DNA from: Meghimatium bilineatum
Taxonomy: Eukaryota; Mollusca; Gastropoda; Stylommatophora; Philomycidae
Direction of reading: 5' to 3'
NCBI GenBank assembly: GCA_034231615.1
Contig: CM067317.1
Span: 1,944,501 to 2,008,500 of the forward strand
Length of the DNA: 64,000 bases
The translations under genes were made by a program, and so were the position numbers. Below are positions 1-64,000 of this stretch, one piece after another (the first letter of the stretch is position 1; each line of letters begins with the position of its first letter). The notes under the pieces are model-generated. The model saw only the letters and a program-made list of their open reading frames with translations. It was not told where the DNA came from and ran no database searches.

Positions 1-909
1 CTGAGGCCTAGGACCAGTACGTTCCCGGCCAACACGAAGTGCTACCCTATACTTTATCATCACGAAGGCCAATTATACTGAAACACAGAAGTTTCAAAGA
101 GAAAATCGGTGTGTGTTATATTTATATATTTTTCAAAGTTAGGACACGAGCTGTCGTGAATTTCAGTTACCTGTTCGTTAAGTAATCAGTGCGTGTGCAA
201 TTAGTAAAATTTCAAGGAACAGACGGACATGGATGTGAGTATGTCTTGCTAACTATTTATCACAGAACAAAGAGAAGTGAACAATTGTTATATAATTTAC
301 GAACAATCTATTACTATGTGGAGACTATAGTTAAATTCATAAATTCCCCGACAGGACCAGGACGACTGAGAGAAATGAACATTTGTTTTGGTGTTGAACA
401 TTAATAGTGAAGTTAACAATTAATTAGATATTGAATTTATAAATACCATCCCACAAAAATTCATATAATGTCATTCCACAGAGATATATTGAGTTTATAA
501 ATGTCATTCCACGGAGATATATTGAGTTTATAAATGTCATTCCACAGAGAGATATTGAGATCATATAATGTCATTCCACAGAGATATATTGAGTTTATAA
601 ATGTCATTCCACAGAGATATATTGAGTTTGTAAATGTCATTCCACAGAGATATATTGAGTTCATAAATGTCATGCCACAGAGATATATTGAGTTTATAAA
701 TGTCATTCCACAGAGGAGATAAGTAGCTACTTGACGTATTGGTTTCATGCATTTATATATATATGTCAATTTGATAATATAACTCAAGTAGGATTGTTGT
801 TCACACAATTAGCGGTAGGCAGATTAAGGCTATCCAGGGTTAATAGTAGAGTTGAGAGAACGTCACAGAGCTAGTAACGAGAAACTCACAAAAGAGGTGT
901 TGGTAGAAA
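1..909 (+). mobile_element. 5' leader of the gag-bearing LTR retrotransposon (upstream LTR outside window)
   Basis: This stretch precedes the gag-like start codon and contains no long open frame of its own. It does not resemble the end of the LTR seen at 2970-4185, so the 5' LTR and primer-binding site are presumably upstream of the window. Its second half holds a 33-bp minisatellite. The assignment rests on position only: an LTR element with its 3' LTR at 2970-4185 should have its leader here. Confidence 0.5.
455..719. repeat. 33-bp minisatellite in the retrotransposon leader
   Basis: About eight copies of a 33-bp unit containing CATTCCACAGAGATATATTG, separated by TTTATAAATGT-like spacers. 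Unit 3 or 4 is slightly rearranged (a GATCATATAATG variant). Short frames on both strands through it are by-products of the 33-bp period (11 codons). Confidence 0.9.
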
Positions 910-2697
910 ATGGAACAAAAGGCCTTAGCCCCAGTAGCCGACAATGAAGAAGTAGAGAAGTCTGAGCTGCGCGAGTTAATACAAGCCTTAAGATGGCAAG
1001 GCTCGGCTACCAGTATTACGCCGTTCTCAGGGAACGAAGCGCACTTCAAGAGCTGGATAGCAGAGATAGAAAAGTGCGCGTTGTTGACAAGAGCCAGCGA
1101 ATATAACAAGAAATTGTTAGCTCTGCAAGCTAGCAACGGTCTAGTAGCAGAGACGATTAGGCTCAGGATAGAGAGAGTACCAGCAGAATCCTGGAAGGAC
1201 TTCCAAGCGGGATTAGAACGGAGATATGGTGGACTCTCCGGAGCCGAATATGCGCTGGTAATGCTAACAAAGGTTAGACAAAACGTGGCTGAAACAGTGG
1301 AAGCTTTCGGAGACAGACTGTTACGTCTGGCAGAAGAAGCTTTCCCCCAGGAAATTGAGGAAAGAGGTGTAGGGAGAATACTCCTGCACTACTTTGTAGA
1401 AGGGTTGCTGCCAGGAGCGATTAAACGTCACCTCATTGAAACCGATCCCAGCACGCTAGACGATGCTCTCCGTTTAGCACAGACTAAGGAGCGCAATATG
1501 AAGTGGATCGAATTCAGGTTGGGCACGGAGCCCCATGAAAGGGAATCGGATACAGTAGAAAAGACGCTCCCACTAAACCAGGGGGGATTTGACAGATTCC
1601 GTGAAAGGAAACAGGAGTTTCCAGAGAGAGACCGAAGATGCTATAATTGTGGGCAGGTCGGTCACCTCAGGGCAGACTGCAGAAGGGGAGGATGGTATAA
1701 GCACGAATTTCCGCTAGATCAAAAATGTCGAGAAGAGACGAGATTCACCCAGCGATTCCTGGACGTCAGGAAACGACCGTTCCGCTCAGAGATAGGGGCC
1801 TACCAGAGAGTAGCCCAAGATACAGTACCCACAAGAAGAGGACAGGAGGTTGAACGGATAGGAGCAGTGGTCAGGAGGGACCAGAGGGGTCAGGTTATGA
1901 CCATACAGAAAAGGGTAGTTGTAGCCAGGAACGGGCACACGAGAGGAACCAGGACGAACGAAATACCCAGTCGGACGTTTGCGAAACAGAACAGGGGCGA
2001 CAGTAGGGCTAATTTCTCCTCCTCGAGGCGGCGAGAGATAGATAGAGGAAACTGGCGAGTAAATGCCTTAAGAGTCCGCCCGAGCAATAAAGAGAACCCG
2101 GATCGCACAGAGCGACCTTTAGAAATCTTGAAGGAGTTAGAAGTCTGCAAGACAGACAAACGGAAGTCTGACAGTGAGATACAGACAGCAGAGAGGCTAA
2201 CGGCCGTGCTTCAGTCAGAGTTGAGGTCTCTGAGTGAGGTAGCGAGAGAACATTCTGAAGAGATTCAGGAGCCCAGACCAGAGCCCAGGGTTCCGGACGA
2301 GCCAGCCACGGAAGAACACCTGGAAGAGGTGACTTTGGAAAGGCTCGAAGAGAACGAGGAAGACAGCGCATCAGACCACGACACTGATGACGACGAAATC
2401 GCAGCGGATAACTACACTGATACAATCAAGTGCGAGTCACACGATAGCACTGAGACGGAACTGAGGACTCACAGTGAGACAGTTGAAGTGGTGGCACCAC
2501 CTCAGCCTGCGGCAGACAGCACGGAGGACGCACCTTTCCGGAACACTCAGGCCGAGAGTAGACAATGGAACGACGTTGCAGACATCGTTAATACCCAACC
2601 TACGATACAGGCGGTAAGGAGAAAACCGAGGAATGAGGCAGCGTTCAGATTAGCTCGCCAGATCGTTCTAGGTATAGATCATATGAAACAGAACTAA
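910..2697 (+). CDS. Gag-like polyprotein of an LTR retrotransposon, intact, no pol downstream
   Basis: 595 codons, ATG to TAA, uninterrupted in a region where nearly every other TE frame is broken. Residues about 38-205 look like a Ty3/gypsy-type capsid: a FSGNEAHFKSWIAEIE start, then helices ending near the linker. A single CCHC zinc knuckle follows at residues 244-257 (C244, C247, H252, C257), as expected of a nucleocapsid that binds RNA. After the knuckle comes an Arg/Lys-rich stretch (about 258-390) and then an unusually long acidic tail (about 420-560). I see no protease, reverse transcriptase, RNase H or integrase motif; only about 270 bp separate the stop from the 3' LTR. The frame is visibly more GC-rich than its flanks. 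Either a non-autonomous gag-only element or a pol-deleted copy; a domesticated gag is a weaker alternative because the LTR is still recognisable. The Ty3/gypsy assignment is by capsid look only. Confidence 0.85.
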   Translation: MEQKALAPVADNEEVEKSELRELIQALRWQGSATSITPFSGNEAHFKSWIAEIEKCALLTRASEYNKKLLALQASNGLVAETIRLRIERVPAESWKDFQAGLERRYGGLSGAEYALVMLTKVRQNVAETVEAFGDRLLRLAEEAFPQEIEERGVGRILLHYFVEGLLPGAIKRHLIETDPSTLDDALRLAQTKERNMKWIEFRLGTEPHERESDTVEKTLPLNQGGFDRFRERKQEFPERDRRCYNCGQVGHLRADCRRGGWYKHEFPLDQKCREETRFTQRFLDVRKRPFRSEIGAYQRVAQDTVPTRRGQEVERIGAVVRRDQRGQVMTIQKRVVVARNGHTRGTRTNEIPSRTFAKQNRGDSRANFSSSRRREIDRGNWRVNALRVRPSNKENPDRTERPLEILKELEVCKTDKRKSDSEIQTAERLTAVLQSELRSLSEVAREHSEEIQEPRPEPRVPDEPATEEHLEEVTLERLEENEEDSASDHDTDDDEIAADNYTDTIKCESHDSTETELRTHSETVEVVAPPQPAADSTEDAPFRNTQAESRQWNDVADIVNTQPTIQAVRRKPRNEAAFRLARQIVLGIDHMKQN

Positions 2698-2699
2698 GA

Positions 2700-2717
2700 T
2701 CGGAGACAGATCTCCGA
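2700..2717 (+). other. Perfect short hairpin just after the gag stop
   Basis: TCGGAGA, loop CAGA, TCTCCGA: a perfect 7-bp stem starting three bases after the TAA. In retroelements, structures placed at the gag stop can promote recoding, but there is no pol frame here to be recoded into. It may be a relic or chance. Confidence 0.6.
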
Positions 2718-2958
2718 ACTAACCGGAAAGATGGCGAAAGTGGTTTTTTTAAAAATGTAGTTTGTATATAACATACCATTAAATGTACATAGTTGATACA
2801 AAGTTGTAGCTTGATAAAAGACAGAATGGTTGGAGGGGTCACTGTTTTTTTCAATTATTATATCCGGAAAAATTTATGCTTGGCCTTCCGCCTCGGCAGA
2901 ATTAAGTATAGACTTAGATTCGCCTCGACACAAAGCCGCATAAAGTTTTTTTTGTGAC

Positions 2959-2969
2959 AAGGGGGCGAG
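2959..2969 (+). promoter_or_regulatory. Polypurine tract of the LTR element
   Basis: AAGGGGGCGAG lies directly before the TGTGATAG start of the LTR. A purine run at this spot primes plus-strand DNA synthesis in LTR retroelements. Placement against the LTR edge is the evidence. Confidence 0.7.
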
Positions 2970-4185
2970 TGTGATAGTATCTGGTTGCAGAACCCTTCAC
3001 AGGCAGGGGGTTTCACAGTAAGAAGTGAGAACCCTTCACATATAGCAAAAGATGAACGGCGTGAAATGCAACACATTGAATGTTTTGCTCTTGTGTAAAT
3101 GTTGTCACTATGGATGCTAGTGGCACACCATGCAAAGGTGTGTTTATCTAAGAAAGTGTCAAGCGACGATAAAACACAAACGTGTGTTTTTATAGGAACG
3201 TGTCAAGCTATGATCAAGTGCAACGTTTGTTTACCTAAGAACATGTCAGATAATAGACAGACGGGAATCATACCAGGTAGAAGCTTCCTGGTTGGTCTGA
3301 GGCAACGTGGGATTATTGTAACCAGACGGATCAATTTCTGATTGGTCAGAGCTTTTCCTCTGGGGAAATGAAAGCTTTTGATTGGTTGGAAGTTTCTGGA
3401 AGTTGGGAGAAACTTAGGAGTGGAGGACGGAGAGTGTGGGATCAGTCGAGAATCCGAGGATCAGTCGAGAATCCCGGAGCAGTCGACAGGATCACACAGA
3501 GTCCCCGGGACGTGTGTGGAGAGTTAGTACTTGTCTCACAGGAGACAAGTCCCTTGTTTGACTTCAACAACTGGAAACAAAGTTAGTTGACCAAAAAGTG
3601 AGATTAGTGGTAGATTAATGAGATGGTCTAGAATCTCACTAAGCTTGTACCAGAACGTGTGCTTAATTCTGGAAGTGTTAGAATAGTATGCAATCTTGAC
3701 ACTGTATAGTTTATATTGGCGATAGATTATACGTCTAGTAAAATAATGAGATAGTTCATAATCTCATTAAGCTCGTACCAGAACGTGTGCTTAATTCTGG
3801 AAGTGTTAGAATAGTATGCAATCTTGACACTGTATAGTTTATATTGGCGATAGATTATACGTCTAGTAAAATAATGAGATAGTTCATAATCTCATTAAGC
3901 TCGTGTCATAACGTGCGCCTATAATTCTGGAAGTGTTAGAATAGTATGCAAATCTTGACATTGTATATTTTATATTGATGATATATTATACGTCTCGGAG
4001 ATATCAATTACTCCAGAGTATAATATTGGTTGTGTCGTTGGTTTGAAGTTATATTAAACGACATTCTGATTATGTATTAAGAAGTGACTCTGTGTTCATT
4101 GATAAGCACTTATTAAAACCAAGAAGAGATCTACGTCAGCAGTCATTGTTGATCAAACATAGAACCCAGGGTTCGGATCGCAACA
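2970..4185 (+). mobile_element. 3' LTR (about 1.2 kb)
   Basis: Begins TGTGATAG right after the polypurine tract and ends GATCGCAACA, giving the TG...CA termini usual for LTRs. The next bases are ATAATAATAATG, in which a target duplication could lie, but the 5' LTR is outside the window so neither LTR identity nor duplication can be tested. The LTR has a 128-bp sequence in three tandem copies. No integrase or pol precedes it. Confidence 0.7.
3617..3997. repeat. 128-bp tandem triplication inside the LTR
   Basis: Three consecutive copies start with AATGAGAT at 3617, 3745 and 3873 (period 128). Copies 1 and 2 are nearly identical; copy 3 is more diverged and has small indels. Each contains TTCTGGAAGTGTTAGAATAG and ends ACGTCTAGTAAA or a variant. 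Repeats within LTR U3 regions often duplicate promoter elements; no TATA box is assigned here. Confidence 0.9.
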
Positions 4186-4299
4186 ATAATAATAATGCTG
4201 TTCCTCTTCATTCAAAACTAATAAACATCTTCATTCAAAAGTAATATACAGTAACAACTCAACTCCTTCCTCCTTCACAAGAATATACTGTTACATCTC

Positions 4300-4440
4300 A
4301 ACATTCATCCATTGGTGTCTCAACATTCATTTATTGGTGTCTCAACATTCATTTATTGGTGTCACAACATTCATCTATTGGTGTCTCAACATTCATCCAT
4401 TGATGTCTCAACAACATTCACCCATTGGTGTCTCAAACTA
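4300..4440. repeat. 22-bp minisatellite
   Basis: About six imperfect copies of a unit containing GGTGTCTCAACATTCATT. The copies differ at CATT/CATC and one carries a three-base insertion. Confidence 0.85.
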
Positions 4441-4599
4441 AGGCAGCATTGTTTATGCAGCTTACACTGCGCTGATGTCATCAATGTGCTACACCTATAT
4501 CCATGCTGGATTATATGGTTATTGTTGTCGTTGTTGTAATGTTGTTTCTTCTTCTGTGCTCACTCTCAGGTAAACTACATGAGAGAGTATACGCATGAT

Positions 4600-4900
4600 T
4601 ACCACCTGGGAGGACAAATCTTTGAAGTGGAGATGGGACTTAGTCCAGCCAAGAGAGGATGTAGTCCAGCCAAGAGAGGATGTAGTACAGCCAAGAGAGG
4701 ATGTAGTCCAGCCAAGAGAGGATGTAGTCCAGCCAAGAGATGATGTAGTACAGCTAAGAGAGGCTGGAAACTAACATTGGTCGGACTATTCCTGACATCG
4801 AGCAGGACTACAGTCATGCCCAAGCAAACACTGGTGCTGAAGTCGGAGATACCGGGACAAGAGGCACAACAGCAACCATGATATCACGCAACACGACTAG
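4600..4900 (+). mobile_element. Dispersed LINE-5'-end-like repeat with internal 21-bp expansion
   Basis: Shares order and wording with the copies at 46545-46800 and 61470-61640: a segment with GGCTGGAAACTAA, then GGTCGGAC, then GAGCAGGACTACAGTCATGC, then GCTGAAGTCGGAGATACC. Its upstream part has been expanded five-fold: the 21-bp segment around AGTCCAGCCAAGAGAGGATG repeats across about 4655-4752. The same kind of sequence heads the LINE at the end of the window, so this is probably the 5' end of a related element. Confidence 0.7.
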
Positions 4901-6650
4901 ATAACATGTCTTCACAACAACACAATTACACCATTTAGGCCTAGAAATCCGTTTTCTGCACACTTTTAATTCGAATGAGCTTCCCTAGCCTGGACAACCT
5001 TCCATTCTGACGTCATTTATTACACGGCGCCCTTCAACTTTGCAAGCCAAAATATGCCGCTTGGTGGCAGTCTCCAGGGTGAAAATGAGTTCAACTTGGG
5101 TCGACTGCGTCTATTTTGTATGGGGGTGTTCTGCTGTCAATGAATTTGTATAATTAGTCGGTCCATTGCCCTTTGTGTCTGGGTACTAAATATTTTCTGA
5201 TATTTAAGCTTGGTACGGGTATAGGAACAATATCAACAATATAGGTTGAACTAGTGGTGGTTGTTCTCGTAGTCAAAATTTCGTAACACTTCATTCAAGT
5301 TTGAGCTTCTACATGTATTTTTTAATGTCTTCCCGCCTTTTTGTTTCCACAATACTGATACCAGAAGATAACTGAAAACTTGCTCTCAAGTATTAATATT
5401 GTTTTTGATTATGGCTTCGTATACCATTTTCTCAATTGTACTTGCACATGGTGCTGCGATACCTTCGTAATGCACTCAATATAATAGTTCTACACCTCCG
5501 GAACTTGCTCACTACGATCATTTTCGCGAGTTATGGAACATGACAGCACAGCAGATCATTTCATGTGTTGTCATAGTTTTGTTGCGACAGTGTTTTGACT
5601 GTGTGGGGGGGGGGGCAATAGCTGCTTTAAAATGTATTATGATCATAATGGACACTGCTAGAAAACAGTATAACAATATATTAACTGACATCAAATACTC
5701 TTTGTATTACTGTTAACTGTATTTTTTTCATAACCGCCCCCCCCCCAATAGTCTGTGCGTTCATTGTAAAGTGGATCGATCCTGTGTGTACGTAATTACT
5801 GTTGTTTTTTGCAATTCTCGTTCCATTTCAGTCTCAACAGTCCAGACACAGCTCATAAAACATTTGCCAGATAGTTTCACATGGGTTTTGAAAGTGTTTC
5901 CGGTGTGCACACGTGAGTTGGTTTATTTAGGATCTTGGTTATCTTCTAACTGGGATTTCACTGAGAGAGCAATGCAGAAACCTTGTCCACCCAGCTGCCA
6001 TATAAATAAATGCTAACATAATATTAGCAGCAGAATAACAAGTAATTCAGCATTATAACTGTCATTATAACTGGGGTGGGCGGAACATGTAGGGTCTGGG
6101 CTGGATTTACAGTCAAGGATTTCGTGAAGTGCTCCACAACAGCCTCTCACATTCCATATGCAGTTGATTGCTGTAGATGCTACTGTCTGGTTGATAATAA
6201 GCTTCTTGCATCAAAGAAATCATGCACAAACGCGCCAATAGCCACATATTCACGAGGTACCCACGTTTCAAACAAGGATTGCTATGGGAGCGGCCGAGTG
6301 CATGGCGGTAAGCCTAGGCCCCTTATTTTTCTTTTCTTGCCTAATCTCGATAACCTTACCAAGGATCCTGAATGGTGAGGAGGAACATCTCTACCTTGAG
6401 TGGATTCCAGCTGCAGCGAGAGTGTCTTGCAAACTAACATTGTACCTACAGTGAGAACATGTCCTAATTTTGAGCTACTGGAAGCAGAGTCAAGAAATCT
6501 CATGAGGAATCTGGAAACTCGATGCTGGGGAGAATCGTGAAGGCATTGTATGCTAGGCCGTGACACGTTCACAAGAAATACTCGGTCAGAATGAAAGCTT
6601 GCCTCTCGTGAATGTGACCAGCGGGGAATGCATCTATGTGAACCCAAACT
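4901..6650. other. No gene recognised
   Basis: I see no domain-bearing frame here. There are two homopolymer tracts, G-run near 5586-5596 and C-run near 5738-5747. Frames of 60-100 codons (for example 5771-6016 and 6076-6378) have no recognisable motif. The last 370 bp may already belong to the decayed LINE that follows. Confidence 0.5.
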
Positions 6651-7545
6651 GAATCCCCAAAAGCAAAGACTTTTTATGGAGAATTCATGAGAGCAAATGG
6701 CCACACGAGTCAGATAGAGGAAGACATTTGCATGCCATTCTTTGGGATGGAGATGTCTGTAGCAAACAACCAAACCCACAATGCCAGTCAAACAAAATCT
6801 ACAATACGTGCTCAGGCGTCGCAATGGTTACCAAGGCGCGTACAAGACATCACTCGCATGTTCCTTGCGAAAAGTCAGAGAGCGGGAACATAAACATCCT
6901 ACAACTGAACACAGTAGACATACAAAACAAGATCTCAGAAATAAAAATAACATTACAAGAACGCAACGTACTTGTAGCGCTCCAGAAAACAATACCAGCA
7001 GGTATTACAGAATTTAAAGAAATGACCATCACGGACTACACACAGCATGAATGTAAATGTATGACGTGTCAGGGCATTATAACACTTATTAAAAATGATG
7101 TCCAGGTCACCGTAACCAACAGTTCTGAGGGAGACATAGACCACCAGAGAATAAAAGTATGGGATAAAAACATTACCTTGTATACTCTACACAATATTTA
7201 CTGTCTCCCAACATCATCAACAAGTCTTCCAGAGTTTGAGCCCACAGTAAGGAGAACCATCATATCTGGCAAGTTTAATGCACATATTCCAACCCTTGCA
7301 TCATAACAAAAGAGGACTAGAGATTGAAGACATATGCAACAGTTCAAATCTAGTCCTACTACAGACCTTGGAGACTCTATCAACACTCTTACACAGGGTA
7401 CACAATTCGCCCAGCCAACCAAATCTGATATTTGTTTCATCTCACATGGCAGACAACAGCACCATCCTAGAAGATGTGGGTAGTGACCATCGGCCATCCT
7501 AACAACATCGACCCATTTCACAGATTACACAAATCGCGGTAAGGC
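6650..7545 (+). pseudogene. Decayed LINE, AP-like endonuclease region
   Basis: From about 6890 the plus strand reads like the endonuclease of a Jockey/CR1-like non-LTR element: INILQLNTVDIQNK at the start (family NILQWNANGL), an LVALQKTI block where IQET is expected, and a closing block with GSDHRPS just before 7502, matching the conserved SDHRP of this nuclease fold. The parts lie in different frames (6728-7306, then 7278-7502), and the tryptophan/asparagine and QET positions are degraded, so the enzyme is dead. Confidence 0.75.
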
Positions 7546-7760
7546 CATCTTGGAACTTGATTAGAAACTGGCCTCCCAGCACGTGGGGCATTCCCACAAG
7601 TGCTCCGCCCTCTGTTCCAGCAGCCATTCGACTCGATGGTGTTTCGAGTCTAATGTTGCCTAAAGAGACGTCGACATCAGGGCACAACTCTGGCCCTTGC
7701 GACAGGTTTCTTTGTTGTTCCGCCCACACACGATGTGCCCGTAACTAGTTCAAGCACAAC
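7545..7760 (-). mobile_element. LINE 3'-end fragment shared with 30653-30740
   Basis: TTGATTAGAAACTGGC followed by a CACGTGGGGCATTC/CACACGGGACATTC block and AGTGCTCC(A/G)CCCTC occurs here and at the edge of the RNase H-bearing LINE at 30653. That LINE runs on the minus strand and this is its terminal 3' part. Here it sits just downstream of another LINE's endonuclease, presumably as an insertion. Confidence 0.6.
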
Positions 7761-7794
7761 GTCGGAACAACATAGTAACTGTTATCGAAGGTTA

Positions 7795-7935
7795 CGACTA
7801 CGGGATTGTATAAATGACGTGCCATGAAGCTTCTATAAGAAGATAACCTCAATATAAAGGCATGTCATCTACTAAGGTTTTCTGTTGCATGGTTGGTTTG
7901 TCTAGTGAGCCATTGGTGAGACCCACAGATGCAAC
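7795..7935. repeat. Dispersed ~120-bp repeat, copy 1
   Basis: Contains GTCATCTACTAAGGTTTTCT followed by a GTTTGTCTAGTGAGCCATTG block and GAGACCCACAGA. Diverged copies are at 37885-38015 and 39475-39600. No coding or structural signature recognised; probably a small transposable element or LINE untranslated piece. Confidence 0.65.
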
Positions 7936-8079
7936 CGCATGCGGTTTACTAGGTACTTACTAGGTACAGTAAGTAACTGATGCTGGGTTCAGTGAAATCA
8001 GCAGAAATGCTAACATAAACGTAACATACAACAAAATCTGCACTATAATTCTAGCGCCGCTAAAAAGCTTATCCCACGG

Positions 8080-9200
8080 GAAAAGGTCAAGAAATACAAA
8101 AACCAGCTATGCCGGTACACTATACCGGAAAAGATCGCCGCAGGAGGGACTGTCACAAGGCTCCCCTCTAAGCTGAAAACGCTTCCTTATTTTCAATGAT
8201 GATCTAGCGGAACATCTCAATGTGTCAAATGAATTGTTTGTTGACAACCTTGCCATCTGGACCACTGATAAATATCCCATCCTGGCAAAAACAAACATCA
8301 ACAGAGCTTTTCTCGCAATCTCCGTATACTGTGAGTTGTGAAAACTACAAAATTAATACACAGAAAACTGTTGACACTATTTTTTCACGAAGTCACAAAA
8401 CAGCTAAATGATTTATCAACATCATAATGAGTGGGGGAATATTAACAAATGAAGAAACCCCAGTATACCTTGGAGTAAAACTAGACAGACAACTAACACT
8501 ACCAGACCGCATAGAAAATCTCAGAGAAAAGCATGTAAACGCCTAAACCTCATTAAGAGACTAGATAGTACAAACTGGGGGGGGGGGGCGGGGGCAAACA
8601 GACTCTCCGTCAACTGTATCTTGGTTATATGAGATCAGTAATTGATTATAGCCTTCCCCTCCAGACCATTGTGAGCACTACTACGATCTCATCCCTGAAT
8701 AGGGTGCAGAAACAAGCTCTGAGACGAATCTGTGGAGGGATGCAATCAACACTCACAGCAGTATGTGAGATAGATGCAAATGTAGATCCGCTGGATATCA
8801 GCCGGAAAAGAGAGCACTGACGGAAGCAGTAGAATGGTACAAGAGACAAAAGGAGGACCATCCAAATAAAATACTTATTGACACTTGGAAACAAACAAAA
8901 AGACTTAAACAGCTAATCTCTAATAGATTTATACAAAATGACAAACAGCAATTACCGCAAGAGAGAGAACTAGAAAATAAATCCCCTTCCTCTACCCCCC
9001 CCCCCCCCCCCCGAGAACTTTCACTAATCAATTTTCAAAACAAAATTACTAGATAAAACAGTCAATAGGGGAACACTAACAACAATCCTGAGGACATGTG
9101 CCTTAGAAACTATAAACATCTACCCATCATCAGTAATCACGGTATACACTGATGGATCGGCTTTAGGGGTCACCTGTTTTTCAGGATATTGCGAATAAAC
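8080..9200 (+). pseudogene. Decayed LINE, reverse transcriptase end and RNase H start
   Basis: Around 8220-8300 the plus strand reads NELFVDNLAIWTTD, the position of the catalytic F/Y-A-D-D motif; both critical residues are altered. Downstream come RT C-terminal blocks (RVQKQALRRICGG near 8700, the trait of thumb-region helices) in several frames, and near 9140 ITVYTDGSALG, the first aspartate block of an RNase H domain, which then breaks off. Homopolymer G (8578-8589) and C (8996-9012) tracts interrupt it. Probably continuous originally with the endonuclease remnant upstream. Confidence 0.7.
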
Positions 9201-9660
9201 GGATCCGACCGTGCATGGCATGAGCCACTGTTACTCATGACTTTCGGTTTCCATGAACCAGCGCAAGAAGACAGTTAACACTGGGAATACCATCGTTGCA
9301 CTTGACCATTTCAAGGGCCTGGTTAAGATGACTAGTTGTAGGAAACACTTGACCTACTTGCTCATTCTGGACATATTGTCATCACAAAAGTGATAATTGT
9401 GAAAGATACACGATTAAAGATAGATGATTACAGATAGATGATTACAGATAGATGATTTATCGCAGCCACTTGTGCGCTCTTATTAAGAGTTTTTAGCTGG
9501 TGGCGTCTATCTCCTCTCGAGCTATTCTCATCGATGAGAGAACTCGCTGGGGGACTGTGTGTGTGTGTATGCATCTAATGTGATACCCTTAAGACCCTGA
9601 CAGGTTACGGGAATATAGATAAATAGATATAGATTATGACTGTTTCTCATGTTGTTTGCT
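9201..9660. other. No gene; short 17-bp repeat
   Basis: Nothing coding. Around 9405-9458 an imperfect three-fold GATAGATGATTACA repeat is present. Confidence 0.5.
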
Positions 9661-9664
9661 TTAT

Positions 9665-9990
9665 CTATGTGATGTGTCCGTTACAGAACGTTGTCCTCAC
9701 TGCCACTCTGTAAGTCTCTCGGTTCTGTGCGAGCTATCCAGCTTCTTCCAGTGTCATGTTCAGGAATGACTTCAATGCCCTTTGTCCATCGTAGTCTTGC
9801 CCTGCCATTTGTTCTCTTTCCTGTAACTTTTCTCTCCATGATTAATCTTTCTAAAACATTCTGTCTTTTTATATGTCTGAAATATGTTAGATTGTGTTTT
9901 TTGATAGTTTTGAGGATCCAGTTTGTAACTTTGATATTCTGCTTGCCTCTTGTCATAGATTTGTTCACCTGTGATGTTTTTATTAGGCCA
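9665..9990 (-). pseudogene. LINE C-terminal remnant
   Basis: Minus-strand frame 9681-9968 ends a non-LTR retrotransposon ORF: NLTYFRHIKRQNVLERLIME (family YFGHV.R), then GKRTNGRARLRWTKGI, then a W-and-R-rich terminus. The same 3' sequence recurs at 17225-17430. The frame is open for 95 codons but has no RT domain, so this is a 5'-truncated copy. Confidence 0.75.
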
Positions 9991-10314
9991 TTGCTAATCT
10001 ATTTCTGATATCTGTTGAGCAATCTCCTGTGTTGATGGTCGAAAAATTACATCACAAGCAGACCATGAATTCAAAAAAACAAAATGGCTAATGTTAAGGG
10101 AGATTAAATTATGTTTCGAATGTGCATAGAAGGGATTATCGTGGTCATTAGGGACTGCTTTCTGATGAATCAATCTGTGCACTACGCACTGAGAGTTTCC
10201 CTGGCCCTCAAGGGGAGACAGTGAGGCATTCTAAACCTATGACGCAGATCGATGTATCTAGTTACAGCAAAATGTCTAGGGTTAGACCTAATCCTAACCC
10301 TAACACCACGCCCC

Positions 10315-11250
10315 TCCCTAAACTTTTGTAACATATGTGCACTAGAATTTTTGTAACATGTGCACTACAATGCATGCAACATATATGTGCACTAGAGTGT
10401 AACATGTGCACTATAATTGTAACATATGTGAATAAGTAACATAACATTGGAGCACTATGTTTGTAACATGTGCACTAGAATGTCTGTAACATATGTGAGC
10501 ACTAGAGTGTAACATAGGTGCTCTATGTTTAAATCATATGTGCACTAGAATGTTTGTAACATATGTGTGCACTATAATGTAACATGTGCACTATAATGTT
10601 TGTAACATATATGTGCACTATAATGTAATATGTGCACTAGAATGTGTGTAACATATATGTGCACTAGAGTGTAAAACATGTGCACTATGTTTGTAACATA
10701 TGTGTGCACTAGAATGTTTATATCATATGTGAACTATAATGTCTGTAACATAGGTGCACTATAATGTAACATGTGCACTAGAATGTTTGTAAGATATGTG
10801 CACTATAATATTTGTAATGTATGCACTATAATGTTTGCAACATATGTGCACTAGAATGTTTATATCATATGTGTACTAGAATGTTTATATCTTATGTGCA
10901 CTAGAATGTTTATATCTTATGTGCACTAGAATGTTTATATCTTATGTGCACTAGAATGTTTATATCTTATGTGCACTAGAATGTTTATATCTTATGTGCA
11001 CTAGAATGTTTATATCTTATGTGCACTAGAATGTTTATATCTTATGTGCACTAGAATGTTTATATCTTATGTGCACTAGAATGTTTATATCTTATGTGCA
11101 CTAGAATATTTATATCTTATGTGCACTAGAATGTTTATATCTTATGTGCACTAGAATGTTTATATCTTATGTGCACTAGAATGTTTATATCTTATGTGCA
11201 CTAGAATGTTTATATCTTATGTGCACTAGAAAGTTTATAACATATGCACA
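10315..11250. repeat. 25-bp minisatellite, about 37 units
   Basis: Unit contains GTGCACTAGAATGTTTATAT plus CTTAT. From about 10895 to 11230 the period is a strict 25 bp with almost no variation. From about 10315 to 10890 the units are irregular in length and carry many variants (GTAACATATGTGCACTATAATG types). Confidence 0.95.
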
Positions 11251-11570
11251 CTGCACTGTTTACAATTGACACAGTTTGCAGTAGACTGTGTTTTGGAATA
11301 TTGATGAAACAACTGACCTGTCAGGAATATTTCCATTAAGACCAAACACAAAAGAAGACTCCTCATTCTCAAGCTCTTAATGTCCGCTGGAAACAGAATA
11401 CAGCCAGATTTCAGCAAATTGATCAGCCAGATCAATATGAACACATGAATGCATTCAATCAAGTTCAGGAGCAGCACATCACACATACATTGACCATAGA
11501 CTTCATGTGGCTTCTGCTCATTTATAGCTCGGGTGTGCTGATGATGTGAGAAATAAGTCGTTGAAATACT

Positions 11571-12078
11571 TTGTCTTACAAACGTCACAATCAAATACCA
11601 AGAAATCATACTTTGTCTTACAAACATCACAATCAAATACCAAGAAATCATACTTTGTCTTACAAACATCACAATCAAATACCAAGAAATCATACTTTGT
11701 CTTACAAACATCACAATCAAATACCAAGAAATCATACTTTGTCTTACAAACATCACAATCAAATACCAAGAAATCATACTTTGTCTTACAAACATCACAA
11801 TCAAATACCAAGAAATCATACTTTGTCTTACAAACATCACAATCAAATACCAAGAAATTATACTTTGTCTTACAAACATCACAATCAAATACCAAGAAAT
11901 TATACTTTGTCTTACAAACATCACAATCAAATACCAAGAAATTATACTTTGTCTTACAAACATCACAATCAAATACCAAGAAATTATACTTTGTCTTACA
12001 AACATCACAATCAAATACTTAGAAATCATACTGTGTCTTACAAACATCACAATCAAATACCAAGAAATTATACTTTGT
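11571..12078. repeat. 42-bp minisatellite, about 12 units
   Basis: Units contain TTTGTCTTACAAACATCACA then ATCAAATACCAAGAAAT. Units 1-6 end in ATCATAC and units 7-10 mostly in ATTATAC, a block substitution. The 42-bp period is divisible by three, so open frames of 150-270 codons appear on both strands; none has a start context or domain. Confidence 0.95.
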
Positions 12079-12162
12079 TAAAAATATCAGGATTGATTTC
12101 AGTGTACTTCTGTTTCCCCATTGGTACTCTGTCTCTCAAACTGTCTGCTGAGAGCAATATTC

Positions 12163-12440
12163 TTCTTCAGCATTCATTATCAAACTCCCGTGGATCTCTC
12201 TTTAAGCAGGACAAATTCTCAAACTCCTGCTGGATCTCTCTTTTTGTAGGACAAATTCTCAAACTCCTGCTGGATCTCTCTTTTTTTTGCAGGACACATT
12301 CTCAAACTCCAGCTGGATCCCTTTTGTTGTAGGACAATTGTCCTACCTGATTTCCAGAACCACGTACAGCAAATGGAAATGCATTGTATCGCTGTTTTAT
12401 TTGCACAAATGGCCCAACACATACGTCTTCAGCAGAAAGT
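12163..12440 (-). mobile_element. SINE (family 1) with internal tandem amplification
   Basis: On the minus strand the head resembles GAAGACGTATGTGTTGGGCC with GCAAATAAAAC, and the tail has GGAGTTTGAGAAT. The tail region around TCTCAAACTCCTGCTGGATC is repeated four times (about 40-bp period, 12163-12320), each copy ending in an AGGACA block. The normal SINE has this segment once. Confidence 0.75.
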
Positions 12441-13344
12441 AATATATTCAATACATAATCCCTAGGGGCCTCTAAGAAAACATCCACTTGTGAGCAAGAC
12501 ATTACAACCATATTTAGAACCTCGTGAAACGTCCACCTTGTGAGCAAGACAGTGCAACCATATTTAGAACCTTGCGAAACAAGGCAAATGGCCTAACCAC
12601 TGCACCACACAGATACCCTTATATGCTAATCTAATGTCAACTGAATGTCAGTTAAATACCAAGAGTTAAGTGTGTGACATGTCTAGGTCATGACATGATA
12701 TGTCTAGATGTTTCTGTTCAGGTGCAGGGCCCCTATTTACTCAGGAAGAGAATATTCTTATTGTAACAATTATATTATCCATGATGTGCATCTCGTGTGT
12801 GATATTGGTCATGTATACAACGGTTTTGTTTAAAGATCAGTGTAGGTTCTCTACGGATCAGGGTGGTAGCCTAGACGGATCAGGGTGGTAGCCTAGACGG
12901 ATCAGGGTGGTAGCCTAGACGGATCAGGGTGGTAGCCTAGCTGACTGTCAGCTTGCCTACTGTCACTGCGTTACAGCATGCAAGGTTCTAAATCACGTCT
13001 ATAAAAAAAATTGGACACAGAACAGAAGCGAACTTGCCACCACACTCAATAGTTGCTGTGGCTTAGTACATCAAGAGTTATCTTCGTACACAACAGCAGG
13101 TTGCTGCCATGTGACCAACTTTTACCATATTCACTCAACAGTTTCTCTGAGATGTGCTCATAGGTCAGATTCCCTTTCTGTGAACAGTGAAGTAGAGACA
13201 GTGGTTCTATGTCCCTTGTTATATGTTTTCTGGTAGCACTCTACAACGACAATGTGTAACTGCTTACCATTTGTGCATAGATTCAATTGTCTTGCATTTA
13301 AATGAATTAAATTACATTTGAGCTATTTAATTTGAAATTACATA
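12441..13344. repeat. Non-coding stretch with a 22-bp minisatellite
   Basis: About four copies of a 22-bp unit with ACGGATCAGGGTGGTAGCC occur at 12850-12942. Two partial copies of TGAGCAAGACA(T/G)T.CAACCATATTTAGAACC lie at about 12490-12570. No gene recognised. Confidence 0.7.
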
Positions 13345-13508
13345 CCACCGAAGACAGATGTGTCTGTCCATTAATGCTAATAAATTGGTGACACAACACA
13401 TTTCCATTCTCTGGACTACATCCTGCTGGAAATCTAGTAGGACCATTGCCTGCTACAAGAGTGATCCAGTGGGAGTTTGAGAATGAATGCTAAAGAAAAA
13501 GAAGATAT
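13345..13508 (+). mobile_element. SINE (family 1)
   Basis: Head CGAAGACAGATGTGTC, middle CTCTGGACTACATCCTGCTG, then the inverted pair TAGGACCATTG...CCTGCTACAAGAG, and a tail GGAGTTTGAGAATGAATGCT followed by A/G-rich GAAGA repeats. Matches the copies at 14691, 18588 and 59221. Confidence 0.8.
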
Positions 13509-13559
13509 TGCAGTTGAAAGGATGGGGGGGAGGGGGGGGGTTTCACTCTCATCAATGAC

Positions 13560-14060
13560 TTCTGGTTTATCATTAATTTGCTTGAGTACTTGTTCCATGC
13601 AACAAGTCAATGTCGATGGATACTAAAAAACGTGTCCTCAAATGCTACATTGAACCAGTGCTACTCTATTGAAGTGAAGCATGGCAACAAATACACAGCA
13701 AAGTGGAAGAAACAAATGGAAGGGGAATACGAACATGATGCAATACATCTCCTCCAAAGATATCAACAGACCACAATATTTCGCCTTAGAACAGGCCACT
13801 GCAGACTGTTGGGTTACCTTTGCTGATTAAGGATCTCATACACAGATGAATGTCCATGTGGATCCGGAACCCAGACACTGGAACACATACTTCAGGACTG
13901 CCCAACATACAAAGAGCAGAGACACCTGGCCAGAGAATACAGACTTGAGGCAAAAGCTATGGGGCAGCCGCTCTGACCTGGAGAAGACAGTGAAATTGAT
14001 CTTGATGACAGGCCTGACAATATAGCATGACCACTGATGCTGAAGGCAGATGAAGTGAAG
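13560..14060 (+). pseudogene. LINE C-terminal remnant with a Cys/His block
   Basis: The plus strand reads TIFRLRTGHCRLLGYL, then (other frame) YTDECPCGSGTQTLEHILQD and CPTYKEQRHLA. This Cys-Cys-His-Cys segment follows the RNase H domain in many arthropod and mollusc LINEs. It is split across frames and has no upstream RT. Confidence 0.7.
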
Positions 14061-14084
14061 CATGGACAATAAATAAGACATCAC

Positions 14085-14440
14085 CAAAATCATTGGAGGC
14101 AGCAGAAATGTGGTTTATTCATAGAATGTTATGCATTCCTTGGACAGCAAACGTTGCTAATAAAAAATGTCTTAGAAAGATGGGTGTGAAAAGATGCATT
14201 ATTGATAATATAAGAAAAAGACAGTCAACATTTATTGGGCACATGATGAGAAGAGGAGACATTGAGAATATAGTGACAACAGGAAAGATAGAAGGGAAAA
14301 GACCCAGAGAAAAGATATTGGACAGTTTGACTAAATGGCTTCGATTGACGACACCAACAGAGATGATGACATATATGAGAGATCGATGTACATGGAGAAA
14401 TATGAACGCCAACACCACTCGGCACGGCACTTGATGATGA
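14085..14440 (+). pseudogene. LINE C-terminal remnant (second family)
   Basis: Frame 14093-14434 reads EAAEMWFIHRMLCIPWTANV, then STFIGHMMRRGDIENIVTTG and GKRPREKILDSLTKWL. This is the terminal segment found after the RT of endonuclease-reverse transcriptases. A degraded relative lies at 46930-47160. 5' truncated. Confidence 0.75.
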
Positions 14441-14690
14441 TTTGTTCCTACTTTGTTTCACTCTACGATGTTAGTCAGACATTCACATTATTGAACATTT
14501 CTTATTTCAAACAGGACAGTGTGACCAGCAGATATTAGGTTGTTTATGTTGTGTGAACAACATGCTAGTATTCCAGGAATGTTATCTGTTCGGTCCACAG
14601 ATAAAGAGCTTCAAGGGAATTTAAATCACTCTCCCTCCCCAAATAGAATATGACATTTAGTACTAAGAAACTAGTAAAACAGAAGAGAGG

Positions 14691-14850
14691 GCCACCAAAG
14701 ACGGATGTGTAGGACCTTTGGCGCAAATAAACTTGGAACACAAAGCATTTCAATTCTCTGGACTACATTCTGCTGGAAATCTAGTAGGACCATTGTCCTG
14801 CTATAAGAGAGATCCAGCAGGAGTTTGAGAGTGAACAATGAAGAAGAGGA
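14691..14850 (+). mobile_element. SINE (family 1)
   Basis: Head AAGACGGATGTGTAGGACC, GGCGCAAATAAAC, then CTCTGGACTACATTCTGCTG, the GTAGGACCATTGTCCTGCTA near-palindrome, and tail GGAGTTTGAGAGTGAACAAT followed by GAAGAAGAG. Confidence 0.85.
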
Positions 14851-17200
14851 TGGTATGGTACCTTTCCCCCCCCCCCAAAGTGTTTCCCCTGAATCATCAA
14901 AAACCACTCAAAAATAAAATGATGCTTTTTTTAAATAAACCCTCCCCCCCCCCCCCCCCCCCAGTGATATTTATGGCTCTGTTATCTGTGGATCACATTA
15001 TAATTTTATTGTACACACACAAACAGATCATGTGATTGTACACACACAAACAGATCATGTGATTGTACACATCCCTGTCAGATTCCTTGTTTTATAATGT
15101 GTAATGATCCTATTTGACTACATACTGCCTGCATATTTCCATTGATATGGTAATGTACACAATAATACTCCTTACACCCATTTACAACAATTTTAATAGA
15201 AAAAATGCATGTTTTGTAAATATTTTATTTCACATTTACAACAATTTTAACATTTAAAAAATGGTCCATTGCTAGGATAAGGGCATAAATTTCACATTTT
15301 TTCAAGAAATCTGCCCTGGTCTGAAATTTTAAGTAATTTGTGACATCACTCTGTCACTGCATTCCTAGTTACATATTGGGTGCAATAATTATACTGAAAT
15401 TTCATTTGACTAATAAAGTCATTGTTACTGTTGCATGGAGTGTTTCCAGATGCTAAGAAATATATATGGGACATACTATGATCTTAACCTACTATGCTGC
15501 TGGAAGAACTATGTGGGACTGCACTGTTAAATCATACCATCAACAGATTGAGCTGGTGGTGTCTAGTATGTAACACCATGGAAAGAATCTATATAATCAA
15601 TAAAGACATGAAGAACACAATTTTATTCTCCCTTTTTCCATATCTTTTGTCTCAAATCCTGCTAAAATTGTAGGCCCTTCTCCTAGGAATGAACCGAAGA
15701 AATACATGTTTCGTATTTCACATTTTTATTTTTAAATATTCAAACTGAAACAATTTAAACTCATTGATGTATTTTTTTTACCCTATGCCTAAAATCTACA
15801 TCTTTATCTTATACAGTATAAAGATTTTAAAATTATTAAAATTTAAAACATGAAAAGTGAACACTTAGACCTAGCCTAGACATAGTCTAAATCTAATATT
15901 AATATAATTTTATAATATTATACTATAGTTATACTTAGTAATACTAAATATTTAATAATAGTATTATTATTTAATAATAAGTATATATAATAACTAAATT
16001 ATATATACAGTTACATTACAATAATACTTACTGACTTACTAAGTTACTACATTATATTACACTATATATAACACATGGATTTGATTTATATTATGTCATG
16101 TTATATTTTAACATCTTTAGTCAGTAAAGACTTAGTCTTATTATACTGTGTTTGTATATAACTTCAATAAATTCCTCTGAAATTCCAATTGAATAGTTTA
16201 GGTAATAGTAAAATATTACAATACTTATGAATAGGCTTATTAATATATTTGTGCTATTTATTTATTTATTATTAGTATGAAAAATGTTAGTATGTATTTA
16301 TTTAATAATACACAGGCCAAGGCATATCTCTGACTCTTGACCAGTCTGCTGGTAAAAGTAAGAAAGAAATATTCAAAGAAACAGAACTTATCGAGAAAAA
16401 CGCATCCTTGTTACATATAATTAGTACTTACTTCATTTATTCAACGTCACCTCGATAGCCTCAACTATTATGTCACACATACTCAAAGGAAACTCAGATC
16501 TGCTCATAGAAAATACCACTTATAATCCAATTATGATGATCAGGATAGTACTTCCTTGGTTTATGCAGCCATTTTAATTTTTTAATTTATACTTCCGGTC
16601 ACATGACTCACCCTTGCTTCCTCAAAGAAATCATGAGCATTGTCTGCTAACAAAAATAAACTAAACAGGCTGGTCTCAGCATTATCAATGCAGATACAGA
16701 GATAACAATAACATGTTAATATCGACTGCTGCAACAGATCAATACGTATTAAAATAGACCATAACAGGACGATTTGTAAAAGAACCAGCACAGTATTACT
16801 CGGTCACAACACTCATTACTTTATAGGGATTTGTGTATTTATATGTGGATCACTGGCAAACTGATAAAAGATAACCATCGTGATATTTGTAATACTACCA
16901 TTATTGATTGCAGCTACGATGAAGTAACTCAGGCTGCTGTAAAATTGTATGCTGCAAGAATGGAGAATTGATTAACTCTTGTTTAGGCACCAGCATTACT
17001 ACATAAGAGGAATTTCTATAAGTGATCTGCTCGCTTTCCGTCATACATTTTACAGAATATAAAGCTCAGTGTCTAAGTCAGTTGGTTCTTCTGATTTTCC
17101 AAAGAGGGAGCACTTCCATGTATATTATTCTCGGTACATGTATGCTATCTCGTTCAGCATCCTCTTTATCGATGCGTAGACAAAACAAACATAAGATTAC
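14851..17200. other. AT-rich non-coding region
   Basis: No gene recognised. C-runs at 14866-14876 and 14943-14962. A partial triplication of TTGTACACACACAAACAGAT-type sequence spans about 15010-15070. About 15700-16320 is very AT-rich with TTAATAATA and TATATA strings but no clean tandem period. Confidence 0.5.
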
Positions 17201-17224
17201 AATGTATGTGTCTATCTATTTATG

Positions 17225-18240
17225 CGACGTGTCATTCACAGAACGCTGTCCTCACTGCCACTAAAAGTCTCTCGGTACTGTGCCAGCTGTCCAGCATCTT
17301 ACAGTGTCATTGTGAGAAGGCCTTCGATAGTCTTGGTCTGTCTATTGTTCTCTTTCCTGTAACTTTTCTCTGCATGATTAATCTTTCTAAACTATTGTGT
17401 CTTTTTATAAGTTCACTTGTGGTTTGTTTTTTTTTAAATAGTTTTAATACGCCAGTCTTCTATAATCATTCAATCAATGAAGTGCTATTCCGAGTTGTGT
17501 AAGCGATCATTCTTCTCCACAACTCTGTCTCTTGTGTTGTTAATAAGTTCAGTTAGTGACATCTTTTTGTGTCACAGTGACACCCATCCAGAAATTTCTT
17601 TCTTTGCTTCCCTTGATTTTCCGGTGGCTATTAAATGTCCAAGTGTTACTTTTCTCATCACATGCCCTAAAATATTGATTGTCTGTTTCTAATTTTTGCT
17701 ATAATTTTTCGTTTTACTCCAACATCTCTGAGAACTTCTACATTAGTTTTAGCTGCCCGTGGAATTCTCAGCATTTTCTTAAAAACCAAGTCTTAGTTGC
17801 CCCCAGCTATCTTGGGCACTTTTGCTTACTGTCCATGCTTCGCTTCCATAAAGAAGCATTGGTTCAATATAACATCCTAGCACTGGAACTTGTGTATGTA
17901 TTGATATTACTCCATTGCATAGAATGTTTCTCATTTTTAAAAGTGTTGATGTGGCCTGTGTTGTCCTGTTCTAGGTCTTATACGACGTTCCACCGCTGTC
18001 TAAAGTGGTTCTTGATAACCTGCAATTTTGTTTATTTGCTGTCGGACGAATATATTTATCGTGTGTTCTATATAACTAAGCCTGAACAAAAGTCTGTAGC
18101 TCTTGTTTTCAAAAGTCAGAATCCTTATTTCCGTGTCTGCATTAAGTGTCCAACGTTCACATCTGTATACAAGTATACCTAGCACTAGCAGATCTGAATA
18201 GATTGATCTTGACTGTAATACTGATCTTACTTTACCATAT
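17225..18240 (-). pseudogene. LINE 3' half remnant (same family as 9665)
   Basis: On the minus strand, 18185-18000 reads RCERWTLNADTEIRILTFEN and then RLLFRLSYIEHTINIFVRQQ, a classic post-RT segment of non-LTR elements. Further 3' come several frame-broken blocks, and the last 200 bp match the LINE tail at 9665-9990. A middle part (17490-17700) recurs at 58010-58265. Confidence 0.75.
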
Positions 18241-18587
18241 CATAGGCCTATAGACTATGGGAAACTATGGGGGGAAACCCTAACACTTAACTGCAGCATC
18301 TGATCCACCAATATATCGAAGCAGCACAGTCATTTTGGAATGATGATTATTCAACCATTTTTGCTGTGGTCATGCAGCTCTTGGCAGCCCATAGACATTC
18401 TGACGAATGCACGGCTTCTTCCCAGCTGTGGTACAGTGGTCTCCGAAAATTGATGAACATAAAATGGAGCAACTTTGTCTCAAATAGTGATCTAAGAGAT
18501 AAAGCTCACCAATTGTACATATCAAATGTCATAGAAAAACGTAGATGGAACTATCCTAGAACACGATCTAAGACTATAAGAAAATAA

Positions 18588-18752
18588 CCGTTGAAGACGG
18601 ATGTGTCGGGCCATTGGCGCAAATAAAACTGCGACACAACGCATTTCAATTCTCTGGGCTACATCCTGTTGGATATCTATTAGGACCATGGTCCTGCTAC
18701 AAGAGAGATCCAGTGGAGGTTTGAGAATGAACGCTAAAGAAGAAGAAGAATC
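18588..18752 (+). mobile_element. SINE (family 1)
   Basis: One of the cleanest copies: GAAGACGGATGTGTCGGGCC, ATTGGCGCAAATAAAAC, CTCTGGGCTACATCCTGTTG, AGGACCATGGTCCTGCTACA, then GGTTTGAGAATGAACGCTAA and an AGAAGAAGAAG tail. Confidence 0.9.
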
Positions 18753-19870
18753 AACAAACACTCGTATGGATACCAGATGGGAAAAGAAACCGATGAAGAT
18801 CTAAAACTAATCTTAAAAAAGCACCATAATTAAAGAAGGGAAAACAATAGCCTGCAAGTCAATACAATAACTAAACTTGCCGGCAGCGACCGCAACACAT
18901 GAAGAATCAAAACCTTTACCCTATGTGGCGCATATGACACGAACAGAACAAACTGACTAATTTTATTTTGGGAGGAATATTTTTTAATTTGTTTTTTAAA
19001 GCGCTGTCATGCGTTATTATCCTTAGGGGGGGGGGGGTAAACCCTACTTAATCCAATCCCCCAATAACTTACTTGTCTACAAGCTTGTTTCCATGAGAAA
19101 ATCCTGATAATTAAGTTCGCCCCCTGTGTATTTCATGTGTGTCCTTGCTCTAAAGAAACTACCTAACGCACATAGGAAGTAAGAGTTAATTGCTAGTAAT
19201 TCATGGGCCTGATACAACAACTATATCCATATCATCGGCAATCTGTAGTATCTGAGGCGTAGATTCGCTAGCAGATGCACTTAGTCGAGAGATTATCACT
19301 ACGCACTAGATCTATACACTGATGCTCCGATCTCCCCGTCAGTATATCCGCAATGAAACGACGACTAACAGTTCCATTTCTCTGTTGTTAACAAACATTC
19401 TTTGCTGACCATAATAATGTTTATATTGATTTTCGTAACTTCACTTAGCCTTTTTTTTTTGGTAAGAGGAACAAGTCCAAGTCATTCTAATTGTCAATAT
19501 TTTTATGGTTTTGTGTTTCTTGAAAAGGGTCCCGGTTGTGCCGCAACGTAGAATATTGTCCTTGTTCTATGTTGTATTGTTGGTTATTTATTTTGTTCTA
19601 GTGACAGGTATTTTACAGTAACCTTTCTACTTCATGTAATATTTCCTACTTGTTAATTTCTTGTCACACCACATTTCAAATCCAGCTCTTTTTTTCTGGA
19701 CATGGGAAGAGAAATCATGATCTTCATTGATTTCGTTTGATTGTGCAGTTTCTCTCAAAGACTCGCAGAAGCACTTGAGAATGTCTAGGCGTGATGTACT
19801 GTTGACTTTCAAGTACAAATTAAGCTGAAAAAGACAGTTTTTAACAAAGATATTTGCTCATCGCGGTTCT
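18753..19870. other. No gene recognised
   Basis: Unique-looking AT-rich sequence with a G-run at 19025-19036. The 63-codon minus frame at 19627-19818 has no recognisable motif. Confidence 0.45.
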
Positions 19871-19881
19871 CCGGTTTGTAC

Positions 19882-20682
19882 AAGTAGACATATCTACTAT
19901 CTACACACGAGTTCGGAAGAGTTTCCCCAGGCAGTGACCACCCATCAAACTATCAACACACATACTTGCGTAAGGAATGTTTGTACAAGTAGACATATCT
20001 ACTATCTACACACATATACTTGCGTAAGGAATGTTTGTACAAGTAGACATATCTACTATCTACACACACATACTTGCGTAAGGAATGTTTGTACAAGTAG
20101 ACATATCTACTATCTAAACACACATACTTGCGTAAGGAATGTTTGTACAAGTAGACATATCTAATATCTACACACACATACTTGCGTAAGGAATGTTTGT
20201 ACAAGTAGACATATCTACTATCTACACACACATACTTGCGTAAGGAATGTTTGTACAAGTAGACATATCTACTATCTACACACGCATACTTGCATAAGGA
20301 ATGTTTGTACAAGTAGACATATCTACTATCTACACACACATATTTGCGTAAGGAATGTTTGTACAAGTAGACATATCTACTATCTAAACACACATACTTG
20401 CGTAAGGAATGTTTGTACAAGTAGAAATATCTACTATCTACATACACATACTTGCGTAAGGAATGTTTGTACAAGTAGACATATCTACTATCTACACACA
20501 CATACTTGCGTAAGGAATGTTTGTACAAGTAGACATATCTACTATCTACACACACATACTTGCGTAAGGAATGTTTGTACAAGTAGACATATCTACTATC
20601 TACACACACATACTTGCGTAAGGAATGTTTGTACAAGTAGACATATCTACTATCTACACACACATACTTGCGTAAGGAATGT
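19882..20682. repeat. 54-bp minisatellite, about 14-15 units
   Basis: Units contain CATACTTGCGTAAGGAATGT then TTGTACAAGTAGACATATCT, ACTATCTACACACA. Variation between units is only scattered single bases. GTAGACATATCTAC is an imperfect dyad. The period is 18 codons, hence a 236-codon minus frame that I do not call a gene. Confidence 0.95.
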
Positions 20683-20924
20683 TCATAAACAGTCTACGAC
20701 ATTTTTAGCCCCCCCCCCCTTTTCCCGCCAACAAATGCCAAGAACTCAGAGATGTCAAATTCTGTAAGACCAACTCTGATGTCAAATAAATAGCCCAGCC
20801 TATATCCAACACTAAAAACACATTCAAATGAACAGTATGCAACAAATAGCAATAAATGTTTATTCTAGATTTTTCAACAGGTAGTATTGTTGACATTTAT
20901 TTAGAACATTTGTACTAATAGCCA

Positions 20925-21243
20925 ATGTGAAGTAAGAGCAAATGCTGGAGTGATCAATAAGTTTCAAATTCAATCAGGAGTTCGCCAGGGATGTGTCATA
21001 TCTCCTCTACTTTTTATAACATATATCGACCACATCTGTAAACTAACAAGTACCAACGATGAAGATAACATAAAAGACAAATTGAACGAACTACTCTAAG
21101 CAGACGACCAAGTACTAATAGCGACATCAGAAGAACAATTGTAAGAACATATGAACAGACTCCACACAACATGTCAAAAATTCAACATGAAGATCAATAT
21201 TGAAAATACCAAAATAATGGCAACAGCAAAGAAAGAAAGAAAT
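20925..21243 (+). pseudogene. LINE reverse transcriptase fragment
   Basis: Plus strand reads FQIQSGVRQGCVISPLLFIT, the conserved RT block 4, then YIDHICKL, then a stop followed by ADDQVLIATSEEQL: the catalytic F/Y-A-D-D with its first residue converted to a stop codon. The same family is seen at 60540-61465. The fragment ends where the 34-bp array starts. Confidence 0.8.
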
Positions 21244-21244
21244 A

Positions 21245-21583
21245 GCCTACATATTGGAGTCAGTATCATCAAGTTTGGTATTACATATTGGAGTCAGTAT
21301 CATCAAGTGTGATATTACATATTGGAGTCAGTATCCTCAAGTTTGATATTACATATTGGAGTCAGTATCCTCAAGTTTGATATTACATATTGGAGTCAGT
21401 ATCCTCAAGTTTGATATTACATATTGGAGTCAGTATCCTCAAGTTTGGTATTACATATTGGAGTCAGTATCCTCAAGTTTGATATTACATATTGGAGTCA
21501 GTATCATCAAGTTTGATATTACATATTGGAGTCAGTATCCTCAAGTGTGATATTACATATTGGAGTCAGTATCCTCAAGTACA
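21245..21583. repeat. 34-bp minisatellite, about 10 units
   Basis: Units contain ATTACATATTGGAGTCAGTA with TCCTCAAGTTTGAT or TCATCAAGTTTG variants. The array begins within LINE sequence (CTACATATTGGAGTCAGTAT directly continues the RT fragment), so the unit may derive from the LINE. Confidence 0.95.
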
Positions 21584-21874
21584 GTCTCCGCAAAGAAGGC
21601 TGGCTGTAAATATATTATCAGAATAGTTACTTGTTTAGGTTCCCTCATAATTTTAAGGATCCTCATTTGGCAATTCTTTCCTGTTGCTTCCCCTCCCAAT
21701 CAAAACGATGTAGCCCACGGGGAGAGTGGAAGCAAGGAAGAAGATATATATATTCGTTAAAAGTGGGGGGGGGTATTATGGGGGGGGGGGGTGACATCGT
21801 TTTGTATGTTTATTTATGAGGGGAGGGCACCCACTATATTTGGCTGGTTTATAATACTATACGTATACATTGTT

Positions 21875-22107
21875 CTAGTTAGTACTATATACGCATATGT
21901 CAATGTTCTAGTTAGTACTAGTACTATATACGCATATGTCAATGTTCTAGTTAGTACTATATACGCATATGTCAATGTTCTAGTTAGTATTATACGCATA
22001 TGTCAATGTTCTAGTTAGTACTATACGCATATGTCAATGTTCTAGTTAGTACTATATACGCATATGTCAATGTTCTAGTTAGTACTATATACGCATATGT
22101 CAATGTT
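21875..22107. repeat. 33-bp minisatellite, about 7 units
   Basis: Units contain TATACGCATATGTCAATGTT then CTAGTTAGTACTA. Length varies with one to three TAGTAC or TATA steps. A G-run precedes it at 21763-21792. Confidence 0.9.
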
Positions 22108-22184
22108 CGAATTGACTAAGTGGGGGATGGGAATTTAATCTCTTACATCCCCTAAATGGCTGACGTAGAGAAGCCCTGCGCTAG

Positions 22185-22468
22185 AATACTTATCGCCGTG
22201 TGTTGCCGGGTCCTGAAAGGAGAACACGGAATAGGAATACCTTTTACCTTCTATGCATGTCTTAAGAGGCAACTAAGAATATAGGGTGAGGTTGACATCC
22301 CATACAGGGGCAACGTGACCCAGAAGCCATGCTGAAGTCGGAGGTGTCTGCCGAGTTGCGCCGATGCCGAAGTAAAGCTGTAAATTATGATACAACGCAT
22401 TTCGTTCTCTGGACTATATCCTGCGAATCTCCAGGAGTTTGAGAACGAACGCAGACGAGAAGAATACT
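22185..22468 (+). mobile_element. SINE (family 2)
   Basis: Starts GTGTGTTGCCGGGTCCTGAA, continues CTATGCATGTCTTAAGAGGC, AACTAAG, a CCATGCTGAAGTCGGAGGTG block, GCATTTCGTTCTCTGGACTA, and ends CAGGAGTTTGAGAACGAACG with an AGACGAGAAGAA tail. A closer-to-complete copy is at 61925-62211. Confidence 0.85.
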
Positions 22469-22724
22469 TATGTAAGGTAAGGGCCTAGATTTTCCGAAAA
22501 ACAGCATTTTCCAGTGTTGATATTTGGTGAAAGAAAATCTATCTTTTCTAAGAAATGAATAAAAACCTATCCTTATTTTGTTTAGTATTTGGTTAAACTA
22601 CTCGACTAGGCTATATCACTGTGTCAAATTTTTGTGTTTTGTTTCCTGTCGAGGCAGTGCATAGACGGGATCACAACAGCGTTGCCAAAATGTGAAAATT
22701 TTGTTGACAAATTGTATTATTTTA

Positions 22725-23345
22725 GCTGTCATTGGCAATGAGCAAGGAAGAATGGACAGAGTCAAGAATTTTTTAAAAAGCCAACTAAGTAAATGCTGAA
22801 CTTACATTTTGAAACACAGATCTATCCCAATGGAAACCAAAAGACAAATCATAAATTTAATATTCATCCCAAGATGGTGTTATCAATATCAAACATGGAC
22901 ACTAACTAAAAAACACGAGAGAAATATTACTACGTGTGAAATGAGATGTCTAAAAAAAAATAATCAGGAAACAGAACAAGAGGGTATTATGTGAGAAATG
23001 AGGAGATTACACGAACTGATGCAACAACATCAGTGGTCATCAGTGTTCAATTATAATGAAAAACAGAGACTGAAATGGTTCGCAGGTTCGGCCACCTAAT
23101 GAGAATTAACCCTTATTGGTCAGCGGAGAAAGTATAGGCCTCTACATGAAAATGGAAACAACAAGATACAGAGGAAGACCAAGAAGAATGCTGACTGAAG
23201 GAGTTACCAGCATTCGGATAGTATTACTTGCATATCAAGCGACCAAACGTGAGATAGCCCGAAAACCAAACATCATTTAATCCTGCGACTCGTCACCCAG
23301 AAAAATCAGAGAAGATACAATATACAGACTGGCAATACAGGTGAT
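22725..23345 (+). pseudogene. LINE C-terminal remnant
   Basis: Frame 22809-22994 contains PRWCYQYQTWTLTKKHERNI (family [13 protein letters not shown]), followed after frameshifts by RLKWFAG and a basic RGRPRR-like stretch near 23175. Same family as 24915-25425 and 55490-55870 (minus). Confidence 0.7.
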
Positions 23346-24900
23346 GTTTGATCATTTTTTAAATATTATTTCTCAATTTTAAAACGTATTAAACGTTAAA
23401 TGTATTCAATAATATATATATATATATATAGTAAAATTAATCAAAGACGTCAAAGGTAGAATTGACCAGGTAAAGGCAACATCTGCCTTATGCTCAGGTT
23501 CTGGCCCGTCACACATTCTTTTATCTTCCCTCTTTTGTCTTGTTTCCATTTTTTCTGCTTGCCTGTTGCTGTTATGCTTTCTTCCTGCGCCTTCTTAATT
23601 GTGGGAGACTGCAATATGTCTGAGTTTTTCCTTACCTGGCGAGTAAGTCACATGGGCCTGGTCTATTCACCCGTCACTATTGTATACTTTCGTCTGTAGT
23701 GCAACTCGTTTGGCCCATTTGTTTAAGCATCCCAGTGGAACAAGACGTACGTGAAGCTAAGAATTACCCGTTTTTTTACTTAATTATCATCACCAATATT
23801 CACTATCTTACCTGCATATATCATCGCTGTATTTTCTTTCTATTATTGTCTGCTCTTATTACTCGTCTCTCTTCACTGTTCTACATTTTCCTCCTGCTGT
23901 TTGGTGATATGCGCTCTGTGGTTTCTTCTTCTTCTTTCTCGCCTGGTCTCTCTCATCTGATCTCTCGTACCATCCTCTTTTGCTCTCCCATTACGATTGT
24001 ATGCGAATACTCATTGTCAGTTGCCACTTTTGAGGTAAGTATTTTAATTTACATGTTTTTCATTTGAAGTGACAGAGTTCGTAGAAGTTATATTGAACCA
24101 AATTAAATGGAATTCTAGCGTGTTTTTGTGTTGCATGTAGTGCTATCAAATCATAAATGTATAATGGCAAGTGCATTTTTATTTTGTTTTTTAGCGTTCC
24201 TTGTTTAGCTAGCGTGCTGATACATGTGTTTCAACAAATAATTGATCACATTTTCACCCTTACTTGCTTGATTACCACAGTTAGTAATGATCTACATTAA
24301 TGTTCTCCCTAGTGACCTCAGTAAAGACGAAGGCGATGAAAAAGATGCAATTGAATTGAAGTGATGCGATTGTAAGAATAAGGGTAGAAGTATTACTTTC
24401 AAATAAATGTTGTAAAGACTTCTATCCAACGTAACAAATGCTCTAAAACATTAACTGCAGACAAGGTTTATGCTGAATGTTCCCACTTTGTCAAGTGAAT
24501 ATGACAGTAGTGAGATGGATGTCGAGTATTTCATCTGATGCATCAAAACTAGTATAAATTAATTTGACATTTTTCTGGTGCTGTTTAGCCTTTTTCTTGT
24601 GCGTTTGGCCTTTTTTATCGAAAATAAATTTGGCATCCCTGCGCTCGTCTTACGTCATTGAGTATTAGAAGCTAGGGGTCAGACACAAAGGTTTCCTGAA
24701 AAACAAGTCAATAGTAGATAACATCTATAAGGGGATGTCCATATATTGAACCGTCAACAATGACGGCGGGGGGGGGGGGGGGGGGAAGAAGAGATGGTGT
24801 CTGAAAGTTTGACAGTTGTTGACCAGAGAGAGAGAGAGGGAAGCTGACAAAGCTGATATCAACAACCTATCTATAAGCTGTCGCTCTTGTTTGCCTTGCT
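23346..24900. other. No gene recognised; AT dinucleotide run and G-run
   Basis: (AT)n at about 23409-23431 and an 18-base G-run at 24769-24786. Hydrophobic frames at 23490-23699 and 23699-24067 have T/C-rich composition and no motif, so I do not call them. Confidence 0.5.
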
Positions 24901-24914
24901 GCGTCAGGGGTAGA

Positions 24915-25425
24915 AGAGTTCTCTGGAGATGGTCTTCCTGTGTGCTGTTTGTAAGCTTGTTTCTGTGGCTTCTTTGATTTCTGTGATCCATCTTTTACAT
25001 AGTCTGCCTCTGGCTTTATACCCGTTACGTCTATGTTGTATGGCCATATGTAGCATACTGTCTGTTGGTAGTCTGGAAGCGTGTGAAAACCATGTGATCT
25101 GTTGTCTTTTGATGTGTTCCAATACAGGGTATTGTTTTCGTTATCTGTCTGATGTTATTGTTTCCTATTCTATCTCTTAATGATACTCCGAGTATTATTC
25201 GTAGACATATCATTTCTGTTGTCACTATTTTTCTTTTGTCTTGTACTGTCATTGTCCAGGTTTGGCACTGGTAGCACAGTGATGGGATAATAATTAGCTT
25301 GTATAAAGCAACTTTAGTGTCTATGTTTACATTTTTGTTCTTGAAAATAGGGTCATCTGTCCTAGGATCTGATATGTTTTGTTGCATGTTTACAAATATG
25401 TTTACTGTTTTTCCCTTCACTCGTT
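24915..25425 (-). pseudogene. LINE C-terminal remnant
   Basis: Minus frame 25420-25031 reads VALYKLIIIPSLCYQCQTWT then ICLRIILGVSLRDRIGNNNI; a frameshift leads to frame 25122-24904 with HIKRQQITWFSHASRLPTDS and ARGRLCKRWITEIKEAT. This is the end of an endonuclease-reverse transcriptase. Shared with 54000-54140 and 55490-55870. Confidence 0.8.
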
Positions 25426-25639
25426 ATAATTCTTCATAAGTGAACTCCTTTACCTGTTTAATGTGTTTATTATCGATGGAGATAGTGATAGGCCATATAA
25501 TACAAGAAAAATTGAAGAAAAATCTGGTCGGTGTATGCTGGTTGCCGATCCTGCGGTCCATGGCTCATGCCCTTTGACGCAAGAGGTGTAGGTCAGAGTA
25601 GCAGAAGTCCCAATGAGGTATAAAGGAAGATAGTACAGT

Positions 25640-26060
25640 GTCAGTTGTAGGACAGCACAGGGAAGGAGATCAAACTAGCAGTGTCAGGGGAAGGACATCA
25701 CAGGGAAGAGATCAAACTAACAGTGTCAGGAGTAGGACGGCACAGGGAAGGAGATCAAACTAACAGTGTCAGGAGTAGGACGGCACAGGGAAGGAGATCA
25801 AACTAACAGTGTCAGGGGTAGGACGGCACAGGGAAGGAGATCAAGCTAACAGTGTCAGGAGTAGGACGGCACAGGGAAGGAGATCAAACTAACAGTGTCA
25901 GGAGTAGGACGGCACAGGGAAGGAGATCAAACTAACAGTGTCAGGGGTAGGACGGCACAGGGAAGGAGATCAAGCTAACAGTGTCAGGAGTAGGACGGCA
26001 CAGGGAAGGAGATCAAACTAACAGTGTCAGTGGTAGGACGGCACGGGGAAAGAGGTCAGG
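25640..26060. repeat. 43-bp minisatellite, about 10 units
   Basis: Units contain CAGTGTCAGGAGTAGGACGG then CACAGGGAAGGAGATCAAAC. An alternating pattern of GGAGTAGG and GGGGTAGG units, with AAGCTAA replacing AAACTAA in the same units, shows that blocks of two to four units were copied together. Confidence 0.95.
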
Positions 26061-26089
26061 TCTGTTAGTTTGTTCTATGGTTTTGTTTC

Positions 26090-26280
26090 CCCCAAAGTTC
26101 ATTCTCAAACTGCCACAGATTAGTAGCATGTGTTGTATCATTGTTTACAGTTTACCTGCTATTTTCATCCACGCACATCCGACTTCTGTACTGTTTACAG
26201 GTCATTTTGACCCACTATACGATTGTCAACTCCACCCCCAAAACCTCCTTTGTAGCCTCTAACGACGGGCATGGCAGGTA
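26090..26280 (-). mobile_element. SINE (family 2)
   Basis: Minus-strand copy: the plus strand shows AGTTCATTCTCAAACTGCCA (tail), GTTTACAGTTTACCTGC, CACATCCGACTTCTG, then CTTTGTAGCCTCTAACGACG (head). Lacks the outermost head. Confidence 0.75.
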
Positions 26281-26284
26281 ACAG

Positions 26285-26525
26285 AGTCAATTCTTCTTCG
26301 TTCATTCTCAAACTCCTGCAGATTAGCAGGAAGTAGTCCAGGAAACGGAATGTGCTGTGCCATGGTTTACAGCTTACCTGCAATGTGTCTTTCAGCCCAA
26401 CACATCCAACTTCAGCATTAATTCTGGATCACATTGACCTTATATGGAATGGGACAGACAACTCCACACCAAAATCTCCTTAGTCACCTCTTCCGATATG
26501 CATGGAAAGTAGACAGTATTGCCAT
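26285..26525 (-). mobile_element. SINE (family 2), second copy in same orientation
   Basis: Tail TTCTTCTTCGTTCATTCTCA, CAGATTAGCAGGAAGTAGTC, GGTTTACAGCTTACC, then CACATCCAACTTCAGCATTA and CTTAGTCACCTCTTCCGATA. It directly follows the copy at 26090, so two family-2 SINEs lie head to tail. Confidence 0.8.
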
Positions 26526-26704
26526 TCTTTTCTCACATTTTCCCATCCCGCAACAATAAATCCTTCCAATTCCTGCACAACTGATGACCACCTCATCCCT
26601 GTAAATCATATGACTCATCCAATTCCTGCATATCCAAGGAAGAACCACCCAATTTTTGCATCACGAGTTATGTTTAGTCAAACAAACACATACACACTCC
26701 AAAT

Positions 26705-26885
26705 CATGTCACTAGTTACGTCAAACATACAAACATCAAATCACATCACCAGTTATGTCAAACATACAAACATCAAATCATGTCACCAGTTATGTCAAAC
26801 ATACAAACATCAAATCATGTCACCAGTTCACATTTATCCTCATGCTTCCTACTTCAATCAAACCTCAAATCATGTCATCAGTTCA
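26705..26885. repeat. 36-bp minisatellite, about 4-5 units
   Basis: Units contain ATCATGTCACCAGTTATGTC then AAACATACAAACATCA; the last units are diverged and interrupted. Confidence 0.85.
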
Positions 26886-26944
26886 CATTTTAGAGTCTAA
26901 CAAATGCACAAACTATAGACAATGAGTGTCAATGTTTTATTTTG

Positions 26945-27028
26945 TTGAAACAAGTCACAACCTGCACGTCACATCATTATAAATTGTTCAAACAAGTCAC
27001 AACCTGCACGTCACATCATTATAAATAA
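26945..27028. repeat. 41-bp tandem duplication
   Basis: Two copies of AAACAAGTCACAACCTGCAC followed by GTCACATCATTATAAAT. Confidence 0.9.
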
Positions 27029-27186
27029 CACAATTCAATTATGTGGAAGCCAGGGTTCTATACAGAGGAATAAAGATTACGGTATATCCCTACTTATTTG
27101 GATTCATGTGATGAGATGTCAGATATACTGATGATAGATATACTGATGACATATACTGAACAAAATATGATAAGTACATCATTAAA

Positions 27187-27470
27187 CCCATAACCCTTCA
27201 GGGATGCCACATTGGAAACCCATAACCCATCAGGGATGCCACATTGGAAACCCATAACCCTTCAGGGATGCCACATTGGAAACCCATATCCCTTCAGGGA
27301 TGCCACATTGGAAACCCATAACCCTTCAGGGATGCCACATTGGAAACCCATAACCCTTCAGGGATGCCACATTGGAAACCCATAACCCTTCAGGGATGCC
27401 ACATTGGAAACCCATAACCCTGTAGGGATGCCACATAGGAAACCCTTAATTCTTCAGGAATGCCACATTG
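27187..27470. repeat. 32-bp minisatellite, about 9 units
   Basis: Units contain CCCATAACCCTTCAGGGATG then CCACATTGGAAA. The last two units are diverged. Confidence 0.95.
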
Positions 27471-27584
27471 AAAATGTAAACACATTAATCCTGTTATACC
27501 TCCGTCTTTTCAATCCTTTATTTGAGCATGAAGAAGTTTTATGCTGACAAGTCCTTAACATTATCAATGCAATACTTTCTTTTG

Positions 27585-27760
27585 TTTTCTGGGTTTGTTC
27601 TCAAACTCCCATGCGATTTAATTATAGCAGGACAAAGGTCTAACAAAGATTTCTAGCAGGATCTAGTCCACTGAGCGAAAATATGTTATGTCGTCGTTTA
27701 TTTGTGCCAATGGCTCCACACAACTGACTTCAGTATTGGTAACTAATATGTTTAGTGTTT
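27585..27760 (-). mobile_element. SINE (family 1)
   Basis: Minus strand: tail from GTTTGTTCTCAAACTCCCAT, a TAGCAGGACAAAGGTC block, GATTTCTAGCAGGATCTAGT, and head TTTATTTGTGCCAATGGCTC, ACACAACTGACTTC. Confidence 0.8.
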
Positions 27761-27784
27761 TACCACTTCCACTGCACATCTGTA

Positions 27785-28515
27785 AGCACATCACTAGTAG
27801 GTCATCTGTACAAGAGAACATATCACTAGTAGGTCAGTCGTACAAGAGAACATATCACTAGTAGGCCAGCTGTACAAGAGAACATATCATTAGTAGGCCA
27901 GCTGTACAAGAGAACATATCACTAGTAGGCCAGCTGTACAAGAGAACATATCACTAGTAGGTCAGCTGTATGAGAGAACCTATCACTAGTAGGTCAGTCG
28001 TACAAGAGAACATATCACTAGTAGGTCAGTCGTACAAGAGAACATATCACTAGTAGGTCAGTCGGACAAGAGAAAATATTACTAGAAGGCCAGCTGTACA
28101 AGAGAACATATCACTAGTAGGTCAGTTGTACAAGAGAACATATCACTAGTAGGTCAGTCGGACAAGAGAACATATCACTAGTAGGTCAGTCGTTCAAGAG
28201 AACATATCACTAGTAGGTCAGTCGGACAAGAGAACATATAGCGAGTAAAGTAGGCCAGCTGTACAAGAGAACATATCACTAGTAGGTCAGTCGGACAAGA
28301 GAACATATAGCGAGTAAAGTAGGCCAGCTGTACAAGAGAACATATCACTAGTAGGTCAGTCGGACAAGAGAACATATAGCGAGTAAAGTAGGCCAGCTGT
28401 ACAAGAGAACATATTGTACGCCAGCCTTACGAGAGAACATATCACTAGTATAGTTTGGCCAGCCATACAAGAGAACTTATCAGTAGTATCGTAGGTCAGC
28501 CATACAAGAGAATTA
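27785..28515. repeat. 32-bp minisatellite, about 23 units
   Basis: Units contain CAAGAGAACATATCACTAGT then AGGTCAGTCGTA or AGGCCAGCTGTA. ACTAGT is palindromic. A three-fold higher-order block containing ATATAGCGAGTAAAGTAGGC occurs at about 28225-28405. Confidence 0.95.
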
Positions 28516-28554
28516 GTTCTCGTACTTTTTACACACTGGTCATCAAGCTCAAAG

Positions 28555-28640
28555 CTAACCAGTCACGCACGCTAACCAGTCACGCATGCTAACCAGTCAT
28601 GCATGCTAACCAGTCACACACACTAACCACAGTCACACAT
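28555..28640. repeat. 17-bp minisatellite, about 5 units
   Basis: Units GCTAACCAGTCACGCAC and variants. Confidence 0.85.
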
Positions 28641-28689
28641 GCTTGACTTTTTTTCCCAACTATCGATCTAGCCACAGAAGCCCATAATT

Positions 28690-28850
28690 CATTTTTCAAT
28701 GTTCATTCTCAAACTCTCGCTGGATGTTTTTTGTAGCAGGACCATGCTTCTACTGGATTTCCAGCAGGATGTAGTACAGAGGATAGAAATGTGTTGTCGC
28801 CATCTTAATTGCAGCAATGGCCTGACACAACCAGCTTCGGCTGACATACT
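28690..28850 (-). mobile_element. SINE (family 1)
   Basis: Minus strand: GTTCATTCTCAAACTCTCGC (tail), TGTAGCAGGACCATGCTTCT, GGATTTCCAGCAGGATGTAG, GAAATGTGTTGTCGCCATCT, GGCCTGACACAACCAGCTTC (head). Confidence 0.85.
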
Positions 28851-29585
28851 TTAATTTGAAATTCTCATCTTCTTATCAGATATCAGCTGAAGAATAGTCA
28901 TGGAAAGGGAATCATGCCTCACTATGTGTTCAAAAGCACATAATTTTGAGACATTTGACTACTGGCAAGAGTTACACTTGTTGACCTGCAAGAATATATT
29001 TTCTTATTTACATCATAATAAATCAATTATAATCATAGACATGTCAGAAGTAAAACAAAGGTAGAAATACATATAATTATACATGAAATCATTCAACAAA
29101 AGTATACAATGTAAATACACCCACAAATGGAATGTCACACAAATGAAATAGTAAAGTTGCCAAGTCTGATGACAAATCAGACTATTCTAACTATTCCAGA
29201 ATTATGTTCAATTGAACATTTAAAAAACAATATTCATTTCATCTGGGCAGTTGGACATCATCTGTCACTGAGGCATCTCCATCTTGTCCTGAGAGGAGTT
29301 AAAAACATTCAACTTTCAATTATCTTGGTCGTCACTTCACTAGTCAGATACCATAATCTGTAAATCATGAGACAACACATTCCATTGTCTGACTACATAC
29401 TGCTAACCAACAGGATTTTGAGAAGATATGCAGAATATACCATCATCTGTAAACCAGCTCTATGCTGGGTGGCATCTAATGTCTACTGAATCATGAGAAC
29501 TTCTTGAATTGGGCAGTTATTTATGAGCATATAGAATTTCTGATGACCATGCCCAGTCTTATAAACATTTTGAGAAACTGATATA
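28851..29585. other. No gene recognised
   Basis: AT-rich sequence; the 78-codon frame at 29127-29363 has no recognisable domain. Confidence 0.45.
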
Positions 29586-29589
29586 TATA

Positions 29590-29960
29590 GCTGCAATTCA
29601 TGTAACAATCAAAGAAGACTATCTTGTTAATAATTTCACCTACCTGGGCAACACTCACAAGCTATAAACATCGAGATAAACAACAGAATAGCAAAAGCTA
29701 ATGTCACATTAGCAAGACTGCGCAAAAATGTATGGGAAAGAAGGGGAATAATAATTACCACCAAACTCATATTTTACCAGGCAGCAGTACTATCTTCTTT
29801 ATACCTGCAAAACATGGACAATATATGCCAGACATACTAGAAGACTCAAACATTTCCACCTAAGCTGTCTTCGTAACATAACCAACATCCACTGGTGGGA
29901 TACACTACCAGACAGTGAAGTGCTGATGAAATCAATTGTCCGACTCCAACGGACAAACAA
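29590..29960 (+). pseudogene. LINE C-terminal remnant
   Basis: Plus strand, across frames: FTYLGNT, RIAKANVTLARLRKNVWERR, GIIITTKLIFYQAAVLSSLY, TCKTWTIYARHTRRLKHFHL, SCLRNITNIHWWDTLPDSEV. This is the segment after the RT in a family also present, equally broken, at 60190-60535. Confidence 0.8.
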
Positions 29961-30026
29961 ACAAACAAACAAACGACTTTCTTGTCTCATCCAATCACGA
30001 TGTATAATGCTGAGAGCTAATTATAA

Positions 30027-30650
30027 TGTACTACAATGAAATACCATCAAATAACCATGTACTACAATGAAATACCATCAAATAACCATGTACTACAATG
30101 AAATACCATCAAATAACCATGTACTACAACGAAATACCATCAAATAACCATGTACTACAACGAAATTCCATCAAATAACCATGTACTACAATGAAATACC
30201 ATCAAATAACCATGTACTACAATGAAATACCATCAAATAACCATGTACTACAATGAAATACTATCAAATAACCATGTACTACAATGAAATAACCATCAAA
30301 TAACCATGTACTACAATGAAATACCATCAAATAACCATGTACTACAATGAAATACCATAAAATATCCATGTACTACAATGAAATGCCATCAAATAACCAT
30401 GTACTACAATGAAATAACCATCAAATAACCATGTACTACAATGAAATACCATCAAATAACCATGTACTACAATGAAATACCATAAAATATCCATGTACTA
30501 CAATGAAATGCCATCAAATAACCATGTACTACAATGAAATAACCATCAAATAACCATGTACTACAATGAAATGCCATCAAATAACCATGTACTACAATTA
30601 AATAACATCAAATAACCATGTACAACAATGAAATAACATCAAATAACAGT
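30027..30650. repeat. 31-bp minisatellite, about 20 units
   Basis: Units contain CCATGTACTACAATGAAATA then CCATCAAATAA. A multi-unit block with TAACCATC, CATAAAATATC and ATGCCATC variants is repeated twice (about 30290-30430 and 30410-30550). Confidence 0.95.
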
Positions 30651-30652
30651 GT

Positions 30653-32033
30653 TTCTTGATTAGAAACTGGCTTCACAGCACACGGGACATTCACATAAGT
30701 GCTCCACCCTCCGCTCCAGCAAGCCATCCCAGTGTATGTAGACTCATAGTTCCGGTCAGGTGTTGATTGTGTGATCTTCAGGACTTTCCAAAAAATTTAC
30801 TTTTCCTTCCCTCTCACCTCTAGATACTCCAAATTCTAACATTCTCTGTATGTGTACGTTCTCAACCTCATTGACATCATCTGCATCTAGAAATTAATTA
30901 ATTACTGCCTTCATTAAGTCTGCTTTATCTCTTCTCAGCAATGTGCCGTCTATCGCCGCATTGCCTGCCAGTAAGTCGGCTCTCTCGTTTCCTCTGACCC
31001 AGCATGACCAGGGCAGTATATCTATGTAATGCTTTGGACAACTGAAAGTACCACCATTCTTTTCTTAGCATGAACTTTTCTATCTTGCGCAACATGCTTT
31101 GAGAGTCTGTGAGTATTACCGAGTGTGTTGATGTATCAGTTATCAACCAAGTAAGAGCTGCTGTAACTCCCTCTATCTCCATCCTCATGCTCGATGTGAC
31201 AGTAGAATATGCTGAAGATTTCTCAACCAACTTCACGCCGTTTCTGTAGGCACCAAAACCCCAACCGCTTTTATTTGTGTTTCTGTTAACGGAGCCATCT
31301 GTGTATATAATTATGTCTTGTGGTTTTTAGTGTAGTCGGGCGAGTTCGTGCACTGTATCCTGAGCCCTGACGTCCGTCCATTTTTGACACGCTTTATCTA
31401 GTTGTATTATTACTTTAGTCAGTGATTTCTTCTCAGTGTCTACCTCCACCCAGTCACTGCCCCTTCCTATTTCCTCCATTTCACATACTCTTCGCCCTCT
31501 GTCATCCATGATCTGCCACGCTTGATTCGTTTTCCCTTTGACTCATCTAGACATTGGTGTAATGGGTGGTGATTGCATTCTGTCACTTTAAGGTACGACC
31601 TAACTTGTGCTACCTGATGTCGCACTCTAATGCTGGGGAGATCAAGCGCAAATCTCATAGCAGAGATGGGTGTATCCCTAGTATACCCCAGTACCACTCT
31701 CATTACCTCATTTTGAACTTTTTCCAATCTATCGACTTGTGTCTGTGACAAAGTTAGTAGGTCGAGGCCATAATCTATGACAGATAGCACCATCACTTGC
31801 AGAAGCAGAAAAAGTACACATTGCTGCATGTCGAAGGTCGCCATAACCTTGATAACACTGATCCCTCTTTTAGTCTTCTGAATCATATTTGTGACGTGCT
31901 TGTTGAATGAGAGACTTCTATCAAAGATTATCCCAAGATATTTAAGGTCCTGTTCTCTTTCAATGAATGAGCCCATGCAACTGACAGTGTGTCATTGACA
32001 AGATTATTATTTAAGGAGTACCAGACAACAAAG
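30653..32033 (-). pseudogene. 5'-truncated LINE with RNase H, inserted in the 31-bp array
   Basis: Minus strand. Frame 31976-31467 is the RT C-terminal part: EREQDLKYLGIIFDRSLSFN, MVLSVIDYGLDLL, VDRLEKVQNEVMRVVLGYTR. Then, in other frames, an RNase H domain at about 31323-30930: IIYTDGSVNRNTNKSGWGFG (first Asp), SSMRMEIEGVTAALTW (Glu), VILTDSQSMLRKI (second Asp), so all three metal-binding acids are kept. The Cys/His tail is lost. AAATAACAGTGT is found at both edges (30641-30652 and 32034-32045), consistent with a 12-bp target duplication, though the array could also supply it. Confidence 0.85.
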
Positions 32034-32165
32034 AAATAACAGTGTGTAACTATGAAATACCATCTAATAACAGTGTGTAACTATGAAATACCATCTAATA
32101 ACAGTGTATAACTATGAAATACCATTAAATAACAGTATGTAACTATGAAATACCATGAAATAACC
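32026..32165. repeat. Continuation of the 31-bp minisatellite
   Basis: Four further units (AACAGTGTGTAACTATGAAA then TACCATCTAAT) beyond the LINE, slightly different from the units at 30027-30650. The LINE therefore split one array. Confidence 0.85.
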
Positions 32166-32209
32166 ATGAGTTACAATGATATACCAGATCCTCAAACCAA
32201 TTCCTTATC

Positions 32210-32510
32210 TTTCAGTTTCAAACAGGACATGCAAGGATCAATAGCCATTTAAACCATATCAAACCCCCAGCAACTACCCACTTGTAGACACTGCTCTCAT
32301 CCCAATGAAACAGTGGAACACCTCCTTATTGACTGCCCTTACCTTTCAACTGCCAGGAAACAACTTTTACAGACAACCTTAACAAGTCACTAACTTACTG
32401 TATGGATCACTAAGTCAACTTCAGAAGACCTGCACTTGTTTAAGAATGGAATTGTGCTCACAAGAGTGGAATTACTCATCAGAATTTGGATATCGACAAC
32501 AACAACCATA
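32210..32510 (+). pseudogene. LINE 3' tail with Cys/His block
   Basis: Plus strand: QTGHARINSHLNHI, a stop, then CRHCSHPNETVEHLLIDCPY and a frame-broken tail. C-x2-C-x8-H-x4-C resembles the post-RNase H motif of LINEs (compare 13560-14060). Confidence 0.7.
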
Positions 32511-32571
32511 TCAGCATGTACTAGAATGAAATACAAAATCACTGTCTTACAATAAGACACCATCAAACCAT

Positions 32572-32915
32572 CACGTTACACAATCACATGCCATCAAATC
32601 ATCACGTCATACAATCACATGCCATCAAATCATCACGTCATACAATCACATGCCATCAAATCATCACGTCATACAATCACATGCCATCGAATCATCACGT
32701 CATACAATCACATGCCATCAAATCATCACGTCATACAATCACATGCCATCAAATCATCACATCATACAATCACATGCCATCAAATCATCACATCATACAA
32801 TCACATGCCATCAAATCATCACGTCATACAATCACATGCCATCAAATCATCACGTCATACAATCACATGCCATCAAATCATCACATCATACAATCACATG
32901 CCATCAAATCATCAT
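32572..32915. repeat. 31-bp minisatellite, about 11 units
   Basis: Units contain ATCACATGCCATCAAATCAT then CACGTCATACA. Resembles the 30027 array (CATG-TAC-ACAAT-CCATCAAAT order). Three overlapping 108-120 codon plus frames arise because 31 bp shifts the frame each unit with no stop in any of them. Confidence 0.95.
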
Positions 32916-33199
32916 CTTCAAACCCATAACCCTCCAGGGTCGTAGAGGTCTCACACTTGAAACATCAACAGAAAAATCCTGCCACTGCTCTCTGTTATCG
33001 GTTCTTTGTTGAAGTGTGAAGTATCTTAATCCTGTCCAGTATTTAATGTTATCAATCTATACTTTCCTCTCTCCCCCTCTTCTTATTCCACCCTCAACTG
33101 TTCCCTGTGAGACATTTTTGGACAGAGAATCGTGTCTCATCACGTGGCCAAAACCACACAAATTTGTGATGCCTCACCACTGCCATGAGAGTAAAAAAG

Positions 33200-33405
33200 A
33201 AGTACATCAGATGCCATAAAATCATCATGTAGTACATCAGATGCATTAAATCACCATGTAGTACATCAGATGCCAGCAAATCATCATGAAGTACATCAGA
33301 TGTGATCAAATCATCATGTAGTACATCAGATGCCAGCAAATCATCATGAAGTACATCAGATGTGATCAAATCATCATGAAGTACATCAGATGCCATGTTA
33401 TTCAA
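33200..33405. repeat. 30-bp minisatellite, about 7 units
   Basis: Units contain GTACATCAGATGCCAGCAAA then TCATCATGAA, with TGTGATCAAA alternating. Related to the two 31-bp arrays upstream. Confidence 0.9.
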
Positions 33406-34004
33406 CCACAGGAGTTGGTGAGCTTCTGCAGTTTTTTTCCTTGTTCACTTGAAGTGTTTTCCAGAGATTTCTTCCATAGTATGGTAGAGATTGTACTTTA
33501 CTGAATGCTTTCAGCCCTGCCCGCTAGACTTTCAGAGTGTGAAGGCAGTCTATGTACAAGTAAAGCTGAGATCAATTAATCAAGACTTTCAAGTTTGTTA
33601 TTCTGTATCAAGACGTTGTGGAATGTCAAGAAAAATGTAAACAATTTTTTGAAAATTATATATAGTTTTACACAAACCTTTCCGAAGAATATGTACTGCA
33701 ATCTGATCTCTTCACCAATCTTGTATTTTCCTGTTTTGTCTGTGTTTTTCATTGGTTTGTGGCACACAGCAAAGTCATCAATTATCATTAGCATCAGCTA
33801 AGAAACTGTGATGCTCTGTGAGATCAGCTCACAGGACCTATATTCTGGAGAAAGGCTTTGTTTTATACAATAATAACTATTAAGTTATCATGATAGACCA
33901 TCTCCACAGACTTCAGACATTTGTAGTTTATGATAGACCATCTCCACATACTTCAAACATTTGTAGTTTATAACACACACACACACACAAATGGGCAGAA
34001 TAAT
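33406..34004. other. Non-coding; short 42-bp duplication near its end
   Basis: At about 33891-33972 a 42-bp segment (ATGATAGACCATCTCCACA, then CATTTGTAGTTTAT) occurs twice. A (CA)n run (about 33973-33988) leads to the long array. No gene recognised; probably downstream of the amine oxidase gene. Confidence 0.6.
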
Positions 34005-34956
34005 CTTGTATGTCTACTAGAACTTTATTTCTATAGACTAACTAAACTTGTATGTCTACTAGAACTTTATTTCCATAGACTAACTAAACTTGTATGTCTA
34101 CTAGAACTTTATTTCCATAGACTAACTAAACTTGTATGTCTACTAGAACTTTATTACCATAGACTAACTAAACTTGTATGTCTACTAGAACTTTATTTCT
34201 ATAGACTAACTAACCTCGTATGTCCACTAGAACTTTATTACCATAGACTAACTAAACTTGTATGTCTACTAGAACTTTATTACCATAGACTAACTAAACT
34301 TGTATGTCTACTAGAACTTTATTTCTATAGACTAACTAAACTTGTATGTCTACTAGAACTTTATTACCATAGACTAACTAAACTTGTATGTCTACTAGAA
34401 CTTTATTTCTATAGACTAACTAACCTCGTATGTCCACTAGAACTTTATTACCATAGACTAACTAAACTTGTATGTCTACTAGAACTTTATTTCTATAGAC
34501 TAACTAAACTTGTATGTCTACTAGAACTTTATTTCTATAGACTAACTAAACTTGTATGTCTACTAGAACTTTATTTCCATAGACTAACTAAACTTGTATG
34601 TCTACTAGAACTTTATTTCTATAGACTAACTAAACTTGTATGTCTACTAGAACTTTATTACCATAGACTAACTAAACTTGTATGTCTACTAGAACTTTAT
34701 TTCTATAGACTAACTAACCTCGTATGTCCACTAGAACTTTATTACCATAGACTAACTAAACTTGTATGTCTACTAGAACTTTATTACCATAGACTAACTA
34801 AACTTGTATGTCTACTAGAACTTTATTTCTATAGACTAACTAATCTTGTATGTCTACTAGAACTTTATTTCTATAGACTAACTAACCTCATATGTCCACT
34901 AGAACTTTATTTCTATAGACTAACTAATCGTGTATGTCTACTAGAACTTTATTTTA
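34005..34956. repeat. 42-bp minisatellite, about 23 units, downstream of the amine oxidase gene
   Basis: Units contain CTTGTATGTCTACTAGAACT then TTATTTCTATAGACTAACTAAA. Unit subtypes (TTTCTATAG, TTTCCATAG, TTACCATAG, CCTCGTATGTCC) occur in a shuffled order that recurs in blocks. Read on the minus strand, the sense strand of the gene ending at 35005, each unit contains AATAAA. The period is 14 codons, giving a 363-codon plus frame (33930-35021) rich in Leu and Tyr that I do not regard as a gene. Confidence 0.95.
34948..34953 (-). promoter_or_regulatory. First AATAAA downstream of the amine oxidase stop
   Basis: The plus strand reads TTTATT, so AATAAA on the minus strand, about 50 bases after the TAA at 35007-35005. 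It belongs to the last unit of the 42-bp array; over 20 more follow at 42-bp spacing. A plausible polyadenylation signal by sequence and position; no cleavage evidence is available. Confidence 0.5.
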
Positions 34957-35004
34957 GTGTTGTATTCCTACTAAAATTGTGCTTCATACAAGACAGAATC
35001 TATG

Positions 35005-35351
35005 TTACAGTTCTGTCTTGATTTCCTCCCTCCCTTCCTCCACAATATCATCATCATCATCATCTATATTTTCATCATTATCATCATCCTCATGCAAATT
35101 ATCATCAAATTTATCATCTGCAGTAGCATTATTTTTCTGCGCTTTTTTCCGCCTCTCTTCCTCTATTCTACGTTCCTCCTCCTTTCTTATAACTTCACAA
35201 AGTCCACTACGAATCTGATGGGCAGCCCGAATCCCCGAGTTATATGCACCATGAAGAGTTCCGTGAGACTGAAAGGCTGTGTGCTCACCAGCGAAGTAAA
35301 TGTAGGGGCACACAGGTCTAGTAAAGGTATCCCACAAACCTGGATCACTAC
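35005..35351 (-). CDS. Amine oxidase exon 8 (FAD C-terminal motif, acidic tail, KTEL)
   Basis: Acceptor ATAATCCAG/GTAGTG. Encodes [16 protein letters not shown] and [15 protein letters not shown], then an Arg/Glu/Lys helix of about 20 residues and an Asp/Glu/Asn segment that follows a GAT/GAC trinucleotide run, ending EEIKTEL and TAA. Confidence 0.93.
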
Positions 35352-38300
35352 CTGGATTATTCAGAGGAAAAAACGTGATTAATTAGTCAGCTATGTAAAA
35401 ACATGTGATTAATTAGTCAGCTAGGAAAAAACATGTGATTAATAAGTCAGCTAGGTAAAAACATGTGATTAATTAGTCAGCTAGGTAAAAACATGTGATT
35501 AATTAGTCAGCTAGGTAAAAACATGTGATTAATTAGTCAGCTAGGTAAAAACAATGTGATTAACCTGTAACAACCCTATGTCGACATATGCCACATTGAG
35601 GTAGCCATTTTTTCTCACAGACAACTATCCCCCATGATAATTTCCCATAATGCTTTTGTAATAACTAATTTCTAGAGTGGTCTTCTCTAATTTTTCAGCG
35701 GGAACAATTAGCCCAGTAGTGACTTTTTCAGGTCTTTTCATCCTTGCAAGTCACAGTGTGTAGACCTAAATTCATTATGGAAAATTACGCTATAATGATG
35801 GCATGTTAACTATGTGTTTCTGATGATACTTCAATACTTGTGCGGGATGTTAGTTGTTGTTGTAATAGTCCTTGTCTCAATTGGTCCGTACTCAGTGACT
35901 TGAGTACACAAGTTGAATGTCATGACAAGATCACGTCTTTTTTTGGGGATGTGGTCGGTCAAGTATGGAAAACCTGTTTACTTGTGTTGCAAGGCGATTC
36001 GGTGCCCCTAGAACAGACCTGGTACAATTACCGTCAGCTTTAAGAACATTATTCACAGCAGACAGACAATGCACAACATTGAGACAGCTCAGACAATACA
36101 CAACATTATGAATAGCAGACATACAATGCAACTCACCAACTTTGGGATATGTACTAGCCCCCAAAGACAAGGGATCTGTAACCCACTTGGAGTGCTGAAA
36201 TCTCACAACTTGTCCACCTTGTTTGACTAGATCTTCACCAAACATTTCATTAAGTACATCTAACACTGGGGATAGATGGAACAAACAATCTATCCTGAAA
36301 ACAGATGTCTGTAGAAGGTTTGGATTAACTACCATACCAAGTTTCACGTTATTCATAATAATAACTCATAAATATGAATTAGTTCAATGCCTATTTAGCC
36401 AAAATAAAGTGTTACAAAATAAACAATGTCTGCAATTAGCCAAAATAAAATGTTACAAAATAAACAATGTCTGCAATTAGCCAAAATAAAGTGTTACAAA
36501 ATAAACAATGTCAGTAATTAGCCAAAATAAAGTGTTACAAAATAAACAATGTCTGCAATTAGCCAAAATAAAATGTTACAAAATAAACAATGTCTGCAAT
36601 TAGCCAAAATAAAGTGTTACAATATAAACAATGTCTGCAATTAGCCAAAATAAAGTGTTACAAAATAAACAATGTCTGCAATTAGCCAAAATAAAGTGTT
36701 ACAAAATAAACCATGTCAGTAATTAGCCAAAAATAAACAGCGTTGGTAATTAGCCAAAATAAACAGTGTCTGTAATTAGCCAAAATAAAGTGTCAGTAAT
36801 TAGCCACAATAACCGGTGTCAGTAATTAGCTAAAATAAACAGTGTCAGTAATTTACCACCATCATCATCATCATTAAATCAATAACTCTTCAGGATCATG
36901 GGGGTGCCATACTGGAAATATCAACATAAAATCTCTGCCATGCCTGGATGTTGTCAGTTCCCTGTTTGAGTGTGGAGAATCTTAATCCCATCCAGTCTAG
37001 CCAATAGTAAAACATCATGAGAGAATCCATGGATACAGCTTTGTGGATAAAACAATGAGAGAATCCATGGATACAGCTTTGTGGATAAAACAATGAGAGA
37101 ATCCATGGATACAGCTTTGTGGATAAAACAATGAGAGAATCCATGGATACAGCTTTGTGGATAAAACAATGAGAGAATCCATGGATACAGCTTTGTGGGT
37201 AAAAACAATGAGAGAATCCATGGATACAGCTTTGTGGATAAAACAATGAGAGAATCCATGGATACAGCTTTGTGGATAAAACAATGAGAGAATCCATGGA
37301 TACAGCTTTGTGGATAAAACAATGAGAGAATCCATGGATACAGCTTTGTGGATAAAACAATGAGAGAATCCATGGATACAGCTTTGTGGATAAAACAATG
37401 AGAGAATCCATGGATACAGCTTTGTGGATAAAACAATGAGAGAATCCATGGATACAGCTTTGTGGATAAAACAATGAGAGAATCCATGGATACAGCTTTG
37501 TGGATAAAACAATGAGAGAATCCATGGATACAGCTTTGTGGATAAAACAATGAGAGAATCCATGGATACAGCTTTGTGGATAAAACAATGAGAGAATCCA
37601 TGGATACAGCTTTGTGGATAAAACAATGAGCCAGCAGCGATTAACCGTTTTATTTACCAACAATAAATAAAAATTACAAAAAATAAACAATAGACAGATG
37701 TCAACAACAAACATATTGTAAATGTTTGTTTGTTTGAGAACCCCAGGAATTGTGAGCGATTAGCTCTCATTTTCTATGTGCAATGAGGTAGTTTTTCCGA
37801 GCTTTCTTTCATACCCAGGAGACTTCAGCTTTCGGCTTAGTGCAACTAGTGCAATGCTTATTGAAGGAGCCTTCTACATGGAGAGAGTCTTCTATAATTG
37901 TATAGATGACATGCTACAAAGTTTCCATAAGAGAGCCTCCATATAACAGCACGTCATCTACTAAGATTTTTTGGTGGTTTGTCTAGTTGGGCCATTTGTG
38001 AGACACACAGACAGAACCAAATGCAAATGTTGTCAATAAATGACCAGTACAATACATAGACATGACAAAACTCACCCAAGCTTTTAGCTTCTTCAAGACT
38101 CAGATTCTCAAATTTTGCAGCAGCCTGTCCAAACAGTAAACCAGTCAGCACTGGATGACCGATAAGACTATTTACATTGACCCAGGTTTGCAGATTTCCC
38201 CTGTCAGCATCTGTTTTGACTGCCCTCGTAAACACACCATACTCAGCTGACCAGAATGCATGCTCAAATTCGATGATAACCTTATCTCCTGGAGATGTGG

Positions 38301-41300
38301 CTGTCCAAAGATGGAGAAAAATTATAATTAGATTTATCTGTCAATAGATGGAGACACTTATCATTATGAGATTCTTTAAAAAAGGTCCCAGTTGGACCAT
38401 AATATAGGAAAAGTCTGCGTCGTTATTTTTATTCCTTGTTATTTATTCCTTGTTTGATATTTGTTCGTTGATTAAGTAGCATTATTACTACATCATAGAA
38501 TTTATCCATGGTCACTCCAATAAATACCTTGCAACTGCATTAATTAGGACTACATTCATTATGTTTTTTTACTATTGTTGGACTTTCGGTTGGTCACTAT
38601 TTACATACTTGGAAATGCGTGCCAAAAATAGTCAAGGCAACTTCAAGTATATACAGTGACCAATCGACAGCACAATAATGGTATCCATCATGTCGCGTGA
38701 CAATTCTAGATAAGTCTTGCTGGGAATGTTCATAATTTATCTCATCACTTCCAGAGACAACTTCATAAGAAACAACTAAGGAGGTTGAGTGTTATGTGGG
38801 CTACCCCAACCCAATCATCTCTGCTGTGGTAAAGATGGTTGATGGCCCATGGTCGCTTGCTCGAAGAGACCAACTATTTTATCCATTGTATGCCTTAAGA
38901 TTGCAAGACAAGTCACTGCAAGATACTCTCTGGGGTAGAAGATGGTCACCGCTAGGTACCGTCTGGGGTAGAAGCCAGTCCAGATCATGGCACTGCAACC
39001 TACATCCACATTGAGTTGATTGGTTTCTGATCCAGCGGTTTGTGGGCTCATATCTTTTGGCTCAAATAATATTGCAGTGCTGAAGAGTGTGGGTTTTCTA
39101 ACCACCACGGGCCAGAAAATAACTATCACACCACCAAGTAGGTAGTCTTCTACGCACTGCTTAGAACCACTGCAGCCAAGATAGCATTCATTAGGCTCAT
39201 TTCCCGCTACCAATTGCCTATTGGTTATGCCGAACTTCTCTATGGCTCCAGGCATGCAACCAAATGTTCACGGCAAAAGGCTTGTCATGTTCTGAGTCAC
39301 TGTGCCATTATGATGGGCCTCAGCCATAGAAAAACAGTCTAGATAGACTTCTCCTCCCAGTGCTTCGCAGTACATGGCTGGCTCCCTCCCAACCACACAG
39401 AGTGCCTGCATATACGCAAAAAAGCATGAAAGACACAAAAAAGCATGAAAAGAACAATTGTATAGATTGTGTGGGTATGAAATCTCCAGAAGAAACCTCA
39501 ATATACAGGCAGGTCATCTACTAAGGTTTTCTGTTGTATGGGCAATGTGTCTAATGGGTTATTGGTGAAACCCACAGACATTCCATATGGGTGGTTTGTC
39601 TCTGACTTCAGCACCTGTGTTTGCTTGGGCAGGACTGTGGTCCTGCTCGATATTGGGTTGACCTGACCAATGATATTGGGTTGACCTGACCAATGATATT
39701 GGCTGACCTGACCAATGATATTGGCTGACCTGACCAATGATACTGGGTTGATCTGACCAATGATATTGGCTGACCTGACCAATGATATTGGCTGACCTGA
39801 CCAATGATATTGGGTTGACCTGACTAATGATATTGGGTTGACCTGACCAATGATATTGGGTTGACCTGAGCCTCTGTTGGCTGGACTAAGCCCGATCTCT
39901 ACTTCAAGGAGTTGGCCTCGATGGGGATCATTATTAATCATTATCATCATCATTGTCCTACCTTTCTAGATATTGCCCGCTAACAGAGACGTCTGCTGAC
40001 CACACAAATGTTGCTTACTTATTTCATGTATTGCAAGCTGGTACTCCTTGGGTAGGTCCGGCTCAAACAACAACTCTCCAGATGCAATCACAGATAATGG
40101 TACAGCGACAACAACTATGTCAGCAGCCACTTGTAGGCCATCACGGAAACGAACCAACACCTTGCGCCTTCCTTTGTCTACTTTGATTTGTCTGACAGCT
40201 TTATTGAGGTTCAAATGAAGTGGAGGTTCTTCTGTAGATCCACTAACAAGTCTGAAAGAAAAGACAAGCAAAACATTGCTAGCCACATGTGACATGAAAC
40301 ACAGCAAACATTGCTAGCCACATGTGACATGAAACACAGCAAACATTGCTAGCCACATGTGACATGAAACACAGCAAACATTGCTAGCCACATGTGACAT
40401 GAAACACAGCAAACATTGCTAGCCACATGTGACATGAAACACAGCAAACATTGCTAGCCACATGTGACATGAAACACAGCAAACATTGCTAGCCACATGT
40501 GACATGAAACACAGCAAACATTGCTAGCCACATGTGACATGAAACACAGCAAACATTGCTAGCCACATGTGACATGAAACACAGCAAACATTGCTAGCCA
40601 CATGTGACATGAAACACAGCAAACATTGCTAGCCACATGTGACATGAAACACAGCAAACATTGTTAGCCACATGTGACATGAAACACAGCAAACATTGCT
40701 AGCCACATGTGACATGAAACACAGCAAACATTGCTAGCCACATGTGACATGAAACACAGCAAACATTCACAGTTCTACATTATAAATTACACCTAGTCAA
40801 CATCAAAATTGTACCAGTAATGAAAAAAGTTTATCTGAACTCATTTTGGGGTGTGCTTCTTCAAGAAGAAGAGGTGTGCTAAAAACAAAAATGATATTAG
40901 TAGTAGTCCAGCTAAAAATAACGTATATCTGACACCCGCTATTAATGTTTTTACTGCTGGTTTTTCTGCATGTGTTTGCTTTTTGGCATGTTTTTATTTT
41001 TGAGTTATTGATTTCAAATTCGGAGACAAAAGAGATAAATGGATGCTGGATATAATTTGGAGGTGTTATTTGCTTGTGTGTGTCAGTGTTATGTAGATAT
41101 AATTTGGAGGTGTTATTTGCTTGTGTGTGTCAGTGTTATGTAGATATAATTTGGAGGTGTTATTTGCTTGTGTGTGTCAGTGTTATGTTGTGTACAACCA
41201 ACATCAAGAATGTGGACAGACACACACAAAGAACTTACAGCATCAAGGTCATGCGTAGGCCTAGCTGAAGAAAACATAGCCCCCTCAAATTCCTTGTCGT

Positions 41301-44300
41301 AAATGACTTCAATTACATCAGTATTAAATATTTTTAACCCTCTCTCTCAAACACCATACGTTGATCTATAGTAACTTAAACACTAAAGCTTTAAAATTCA
41401 TCCTTTTCTGAATCATAATCTGTGAATCAAGATAAGAGTTGGGCAGTACACAAATGTTGCACATCTGAAACTGTATTTGGCTGGCAAAAGGCAGGCTATG
41501 CCATTTGTAGTTTCAATGATTTGGAGAGAGCACACTGATCATATCAACAGCTGTTACTTTTGCATAATGCCACCAATTGGAAAAGGAATATTAAAGGAGA
41601 AAAAAATGGACTCTGCAATATCCAAGCTTCCCCTCTGTCATATGTCCTACCAGCCAGTCCTTCTTCTTCTTCAGCATTCATTCTCAAACTCCCTCTGGAT
41701 CTCTCTTGTAGAAGGACATTGGTCCTGTTAGATTTCCTGAAGAATGTAGTTCATAGAATAGAACAATTCAAGTTAATAAATATAACCATAAAACTTCACT
41801 TGCCTGTCTATGAGCTCTCCCATTCCATCTAAAAGAAGTTTATCGTATCCAACATCCAGATTTTCAGCTTTGTAATTACGGCTTGAGTAGTTGTCCAGAA
41901 TGTACGAAGGCAAACATCTCACTAGATGAGCTGCAGCACTACAACAAGAATACATGAAATCAACAATGTGCATCAATCCAACAACTGAATACATGAAATC
42001 AACAATGTGCATCAATCCAACAACTGAATACATGAAATCAACAATGTGCATCAATCCAACAACTGAATACATGAAATCAACAATGTGCATCAATCCAACA
42101 ACTGAATACATGAAATCAACAATGTGCATCAATCCAACAACTGAATACATATTATTCCTCTTCTGCGTTTGTTCTCAAATCCCTGCTGATTAGCAGGATG
42201 CAGTGTGAAGAATGAAATACGTTGTGTCATGATTTATAGTGCAACTGTGATGTCTGACACATCTGACTTCAGCATGGTTTCTGGGTCACATAGTCCAGCA
42301 GCTTAATACATAATCTACTCTCTGTGTATTGTTTCAACAGCTAAATACATAATCTACTCTCTGTGTAAGCTCGTACAATAGTTGAATATAAAATCTCTGT
42401 CTATTTATTCAACATCTAAATATGTTGTATACATTTGTCTAAGATCTGACAACTGAACACACAATCTACACTCTGTGCCTATTTATCAAAAACCTGAACA
42501 CACAATCTACACTCCGTGCCTATTTATCCAAAAACTGAACACACAATCTACACTCCGTGCCTATTTATCCAACAGCTTAACACACAATCTACACTAATTA
42601 GATGCCTATTATGAAATGCATGGCACATAATCTCCAACTTCAGTTCCAAACCTGATTAGTAGCTTCCTAGGTCCATGTTGCTATTCCTTAAGGCCCCCCC
42701 CCCAATAAGGCATCATCGATGCACTGGAGTAATCTCTCATCTTCCTACGTGGACAATAATTCAGAAAACATCCATAGAAGATATGACATACATACGTGAA
42801 TCTAGTCATCATGATTGTCCTACCTACATCCATAGAAGATATGACATACATACATGAATCTAGTCATCATGATTGTCCTACCTACATCCATAGAAGATAT
42901 GACATACATACGTGAATCTAGTCATCATGATTGTCCTACCAACATCCATAGAAGATATGACATACATACGTGAATCTAGTCATCATGATTGTCCTACCAA
43001 CATCCATAGAAGATATGACATACATACGTGAATCTAGTCACCATGATTGTCCTACCTACATCCATAGAAGATATGACATACATACGTGAATCTAGTCATC
43101 ATGATTGTCCTACCAACATCCATAGATATGACATACATATGTGAATCTAGTCATCATGATTGTCCTACCAACATCCATAGATATGACATACATATGTGAA
43201 TCTAGTCATCATGATTGTCCTACCAACATCCATATAGATATGACATACATACGTGAATCTAGTCATCATGATTGTCCTACCAACATCCATAGATATGACA
43301 TACATATGTGAATCTAGTCATCATGATTGTCCTACCAACATCCATAGAAGATATGACATACATACGTGAATCTAGTCATCATGATTGTCCTACCAACATC
43401 CATAGATATGACATACATATGTGAATCTAGTCATCATGATTGTCCTACCAACATCCATATAGATATGACATACATACGTGAATCTAGTCATCATGATTGT
43501 CCTACCAACATCCATAGATATGACATACATACGTGGATCTAGTCATCATGATTGTCCTACCAACATCCATAGAAGATATGACATACATACATGAATCTAG
43601 TCATCATGATTGTCCTACCAACATCCATATAGATATGACATACATACATGAATCTAGTCATCATGATTGTCCTACCAACATCCATAGAAGATATGACATA
43701 CATACATGAATCTAGTCATCATGATTGTCCTACCAACATCCATATAGATATGACATACATATGTGAATCTAGTCATCATGATTGTCCTACCAACATCCAT
43801 ATAGATATGACATACATATGTGAATCTAGTCATCATGATTGTCCTACCAACATCCATATAGATATGACATACATATGTGAATCTAGTCATGATGATTGTC
43901 CTACCAACATCCATATAGATATGACATACATATGTGAATCTAGTCATCATGATTGTCCTACCTACATCCATAGATATGACATACATATGTGAATCTAGTC
44001 ATCATTATTGTCCTATCTACATCTATTTCACTGAGAAATAAAGTCATGCATCCATTCTTCGCAGAGTCTCTGAACTAACAGACATGTTCTCACTTCAACA
44101 AACTGCTGATGTTATTACATGTACAGCACAAGGACAAACCTATCGTGATCCTCTTCCTGTGATATAACTTTGTCTATGGCATCCTTCATTGATACCTCAA
44201 TCTTTTCATATCTTGATTCATTCACTGCTTGCCCTAAAATCTGTCAAACCAAACATAACTGCTTCAATAACTGAGAAATTGAATTCATTCACTGCTTGCC

Positions 44301-47300
44301 CTAAAATCTGTCAAACCAAACATAACTGCTTCAATAACTGAGAAATTGAATTCATTCACTGCTTGCCCTAAAATCTGTCAAACCAAACATAACTGCTTCA
44401 ATAACTGAGAAATTGAATTCATTCACTGCTTGCCCTAAAATCTGTCAAACCAAACATAACTGCTTCAATAACTGAGAAATTGAATTCAATATCTTCATAA
44501 TTCACAACAGATCAGACACATTGTTTGTAAGTTGAATCTTTTCATGATGCAGCTTGCCATGCACAATCAAATACCACAGTACACATATCTGGAATCCCAA
44601 AATACATGTATACTAACATAAGAATCTCACAGTACACAGATACTAACATAAGAATCTCACAGTACACAGATACTAACATCTTACAGTACACAGATACTAA
44701 CATATGAATCTCCCAGTACACAGATACTAACATATGAATCTCACAGTACACAGATACTAACATAAGAATCTCACAGTACACAGATACTAACATCTTACAG
44801 TACACAGATACTAACATGAATCTCACAGTACACAGATACTAACATCTTACAGTACACAGATACTGACACATGAATCTCACAGTACATATTTAAATTCATC
44901 ATCAAGTGCCGTCTCTGCAACGAGGGTTGGCTGCAACAAATCTCCAACATCCCTTGTCTCTTGTCTTGGTGGTGTGCTCTGCTAGACTGTAACCTGTCCA
45001 TCGTGTGATGTTATTCTCCCACGTGTATCTCTGCCTACCTCTTGCTCGCTTTCCTTTGACTTTACCCTCAAGTAAGGTCTTCAATAAGGTGTCATGTCTT
45101 TTAATGTGTCCAAAATATTTTATTTGTCTGATCTTTATTTCTCTTAGTAATTCTTTCTTCATATTAAGCGTCTTTAGCAACTCTTTATTTGTTTTCTCAT
45201 CTTTCAATGATGTTCTCCCTATTCTTCTATATACCCACATCTCAAAGGCATCAATTCTGTCTTCTAATTGTTTATTTAGTGTCCATGTTTCTGAGCCATA
45301 TTTAAATTAAACGTGTTAAAACCTGCATTTACAAATCAAATAATAAAACACAGAGATGGACATCTTTATCTTCTTCTGCACTTGTTCTCAAACTCCTGCA
45401 GATTAGCAGAATGCAGTCCAAGGTATAGAATGCATTGTGTCATTGCTTACAGATTTGCTGCGATATCTATGCTTCTTGGCCTGACACATCTGACTTCAGC
45501 ATTTGAGACATCTATGCTGCATAATAGATAAAAACTTACATACCTTCGCAGCTTGACGTGTGATTTCCGAGAGATCATCTCCGCTATAAGCGATTTTCTC
45601 CCATGGTACGATAAACTGAAGCTTCTGTACTGAAGCAACTTTCAGATCAAATTTTTCTGCCAACTCAATCAGAGGATTCTCCTTGGATATAATACTCAGT
45701 GCTGAACCACCTAGATCTACTTCTGCACCTGAAACCAGTCACATAACCTAGCATCAATCATGTAATCTGGCATCAATCATATAATCTGGTATAAATCATG
45801 TAATCTGGCATCAATAATATAATCTGGTATAAATCATGTAATCTGGCATTAATCATATAATGTGGTATCAATCGTATAATCTGATATCAATCATGTAATC
45901 TGGCATCAATCATGTAATCTGATATCAATCGTATAATCTGGTATCAATCATATAATCTGATATCAATCGTATAATCTGATATCAATCGTATAATCTGGTA
46001 TCAATCATATAATCTGGTATAAATCATATAAATCTGATATAAATCTTATAAATGATATAATCTGATATCAAGGATATAATCGGACACTAGCAAATGTACA
46101 CATATTTTGTATTTTTTACTTAAGCAAGTGTTGAAAACTCCTGAGTTCAAGTCTGTAGCAGAAACTCACCAGTCAATACAGTTGTAAAAGTAGGTTGGGA
46201 AGGTAAATATAGCAAGGAACATTACCCCTCTGCTTCAAAGAAAGGTGAAGTGTCCAACATATAATGACAAGATAAGGCATATATAACTATTAGTTGACTT
46301 CCTTGATTCATATAAATAAAGTCATGTTTATAGAAGTGACAAAAATTCAGATATAAGCTTGTTCTGTTTTGTAATTCTTTCGTAAGTCTGTCGAGTTTCT
46401 CTTCCTCTGTTGTTTCTCAGGGCAAGTGTGCTCAATATTTTATATTCTGTGCATTCTTAAAGAATATGCTCTGCTGTCTGAGGTACAATCAGCAGAATAG
46501 TGAACAATGATATAGTGACAACAGAGATATGTTACTCCATCATGACCAGCTCCTTGAAGTGGAGACGAGGCTTAGTCCAGCCTACAGAGGCTAGCTAGAA
46601 ACTAAGATTGGTCAGGCCATTCCCTTAAATTGAGGCCAACTCCTTCAAGTGAAGATAAGGCGTAGTCCAGCTAATAGAGGCTAGAAACTAAAATTAAAGC
46701 AGGGCCACAGTTCTGTCCAAGCAAGCACTGTTGCTGAAGTCGGAGATACCAGGCCAAGAGGCGCACCAGCAACCATGGTATCATGAAAAATGACTAGATA
46801 AGATAACTTCATAACAAAAAACTTACTGTGTAGATATGTTCAACTGTACACAAGAAGAATGTTAAGAACATCAAGGACAAATAAAAAGCATAATGAAGAC
46901 ATCATGAAAGAAGTGAATTCTACTTACCTGCATCAGACAGAGAAAGTTCAAATTTATGACATATCATGTGATGAGAAAAGGAAAGATGGAACACATTGTG
47001 ACAACAGGCAAGTTGAAGAGTAAGAGTGATAGTGGAAGACCAAGAGAAATGCTTGACAACCTAGCATTGTGGCATGGGAGTACATCAGTATCAGAAATGA
47101 TTGACAGCACACAAAACAGGAAGCTGTGAAAAGACATGCCATCCAATGTCACATGTCATGAACCATAAGAAGAGGCCTGAGGTGCCTGTCCACGTGGCTG
47201 TGTTGCCAACTTGAATTGTGTAAACATGTGGCTGCAGAGTCAGCTGTGTTCTTTTCTGAGGCGTAGAACAACAACTTGTTCTGGTTTATTTATAGTTTGT

Positions 47301-50300
47301 TAGTCACCAAGGGGGCAGCGTAGCGCAGTGGTTAGTACACTGGCTTCACATATGAGTGGTTCTGGGTTCATTCCCCAGTTGAGGGAGGAAAAATTCTCAG
47401 ACACAACACCTTCCGGGTTGACCCAACCTTAATTGGTAAATACTGCGAGGGAGAGAAGATGGCTACCGCCCTCAAATAGCAGATACACTGAAAAGTGATA
47501 TAGCTAATATCTCACACCACTAAGGCATTAATAAAATGCTATGTATTAACTTTACTTTTTGTTTTAGAGCTGGCTTGCCAGTTGCTTTGACCATCTGTTT
47601 CTTTTGATGGTACATTATTGGCACATCTGTTTGATCATCATCAGATCCCTACTTAACCAGACCATCTGCTTTCTCATTTACAGGTATTCCACAATGTGAA
47701 GGTATCCAATACAAATATAATCTGCGCAGACTGCTTTGCTCGGTCAGAAGTATTTACAGGTCTGGTCATTTTCTGGTCTGGAGCACTGGTCTTGAACCTG
47801 TCAAAAATACTACAGGCAGAGGGTCAAGATTTTTTCTCAGCATTTTTTTACTGTCCACCTTGATTGCCAGGATTTCTGCATTGTAATTATGACATAATTT
47901 CCCTGTTTGTATTTTTATTGCATCCCGAACATTGTTTGGGTAATGTTCCTGCTTCTTCAATTTTTGCTGCATTCTCTGCTGGCCCATCTGTATAGTTTCT
48001 GATGCATATGTCTTGTGGATAATCATCCAGTAGACAGAGTAACATGAATAGTAACTAGATTTCCAGTAGGATGTAATCCAGAGAATGGAAATGTGGCGTG
48101 TCATCGTTTTATTTGCACAAATATCCCACCACATCATCTTTGATGGATCATGAATGAACTTATTGCTATTGGGGGGGGGGGGGGGTGTAGGGGCAAGAAA
48201 GTACAAAATAGTAAAACTTTGACCTACGATTGCATGTTGCAGCAGACAACTAAGGAAAATTCGAACATGTGGTTGGCTACCCCATGCAGTAATATTCATG
48301 ACAAAAAATATGTTGAAATCGGTTGTGTCAGGTCGATTGCACAAATGTTGCTGTCAAGCTGTAAACCATGACACAGCACATAGACTTATATTTACAGAAC
48401 AGAATTTTCATGACACAAAAGAACCAGATAAGACCTACAAAGCCATCACAATATATTCTAGAACAAGGGTGGGCAAACTTTTTGTGCAAAGGGCTACATT
48501 GAAAATTGTAAAGCTATTGGAGGGCCACATATAATATTATGTATGTTTTTGTTTAAAATTCTTGGTAAGTAATCAATTAAATATTTTTATTGTAAAGAAA
48601 GGTAGTTTTACATAATGTAGATAACTTCTGAAATAAATGACATTTCTAATAGACTTACACTATAACAGTATATTTTCTAATATGGATAAAAGGTTTTGCA
48701 AATATTTTAACAATATTTGAAAAATATTATGTTGCATACAGTTACAATATGGGTTCATATCAATAGTTTTAATGAAGATTTTAAAAAACACCATAATCAT
48801 AGTCACAACTTTATTGATATTATTTATTTCTAATGAGATGTATGTAATTGCTTGTAAGATTTTATAATTCCTTTGAAATCTGGAACAGGTTTACTTGTAG
48901 AAATTTGCATGACTGCATTTAAGTTGCAATCAGATAATAAAGACCTATTCTTAGATTTGTTGATTTTTAAGCAAGAAAATGCCTGTTCACAAATATATGT
49001 AGATCTAAATAATGACAAAAATATAGCTGCAAAGTTTTTTAAGTTTCGGAATGATTGTTCAGGCAAATAACCATAGAAATCCAACAAACATTCAGACTTA
49101 AATCTCTCCTTCAGGTAATGATTGGCTTGTAATTTAAGCAACTACAACTGTATGTGCTCTGGGGCTTTATCAGCTTCTGCACTGAGAGGAGAACTGATAA
49201 CATTGAAGTGCTGCTCCAAGTTCTTGAAATCTTCTTCCAAATTCTTCAACCAATACATCTACCTCAGCTTTGAATTTTTTACTCATTTCATCAGAAATAG
49301 TTTCTTGTTTCAGCAAAGGGAAGTGACAAAACATGTTTATACTTGCTTGTCTGGAAAACAGTGAGAGTTTAAAAAACAGTGAGCAAACAAACCATTGCCC
49401 TGAAGTTTAACATTCAGTTCATTTAACTTTTCCATTATTTCAATGGCAAATATAAAGTCAAGCTTCCACATTCTTGCATCAACAATGTTAGCAATGAAGT
49501 CACATTCTATGCCCTTTATCTCTAGAAACATTACTATTTCTTCTTTAACATGCCATACTCTCCTTAAAACCTTTCCGAGACTCAACTATCGAACTGTACT
49601 GTGGTACAGGACATCAGAATGTTCAGTTTCTAGATCGTCTAGTAATGCTCTAAACTGCCTGTGATTGAGTCATCTTGATCTGATGAGGCTTATGACATTA
49701 ACAACTCGGTCAATAACATGCTTAATTTTTAAAACAGATTTGTACAAACTTTCCTGATGAATCACACAGTGAAGTGGTAATATTATGTGGTCAGGATATT
49801 CTGACTTAATCCTATCATTGATCAACTTTATCAGTCCTATATTTTTTCCAGTAAAAGCACAAGCATCATCAGTTGTAATACTGGCCATCTTGTTCCACAT
49901 TAACCTAGCTCTTTCAATACAGCTACTAACAGCATTGAATATATCGAGGCCAGTGGTAGTGTCTTTGATCGACTCAACACTCAGTAACTTTTTAAAGAGT
50001 TTAAAAGAATTGTTTGTTCCACGTATAAAAACTAATAATTGAGCAGTATCCTGTACATCAGTACTCTCGTCCAATGCAAGAGAGTACCACAAAAAATGCT
50101 TACTTGCATCTTGAAGTTGAAGGGTCAAATCTTCACTTATCTTTTCAACACGTGTGACCATAGTTCTGGATAATGTAATACTGTCAAAGTTGTTGTTGTG
50201 TTCTGGACAAAGAATGTTTGTTGCATCTAGTAAACATTCCTTAATAAATTCACCATCAGAAAATGGCTTGTTGTATTTCACAATTTTGTGTGACAACACC

Positions 50301-51150
50301 AAACTGGCCTCTGTTGTGGCATCTTGAATTGAAGACTATTTTGTAAACACAGTTTGTTGTTTCTCCAGACTTTTTATCAACTCCATGCATTTTCTTTTCC
50401 TTTCTTCAGATGTTAGATTGTGTCCAAAATTGGGATGTTTTGTCTGGTAATGACTTTTTAAGTTATATTCTTTAAAAACAGCCACTGATTCGTGACACAG
50501 CAAGCAAACAGATTTGTTGCCAACTTGCATAAAACAATATTTGGTAATCCATTCGTCTTTGAAAACCCGACAATCGTCTTCAATCTTACGTTTTTTTGAT
50601 GCACTCATTATAATAAAAATATCTTAGAATGTTGCAAAATTAATTAAAAACAAATGTGCTTCCGGCAGCGCGAATTTAATTATTTAGATTTAGAAAACTC
50701 AGTTTTAATATAAATACGGAAATTTATGAATGGAAACTACAAACGTGATGGTTATTAAAACACACAGGGAATTCCCCAGGCAATGCGCAGCTTAAATGAT
50801 TGCAAATCGAGTATTTGCGCATTCCATTCGTAGGATATTGGGGGGGGGGGTTATTTATGACAATACATTATTGTTGTAACGATGTATTATTAATTATAAC
50901 AGCTTTTAGCGATATTCTATTTTGTATGAAACATCTTTTTAATATAAACTAAACACACATCCCGACATAATGTTTAAAAGTTAAAACAATTAATTATAAT
51001 TTGAAAGGCAATTTTCAACCTTTATAAAATTATATCGTCCGAGTACTTAAAACCATTGAGAAACATTCAGCCAATCAAATTACGTCAATTCTAGTATAGT
51101 AAATTACTCAATATTGAACACTCATATTAAACGTAGTAAAATTTCATTGA

Positions 51151-51218
<68 letters not shown>

Positions 51219-52484
51219 ATATTAACATTTAAATGATGTCAAATTGGGAAAAAATATTGTATATTTAATATATAAGAAAGTCGAATTAATATTCCAATGG
51301 ATTTCTGCGTAATATTAATGGGAAAAAAATCATTTGTGACGATCGTTCGTTTATTTAAAAATGTGTTTGAGGGCAGCAAAATATCCAATGGCGAGCCGCA
51401 TGCAGCCCGCGGTTTGCCCACCCCTGTTCTAGAACATCACCAATATATTCTTGAACATCATCCATATATTCTTGAACATCACCAATATATTCTTGAACAT
51501 CACCAATATATTCTAGAACATCATCCATATATTCTAGAACATCACCAATATATTCTAGAACATCATCAATATATTCTAGAACATCATCCATATATTCTAG
51601 AACATCATCCATATATTCTAGAACATCACCAATATATTCTAGAACATCATCAATATATTCTAGAACATCATCCATATATTCTAGAACATCACCAATATAT
51701 TCTAGAACATCACCAATATATTCTAGAACATCACCAATATATTCTTGAACATCACCAATATATTCTTGAACATCACCAATATATTCTAGAACATCATCCA
51801 TATATTCTAGAACATCACCAATATATTCTAGAACATCATCAATATATTCTAGAACATCATCCATATATTCTAGAACATCATCCATATATTCTAGAACATC
51901 ACCAATATATTCTAGAACATCATCAATATATTCTAGAACATCATCCATATATTCTAGAACATCACCAATATATTCTAGAACATCACCAATATATTCTAGA
52001 ACATCATCAATATATCCTAGAACATCATCATTATATTCTAGAACATCACCAATATATTCTAGAACATCACCAATATATTCTAGAACAATCATTATGAAAA
52101 TAATGACAGTTTTAGTCTAAGTGATGTTTTTATAGAAAATATTCTAACTAAAGTCTAAATGTATCAGTAGAAGAGGTTACCTCTTGCTTTCATATTTGTC
52201 AATTTATCTGTCCACACACGACCTCCATAACGGTCCTTTCTGGCTTCATAGACTTTGACTGTAAAGTTCTGCTTATCCGAGGATAAGCTTCGAGCTGCAG
52301 CAAGACCTGCGATGCCAGCACCAATGACAAGAACTTCTTTAGGGAGATATGGCTCATCTACAATGTCATGTTCTTTCGTATTTGTAGACGATGACTTTTC
52401 TCCATTCGTAAACAGATTTAATGTGACTGTTAACAGGACCACAATATGAAATATATAAGGTAGTGTTGTTCCTGTATGACCCAT
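35005..52484 (-). CDS. Flavin amine oxidase, eight exons, signal peptide and C-terminal KTEL
   Basis: Exons (minus strand, 5' to 3'): 52484-52181, 45728-45540, 44233-44140, 41938-41804, 40251-40019, 38300-38076, 36265-36137, 35351-35005. Total 1656 nt, 551 codons plus TAA; every junction keeps the frame. Residues 8-28 are a signal peptide core. Residues 51-60 hold [10 protein letters not shown] (FAD dinucleotide fold), E80 the ribose-binding acid, 87-89 [11 protein letters not shown] starts at 102. [11 protein letters not shown] (325-335) places K325 where the flavin-contacting lysine of LSD1/polyamine oxidases lies. W421-P425 and GASTYPKVG (429-437) replace the usual GSYSY block, and IYFAGEHT (454-461) with a [11 protein letters not shown] block closes the FAD site. 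After about residue 480 comes an EEERR helix, an Asp/Glu tail and KTEL. Members of this superfamily oxidise amines, making H2O2; the substrate cannot be read from sequence. The tail predicts ER retention. Relation to molluscan L-amino-acid oxidases or LSD1-like PAOs is not resolved. Confidence 0.93.
35372..35570. repeat. 30-bp minisatellite in intron 7, abutting exon 8
   Basis: About six units containing ACATGTGATTAATTAGTCAG then CTAGGTAAAA. Begins about 20 bp from the exon 8 acceptor, just beyond its polypyrimidine tract. Confidence 0.95.
36137..36265 (-). CDS. Amine oxidase exon 7
   Basis: Acceptor TATCCCCAG/TGTTAG, reading [33 protein letters not shown] and YPKV; the W-x2-DP and GASTY positions match W-x2-DP-x2-GSYSY of the family. 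Donor GTTG/GTGAGT, phase 1. Confidence 0.92.
36370..36855. repeat. 41-bp minisatellite in intron 6
   Basis: Units contain CAATTAGCCAAAATAAAGTG then TTACAAAATAAACAATGTCTG. The last third consists of shortened units that keep only AATTAGCCAAAATAAACAGT. Confidence 0.95.
37014..37630. repeat. 38-bp minisatellite in intron 6, about 16 units
   Basis: Units contain GAGAGAATCCATGGATACAG then CTTTGTGGATAAAACAAT, nearly identical throughout; one unit near 37198 reads GGGTAAAAAC. Because 38 is not divisible by three yet no frame has a stop, three overlapping minus frames of 203-272 codons arise; none is a gene. Confidence 0.95.
37885..38015. repeat. Dispersed ~120-bp repeat, copy 2 (intron 6)
   Basis: CGTCATCTACTAAGATTTTT, GGTTTGTCTAGTTGGGCCAT, GTGAGACACACAGACA: a diverged copy of the 7795-7935 repeat. 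Confidence 0.6.
38076..38300 (-). CDS. Amine oxidase exon 6 (substrate domain and flavin lysine)
   Basis: Acceptor TTGGACAG/CCACA. Encodes [40 protein letters not shown] and [19 protein letters not shown], matching the family order KVxLxF-FW, W-N and G-A-A. Donor TTGG/GTGAGT, phase 1. Confidence 0.93.
38578..38672. mobile_element. Foldback MITE, copy 1 (intron 5, next to exon 6)
   Basis: GGTTGGTCACTATTTACATA and its near-complement TATATACAGTGACCAATC flank a core containing GCGTGCCAAAAATAGTCAAG and a CTTGGA/TTCAAG arm pair, so the whole ~95-bp unit can fold on itself. The core matches a second copy at 59139. Confidence 0.75.
38800..39300. other. Intron 5 segment with a short internal duplication; no gene
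   Basis: CTCTGGGGTAGAAGATGGTC and CGTCTGGGGTAGAAGCCAG lie close together (about 38930-38985). The 146-codon minus frame (39255-38815) and the frame ahead of it read as an unknown ancient element (with a stop between them); no domain recognised, and they lie inside an intron. Confidence 0.45.
39475..39600. repeat. Dispersed ~120-bp repeat, copy 3 (intron 5)
   Basis: GTCATCTACTAAGGTTTTCT, GTGTCTAATGGGTTATTGGT, GAAACCCACAGACATTC: close to the copy at 7795-7935. Confidence 0.65.
39600..39960 (-). mobile_element. LINE-5'-end-like repeat in intron 5 with a ~22-bp expansion
   Basis: Minus-strand copy of the element at 4600/46545/61470: the plus strand shows GGGCAGGACTGTGGTCCTGC and, at the other end, CTGTTGGCTGGACTAAGCCC, GAGTTGGCCTCGATGGGG. 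Between them GACCTGACCAATGATATTGG is repeated about ten times (39655-39868), with and without GTT. In the intact element this slot holds one GACCAGTC-type segment. Confidence 0.75.
40019..40251 (-). CDS. Amine oxidase exon 5
   Basis: Acceptor CTTTCAG/ACTTG. Encodes [34 protein letters not shown] and [14 protein letters not shown], the FAD-domain strands of amine oxidases. Donor AAATAA/GTAAGC, phase 1. Confidence 0.92.
40267..40768. repeat. 35-bp minisatellite in intron 4, abutting exon 5
   Basis: About 14-15 nearly identical units with ACATTGCTAGCCACATGTGA then CATGAAACACAGCAA. Begins within 20 bp of the exon 5 acceptor. Confidence 0.95.
41050..41190. repeat. 47-bp tandem triplication in intron 4
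   Basis: Three identical copies with ATATAATTTGGAGGTGTTAT, then TTGCTTGTGTGTGTCAGTGT. Confidence 0.95.
41655..41765 (-). mobile_element. SINE (family 1) tail fragment in intron 4
   Basis: TTCTTCTTCTTCAGCATTCA, TTCTCAAACTCCCTCTGGAT, CTCTTGTAGAAGGACATTGG, GATTTCCTGAAGAATGTAGT: the 3' half of a minus-strand copy. Confidence 0.75.
41804..41938 (-). CDS. Amine oxidase exon 4, with a GC donor
   Basis: Acceptor TTGTAG/TGCTGC; reads [20 protein letters not shown] and [12 protein letters not shown]. The exon must end at GACAG/GCAAGT for exon 5 to be in frame. The only GT nearby (CAA/GTGAAG) would put exon 5 into an immediate stop. Confidence 0.9.
41948..42148. repeat. 39-bp minisatellite in intron 3, abutting exon 4
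   Basis: Five identical units (GAATACATGAAATCAACAAT then GTGCATCAATCCAACAACT), starting 10 bp from the exon 4 acceptor. Period 13 codons, so both strands stay open; not a gene. Confidence 0.95.
42152..42300 (-). mobile_element. SINE (family 2) in intron 3
   Basis: TTCCTCTTCTGCGTTTGTTC, GATTAGCAGGATGCAGTGTG, GTGTCATGATTTATAGTGCA, CACATCTGACTTCAGCATGG. Confidence 0.8.
42300..42595. repeat. ~41-bp degenerate minisatellite in intron 3
   Basis: Units with ACACACAATCTACACTCCGT then GCCTATTTATCCAA; first units are diverged (CTAAATACATAATCTACTCT). Confidence 0.8.
42772..44030. repeat. 55/58-bp minisatellite in intron 3, about 22 units
   Basis: Units contain GACATACATACGTGAATCTA, GTCATCATGATTGTCCTACC and AACATCCATAGAAGATAT, with the AGA triplet before AGATAT present or absent (58 or 55 bp, some with TAT). 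ACGTG, ATGTG and ACATG variants are intermixed. Frames of about 105-114 codons occur on both strands; not genes. Confidence 0.95.
44140..44233 (-). CDS. Amine oxidase exon 3
   Basis: Acceptor GATTTTAG/GGCAAG, in the frame [20 protein letters not shown] with donor GATAG/GTTTG, phase 2. The acceptor and the first 18 exon bases also occur three times upstream in a 67-bp array (44234-44486). Confidence 0.88.
44234..44486. repeat. 67-bp array carrying copies of the exon 3 splice acceptor
   Basis: Units contain GAATTCATTCACTGCTTGCC, CTAAAATCTGTCAAACC and ATAACTGCTTCAATAACTGA. On the minus strand each has TTTTAG/GGCAAGCAGTGAAT, the exact exon 3 acceptor plus 18 exon bases. AG positions: 44235-44234 (used), then 44302, 44369 and 44436 at 67-bp steps. 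Confidence 0.92.
44595..44885. repeat. 24/30-bp minisatellite in intron 2
   Basis: Alternating units ACAGATACTAACATAAGAAT-CTCACAGTAC and a shortened ACATCTTACAGTAC form, plus ATGAATC variants; about 11 units. Confidence 0.9.
44895..45300 (-). pseudogene. LINE C-terminal remnant in intron 2
   Basis: Minus frame 45240-44902: [75 protein letters not shown] and a stop: the usual end of endonuclease-reverse transcriptases. Open across 112 codons, so a fairly recent insertion, but 5' truncated. Confidence 0.85.
45365..45512 (-). mobile_element. SINE (family 2) in intron 2, next to exon 2
   Basis: TTCTTCTGCACTTGTTCTCA, GATTAGCAGAATGCAGTCC, GTGTCATTGCTTACAGATTT, GGCCTGACACATCTGACTTC. Its head ends some 25 bp from the exon 2 donor. 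Confidence 0.8.
45540..45728 (-). CDS. Amine oxidase exon 2
   Basis: Acceptor GGTTTCAG/GTGCAG; the split glycine codon gives [23 protein letters not shown] follows. Two donors are possible: G/GTATGT at 45544 or GGTAT/GTAAGT at 45540. Only the second keeps frame with exon 3. Confidence 0.92.
45740..46080. repeat. 15/30-bp degenerate array in intron 1, near exon 2
   Basis: ATCAATCATGTAATCTGGT and ATATAATCTGATATC variants, about 22 units of 15 bp. Starts near the exon 2 acceptor. Confidence 0.9.
46545..46800 (+). mobile_element. LINE-5'-end-like repeat (intron 1), with a duplicated segment
   Basis: GAGACGAGGCTTAGTCCAGC, GAGGCTAGCTAGAAACTAAG, GGTCAGGCCATTCCC, then a second AGTCCAGC...GGCTAGAAACTAA unit, GCAGGGCCACAGTTCTGTCC, GCTGAAGTCGGAGATACCAG, GGCGCACC. 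One ~85-bp segment is present twice. Confidence 0.7.
46930..47160 (+). pseudogene. LINE C-terminal remnant (family of 14085)
   Basis: Plus strand reads [20 protein letters not shown] then [20 protein letters not shown] and a [12 protein letters not shown] tail; the order HVMRKG, IVTTGK and a terminal basic block match 14220-14430. Confidence 0.7.
47305..47550 (+). mobile_element. tRNA-derived SINE, copy 1 (intron 1)
   Basis: GCGTAGCGCAGTGGTTAGTA fits an RNA polymerase III A box (TRGCNNAGYGG) and GGTTCTGGGTTCATTCC a B box, about 30 bp apart as in a tRNA. A longer non-tRNA body follows (CACCTTCCGGGTTGACCC, TATCTCACACCACTAAGGCA). A minus-strand relative is at 54890-55143. Confidence 0.85.
48050..48150 (-). 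mobile_element. SINE (family 1) head fragment
   Basis: CTAGATTTCCAGTAGGATGT, AATCCAGAGAATGGAAATGT, GTTTTATTTGCACAAATATC, CACCACATCATCTTTGAT; the GAA tail is missing. Confidence 0.7.
48240..48395 (+). mobile_element. SINE (family 2) fragment
   Basis: AACTAAGGAAAATTCGAACA, GGTTGGCTACCCCATGCAGT, GTTGAAATCGGTTGTGTCAG, AAGCTGTAAACCATGACACA: middle part of a plus-strand family-2 copy. Confidence 0.65.
48464..51426 (-). mobile_element. hAT DNA transposon, complete ends, inactive transposase
   Basis: The left end CAAGGGTGGGCAAACT and the right end (reverse strand) CAGGGGTGGGCAAACC form terminal inverted repeats with 14 of 16 matches. They are flanked by perfect 8-bp direct repeats TTCTAGAA at 48456-48463 and 51427-51434, the duplication length typical of hAT elements. 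The 2963-bp body has one minus-strand transposase-like region (50608-48830) and AT-rich flanks, including a (TA)n run at 51154-51215. Lies wholly in intron 1, on the same strand as the host gene. Confidence 0.95.
48830..50608 (-). pseudogene. hAT transposase, BED finger to C-terminal dimerisation block, several stops
   Basis: Starts at 50608. [20 protein letters not shown] plus QTKH is a BED-type finger (C-x2-C...H-x4-H). After a TAG at 50338-50336 the same frame continues ([74 protein letters not shown]). A TGA near 49670 and a TAG near 49586 (after [20 protein letters not shown]) interrupt; the next part ends at 49337, where a frameshift follows. The last piece, 49141-48830, keeps [20 protein letters not shown], a hAT C-terminal motif. 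It resembles the GTF2IRD2/ZBED-like hAT group. Three in-frame stops and at least two frame changes: inactive. Confidence 0.92.
51435..52088. repeat. 21-bp minisatellite in intron 1, about 31 units
   Basis: Units AACATCACCAATATATTCT followed by AG or TG, with CATC/CATCA and CCA/TCA variants. The period is seven codons, giving 245-266 codon frames on both strands (for example EHHQYIL repeats); not a gene. Lies directly against the right end of the hAT element; a single unit is left on its other side. Confidence 0.97.
52181..52484 (-). CDS. Amine oxidase exon 1 (start, signal peptide, FAD motif)
   Basis: Starts at the ATG (52484-52482) and is followed by a hydrophobic segment ([18 protein letters not shown]), then [17 protein letters not shown] and [16 protein letters not shown]. 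Donor GCAAGAG/GTAACC, phase 1. The ATG is chosen because it gives an N-terminal hydrophobic core; an untranslated upstream exon is possible. Confidence 0.93.
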
Positions 52485-52511
52485 GGTTACAATTTTCCTA
52501 ATGACTCAAAG

Positions 52512-52880
52512 GTAGATTACGCTTTCAGTAGTTTGAGAATCTGTGAACAAAAATGTGTGGAAAACAAATGTAGATTACACTTACAGTAGTTTGAGAATCT
52601 GTGAACAAAAATGTGTGGAAAACAAATGTAGATTACACTTTCAGTAGTTTGAGAATCTGTGAACAAAAATGTGGGGAAAACAAATGTAGATTACACTTTC
52701 AGTAGCTTGAGAATCTGTGAACAATAATGCGTGGAAAACAAAGGTAGATAACACTTTGAGTAGCTTGGTAATTAAATATCTCTGGAAAAAAAATATGTGT
52801 AAAATAAAGGTAGATAACACTTTCTGTAGTATGATAATCAAATTTCTATTAAACAAAATGTGTGTAAAACAAAGGTAGAT
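52512..52880. repeat. 59-bp minisatellite just upstream of the amine oxidase start
   Basis: About five to six units with AGTAGTTTGAGAATCTGTGA, ACAAAAATGTGTGGAAAACA, AATGTAGATTACACT; the last ones are diverged. It starts about 28 bp upstream of the ATG, so it lies in the 5' UTR or promoter. Confidence 0.93.
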
Positions 52881-52989
52881 TACACACAGAAGAGTAAGAA
52901 TTAGGTCAGAAGTGAAAAAACATAAATAGAAAATAGACAAAACACACCAAAATAATGATAAAACAAAACAAACAGAAAAATCTGGACCA

Positions 52990-54140
52990 ACAGGATATTT
53001 AACAGTAGGACTGACGGGCATTGATCCCAAAGGGTTCTATTGGTCCAAATTGATAGATGTAACTTGAATAGTGCCGTTCTTACTCATTGTATTTTATTGT
53101 GAATGTGTTTTTGATAAAGGCCTCAAAATGTCAATTTGTGTGTATTATTATGTGTGTTACCAGTGATTAGCAAAACTTCCTAATCCTGCTTCCAAGTTTC
53201 ACAGGTAAAAAGACTAAATCACTTCAATTGATCTATCAAGATCTACCTGCACACAGGTAAAAGAACTACCTGTTCTCAAATGGCCCGTCTTCTGCAGGAT
53301 ATCTCCATACAATGTCCTATAAGGGTCTCTCCACATCTTCTTCTTCTTCTGCATTCGTGGTCTCTCCATATGATGTCTGCCATGGCATGGACAATGGCAA
53401 GTACCAAACTCTCCCAACCAGATAGCCTAAATTAATTTTAAATACTATCTATTGTCATTCAGCACCATATGTGTGTGTGTGGGGGGGTAGTTTGAGTTGT
53501 CTGTCTTCAGCCATTTTGGTTGCATTGGCCTTAGTTCTATAGAAATACAAATAGTTTGACTAATGAGTCATAAGCCTACATTTGTATCTACTGGAACACT
53601 GATGTTTTACATTTTTTTATATTAATTTTGCCGAGAAATAGCAGGTAACTAGTGCAATGTTCTGTTGAAGATATCAACTACTACTAGGCCAGGCCTATAT
53701 AAAACTCAAAAAGATAAAGTTTGTCAACTTCGGTAATTTAGTAGGCCCTAAATCTATGTTTAATTTAGTAGGCCCTAAATCTATGTTTAATTTAGTAGGC
53801 CCTAAATCTATGTTCAATTTAGTAGGCCCTAAATCTATGTTCAATTTAGTAGGCCCTAAATCTATGTTCAAATTAGTAGGCCCTAAATCTATGTTTAACT
53901 CCAATGTAATATTTGTATTAATGTACAGCTATAAAATCTGGAAGATAACTGAAGAAGAAATTCAATTCATTTGAAAATAAATGTTTTATACCCCTTTGTG
54001 CCAGTGTCAGGATGGAAGAGTTCTCTGGAGATGGGTTTTTGTGTGCTTCATAGATGTTTGTTTTCCTTGACTCTTGTTTTATTTCTGTAATCCGTCATTT
54101 ACATGGTCTGCCCCTGACTTTGTATCCATTGTGTCTGTAT
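52990..54140. other. Upstream flank of the amine oxidase gene; non-coding, 27-bp array, LINE scrap
   Basis: Contains a 27-bp array at 53725-53905 (about seven units, TTTAGTAGGCCCTAAATCTA then TGTTTAA) and a minus-strand LINE fragment at 54000-54140 matching 24905-25045 (GAAGAGTTCTCTGGAGATGG). A GAAGAAGAAG tract at about 53335-53355 suggests a further SINE tail. No promoter element is assigned. Confidence 0.6.
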
Positions 54141-54149
54141 AGTAATGTT

Positions 54150-54310
54150 CTTCTTCTTCTGCATTCACTATCTTATAATCACAGTGAATAAATAGTGTGA
54201 TTTCCACTAGGAAGTATGAAATACATTGTACTGCTAGTTCCACAGTATAACCGTGTTATTTGCACCTCGATTGGCTCACACTGTAGACATCACTGTAGGA
54301 CATCAAAGGC
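54150..54310 (-). mobile_element. SINE (family 1-like), diverged
   Basis: TTCTTCTTCTTCTGCATTCA, GATTTCCACTAGGAAGTATG, GTGTTATTTGCACCTCGATT, GGCTCACACTGTAGACATCA. Confidence 0.55.
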
Positions 54311-54539
54311 CCAGTACATCCATTTTCACTGTCATGCCTCTATTTCAGGTAGTGGGCTTCCCTAGCCTGTGACAGTCTGCCTATCTGTCAACAGGTGGCA
54401 GGTGTGTAATGACCCTTCGACGAGACGATTGAAAAATTGGACCTGGCTCTTTCATCTTCTTAGCTGAGGTGTCGTTCACCGACATCGTGAACCCTTTGTC
54501 TAAGTCTGAGTCACACCACGCATTTGGGAGCAAGGCGTC

Positions 54540-54890
54540 TTCTCAAACTGAATGACCTTGGTCCATTGGGTACTGAGCCCTTTCTCTTCACGAGCATATC
54601 TCCAGTATAGGAAAGCTCAACAGTAAAGTTGTGACAGGGCTGCCTTTATTGTTCCTTTTGTGCCTGAGCCCATCAGGTATGGAACCCTTTCTCTCTGTAT
54701 GTTTCGGTATAGGAAGGCTTGACAGTCGAGTTGGACTAGGGCTGCTTTCTTTGCCATGCACCCACGATTGGGTCTCTGCCCATAAGGAGCACCAGTAACT
54801 ACATGTTTGTCTCGAGATGACAGGACTTGTAGTTCTGATTTCCTTGGAACGTATTCCCTTTCTATTTGCACATGACACTGTAAAAAAAAG
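54540..54890. repeat. Unknown element with a diverged internal ~120-bp duplication
   Basis: GAGCCCTTTCTCTTCACGAG...AGTATAGGAAAGCTCAACAG...GACAGGGCTGCCTTT and GAACCCTTTCTCTCTGTATG...GGTATAGGAAGGCTTGACAG...TAGGGCTGCTTTC have the same order. Minus frames of 84-106 codons have no domain. Confidence 0.6.
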
Positions 54891-55143
54891 TAAAGTAACC
54901 CATAGCATTTATTAATGCAGTAGGGGTGTGAGATGTTAGCGATCTCACATTTCAGAGGCTCTGCAAATTAGGGCAGTAGCAATCTACTCTCCCTCGCAGT
55001 CTTTACTTCCCGGATTATTCCGGTACCCATTTAAGGCTGGGAGCCGTTGCAATCTGAAAAACATTTCCTCCTCAACTGAAGAATGAACCCAGGACCACTC
55101 ATATGCGAAGCCAGTGCGCTAACCACTGTGCTACGCGGCTCCC
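54890..55143 (-). mobile_element. tRNA-derived SINE, copy 2
   Basis: Minus strand: GCGTAGCACAGTGGTTAGCG (A box), GGTCCTGGGTTCATTC (B box), then a body ending in GCTAACATCTCACACCCCTA. Same family as 47305-47550, opposite orientation. Confidence 0.85.
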
Positions 55144-55489
55144 TATGATGCTATGCTGCCCTCTCAATGTACTCAGTATGTTATCTTTTCATCTCTAGCC
55201 ATGCATCTACCTTTTCGTGTCGATTGCATTGGCAATGCTTGGACCAGACTGACTAGCATCACTGTGTGTCAACAGTACCACTGCATGTGTTGGCGCAGTG
55301 GTGTCTGAGATGTTGACTGTTTCTTTTGCAGTCAATTCTCTTTTCGTCTGCTGCCTCCACATTCACGGATACGATCCCCAAAAGGTTTAGCCAGAATCAG
55401 CACGAGCAGCTATATTTCTGTTTCCAGGGTGCACCATGAGGAGGTACTTTTGGGATCTTGGTTATCTGCTAACCCTGGGTCTGTCGAGA

Positions 55490-55870
55490 GAAGTGAGGTA
55501 CCCTTTGCACCCCAGTATAGTAATGCTTTTTGAGGGGCACTGTCTGATGGTAATATGGAAACATGTGAAAACCACTTAATCTGTTGTTTGCTGATGTAAT
55601 TCAGGATTGGCATTGTGTTTGTTAGTCTTCTGATGTTTTTGTTTCTGATTTTATCTCTTATTGTTACTCCGAGGATTCTATGCTGATAAGTCATTTCTGT
55701 TGTTGCAAGTTTTCTTCTGGCTTCCGTTGTTAATGTCCACGTTTGACATCACATGGGTAGCAGCAGCATATAGTGATGGTGTATTAGTGATATTATTTAT
55801 AAACTTTACTATAAACTTTAAATAGGGGACATCTGCCCTAATATCAGGTATGATATGTTACATCTATATT
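55490..55870 (-). pseudogene. LINE C-terminal remnant
   Basis: Minus frame 55694-55410 begins MTYQHRILGVTIRDKIRNKN, then IRRLTNTMPILNYI and KQQIKWFSHVSILPSDSA; an upstream broken piece covers 55695-55870. Same family as 24915-25425. Confidence 0.8.
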
Positions 55871-57196
55871 GTATTACTTTGGAGTTACAATGATTGTTAT
55901 GTGTGATTGTATGATGAGTGGTGTTACAGACACTGAGTACATACAATCATACAGTCTGAGTAGTAGCGGTTAGCGTCGTCAGTGTCTGTGCTCTGCAAGT
56001 TTTGAAGTATTACAAATTATAAGTAGATATCGTTTTGCTTATAAGCGCCAACTGCCAATTGAAATTCAAACAAAAACCAGACAAAATCAAACTGTAAATA
56101 ATATTGTAGTCTGCAGGCGAGAAATAATTAATGAGCTATATTCTTCAATAAACAACAACATAGCTCAATACCGCTCAATACGGAAGACATCAATCTTAAA
56201 AATTTTAGAATTTCCGCGAGCGTGGATGTTCCGTACAAGGACTCTGAGTATGGAGATGTTCAATCAACCAAGTGCCGTACCGAATGACCAAGCAAAATGA
56301 ATTAAACAGGTTACTAAAACACTTACCTAGCCTATTAATAAAAATATATTTTAAAAAGTATATATAAAAAACATACAATAAAACTAAACAGGACAATTCT
56401 CCACGTATCGGCTCAAATTGAACCTTTTTCAAGAGACAAACAACAGAAAACAGCAAAATAAAAAACAAAATAGATGACTAGATTTCATCAAGCCCCGTCT
56501 CCATAGCGCAGGGATGGCAACGCATCTAGTAAAAGAGAAAATGCGTGTATTCATTATAAACAAACCGAAAGTGGGAAATTAGAGGCACTATAGATGTAGT
56601 TGGGAAGTTTATAATGAGTGCAAGAATAATAAAAGAAAACGATAAGAAAAATACCCCTTTTGTCACTTTATCAGACAGGCAGGTTTTAAGAACATAGTCA
56701 CAACATGCAAGACTGAAGGGAACAGAGACAGATGGGGACGTGAGAAAATATTCGTGTGACAACCTAGCAAGGCTTGGAAACAATGATCCTGATAGCAATA
56801 TTGTGAACAGAGAACCATGGTCACCTACGCCAACCAGAATGGCATATGATAATGATATATGAGTAATGATGAGGTTGTGTGGTGGTGGTGGGGTGAGTGG
56901 GTTTGGGGAAGGACGGATACAAGAAGAATCATTTGAAAACGCATGGAATGAATGTGAAACCAAATATAGACATAAACATATATATAAAACCAAACCTAAC
57001 ATACATGGAAATGTATACATACACCAAGAGTTAAGAAATAAATATATAACAAAATGGACACAGATGTGTGAAGGATACCCACACAAAATGCACAGGCATG
57101 TAAATGTATCCACACATAGGAAAGGGCTCACACCAGAATAGGTATACATATTGACACAGAATGGAGATACGTGCATTAACATAAACAAGCGCTCAC

Positions 57197-57237
<41 letters not shown>

Positions 57238-57719
57238 TGAACATGCATCCACATAAACACTTTCTCACATAAATAAAAGCAATAACATGAACATTCGTAC
57301 ACATAGAAACATATACATATATTAATGTAAATATAAACGTTCGTTCACATAAAGATAATGCTATAACCACTGCATATGTATACATACAAATGTGTGGCCC
57401 AAAGTAATTGTGTGGATACATAGAACCATGTAAAACAAAATACATATACAAATAACTATACATGTGTGGGCACCCATCGAAGAGACAACTGCAATAACAA
57501 CGAGGAAATCTAAATCTAAATATGTAAATGATTTAACAATAACAAAATGGCAGAGTACAAAATAATCACATATTGACATACACAAACGAAAGAAGACATA
57601 AAGGAATTATATAGAAGTACGGCAAACACAAAAATAATTACTCACGAAAGTGTACAAAGACAAATAATTACAAGAATCAGTGCAATACGGGAGTAGAGGG
57701 TATAAAGAAAAGGTGGGTA
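55871..57719. other. No gene recognised; AT dinucleotide run
   Basis: (TA)n at about 57203-57231. The 258-codon minus frame at 57302-56526 is low-complexity and extends through the TA run; it has no domain. The stretch nearest 57720 probably includes the 3' part of the Penelope-like fragment. Confidence 0.5.
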
Positions 57720-57990
57720 ACTCAAACAAAACGGTGATTAATGTTCATTCCGTGTGGTTGCAAGAATCCCATATGACAAATGAGACGATATTCCAAGGAC
57801 TGACGTTGCCGGTCACCGGTATAACAACGTAACAAACCGGTTACAGAGACATCAGAGCTACCATGATGTGACGGTCTGTTAAAATGATTAGCCACTGGGG
57901 AGTCACGATGATTCTTGATATCTCTCAAATGTTCGGCGAATCTATCTGCGAAACGTCTACCAGTCTCACCAATATGCTTCATATCACAAA
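57720..57990 (-). pseudogene. Penelope-like element, GIY-YIG endonuclease tail
   Basis: Minus frame 57982-57722 reads KHIGETGRRFADRFAEHLRD, IKNHRDSPVANHFNRPSHHG, then a C-terminal stretch with QRQSLEYRLICHMGFLQPHG. IGETGRR...RF.EHL...A.HF is the order of Penelope GIY-YIG domains; the GIY half and the whole RT are missing, cut near 57990. Confidence 0.85.
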
Positions 57991-58009
57991 GTATACTTCA
58001 TATACTTCA

Positions 58010-58265
58010 TAGCTATGTACCGAATGACGTAGGCGATCACGCTTCTCCACAAATATCAGTCTCTTGTGTTGTTAATAAGCTCAGCTTGTGACTTCATTTT
58101 GGACCACAGTGATAAGTCATCCAGAAATTTCTCTCTTTGCCTTCCTCTGTCTCTTCACCCCTTGATTTTTCCGGTGGTTACTAAATGTACAAGCTTTACT
58201 TTTCTCGTCACATGCCCTAACTACAAATCTTGATTGTTTCTAATTTTTGCTATATGTGTTACAAT
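58010..58265 (-). pseudogene. LINE fragment shared with 17490-17700
   Basis: GCGATCACGCTTCTCCACAA, GTCTCTTGTGTTGTTAATAA, ATCCAGAAATTTCTCTCTTT and TTGATTTTTCCGGTGG match 17490-17700 in order. Starts right where the Penelope fragment stops. Confidence 0.75.
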
Positions 58266-59130
58266 TGAGCAATCCTATTCAGAGCGTAGCAATCAATCTC
58301 AAACTGAGACCGTTTGTGACATTAAAGACCTGTTTGCTGAATTAATTAGACCTTCATTCGTTTCTTTTTTATTATTATTAGTATGCTCGTGTTTGTTTCT
58401 TTGATTTGTTTGTTAAATAGGGGTTTATGCCTCATTCGGTCGAGGTCCGCCTCTTTCAACCTAGGACTGGTATCCATGTTGGTTATATCGAGGCGGTTGG
58501 GGACCTGTGGTTTTTGTGGCTTGTCTGCCTTTGTTGCTAGGCTGTGGCTCTGTTAGCCGGGTTCGCTGTTGGGCCTCCTAGCGGCAGTACTTATATGGAC
58601 TATGGCGTGGCTCTGCCTGTCTCCGTTATTATTGTTGAGACTATAAGGTGGTAGTCCTTAAAAGGACTTTTTGTTGGATTTGTTGGAGTTCTTTTCATCT
58701 TATTTCCTGTGTTGCTCATTCGCTGAGTGGGTCTGGATCACATGTTGTCTGTAGTTGTCTAGGCTGACATTGGTAATGCAGTATCGGCTGCTGATTGTAC
58801 CTGTGGAGAAAGATTTTTTTATTTTTTAAAAATATGAAATGAAGTTGGTAACCCTTATAAGGACTTTATTCTGTCTGGTTGGTGCTCTTTGTTGTGTTGT
58901 GTCATCTCTGTGTTGTTCCTGTCTTTGTTGGTTGTTGACTATATGCTGTGTTGCTTGTCTGCTGGTGTTACCTGTGGTTTTTATTTTCTCTTGTTTTTCC
59001 AAAAAGCATATATATTCATACATATATAAAGTTTTGAATTCTCATATAGTTCTATAACTATATGCATACCATATATATGTACACACACAATTGGGTCTAC
59101 ATACTCATACATAGGCACATACCCATTATG
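58266..59130. other. No gene recognised
   Basis: A G/T-rich segment with two similar blocks (CCTTAAAAGGACTTTTTGTT near 58656 and CCTTATAAGGACTTTATTCT near 58853). No frame with a recognisable domain. Confidence 0.4.
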
Positions 59131-59138
59131 CTCGTGTT

Positions 59139-59395
59139 TCCGTTGGTTGCTATTTATATAGGCCTACTTGGATTCGCATGCCAAAAATAGCCAAGGCTAC
59201 TCCAAGTATATAAATAGTAACCCCCGCCGAAGACGGATGTGTCGGGCCATTGGCGCAAATAAAACGGCGACACAACGCATTTCCATTTTCTGGACTACAT
59301 CTGGCTGGAAATCTAGCAGGACCATGATCCAGCTAGATCCAGTTGGAGTTTGAGAATGAACGCAGAAGAAGAAGAAATAGTAACCAACTGAAAAA
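59139..59395. mobile_element. Foldback MITE, copy 2, interrupted by a SINE
   Basis: The left arm GTTGGTTGCTATTTATATA and the right arm TATATAAATAGTAACC-AAC are inverted; the centre has TTCGCATGCCAAAAATAGCC, as in the copy at 38578. The element's right end resumes at 59377 after the SINE (AAATAGTAACC repeated on both sides). Confidence 0.85.
59221..59377 (+). mobile_element. SINE (family 1) inserted in the MITE
   Basis: CCGAAGACGGATGTGTCGGG, GGCGCAAATAAAACGGCGAC, TTTCTGGACTACATCTGGCT, AGGACCATGATCCAGC, GGAGTTTGAGAATGAACGCA, GAAGAAGAAG. Flanked by AAATAGTAACC on the left (about 59210-59220) and the same on the right (about 59376-59387), a good target duplication. Confidence 0.92.
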
Positions 59396-59865
59396 CACCA
59401 AAATAATCAAATTTGTAACGAATTAATTCTGTTGAAAGGCCGTTATTGGAGACTGTCATGCCCAAACCATCATTTTGTTTTTTAATCGGGTCCGCTCAGA
59501 TGGCACCCACTCGCCTCAAAACTTGAGTCAACACGTTTTCTGTCTTCTACCACACAGTATCTGATCGAATTGAAACGTGTTGAGGCAAGACTTGACTGTC
59601 AAGTTGTGAAACGAGTAAGTGCCGGCTGAGCGGACTTGGTTCAAATGTTGTTTGCTGCATTATTATTTATTCAACATGGGCCACTGGGCAGAAAGGCGTA
59701 ATCCATCTAGTGTCAAAGAGCACGGTGAGACAGTAAGGCACCCTAGTCATCTACTGCACCCTGACACACATTCAGTCGTCTTGACTCGCCTTGCCACTGA
59801 GACCATAAATGTAAGGGTGAGGGAGTGATGCTGACGGCATTGCGCAACTCTTCTTAACTTAAATC
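59396..59865. other. No gene recognised
   Basis: A 69-codon frame at 59619-59828 has no motif. Possibly the 5' part of the LINE that follows. Confidence 0.4.
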
Positions 59866-59869
59866 CATT

Positions 59870-60535
59870 TCTCATCGCGTCATGACTTTCATCATTCTGC
59901 CATGTTAAACAATGCCTTCCAGAATAACAGCGCAGGAATTTGCTTTCGCTGTCGAGCTGATGGAAGGCTCTTTAATTTTAGTAGATTGAGGGACAAGACC
60001 AAAACTAAGAAGAAAATTGTTCGCGACTTCTAGCTCGCCAACGATTGTGCATTAAATGCTACCAGTCTGAAAGACATGCAAGACAGCATGGACCTCTTTT
60101 CATTGGTCTGTGATGCGTTCGGTCTCACCATCAACACAGCGAAGATATTAGTAATGTATCAACCAGCGCCAGGCGTCCACTACACAGAACCAGCAAGTAA
60201 AGGGACAAAAACTCAATACTGATAATAAGTTTGTATATCTCGGCAGCACACTATCGCACACTGCTACAATTGACGAGGATGTTGCCCTGCGTATTGTTCG
60301 CGCCAGTGCGGCATTCGGGAGTCTTCGTGCCAACGTCTGGATCAGGCGTGGTCTCATTTTGACAACTAAGTTAGACGTGTAGTACCGAGTAGTGGTTCTA
60401 TCAACACTGCTTTTATGCTGCGTCATCCTGGACTGTATATGTGAGACACGCTCGACAGCTTAACTCTTTCCACATTTGGTGCCTAAGAAACCTCATGGGA
60501 GTATATTGGCAGGATCGTGTACCGGACACGGAAAT
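59870..60535 (+). pseudogene. LINE reverse transcriptase to C-terminus, catalytically broken
   Basis: Plus strand across frames: CFRCRADGRLFNFSRLRDKT, then a stop and LANDCALNATSLKDMQDSMD where the family has F/Y-A-D-D (the first Asp is now Asn), FGLTINTAKILVMYQPAPG, FVYLGSTLSHTATIDEDVAL, RIVRASAAFGSLRANVWIRR, LRNLMGVYWQDRVPDTEI. Family of 29590-29960. Confidence 0.85.
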
Positions 60536-61465
60536 CCACGTGAAGGAGTGGAATACATCGGTGATTGTTCCCATCTGGAAGGAAAAAAAGGCAATAAGAG
60601 GGACTGCACTAAATATAGAGGCATAGTCCTCTTAAATTACATATGAAAAATCCAGCAAGATGCTAGAGAGAAGGATGCGCGCATACATAGAACCGCGTCT
60701 TAATAACACACAATTGAGTTTTTGGAGAAATAATAGCTGTACAGATGCAATGTTCGCCATCAAATAACTGTCAGAAAGAGCAATAGAACATAACCAAGAC
60801 TTATATTTGGCTTTCGTGGACCAAGAGAAGCTTTTGACAGTGGGTAGAACACAACTATGGGTAACACTACAGACATACGGAGTTTCCCAACATCTTGATA
60901 AGCCTTTGTCAGAGCATTTGCACCAATAGTCAATGTGCAGTAAGAACGAGTACAGGTACATCCGATAATTTCCAAATTCACTCCGGAGTGCGACAGGAAT
61001 GTGTACTATCCCCCTATTGTTCATAACATACATAGATCACACCTGCACAGCAGCAAAGACAACGGAAGAAAACAATCTGAAGAATAACTTAAACGAATTT
61101 CTATTTACAGACGACTAAGCACTACTAACTTCATCAGAAGAGCAACTACAAAGACAAATAGATAATATTACATCAAACATGCCATATCTTTAACATGAAG
61201 ATAAATATAGAAAAGATCGAAGTAATGAAGATAGGAAGAACAGAAAGAAACACTAACATATATAATGGAAACAACAGACTTAAACAAGTGATATAATTCA
61301 TATAGGCTACCCAGGAAGCAATATAACAACAGACAGTAAGAGCAGCAAAGAAATTGGCCTACACATTAAATGTAGTAAAACATACCAAGCCCTAGAGCAA
61401 ATGACCAATCTTCAGAAAAAAATGTAGATTTAAACACCAAAGTAATACTATTTATAGCGATTATT
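60536..61465 (+). pseudogene. LINE reverse transcriptase segment, second family
   Basis: Starts VKEWNTSVIVPIWKEKKAI (RT block 1), then SFWRNNSCTDAMFAIK, DLYLAFVDQEKLLTVGRTQL (block 3, with the expected AFDxVxR eroded), SGVRQECVLSPYC-like (block 4), EFLFTDD (FADD-type, then a stop), EEQLQRQIDN. Many stops and frame changes. The nearby 20925-21243 fragment belongs to this family. Confidence 0.85.
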
Positions 61466-61924
61466 ATGTCCCCATCGAGGCCAGCACCGTGAAGTGGTGA
61501 TGGGGCTTATTTCATCCATCAGGGGCTGGAAACTAAGACTGATCAGGCAGTCCCACTCGAGCAGGACCACAGTCCTGCCCAAGTAAGCAGAGTGCTGAAG
61601 ACGGAGGCAACCAGCCAAAAGGCGCACAGATAATCAGGATGCCAAGCACTAAACACAATGGAAACATGTCTGCATCTATTAATAGTTATGGTGCCTGCCC
61701 TGTGGCGGATGTTCAGGCAGGGACGGTGCCGGGCCCTATACCCCGAAAAGGCCCAACCCCAGTTACTGGAAGTGCTTCTCAATTGTCCCGAGGAGCCAGG
61801 AGGCAAGGGAATAGAGCTACCGGCCAAACAAACCAACGACCAATAAAAATAATGCACTTGAATGCTGATGGTGTCCAAAGTAAAAGAGATGGATACAGCA
61901 AAACATTGGAACTTGAAAATATCC

Positions 61925-62211
61925 CACCCGTGTGTTGCCGGGCCCGAAAGGGGAGCAAATAATAGCAACACTGTTTACCTTCCATGCATGTCGTAAAAGG
62001 CGACTAAGGAGGTTATGGGATGGAGTTGGCTGTCCCATCCCATATAGGGTCAGTGACCCAAAGCCATGCTAAAGTCGGATGTTTCGAGCCGAAAGGCGCA
62101 GTTATAGCAGCGATGCTGTAAACCATGACAAACGCATTCCGTTCTCCGGACTACATTCTGCTAATCTGCAGGAGTTTGAGAACGAAAGCAGAAGAAGAAG
62201 AAGAAGAAGAA
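61925..62211 (+). mobile_element. SINE (family 2) inside the LINE endonuclease
   Basis: CCCGTGTGTTGCCGGGCCCG, CCATGCATGTCGTAAAAGGC, GACTAAGGAGGTTATGG, GGTCAGTGACCCAAAGCCAT, GCTAAAGTCGGATGTTTCGA, CATTCCGTTCTCCGGACTAC, CAGGAGTTTGAGAACGAAAG, then a (GAA)n tail. Flanked by GAAAATATCC at 61915-61924 and 62212-62221; removing it rejoins LELEN-ILSEEQV in frame. Confidence 0.95.
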
Positions 62212-62607
62212 GAAAATATCCTAAGTGAAGAACAAGTTGGTATATGCCATATCCAAGAAACACACATCAGCAGCGACATATCCTTAACAATCAGAGACAC
62301 CAATGCTACCGATCTGACAGAAAAGACAGCGGAAAGGGCGGAATTCTGACACTTATTAAAAAACAATATCAGCGCATGTCAGCTGGAAGTATATATAGAG
62401 GGGGCAGAATACCAGATGCTCCACCTAAAAAACAGACAGTGCAGAATTCCATCTCATGAACTACTACTGACCCAAACTGGCACTAGACACAATTCCAGAC
62501 AAAGAGAGACTTAGACCTATGGTGTGTGGTGACTTCAACAGCCACTCTCAGATCTGGGGCTACGATAACATCGCCAAGAGAGGTGAGGACTTGAGAGCTG
62601 GCAGGAT

Positions 62608-63086
62608 TCTTCTTCTTCTTCTTTCGTTCACTTGAAACATGTCTATATCTGTAATTCTGTCTCCTCAACAAAACTCACTGTCTTTTGTAGCTCATACAGT
62701 GTCCCATAGAGCTTTGATTCCTGCTTGTTTGGCCAGTAGCTCTATTCCCTTGCCTCCTGGCTCCTCGGGGCAATTTAGAAGGACTTCCAGTAACTGAGGT
62801 TGGGCCCTTTCGAGGTATAGGGCCCGGCACCGTCCCTGCCTGAACGTCCGCCACAGGGCAGGCACCATAACTATTTATAGATGTAGACATGTTTCCATTG
62901 TGTTTTGTGCGTGGCATCCTGATTATCTGTGCGCCTTTTGGCTGGATGCCTCCGTCTTCAGCACTCTGCTTACTAGGGCAGGACTATGGTCCTGCTCGAG
63001 TGGGACTGCCCGACCAGTCTTAGTTTCCAGCCCCTGATGGCTGAACTAAGCCCCATCACCTCTGCACGGTGCTGGTCTCGATGGAG
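62608..63086 (-). mobile_element. Non-autonomous LINE-derived element inserted in the LINE
   Basis: On the minus strand it begins CCATCGAGACCAGCACCGTG and repeats the first ~350 bp of the surrounding LINE (5' UTR, then MPRTKHNGNMSTSINSYGAC down to the GTARGRQ-like stretch). Near 62735 it switches to ~125 bp unrelated to the following LINE, ending TTTCAAGTGAACGAAAGAAG and a GAAGAAGAAT tail. Flanked by GCTGGCAGGAT (62597-62607 and 63087-63097). Reads as an internally deleted LINE with only its two ends. Confidence 0.9.
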
Positions 63087-64000
63087 GCTGGCAGGATGAA
63101 AATAATCTCATCCTTATTAACCAGCCAACAGACTCATCAACCTTCTAATCGAGTTCATGGCACACCCCCTCTACACCAGACCTGGCGTTCCACTCACCAG
63201 GCCTGCAATGGAACATCACACGTGTCATTGGAAAGCAGCTTGGGGGTAGTGACTAGTATTGGGGGTAGTGACCACAGACCAGTATTTCTGGAAATCCACA
63301 ATGAATTTACCAAGGACAGCAACACACTCACTAGGTGGAACTATAAGAGGACAGACTGGAAAATGTACCAGCATTTAACCAGTGTTCTAGCTAAGGACAT
63401 GAACTTGGACAAAGACATCAAGAGAGCAGTGAGTGAATTTAATAGATGTATACTACATGCTGCTAGTAAAACCATACCCGGGGGGGGGGGGGCACGCAAA
63501 AACTACAAACCCTACTGGAATGATGAACTGGAAATGCTGCAAAATGAGATGGAAACATCTAGACAGCAGGCTGAGAAACGACCCAGCCAAGAACATCACA
63601 ACAAATATCAGTAAACAAAGGCTAAATTTCAAAGAGCCAAGTTACAAGCCAGACGGTGCTGCTGGAAAGAAAAACATAGTCGCTGAACCTAGAAAGAGAT
63701 GCTAGGAAATTAAGGAAACTTGTAAAACAATTAAATGGCGATGGTTCAGGGAGATATACCAGGATCACACTTTATAAAGATAGAAACATTTTAACAGGTA
63801 AACATGCAGCTGATTACTTTGCAGATTCATTTGCAGAACACAATAACGTAAATGTTAGCCCAGACAAAAAACAGGAGGTTCGAGAGAACCAGCAAAACAT
63901 TTGACAAGGCGAACCTATACCTGAAATCATGGAGGCACCAATCACAATGAAAGAACTGGAGCATGCAATATCCAAATTGAAAATGAAAAAGTCCCCTGGA

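Follow-up and report, generated by a model that had tools for sequence, protein, structure and literature searches.

A candidate ER-lumen flavin amine oxidase of the LSD1/polyamine-oxidase branch in the mollusc Meghimatium bilineatum

Introduction

To our knowledge, few sources of H2O2 are known in the lumen of the endoplasmic reticulum (ER). An amine oxidase residing there, if real, would connect the breakdown of amines with disulfide formation, and such an enzyme may make H2O2 at the very site of protein folding. The locus described here raises the question of whether a mollusc has such an enzyme. The window that we analysed is a 64,000-nucleotide stretch of the Meghimatium bilineatum genome (contig CM067317.1), and an earlier note on this DNA had proposed that one of its genes encodes a flavin amine oxidase retained in the ER lumen. 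Our own reading, held with moderate confidence and based on the sequence, is that the gene encodes an FAD oxidase that is nearest to the LSD1/polyamine-oxidase branch among solved proteins and that probably resides in the ER lumen of this mollusc.

Structure of the gene

The eight exons that the earlier note had joined in frame are all present on the minus strand, and their spliced translation runs as a single intact frame from the ATG at 52484 to the stop codon at 35005, with 552 codons plus the stop. The parts of the gene model are as follows (a slash marks the exon end at each donor site):

52181..52484, minus strand: exon 1, with the start codon, a signal-peptide-like N-terminus (aa 1-28), the FAD-binding motif from aa 55 and GGRV; donor GAG/GTAACC
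45544..45728, minus strand: exon 2; donor AAG/GTATGT
44140..44240, minus strand: exon 3; donor TAG/GTTTGT (weak)
41804..41938, minus strand: exon 4; donor CAG/GCAAGT, followed by a GC-AG intron
40019..40251, minus strand: exon 5, which alone matches PF01593 positions 213-279; donor TAA/GTAAGC
38076..38300, minus strand: exon 6, with the flavin-site lysine K326 that aligns with LSD1 K661
36137..36265, minus strand: exon 7; a looser acceptor at 36289 would make it 24 nt longer
35005..35351, minus strand: exon 8, with the FAGEHT flavin motif, a charged linker, a GAT-rich tail rich in Asp and Glu, the C-terminal KTEL and the stop codon
34001..34954, no strand assigned: 42-bp minisatellite directly behind the gene, repeating AATAAA on the gene's strand

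Six of the seven introns are of the GT-AG type, and intron 4 is a GC-AG intron with the consensus donor CAG/GCAAGT. We kept this donor because the alternative after exon 4, CAA/GTGAAG, runs into a stop in exon 5 as worked out by eye. Exon 7 was likewise open to two readings. Its acceptor in our model is ATTGTTTGTTCCATCTATCCCCAG at 36265, behind a proper polypyrimidine tract, while the looser site at 36289 also keeps the frame and gives a protein of 560 residues. The longer version was dropped because its 8 extra residues face a gap in LSD1 and because the score against PF01593 rises by 16.3 bits once the 24 nt are trimmed (from 191.1 bits to 207.4 bits for the 552-aa protein). At the two ends of the gene, the start ATG stands in the context AACCATGG with an in-frame stop as the eighth codon upstream, and the stop codon is followed by AATAAA, the first copy of which starts 51 nt further 3', with additional copies in the minisatellite behind the gene.

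The C-terminal tail and its KTEL end

The spliced translation ends in EEIKTEL, as had been proposed, so that KTEL stands directly before the stop and the protein has an end of the form K/R/H-x-E-L. In exon 8 a single reading frame stays open from FAGEHT across the tail up to this stop. The KTEL end is therefore independent of any guessed splice, since it shares an open exon with a conserved motif and is followed at 51 nt by a poly(A) signal. Asp and Glu make up 21 of the last 40 residues, a highly charged stretch precedes the tail, and the acidic tail resembles those of other residents of the ER lumen. All 14 Asp codons of the tail are GAT, as against 21 of 30 upstream of it, so that the acidity appears to be driven in part by a GAT repeat, and the acidity or the length of the tail may vary. 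The GAT run does not extend to KTEL itself.

These features bear on the reading that KTEL is an accident or an artefact of modelling and that the protein is merely exported from the cell or targeted to another site, which we regard as very improbable. This reading can draw on a gene model that was built from the sequence alone, on a tail that is partly a GAT repeat and on a fair donor-like site inside exon 8 (CTG/GTGAGC at 35288) that reaches 4.6 on a rough donor scale and thereby exceeds five of the seven donors of the model. Splicing at 35288 would, however, cut FAGEHT, in whose open exon KTEL lies. Moreover, an end of the form [KRH][DETSNAGQ]EL is found in only 1 of 1961 stop-terminated frames of at least 20 aa in the window, namely that of the amine oxidase gene, and from the composition of the tail itself such an end is expected in about 0.001 of protein ends. 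That KTEL co-occurs with a signal-like N-terminus speaks in the same direction.

The N-terminus and predicted entry into the secretory pathway

The protein begins with a hydrophobic stretch at about aa 10-25, followed by T-N-G/E in agreement with the (-3,-1) rule (the slash here marks the candidate cleavage site), and its first 28 residues contain neither Lys nor Arg. The N-terminus thus fits the shape of a signal peptide, and cleavage is predicted; the signal peptide of the earlier note stands to this extent, as a prediction from hydropathy and the (-3,-1) rule. Across the 552-aa protein, 19-residue windows with a hydropathy of at least 1.6 are confined to two places, the N-terminus and aa 279-306, and the peak is even higher in the second (2.06 vs 1.82 at the N-terminus). 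Residues 279-306 are probably not a membrane segment, because in the alignment they coincide with a strand in the soluble domain of LSD1. N-x-S/T sequons number 5 vs 2.5 expected from composition, a count that gives no real indication of a lumenal location.

KTEL as a retention signal and the KDEL receptor

That KTEL is a known variant of KDEL, as the earlier note had it, is borne out by three proteins outside the flavin amine oxidase family, AGR2, CDNF and CPXV203, in which it is an ER-retention motif and which share this C-terminal tetrapeptide with the molluscan protein. Passages of a review on AGR2 identify KTEL as its ER-retention motif, whose loss raises secretion; they report a reduced affinity of KTEL for the receptor and leakage of AGR2 with this end. 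The same passages cite a contrary study in which AGR2 mutants carrying KDEL and mutants lacking KTEL were equal in secretion (PMC7519367). According to excerpts of the respective papers, CPXV203 depends on its KTEL, which is recognised by the KDEL receptor (PMC3507924), and human CDNF carries the same end (PMC4731063). KTEL is a real and established, but weak, signal for the KDEL receptor.

The receptor side is represented in the genome as well. Two contigs, C23 and C24, carry exons of the KDEL receptor with the stretches SRYLD and ILWTFSIYLE, which we take to contain the receptor residues R47, Y48, D50, W120 and E127; nothing for the E117 position was seen in the frames examined on these contigs. 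The residue numbering is as in the excerpted text of PMC8248988, a study of the K/H/R position of the retention signal, and the term KTEL is absent from that text.

Taken together, the hydrophobic N-terminal signal, the acidic tail, the KTEL end and the KDEL-receptor exons of the genome support well the ER-lumen retention that the earlier note had predicted. The enzyme would accordingly lose its signal peptide by cleavage and would be retrieved from the Golgi by binding of KTEL to the KDEL receptor. In the lumen, its acidic tail may bind Ca2+ loosely, like other ER residents, and oxidation of an amine with O2 would deliver H2O2 to the secretory pathway. Since the receptor reportedly binds KTEL with lower affinity than KDEL, a fraction of the enzyme may evade retrieval and be secreted.

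Enzyme family and active site

The protein scores 207.4 bits for PF01593 (flavin-containing amine oxidoreductase; cut-off 19.8), and the match spans aa 58-484 of its 552 residues and nearly the whole profile (positions 1-442 of 443). Both the Rossmann FAD motif at aa 55 and the flavin-site lysine K326 are present. At E <= 0.001, the 560-aa model matches 22 NCBIfam families, all of them below the families' own cut-offs.

Among the best 60 of 95 matches of the 435-aa domain to solved proteins in the PDB, LSD1 ranks first (8e-30), followed by LSD2 (3.3e-26), PAOX and SMOX (2.2e-21), maize polyamine oxidase (PAO; 6e-21), MAO B (2e-15) and snake L-amino acid oxidase (LAAO; 4e-14), which is the best match of its kind. 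Among solved proteins, the nearest branch is that of LSD1, followed by the polyamine oxidases; a closest relation to LAAO was not found among these 60 matches, given 4e-14 for LAAO vs 8e-30 for LSD1.

Over the C-terminal half, the 560-aa model and human LSD1 share 76 identities in 227 aligned residues. With LSD1 residue numbers obtained through the chain offset in the alignment, and with the roles of these positions as we presume them, K661 and W751 are conserved as K326 and W422, while Y761 corresponds to Ser432 and T810 to Thr469 (552-aa numbering). The flavin-site lysine and FAGEHT are common to LSD1 and the molluscan protein. LSD1 is nuclear, whereas the molluscan protein has the signal-like N-terminus and KTEL. 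It also differs from LSD1 and LSD2 in the Ser at Y761, in lacking a SWIRM domain (absent among the 7 Pfam families matched by the 552-aa protein at E <= 0.001) and in lacking an insertion of the size of the LSD1 tower, with 57 residues between the two aligned blocks vs 159 in LSD1.

The polyamine oxidases PAOX, SMOX and maize PAO, the last of which is secreted, are of the same family and size, but they match less well, and we know of no polyamine oxidase with a KDEL-like end. The positions of LSD1 Y761 and T810 are presumably those of the aromatic cage of polyamine oxidases, and in maize PAO and MAO the flavin is flanked by two aromatic residues. These aromatics are not kept in the molluscan protein, which has Ser432 and Thr469 at the positions assigned via LSD1 numbering.

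The missing aromatics speak for an ER-lumen flavoprotein that is no usual amine oxidase and that might instead act as a dehydrogenase or a scaffold, or be a degenerate enzyme; we consider this reading improbable. The FAD motif and the flavin-site lysine are kept in a complete domain, and a Thr at position 810 is found in LSD1 itself. A parallel for such a protein would be ERFAD, which in passages of a review from 2025 on redox enzymes in the ER is described as a flavoprotein of the ER lumen without the cysteines that serve catalysis in its cytosolic homologue (PMC12781119). ERFAD thus shares the location proposed for the molluscan protein but is a homologue of glutathione reductase (PMC12781119). 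On balance, the molluscan protein is probably an active FAD enzyme. Since the position of LSD1 Y761 is taken by Ser, no substrate can be named for it, polyamines and amino acids included, and the supply of oxidative folding by polyamine or amino-acid oxidation, put forward in the earlier note, is at this stage a proposal.

Copies in the genome and scans for relatives elsewhere

Exon matches to PF01593 numbered 19 among 40 scored candidates in the genome, 3 of them within the gene studied. The 560-aa protein itself hit 9 places, namely its own 8 exons and one further locus on contig C11 with 31% identity (4.2e-7), so that by the search made, in which the best candidates were scored, the gene is single-copy. 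The C11 locus (C11:25016518-25017309) carries the C-terminal half of a flavin amine oxidase (PF01593 positions 189-442) in one open frame and looks polyamine-oxidase-like by eye.

A FAGEHT-like motif was seen in three of eight paralogue loci, which by eye are LSD1-like (C14), MAO-like (C4) and PAO-like (C1); the other five showed nothing. None of the frames of the C14, C4, C1 and C11 paralogues has a KDEL-like end, a weak control in that the C4 and C1 frames may outrun the exon and that no motif appeared at the five other loci. Scans for orthologues used a 499-aa query, the 560-aa model minus its tail, and confirmed no relatives among 18 pattern matches in viral contigs and none among 79 in contigs of prokaryotic genomes.

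Precedents and possible functions

The apoptosis-inducing L-amino acid oxidase (AIP) of parasite-infected mackerel, a flavin amine oxidase that produces H2O2 and ends in KDEL, is the one precedent that we know of for an ER-retained enzyme of this kind. AIP thus resembles the molluscan protein as a flavin amine oxidase with an ER-retention end and in H2O2 production, proposed in the molluscan case, but it is a vertebrate enzyme of the LAAO branch, compared here through snake LAAO (4e-14 to the molluscan protein, among the best 60 of 95 matches). The earlier note had called an ER-lumen form unusual, which is fair, but "unprecedented" would not be, given AIP. The gene is a good candidate for an ER-retained flavin amine oxidase that differs from this precedent by its branch, LSD1/PAO and not LAAO.

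In the open-access literature, outside which most subscription journals lie, we recognised no paper describing an ER-retained flavin amine oxidase, the LSD1/PAO branch included, which is weak evidence of absence. In the excerpted text of PMC3141003, polyamine oxidase and KDEL are mentioned apart, KDEL in the reference list only, and the terms amine oxidase, amino acid oxidase and polyamine are absent from the excerpted text of the ER redox review cited above (PMC12781119).

In a different use of the same signals, the enzyme would be stored in the ER but work outside the cell, with a weak KTEL permitting release on demand of a secreted H2O2 defence oxidase like fish AIP or molluscan LAAOs. We consider this rather unlikely because, among the best 60 of 95 solved matches, LSD1 and PAO are closer to the sequence than LAAO is, and because an acidic tail together with K-x-E-L is equipment typical of ER residents that secreted oxidases do not need. 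In its favour are the reduced receptor affinity of KTEL and the leakage of AGR2 with this end (PMC7519367), as well as the use of LAAOs in defence by molluscs and some fish, with the induction of AIP and its location in capsules around the parasite described in passages of PMC6149928. In addition, a sea anemone polyamine oxidase is tabulated as "Sec", which we take to mean secreted, in the excerpted text of PMC3141003.

Returning to retention in the ER lumen, a more specific and quite doubtful version of our preferred reading is that this molluscan LSD1-branch oxidase, its pocket being wide and free of a cage and its acidic tail resembling that of calreticulin, might act on secretory proteins during their folding and oxidise side chains of lysine or methyl-lysine, or some other bulky amine. 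The H2O2 formed would then provide the ER with oxidising power independent of Ero1.

Surroundings of the gene

Numerous minisatellites, their repeat units measuring roughly 20-130 bp, occur in the window between 461 and 53898, and a considerable share of them sits within introns of the amine oxidase gene; Tandem Repeats Finder gave 52 rows with a score of at least 150, counting overlapping rows. Two further features were recognised by eye:

48830..50623, minus strand: pieces of a transposase-like gene (hAT/ZBED-like) in intron 1, with a zinc-finger-like N-terminus at 50336..50623 and further frames down to 48830
907..2697, plus strand: 596-aa open frame that contains a CCHC-like knuckle and resembles a retroelement gag

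Elsewhere in the genome, exon matches to the haemocyanin domain (PF14830) total 50. This domain is a marker of molluscs and agrees with a probable molluscan origin; its absence from 14 control genomes carries little weight, as these are bacterial and archaeal. The matches form two large clusters at C15:48688708-49237648 and C22:44152637-44272087, and some of these 50 have stops within the matched stretch.
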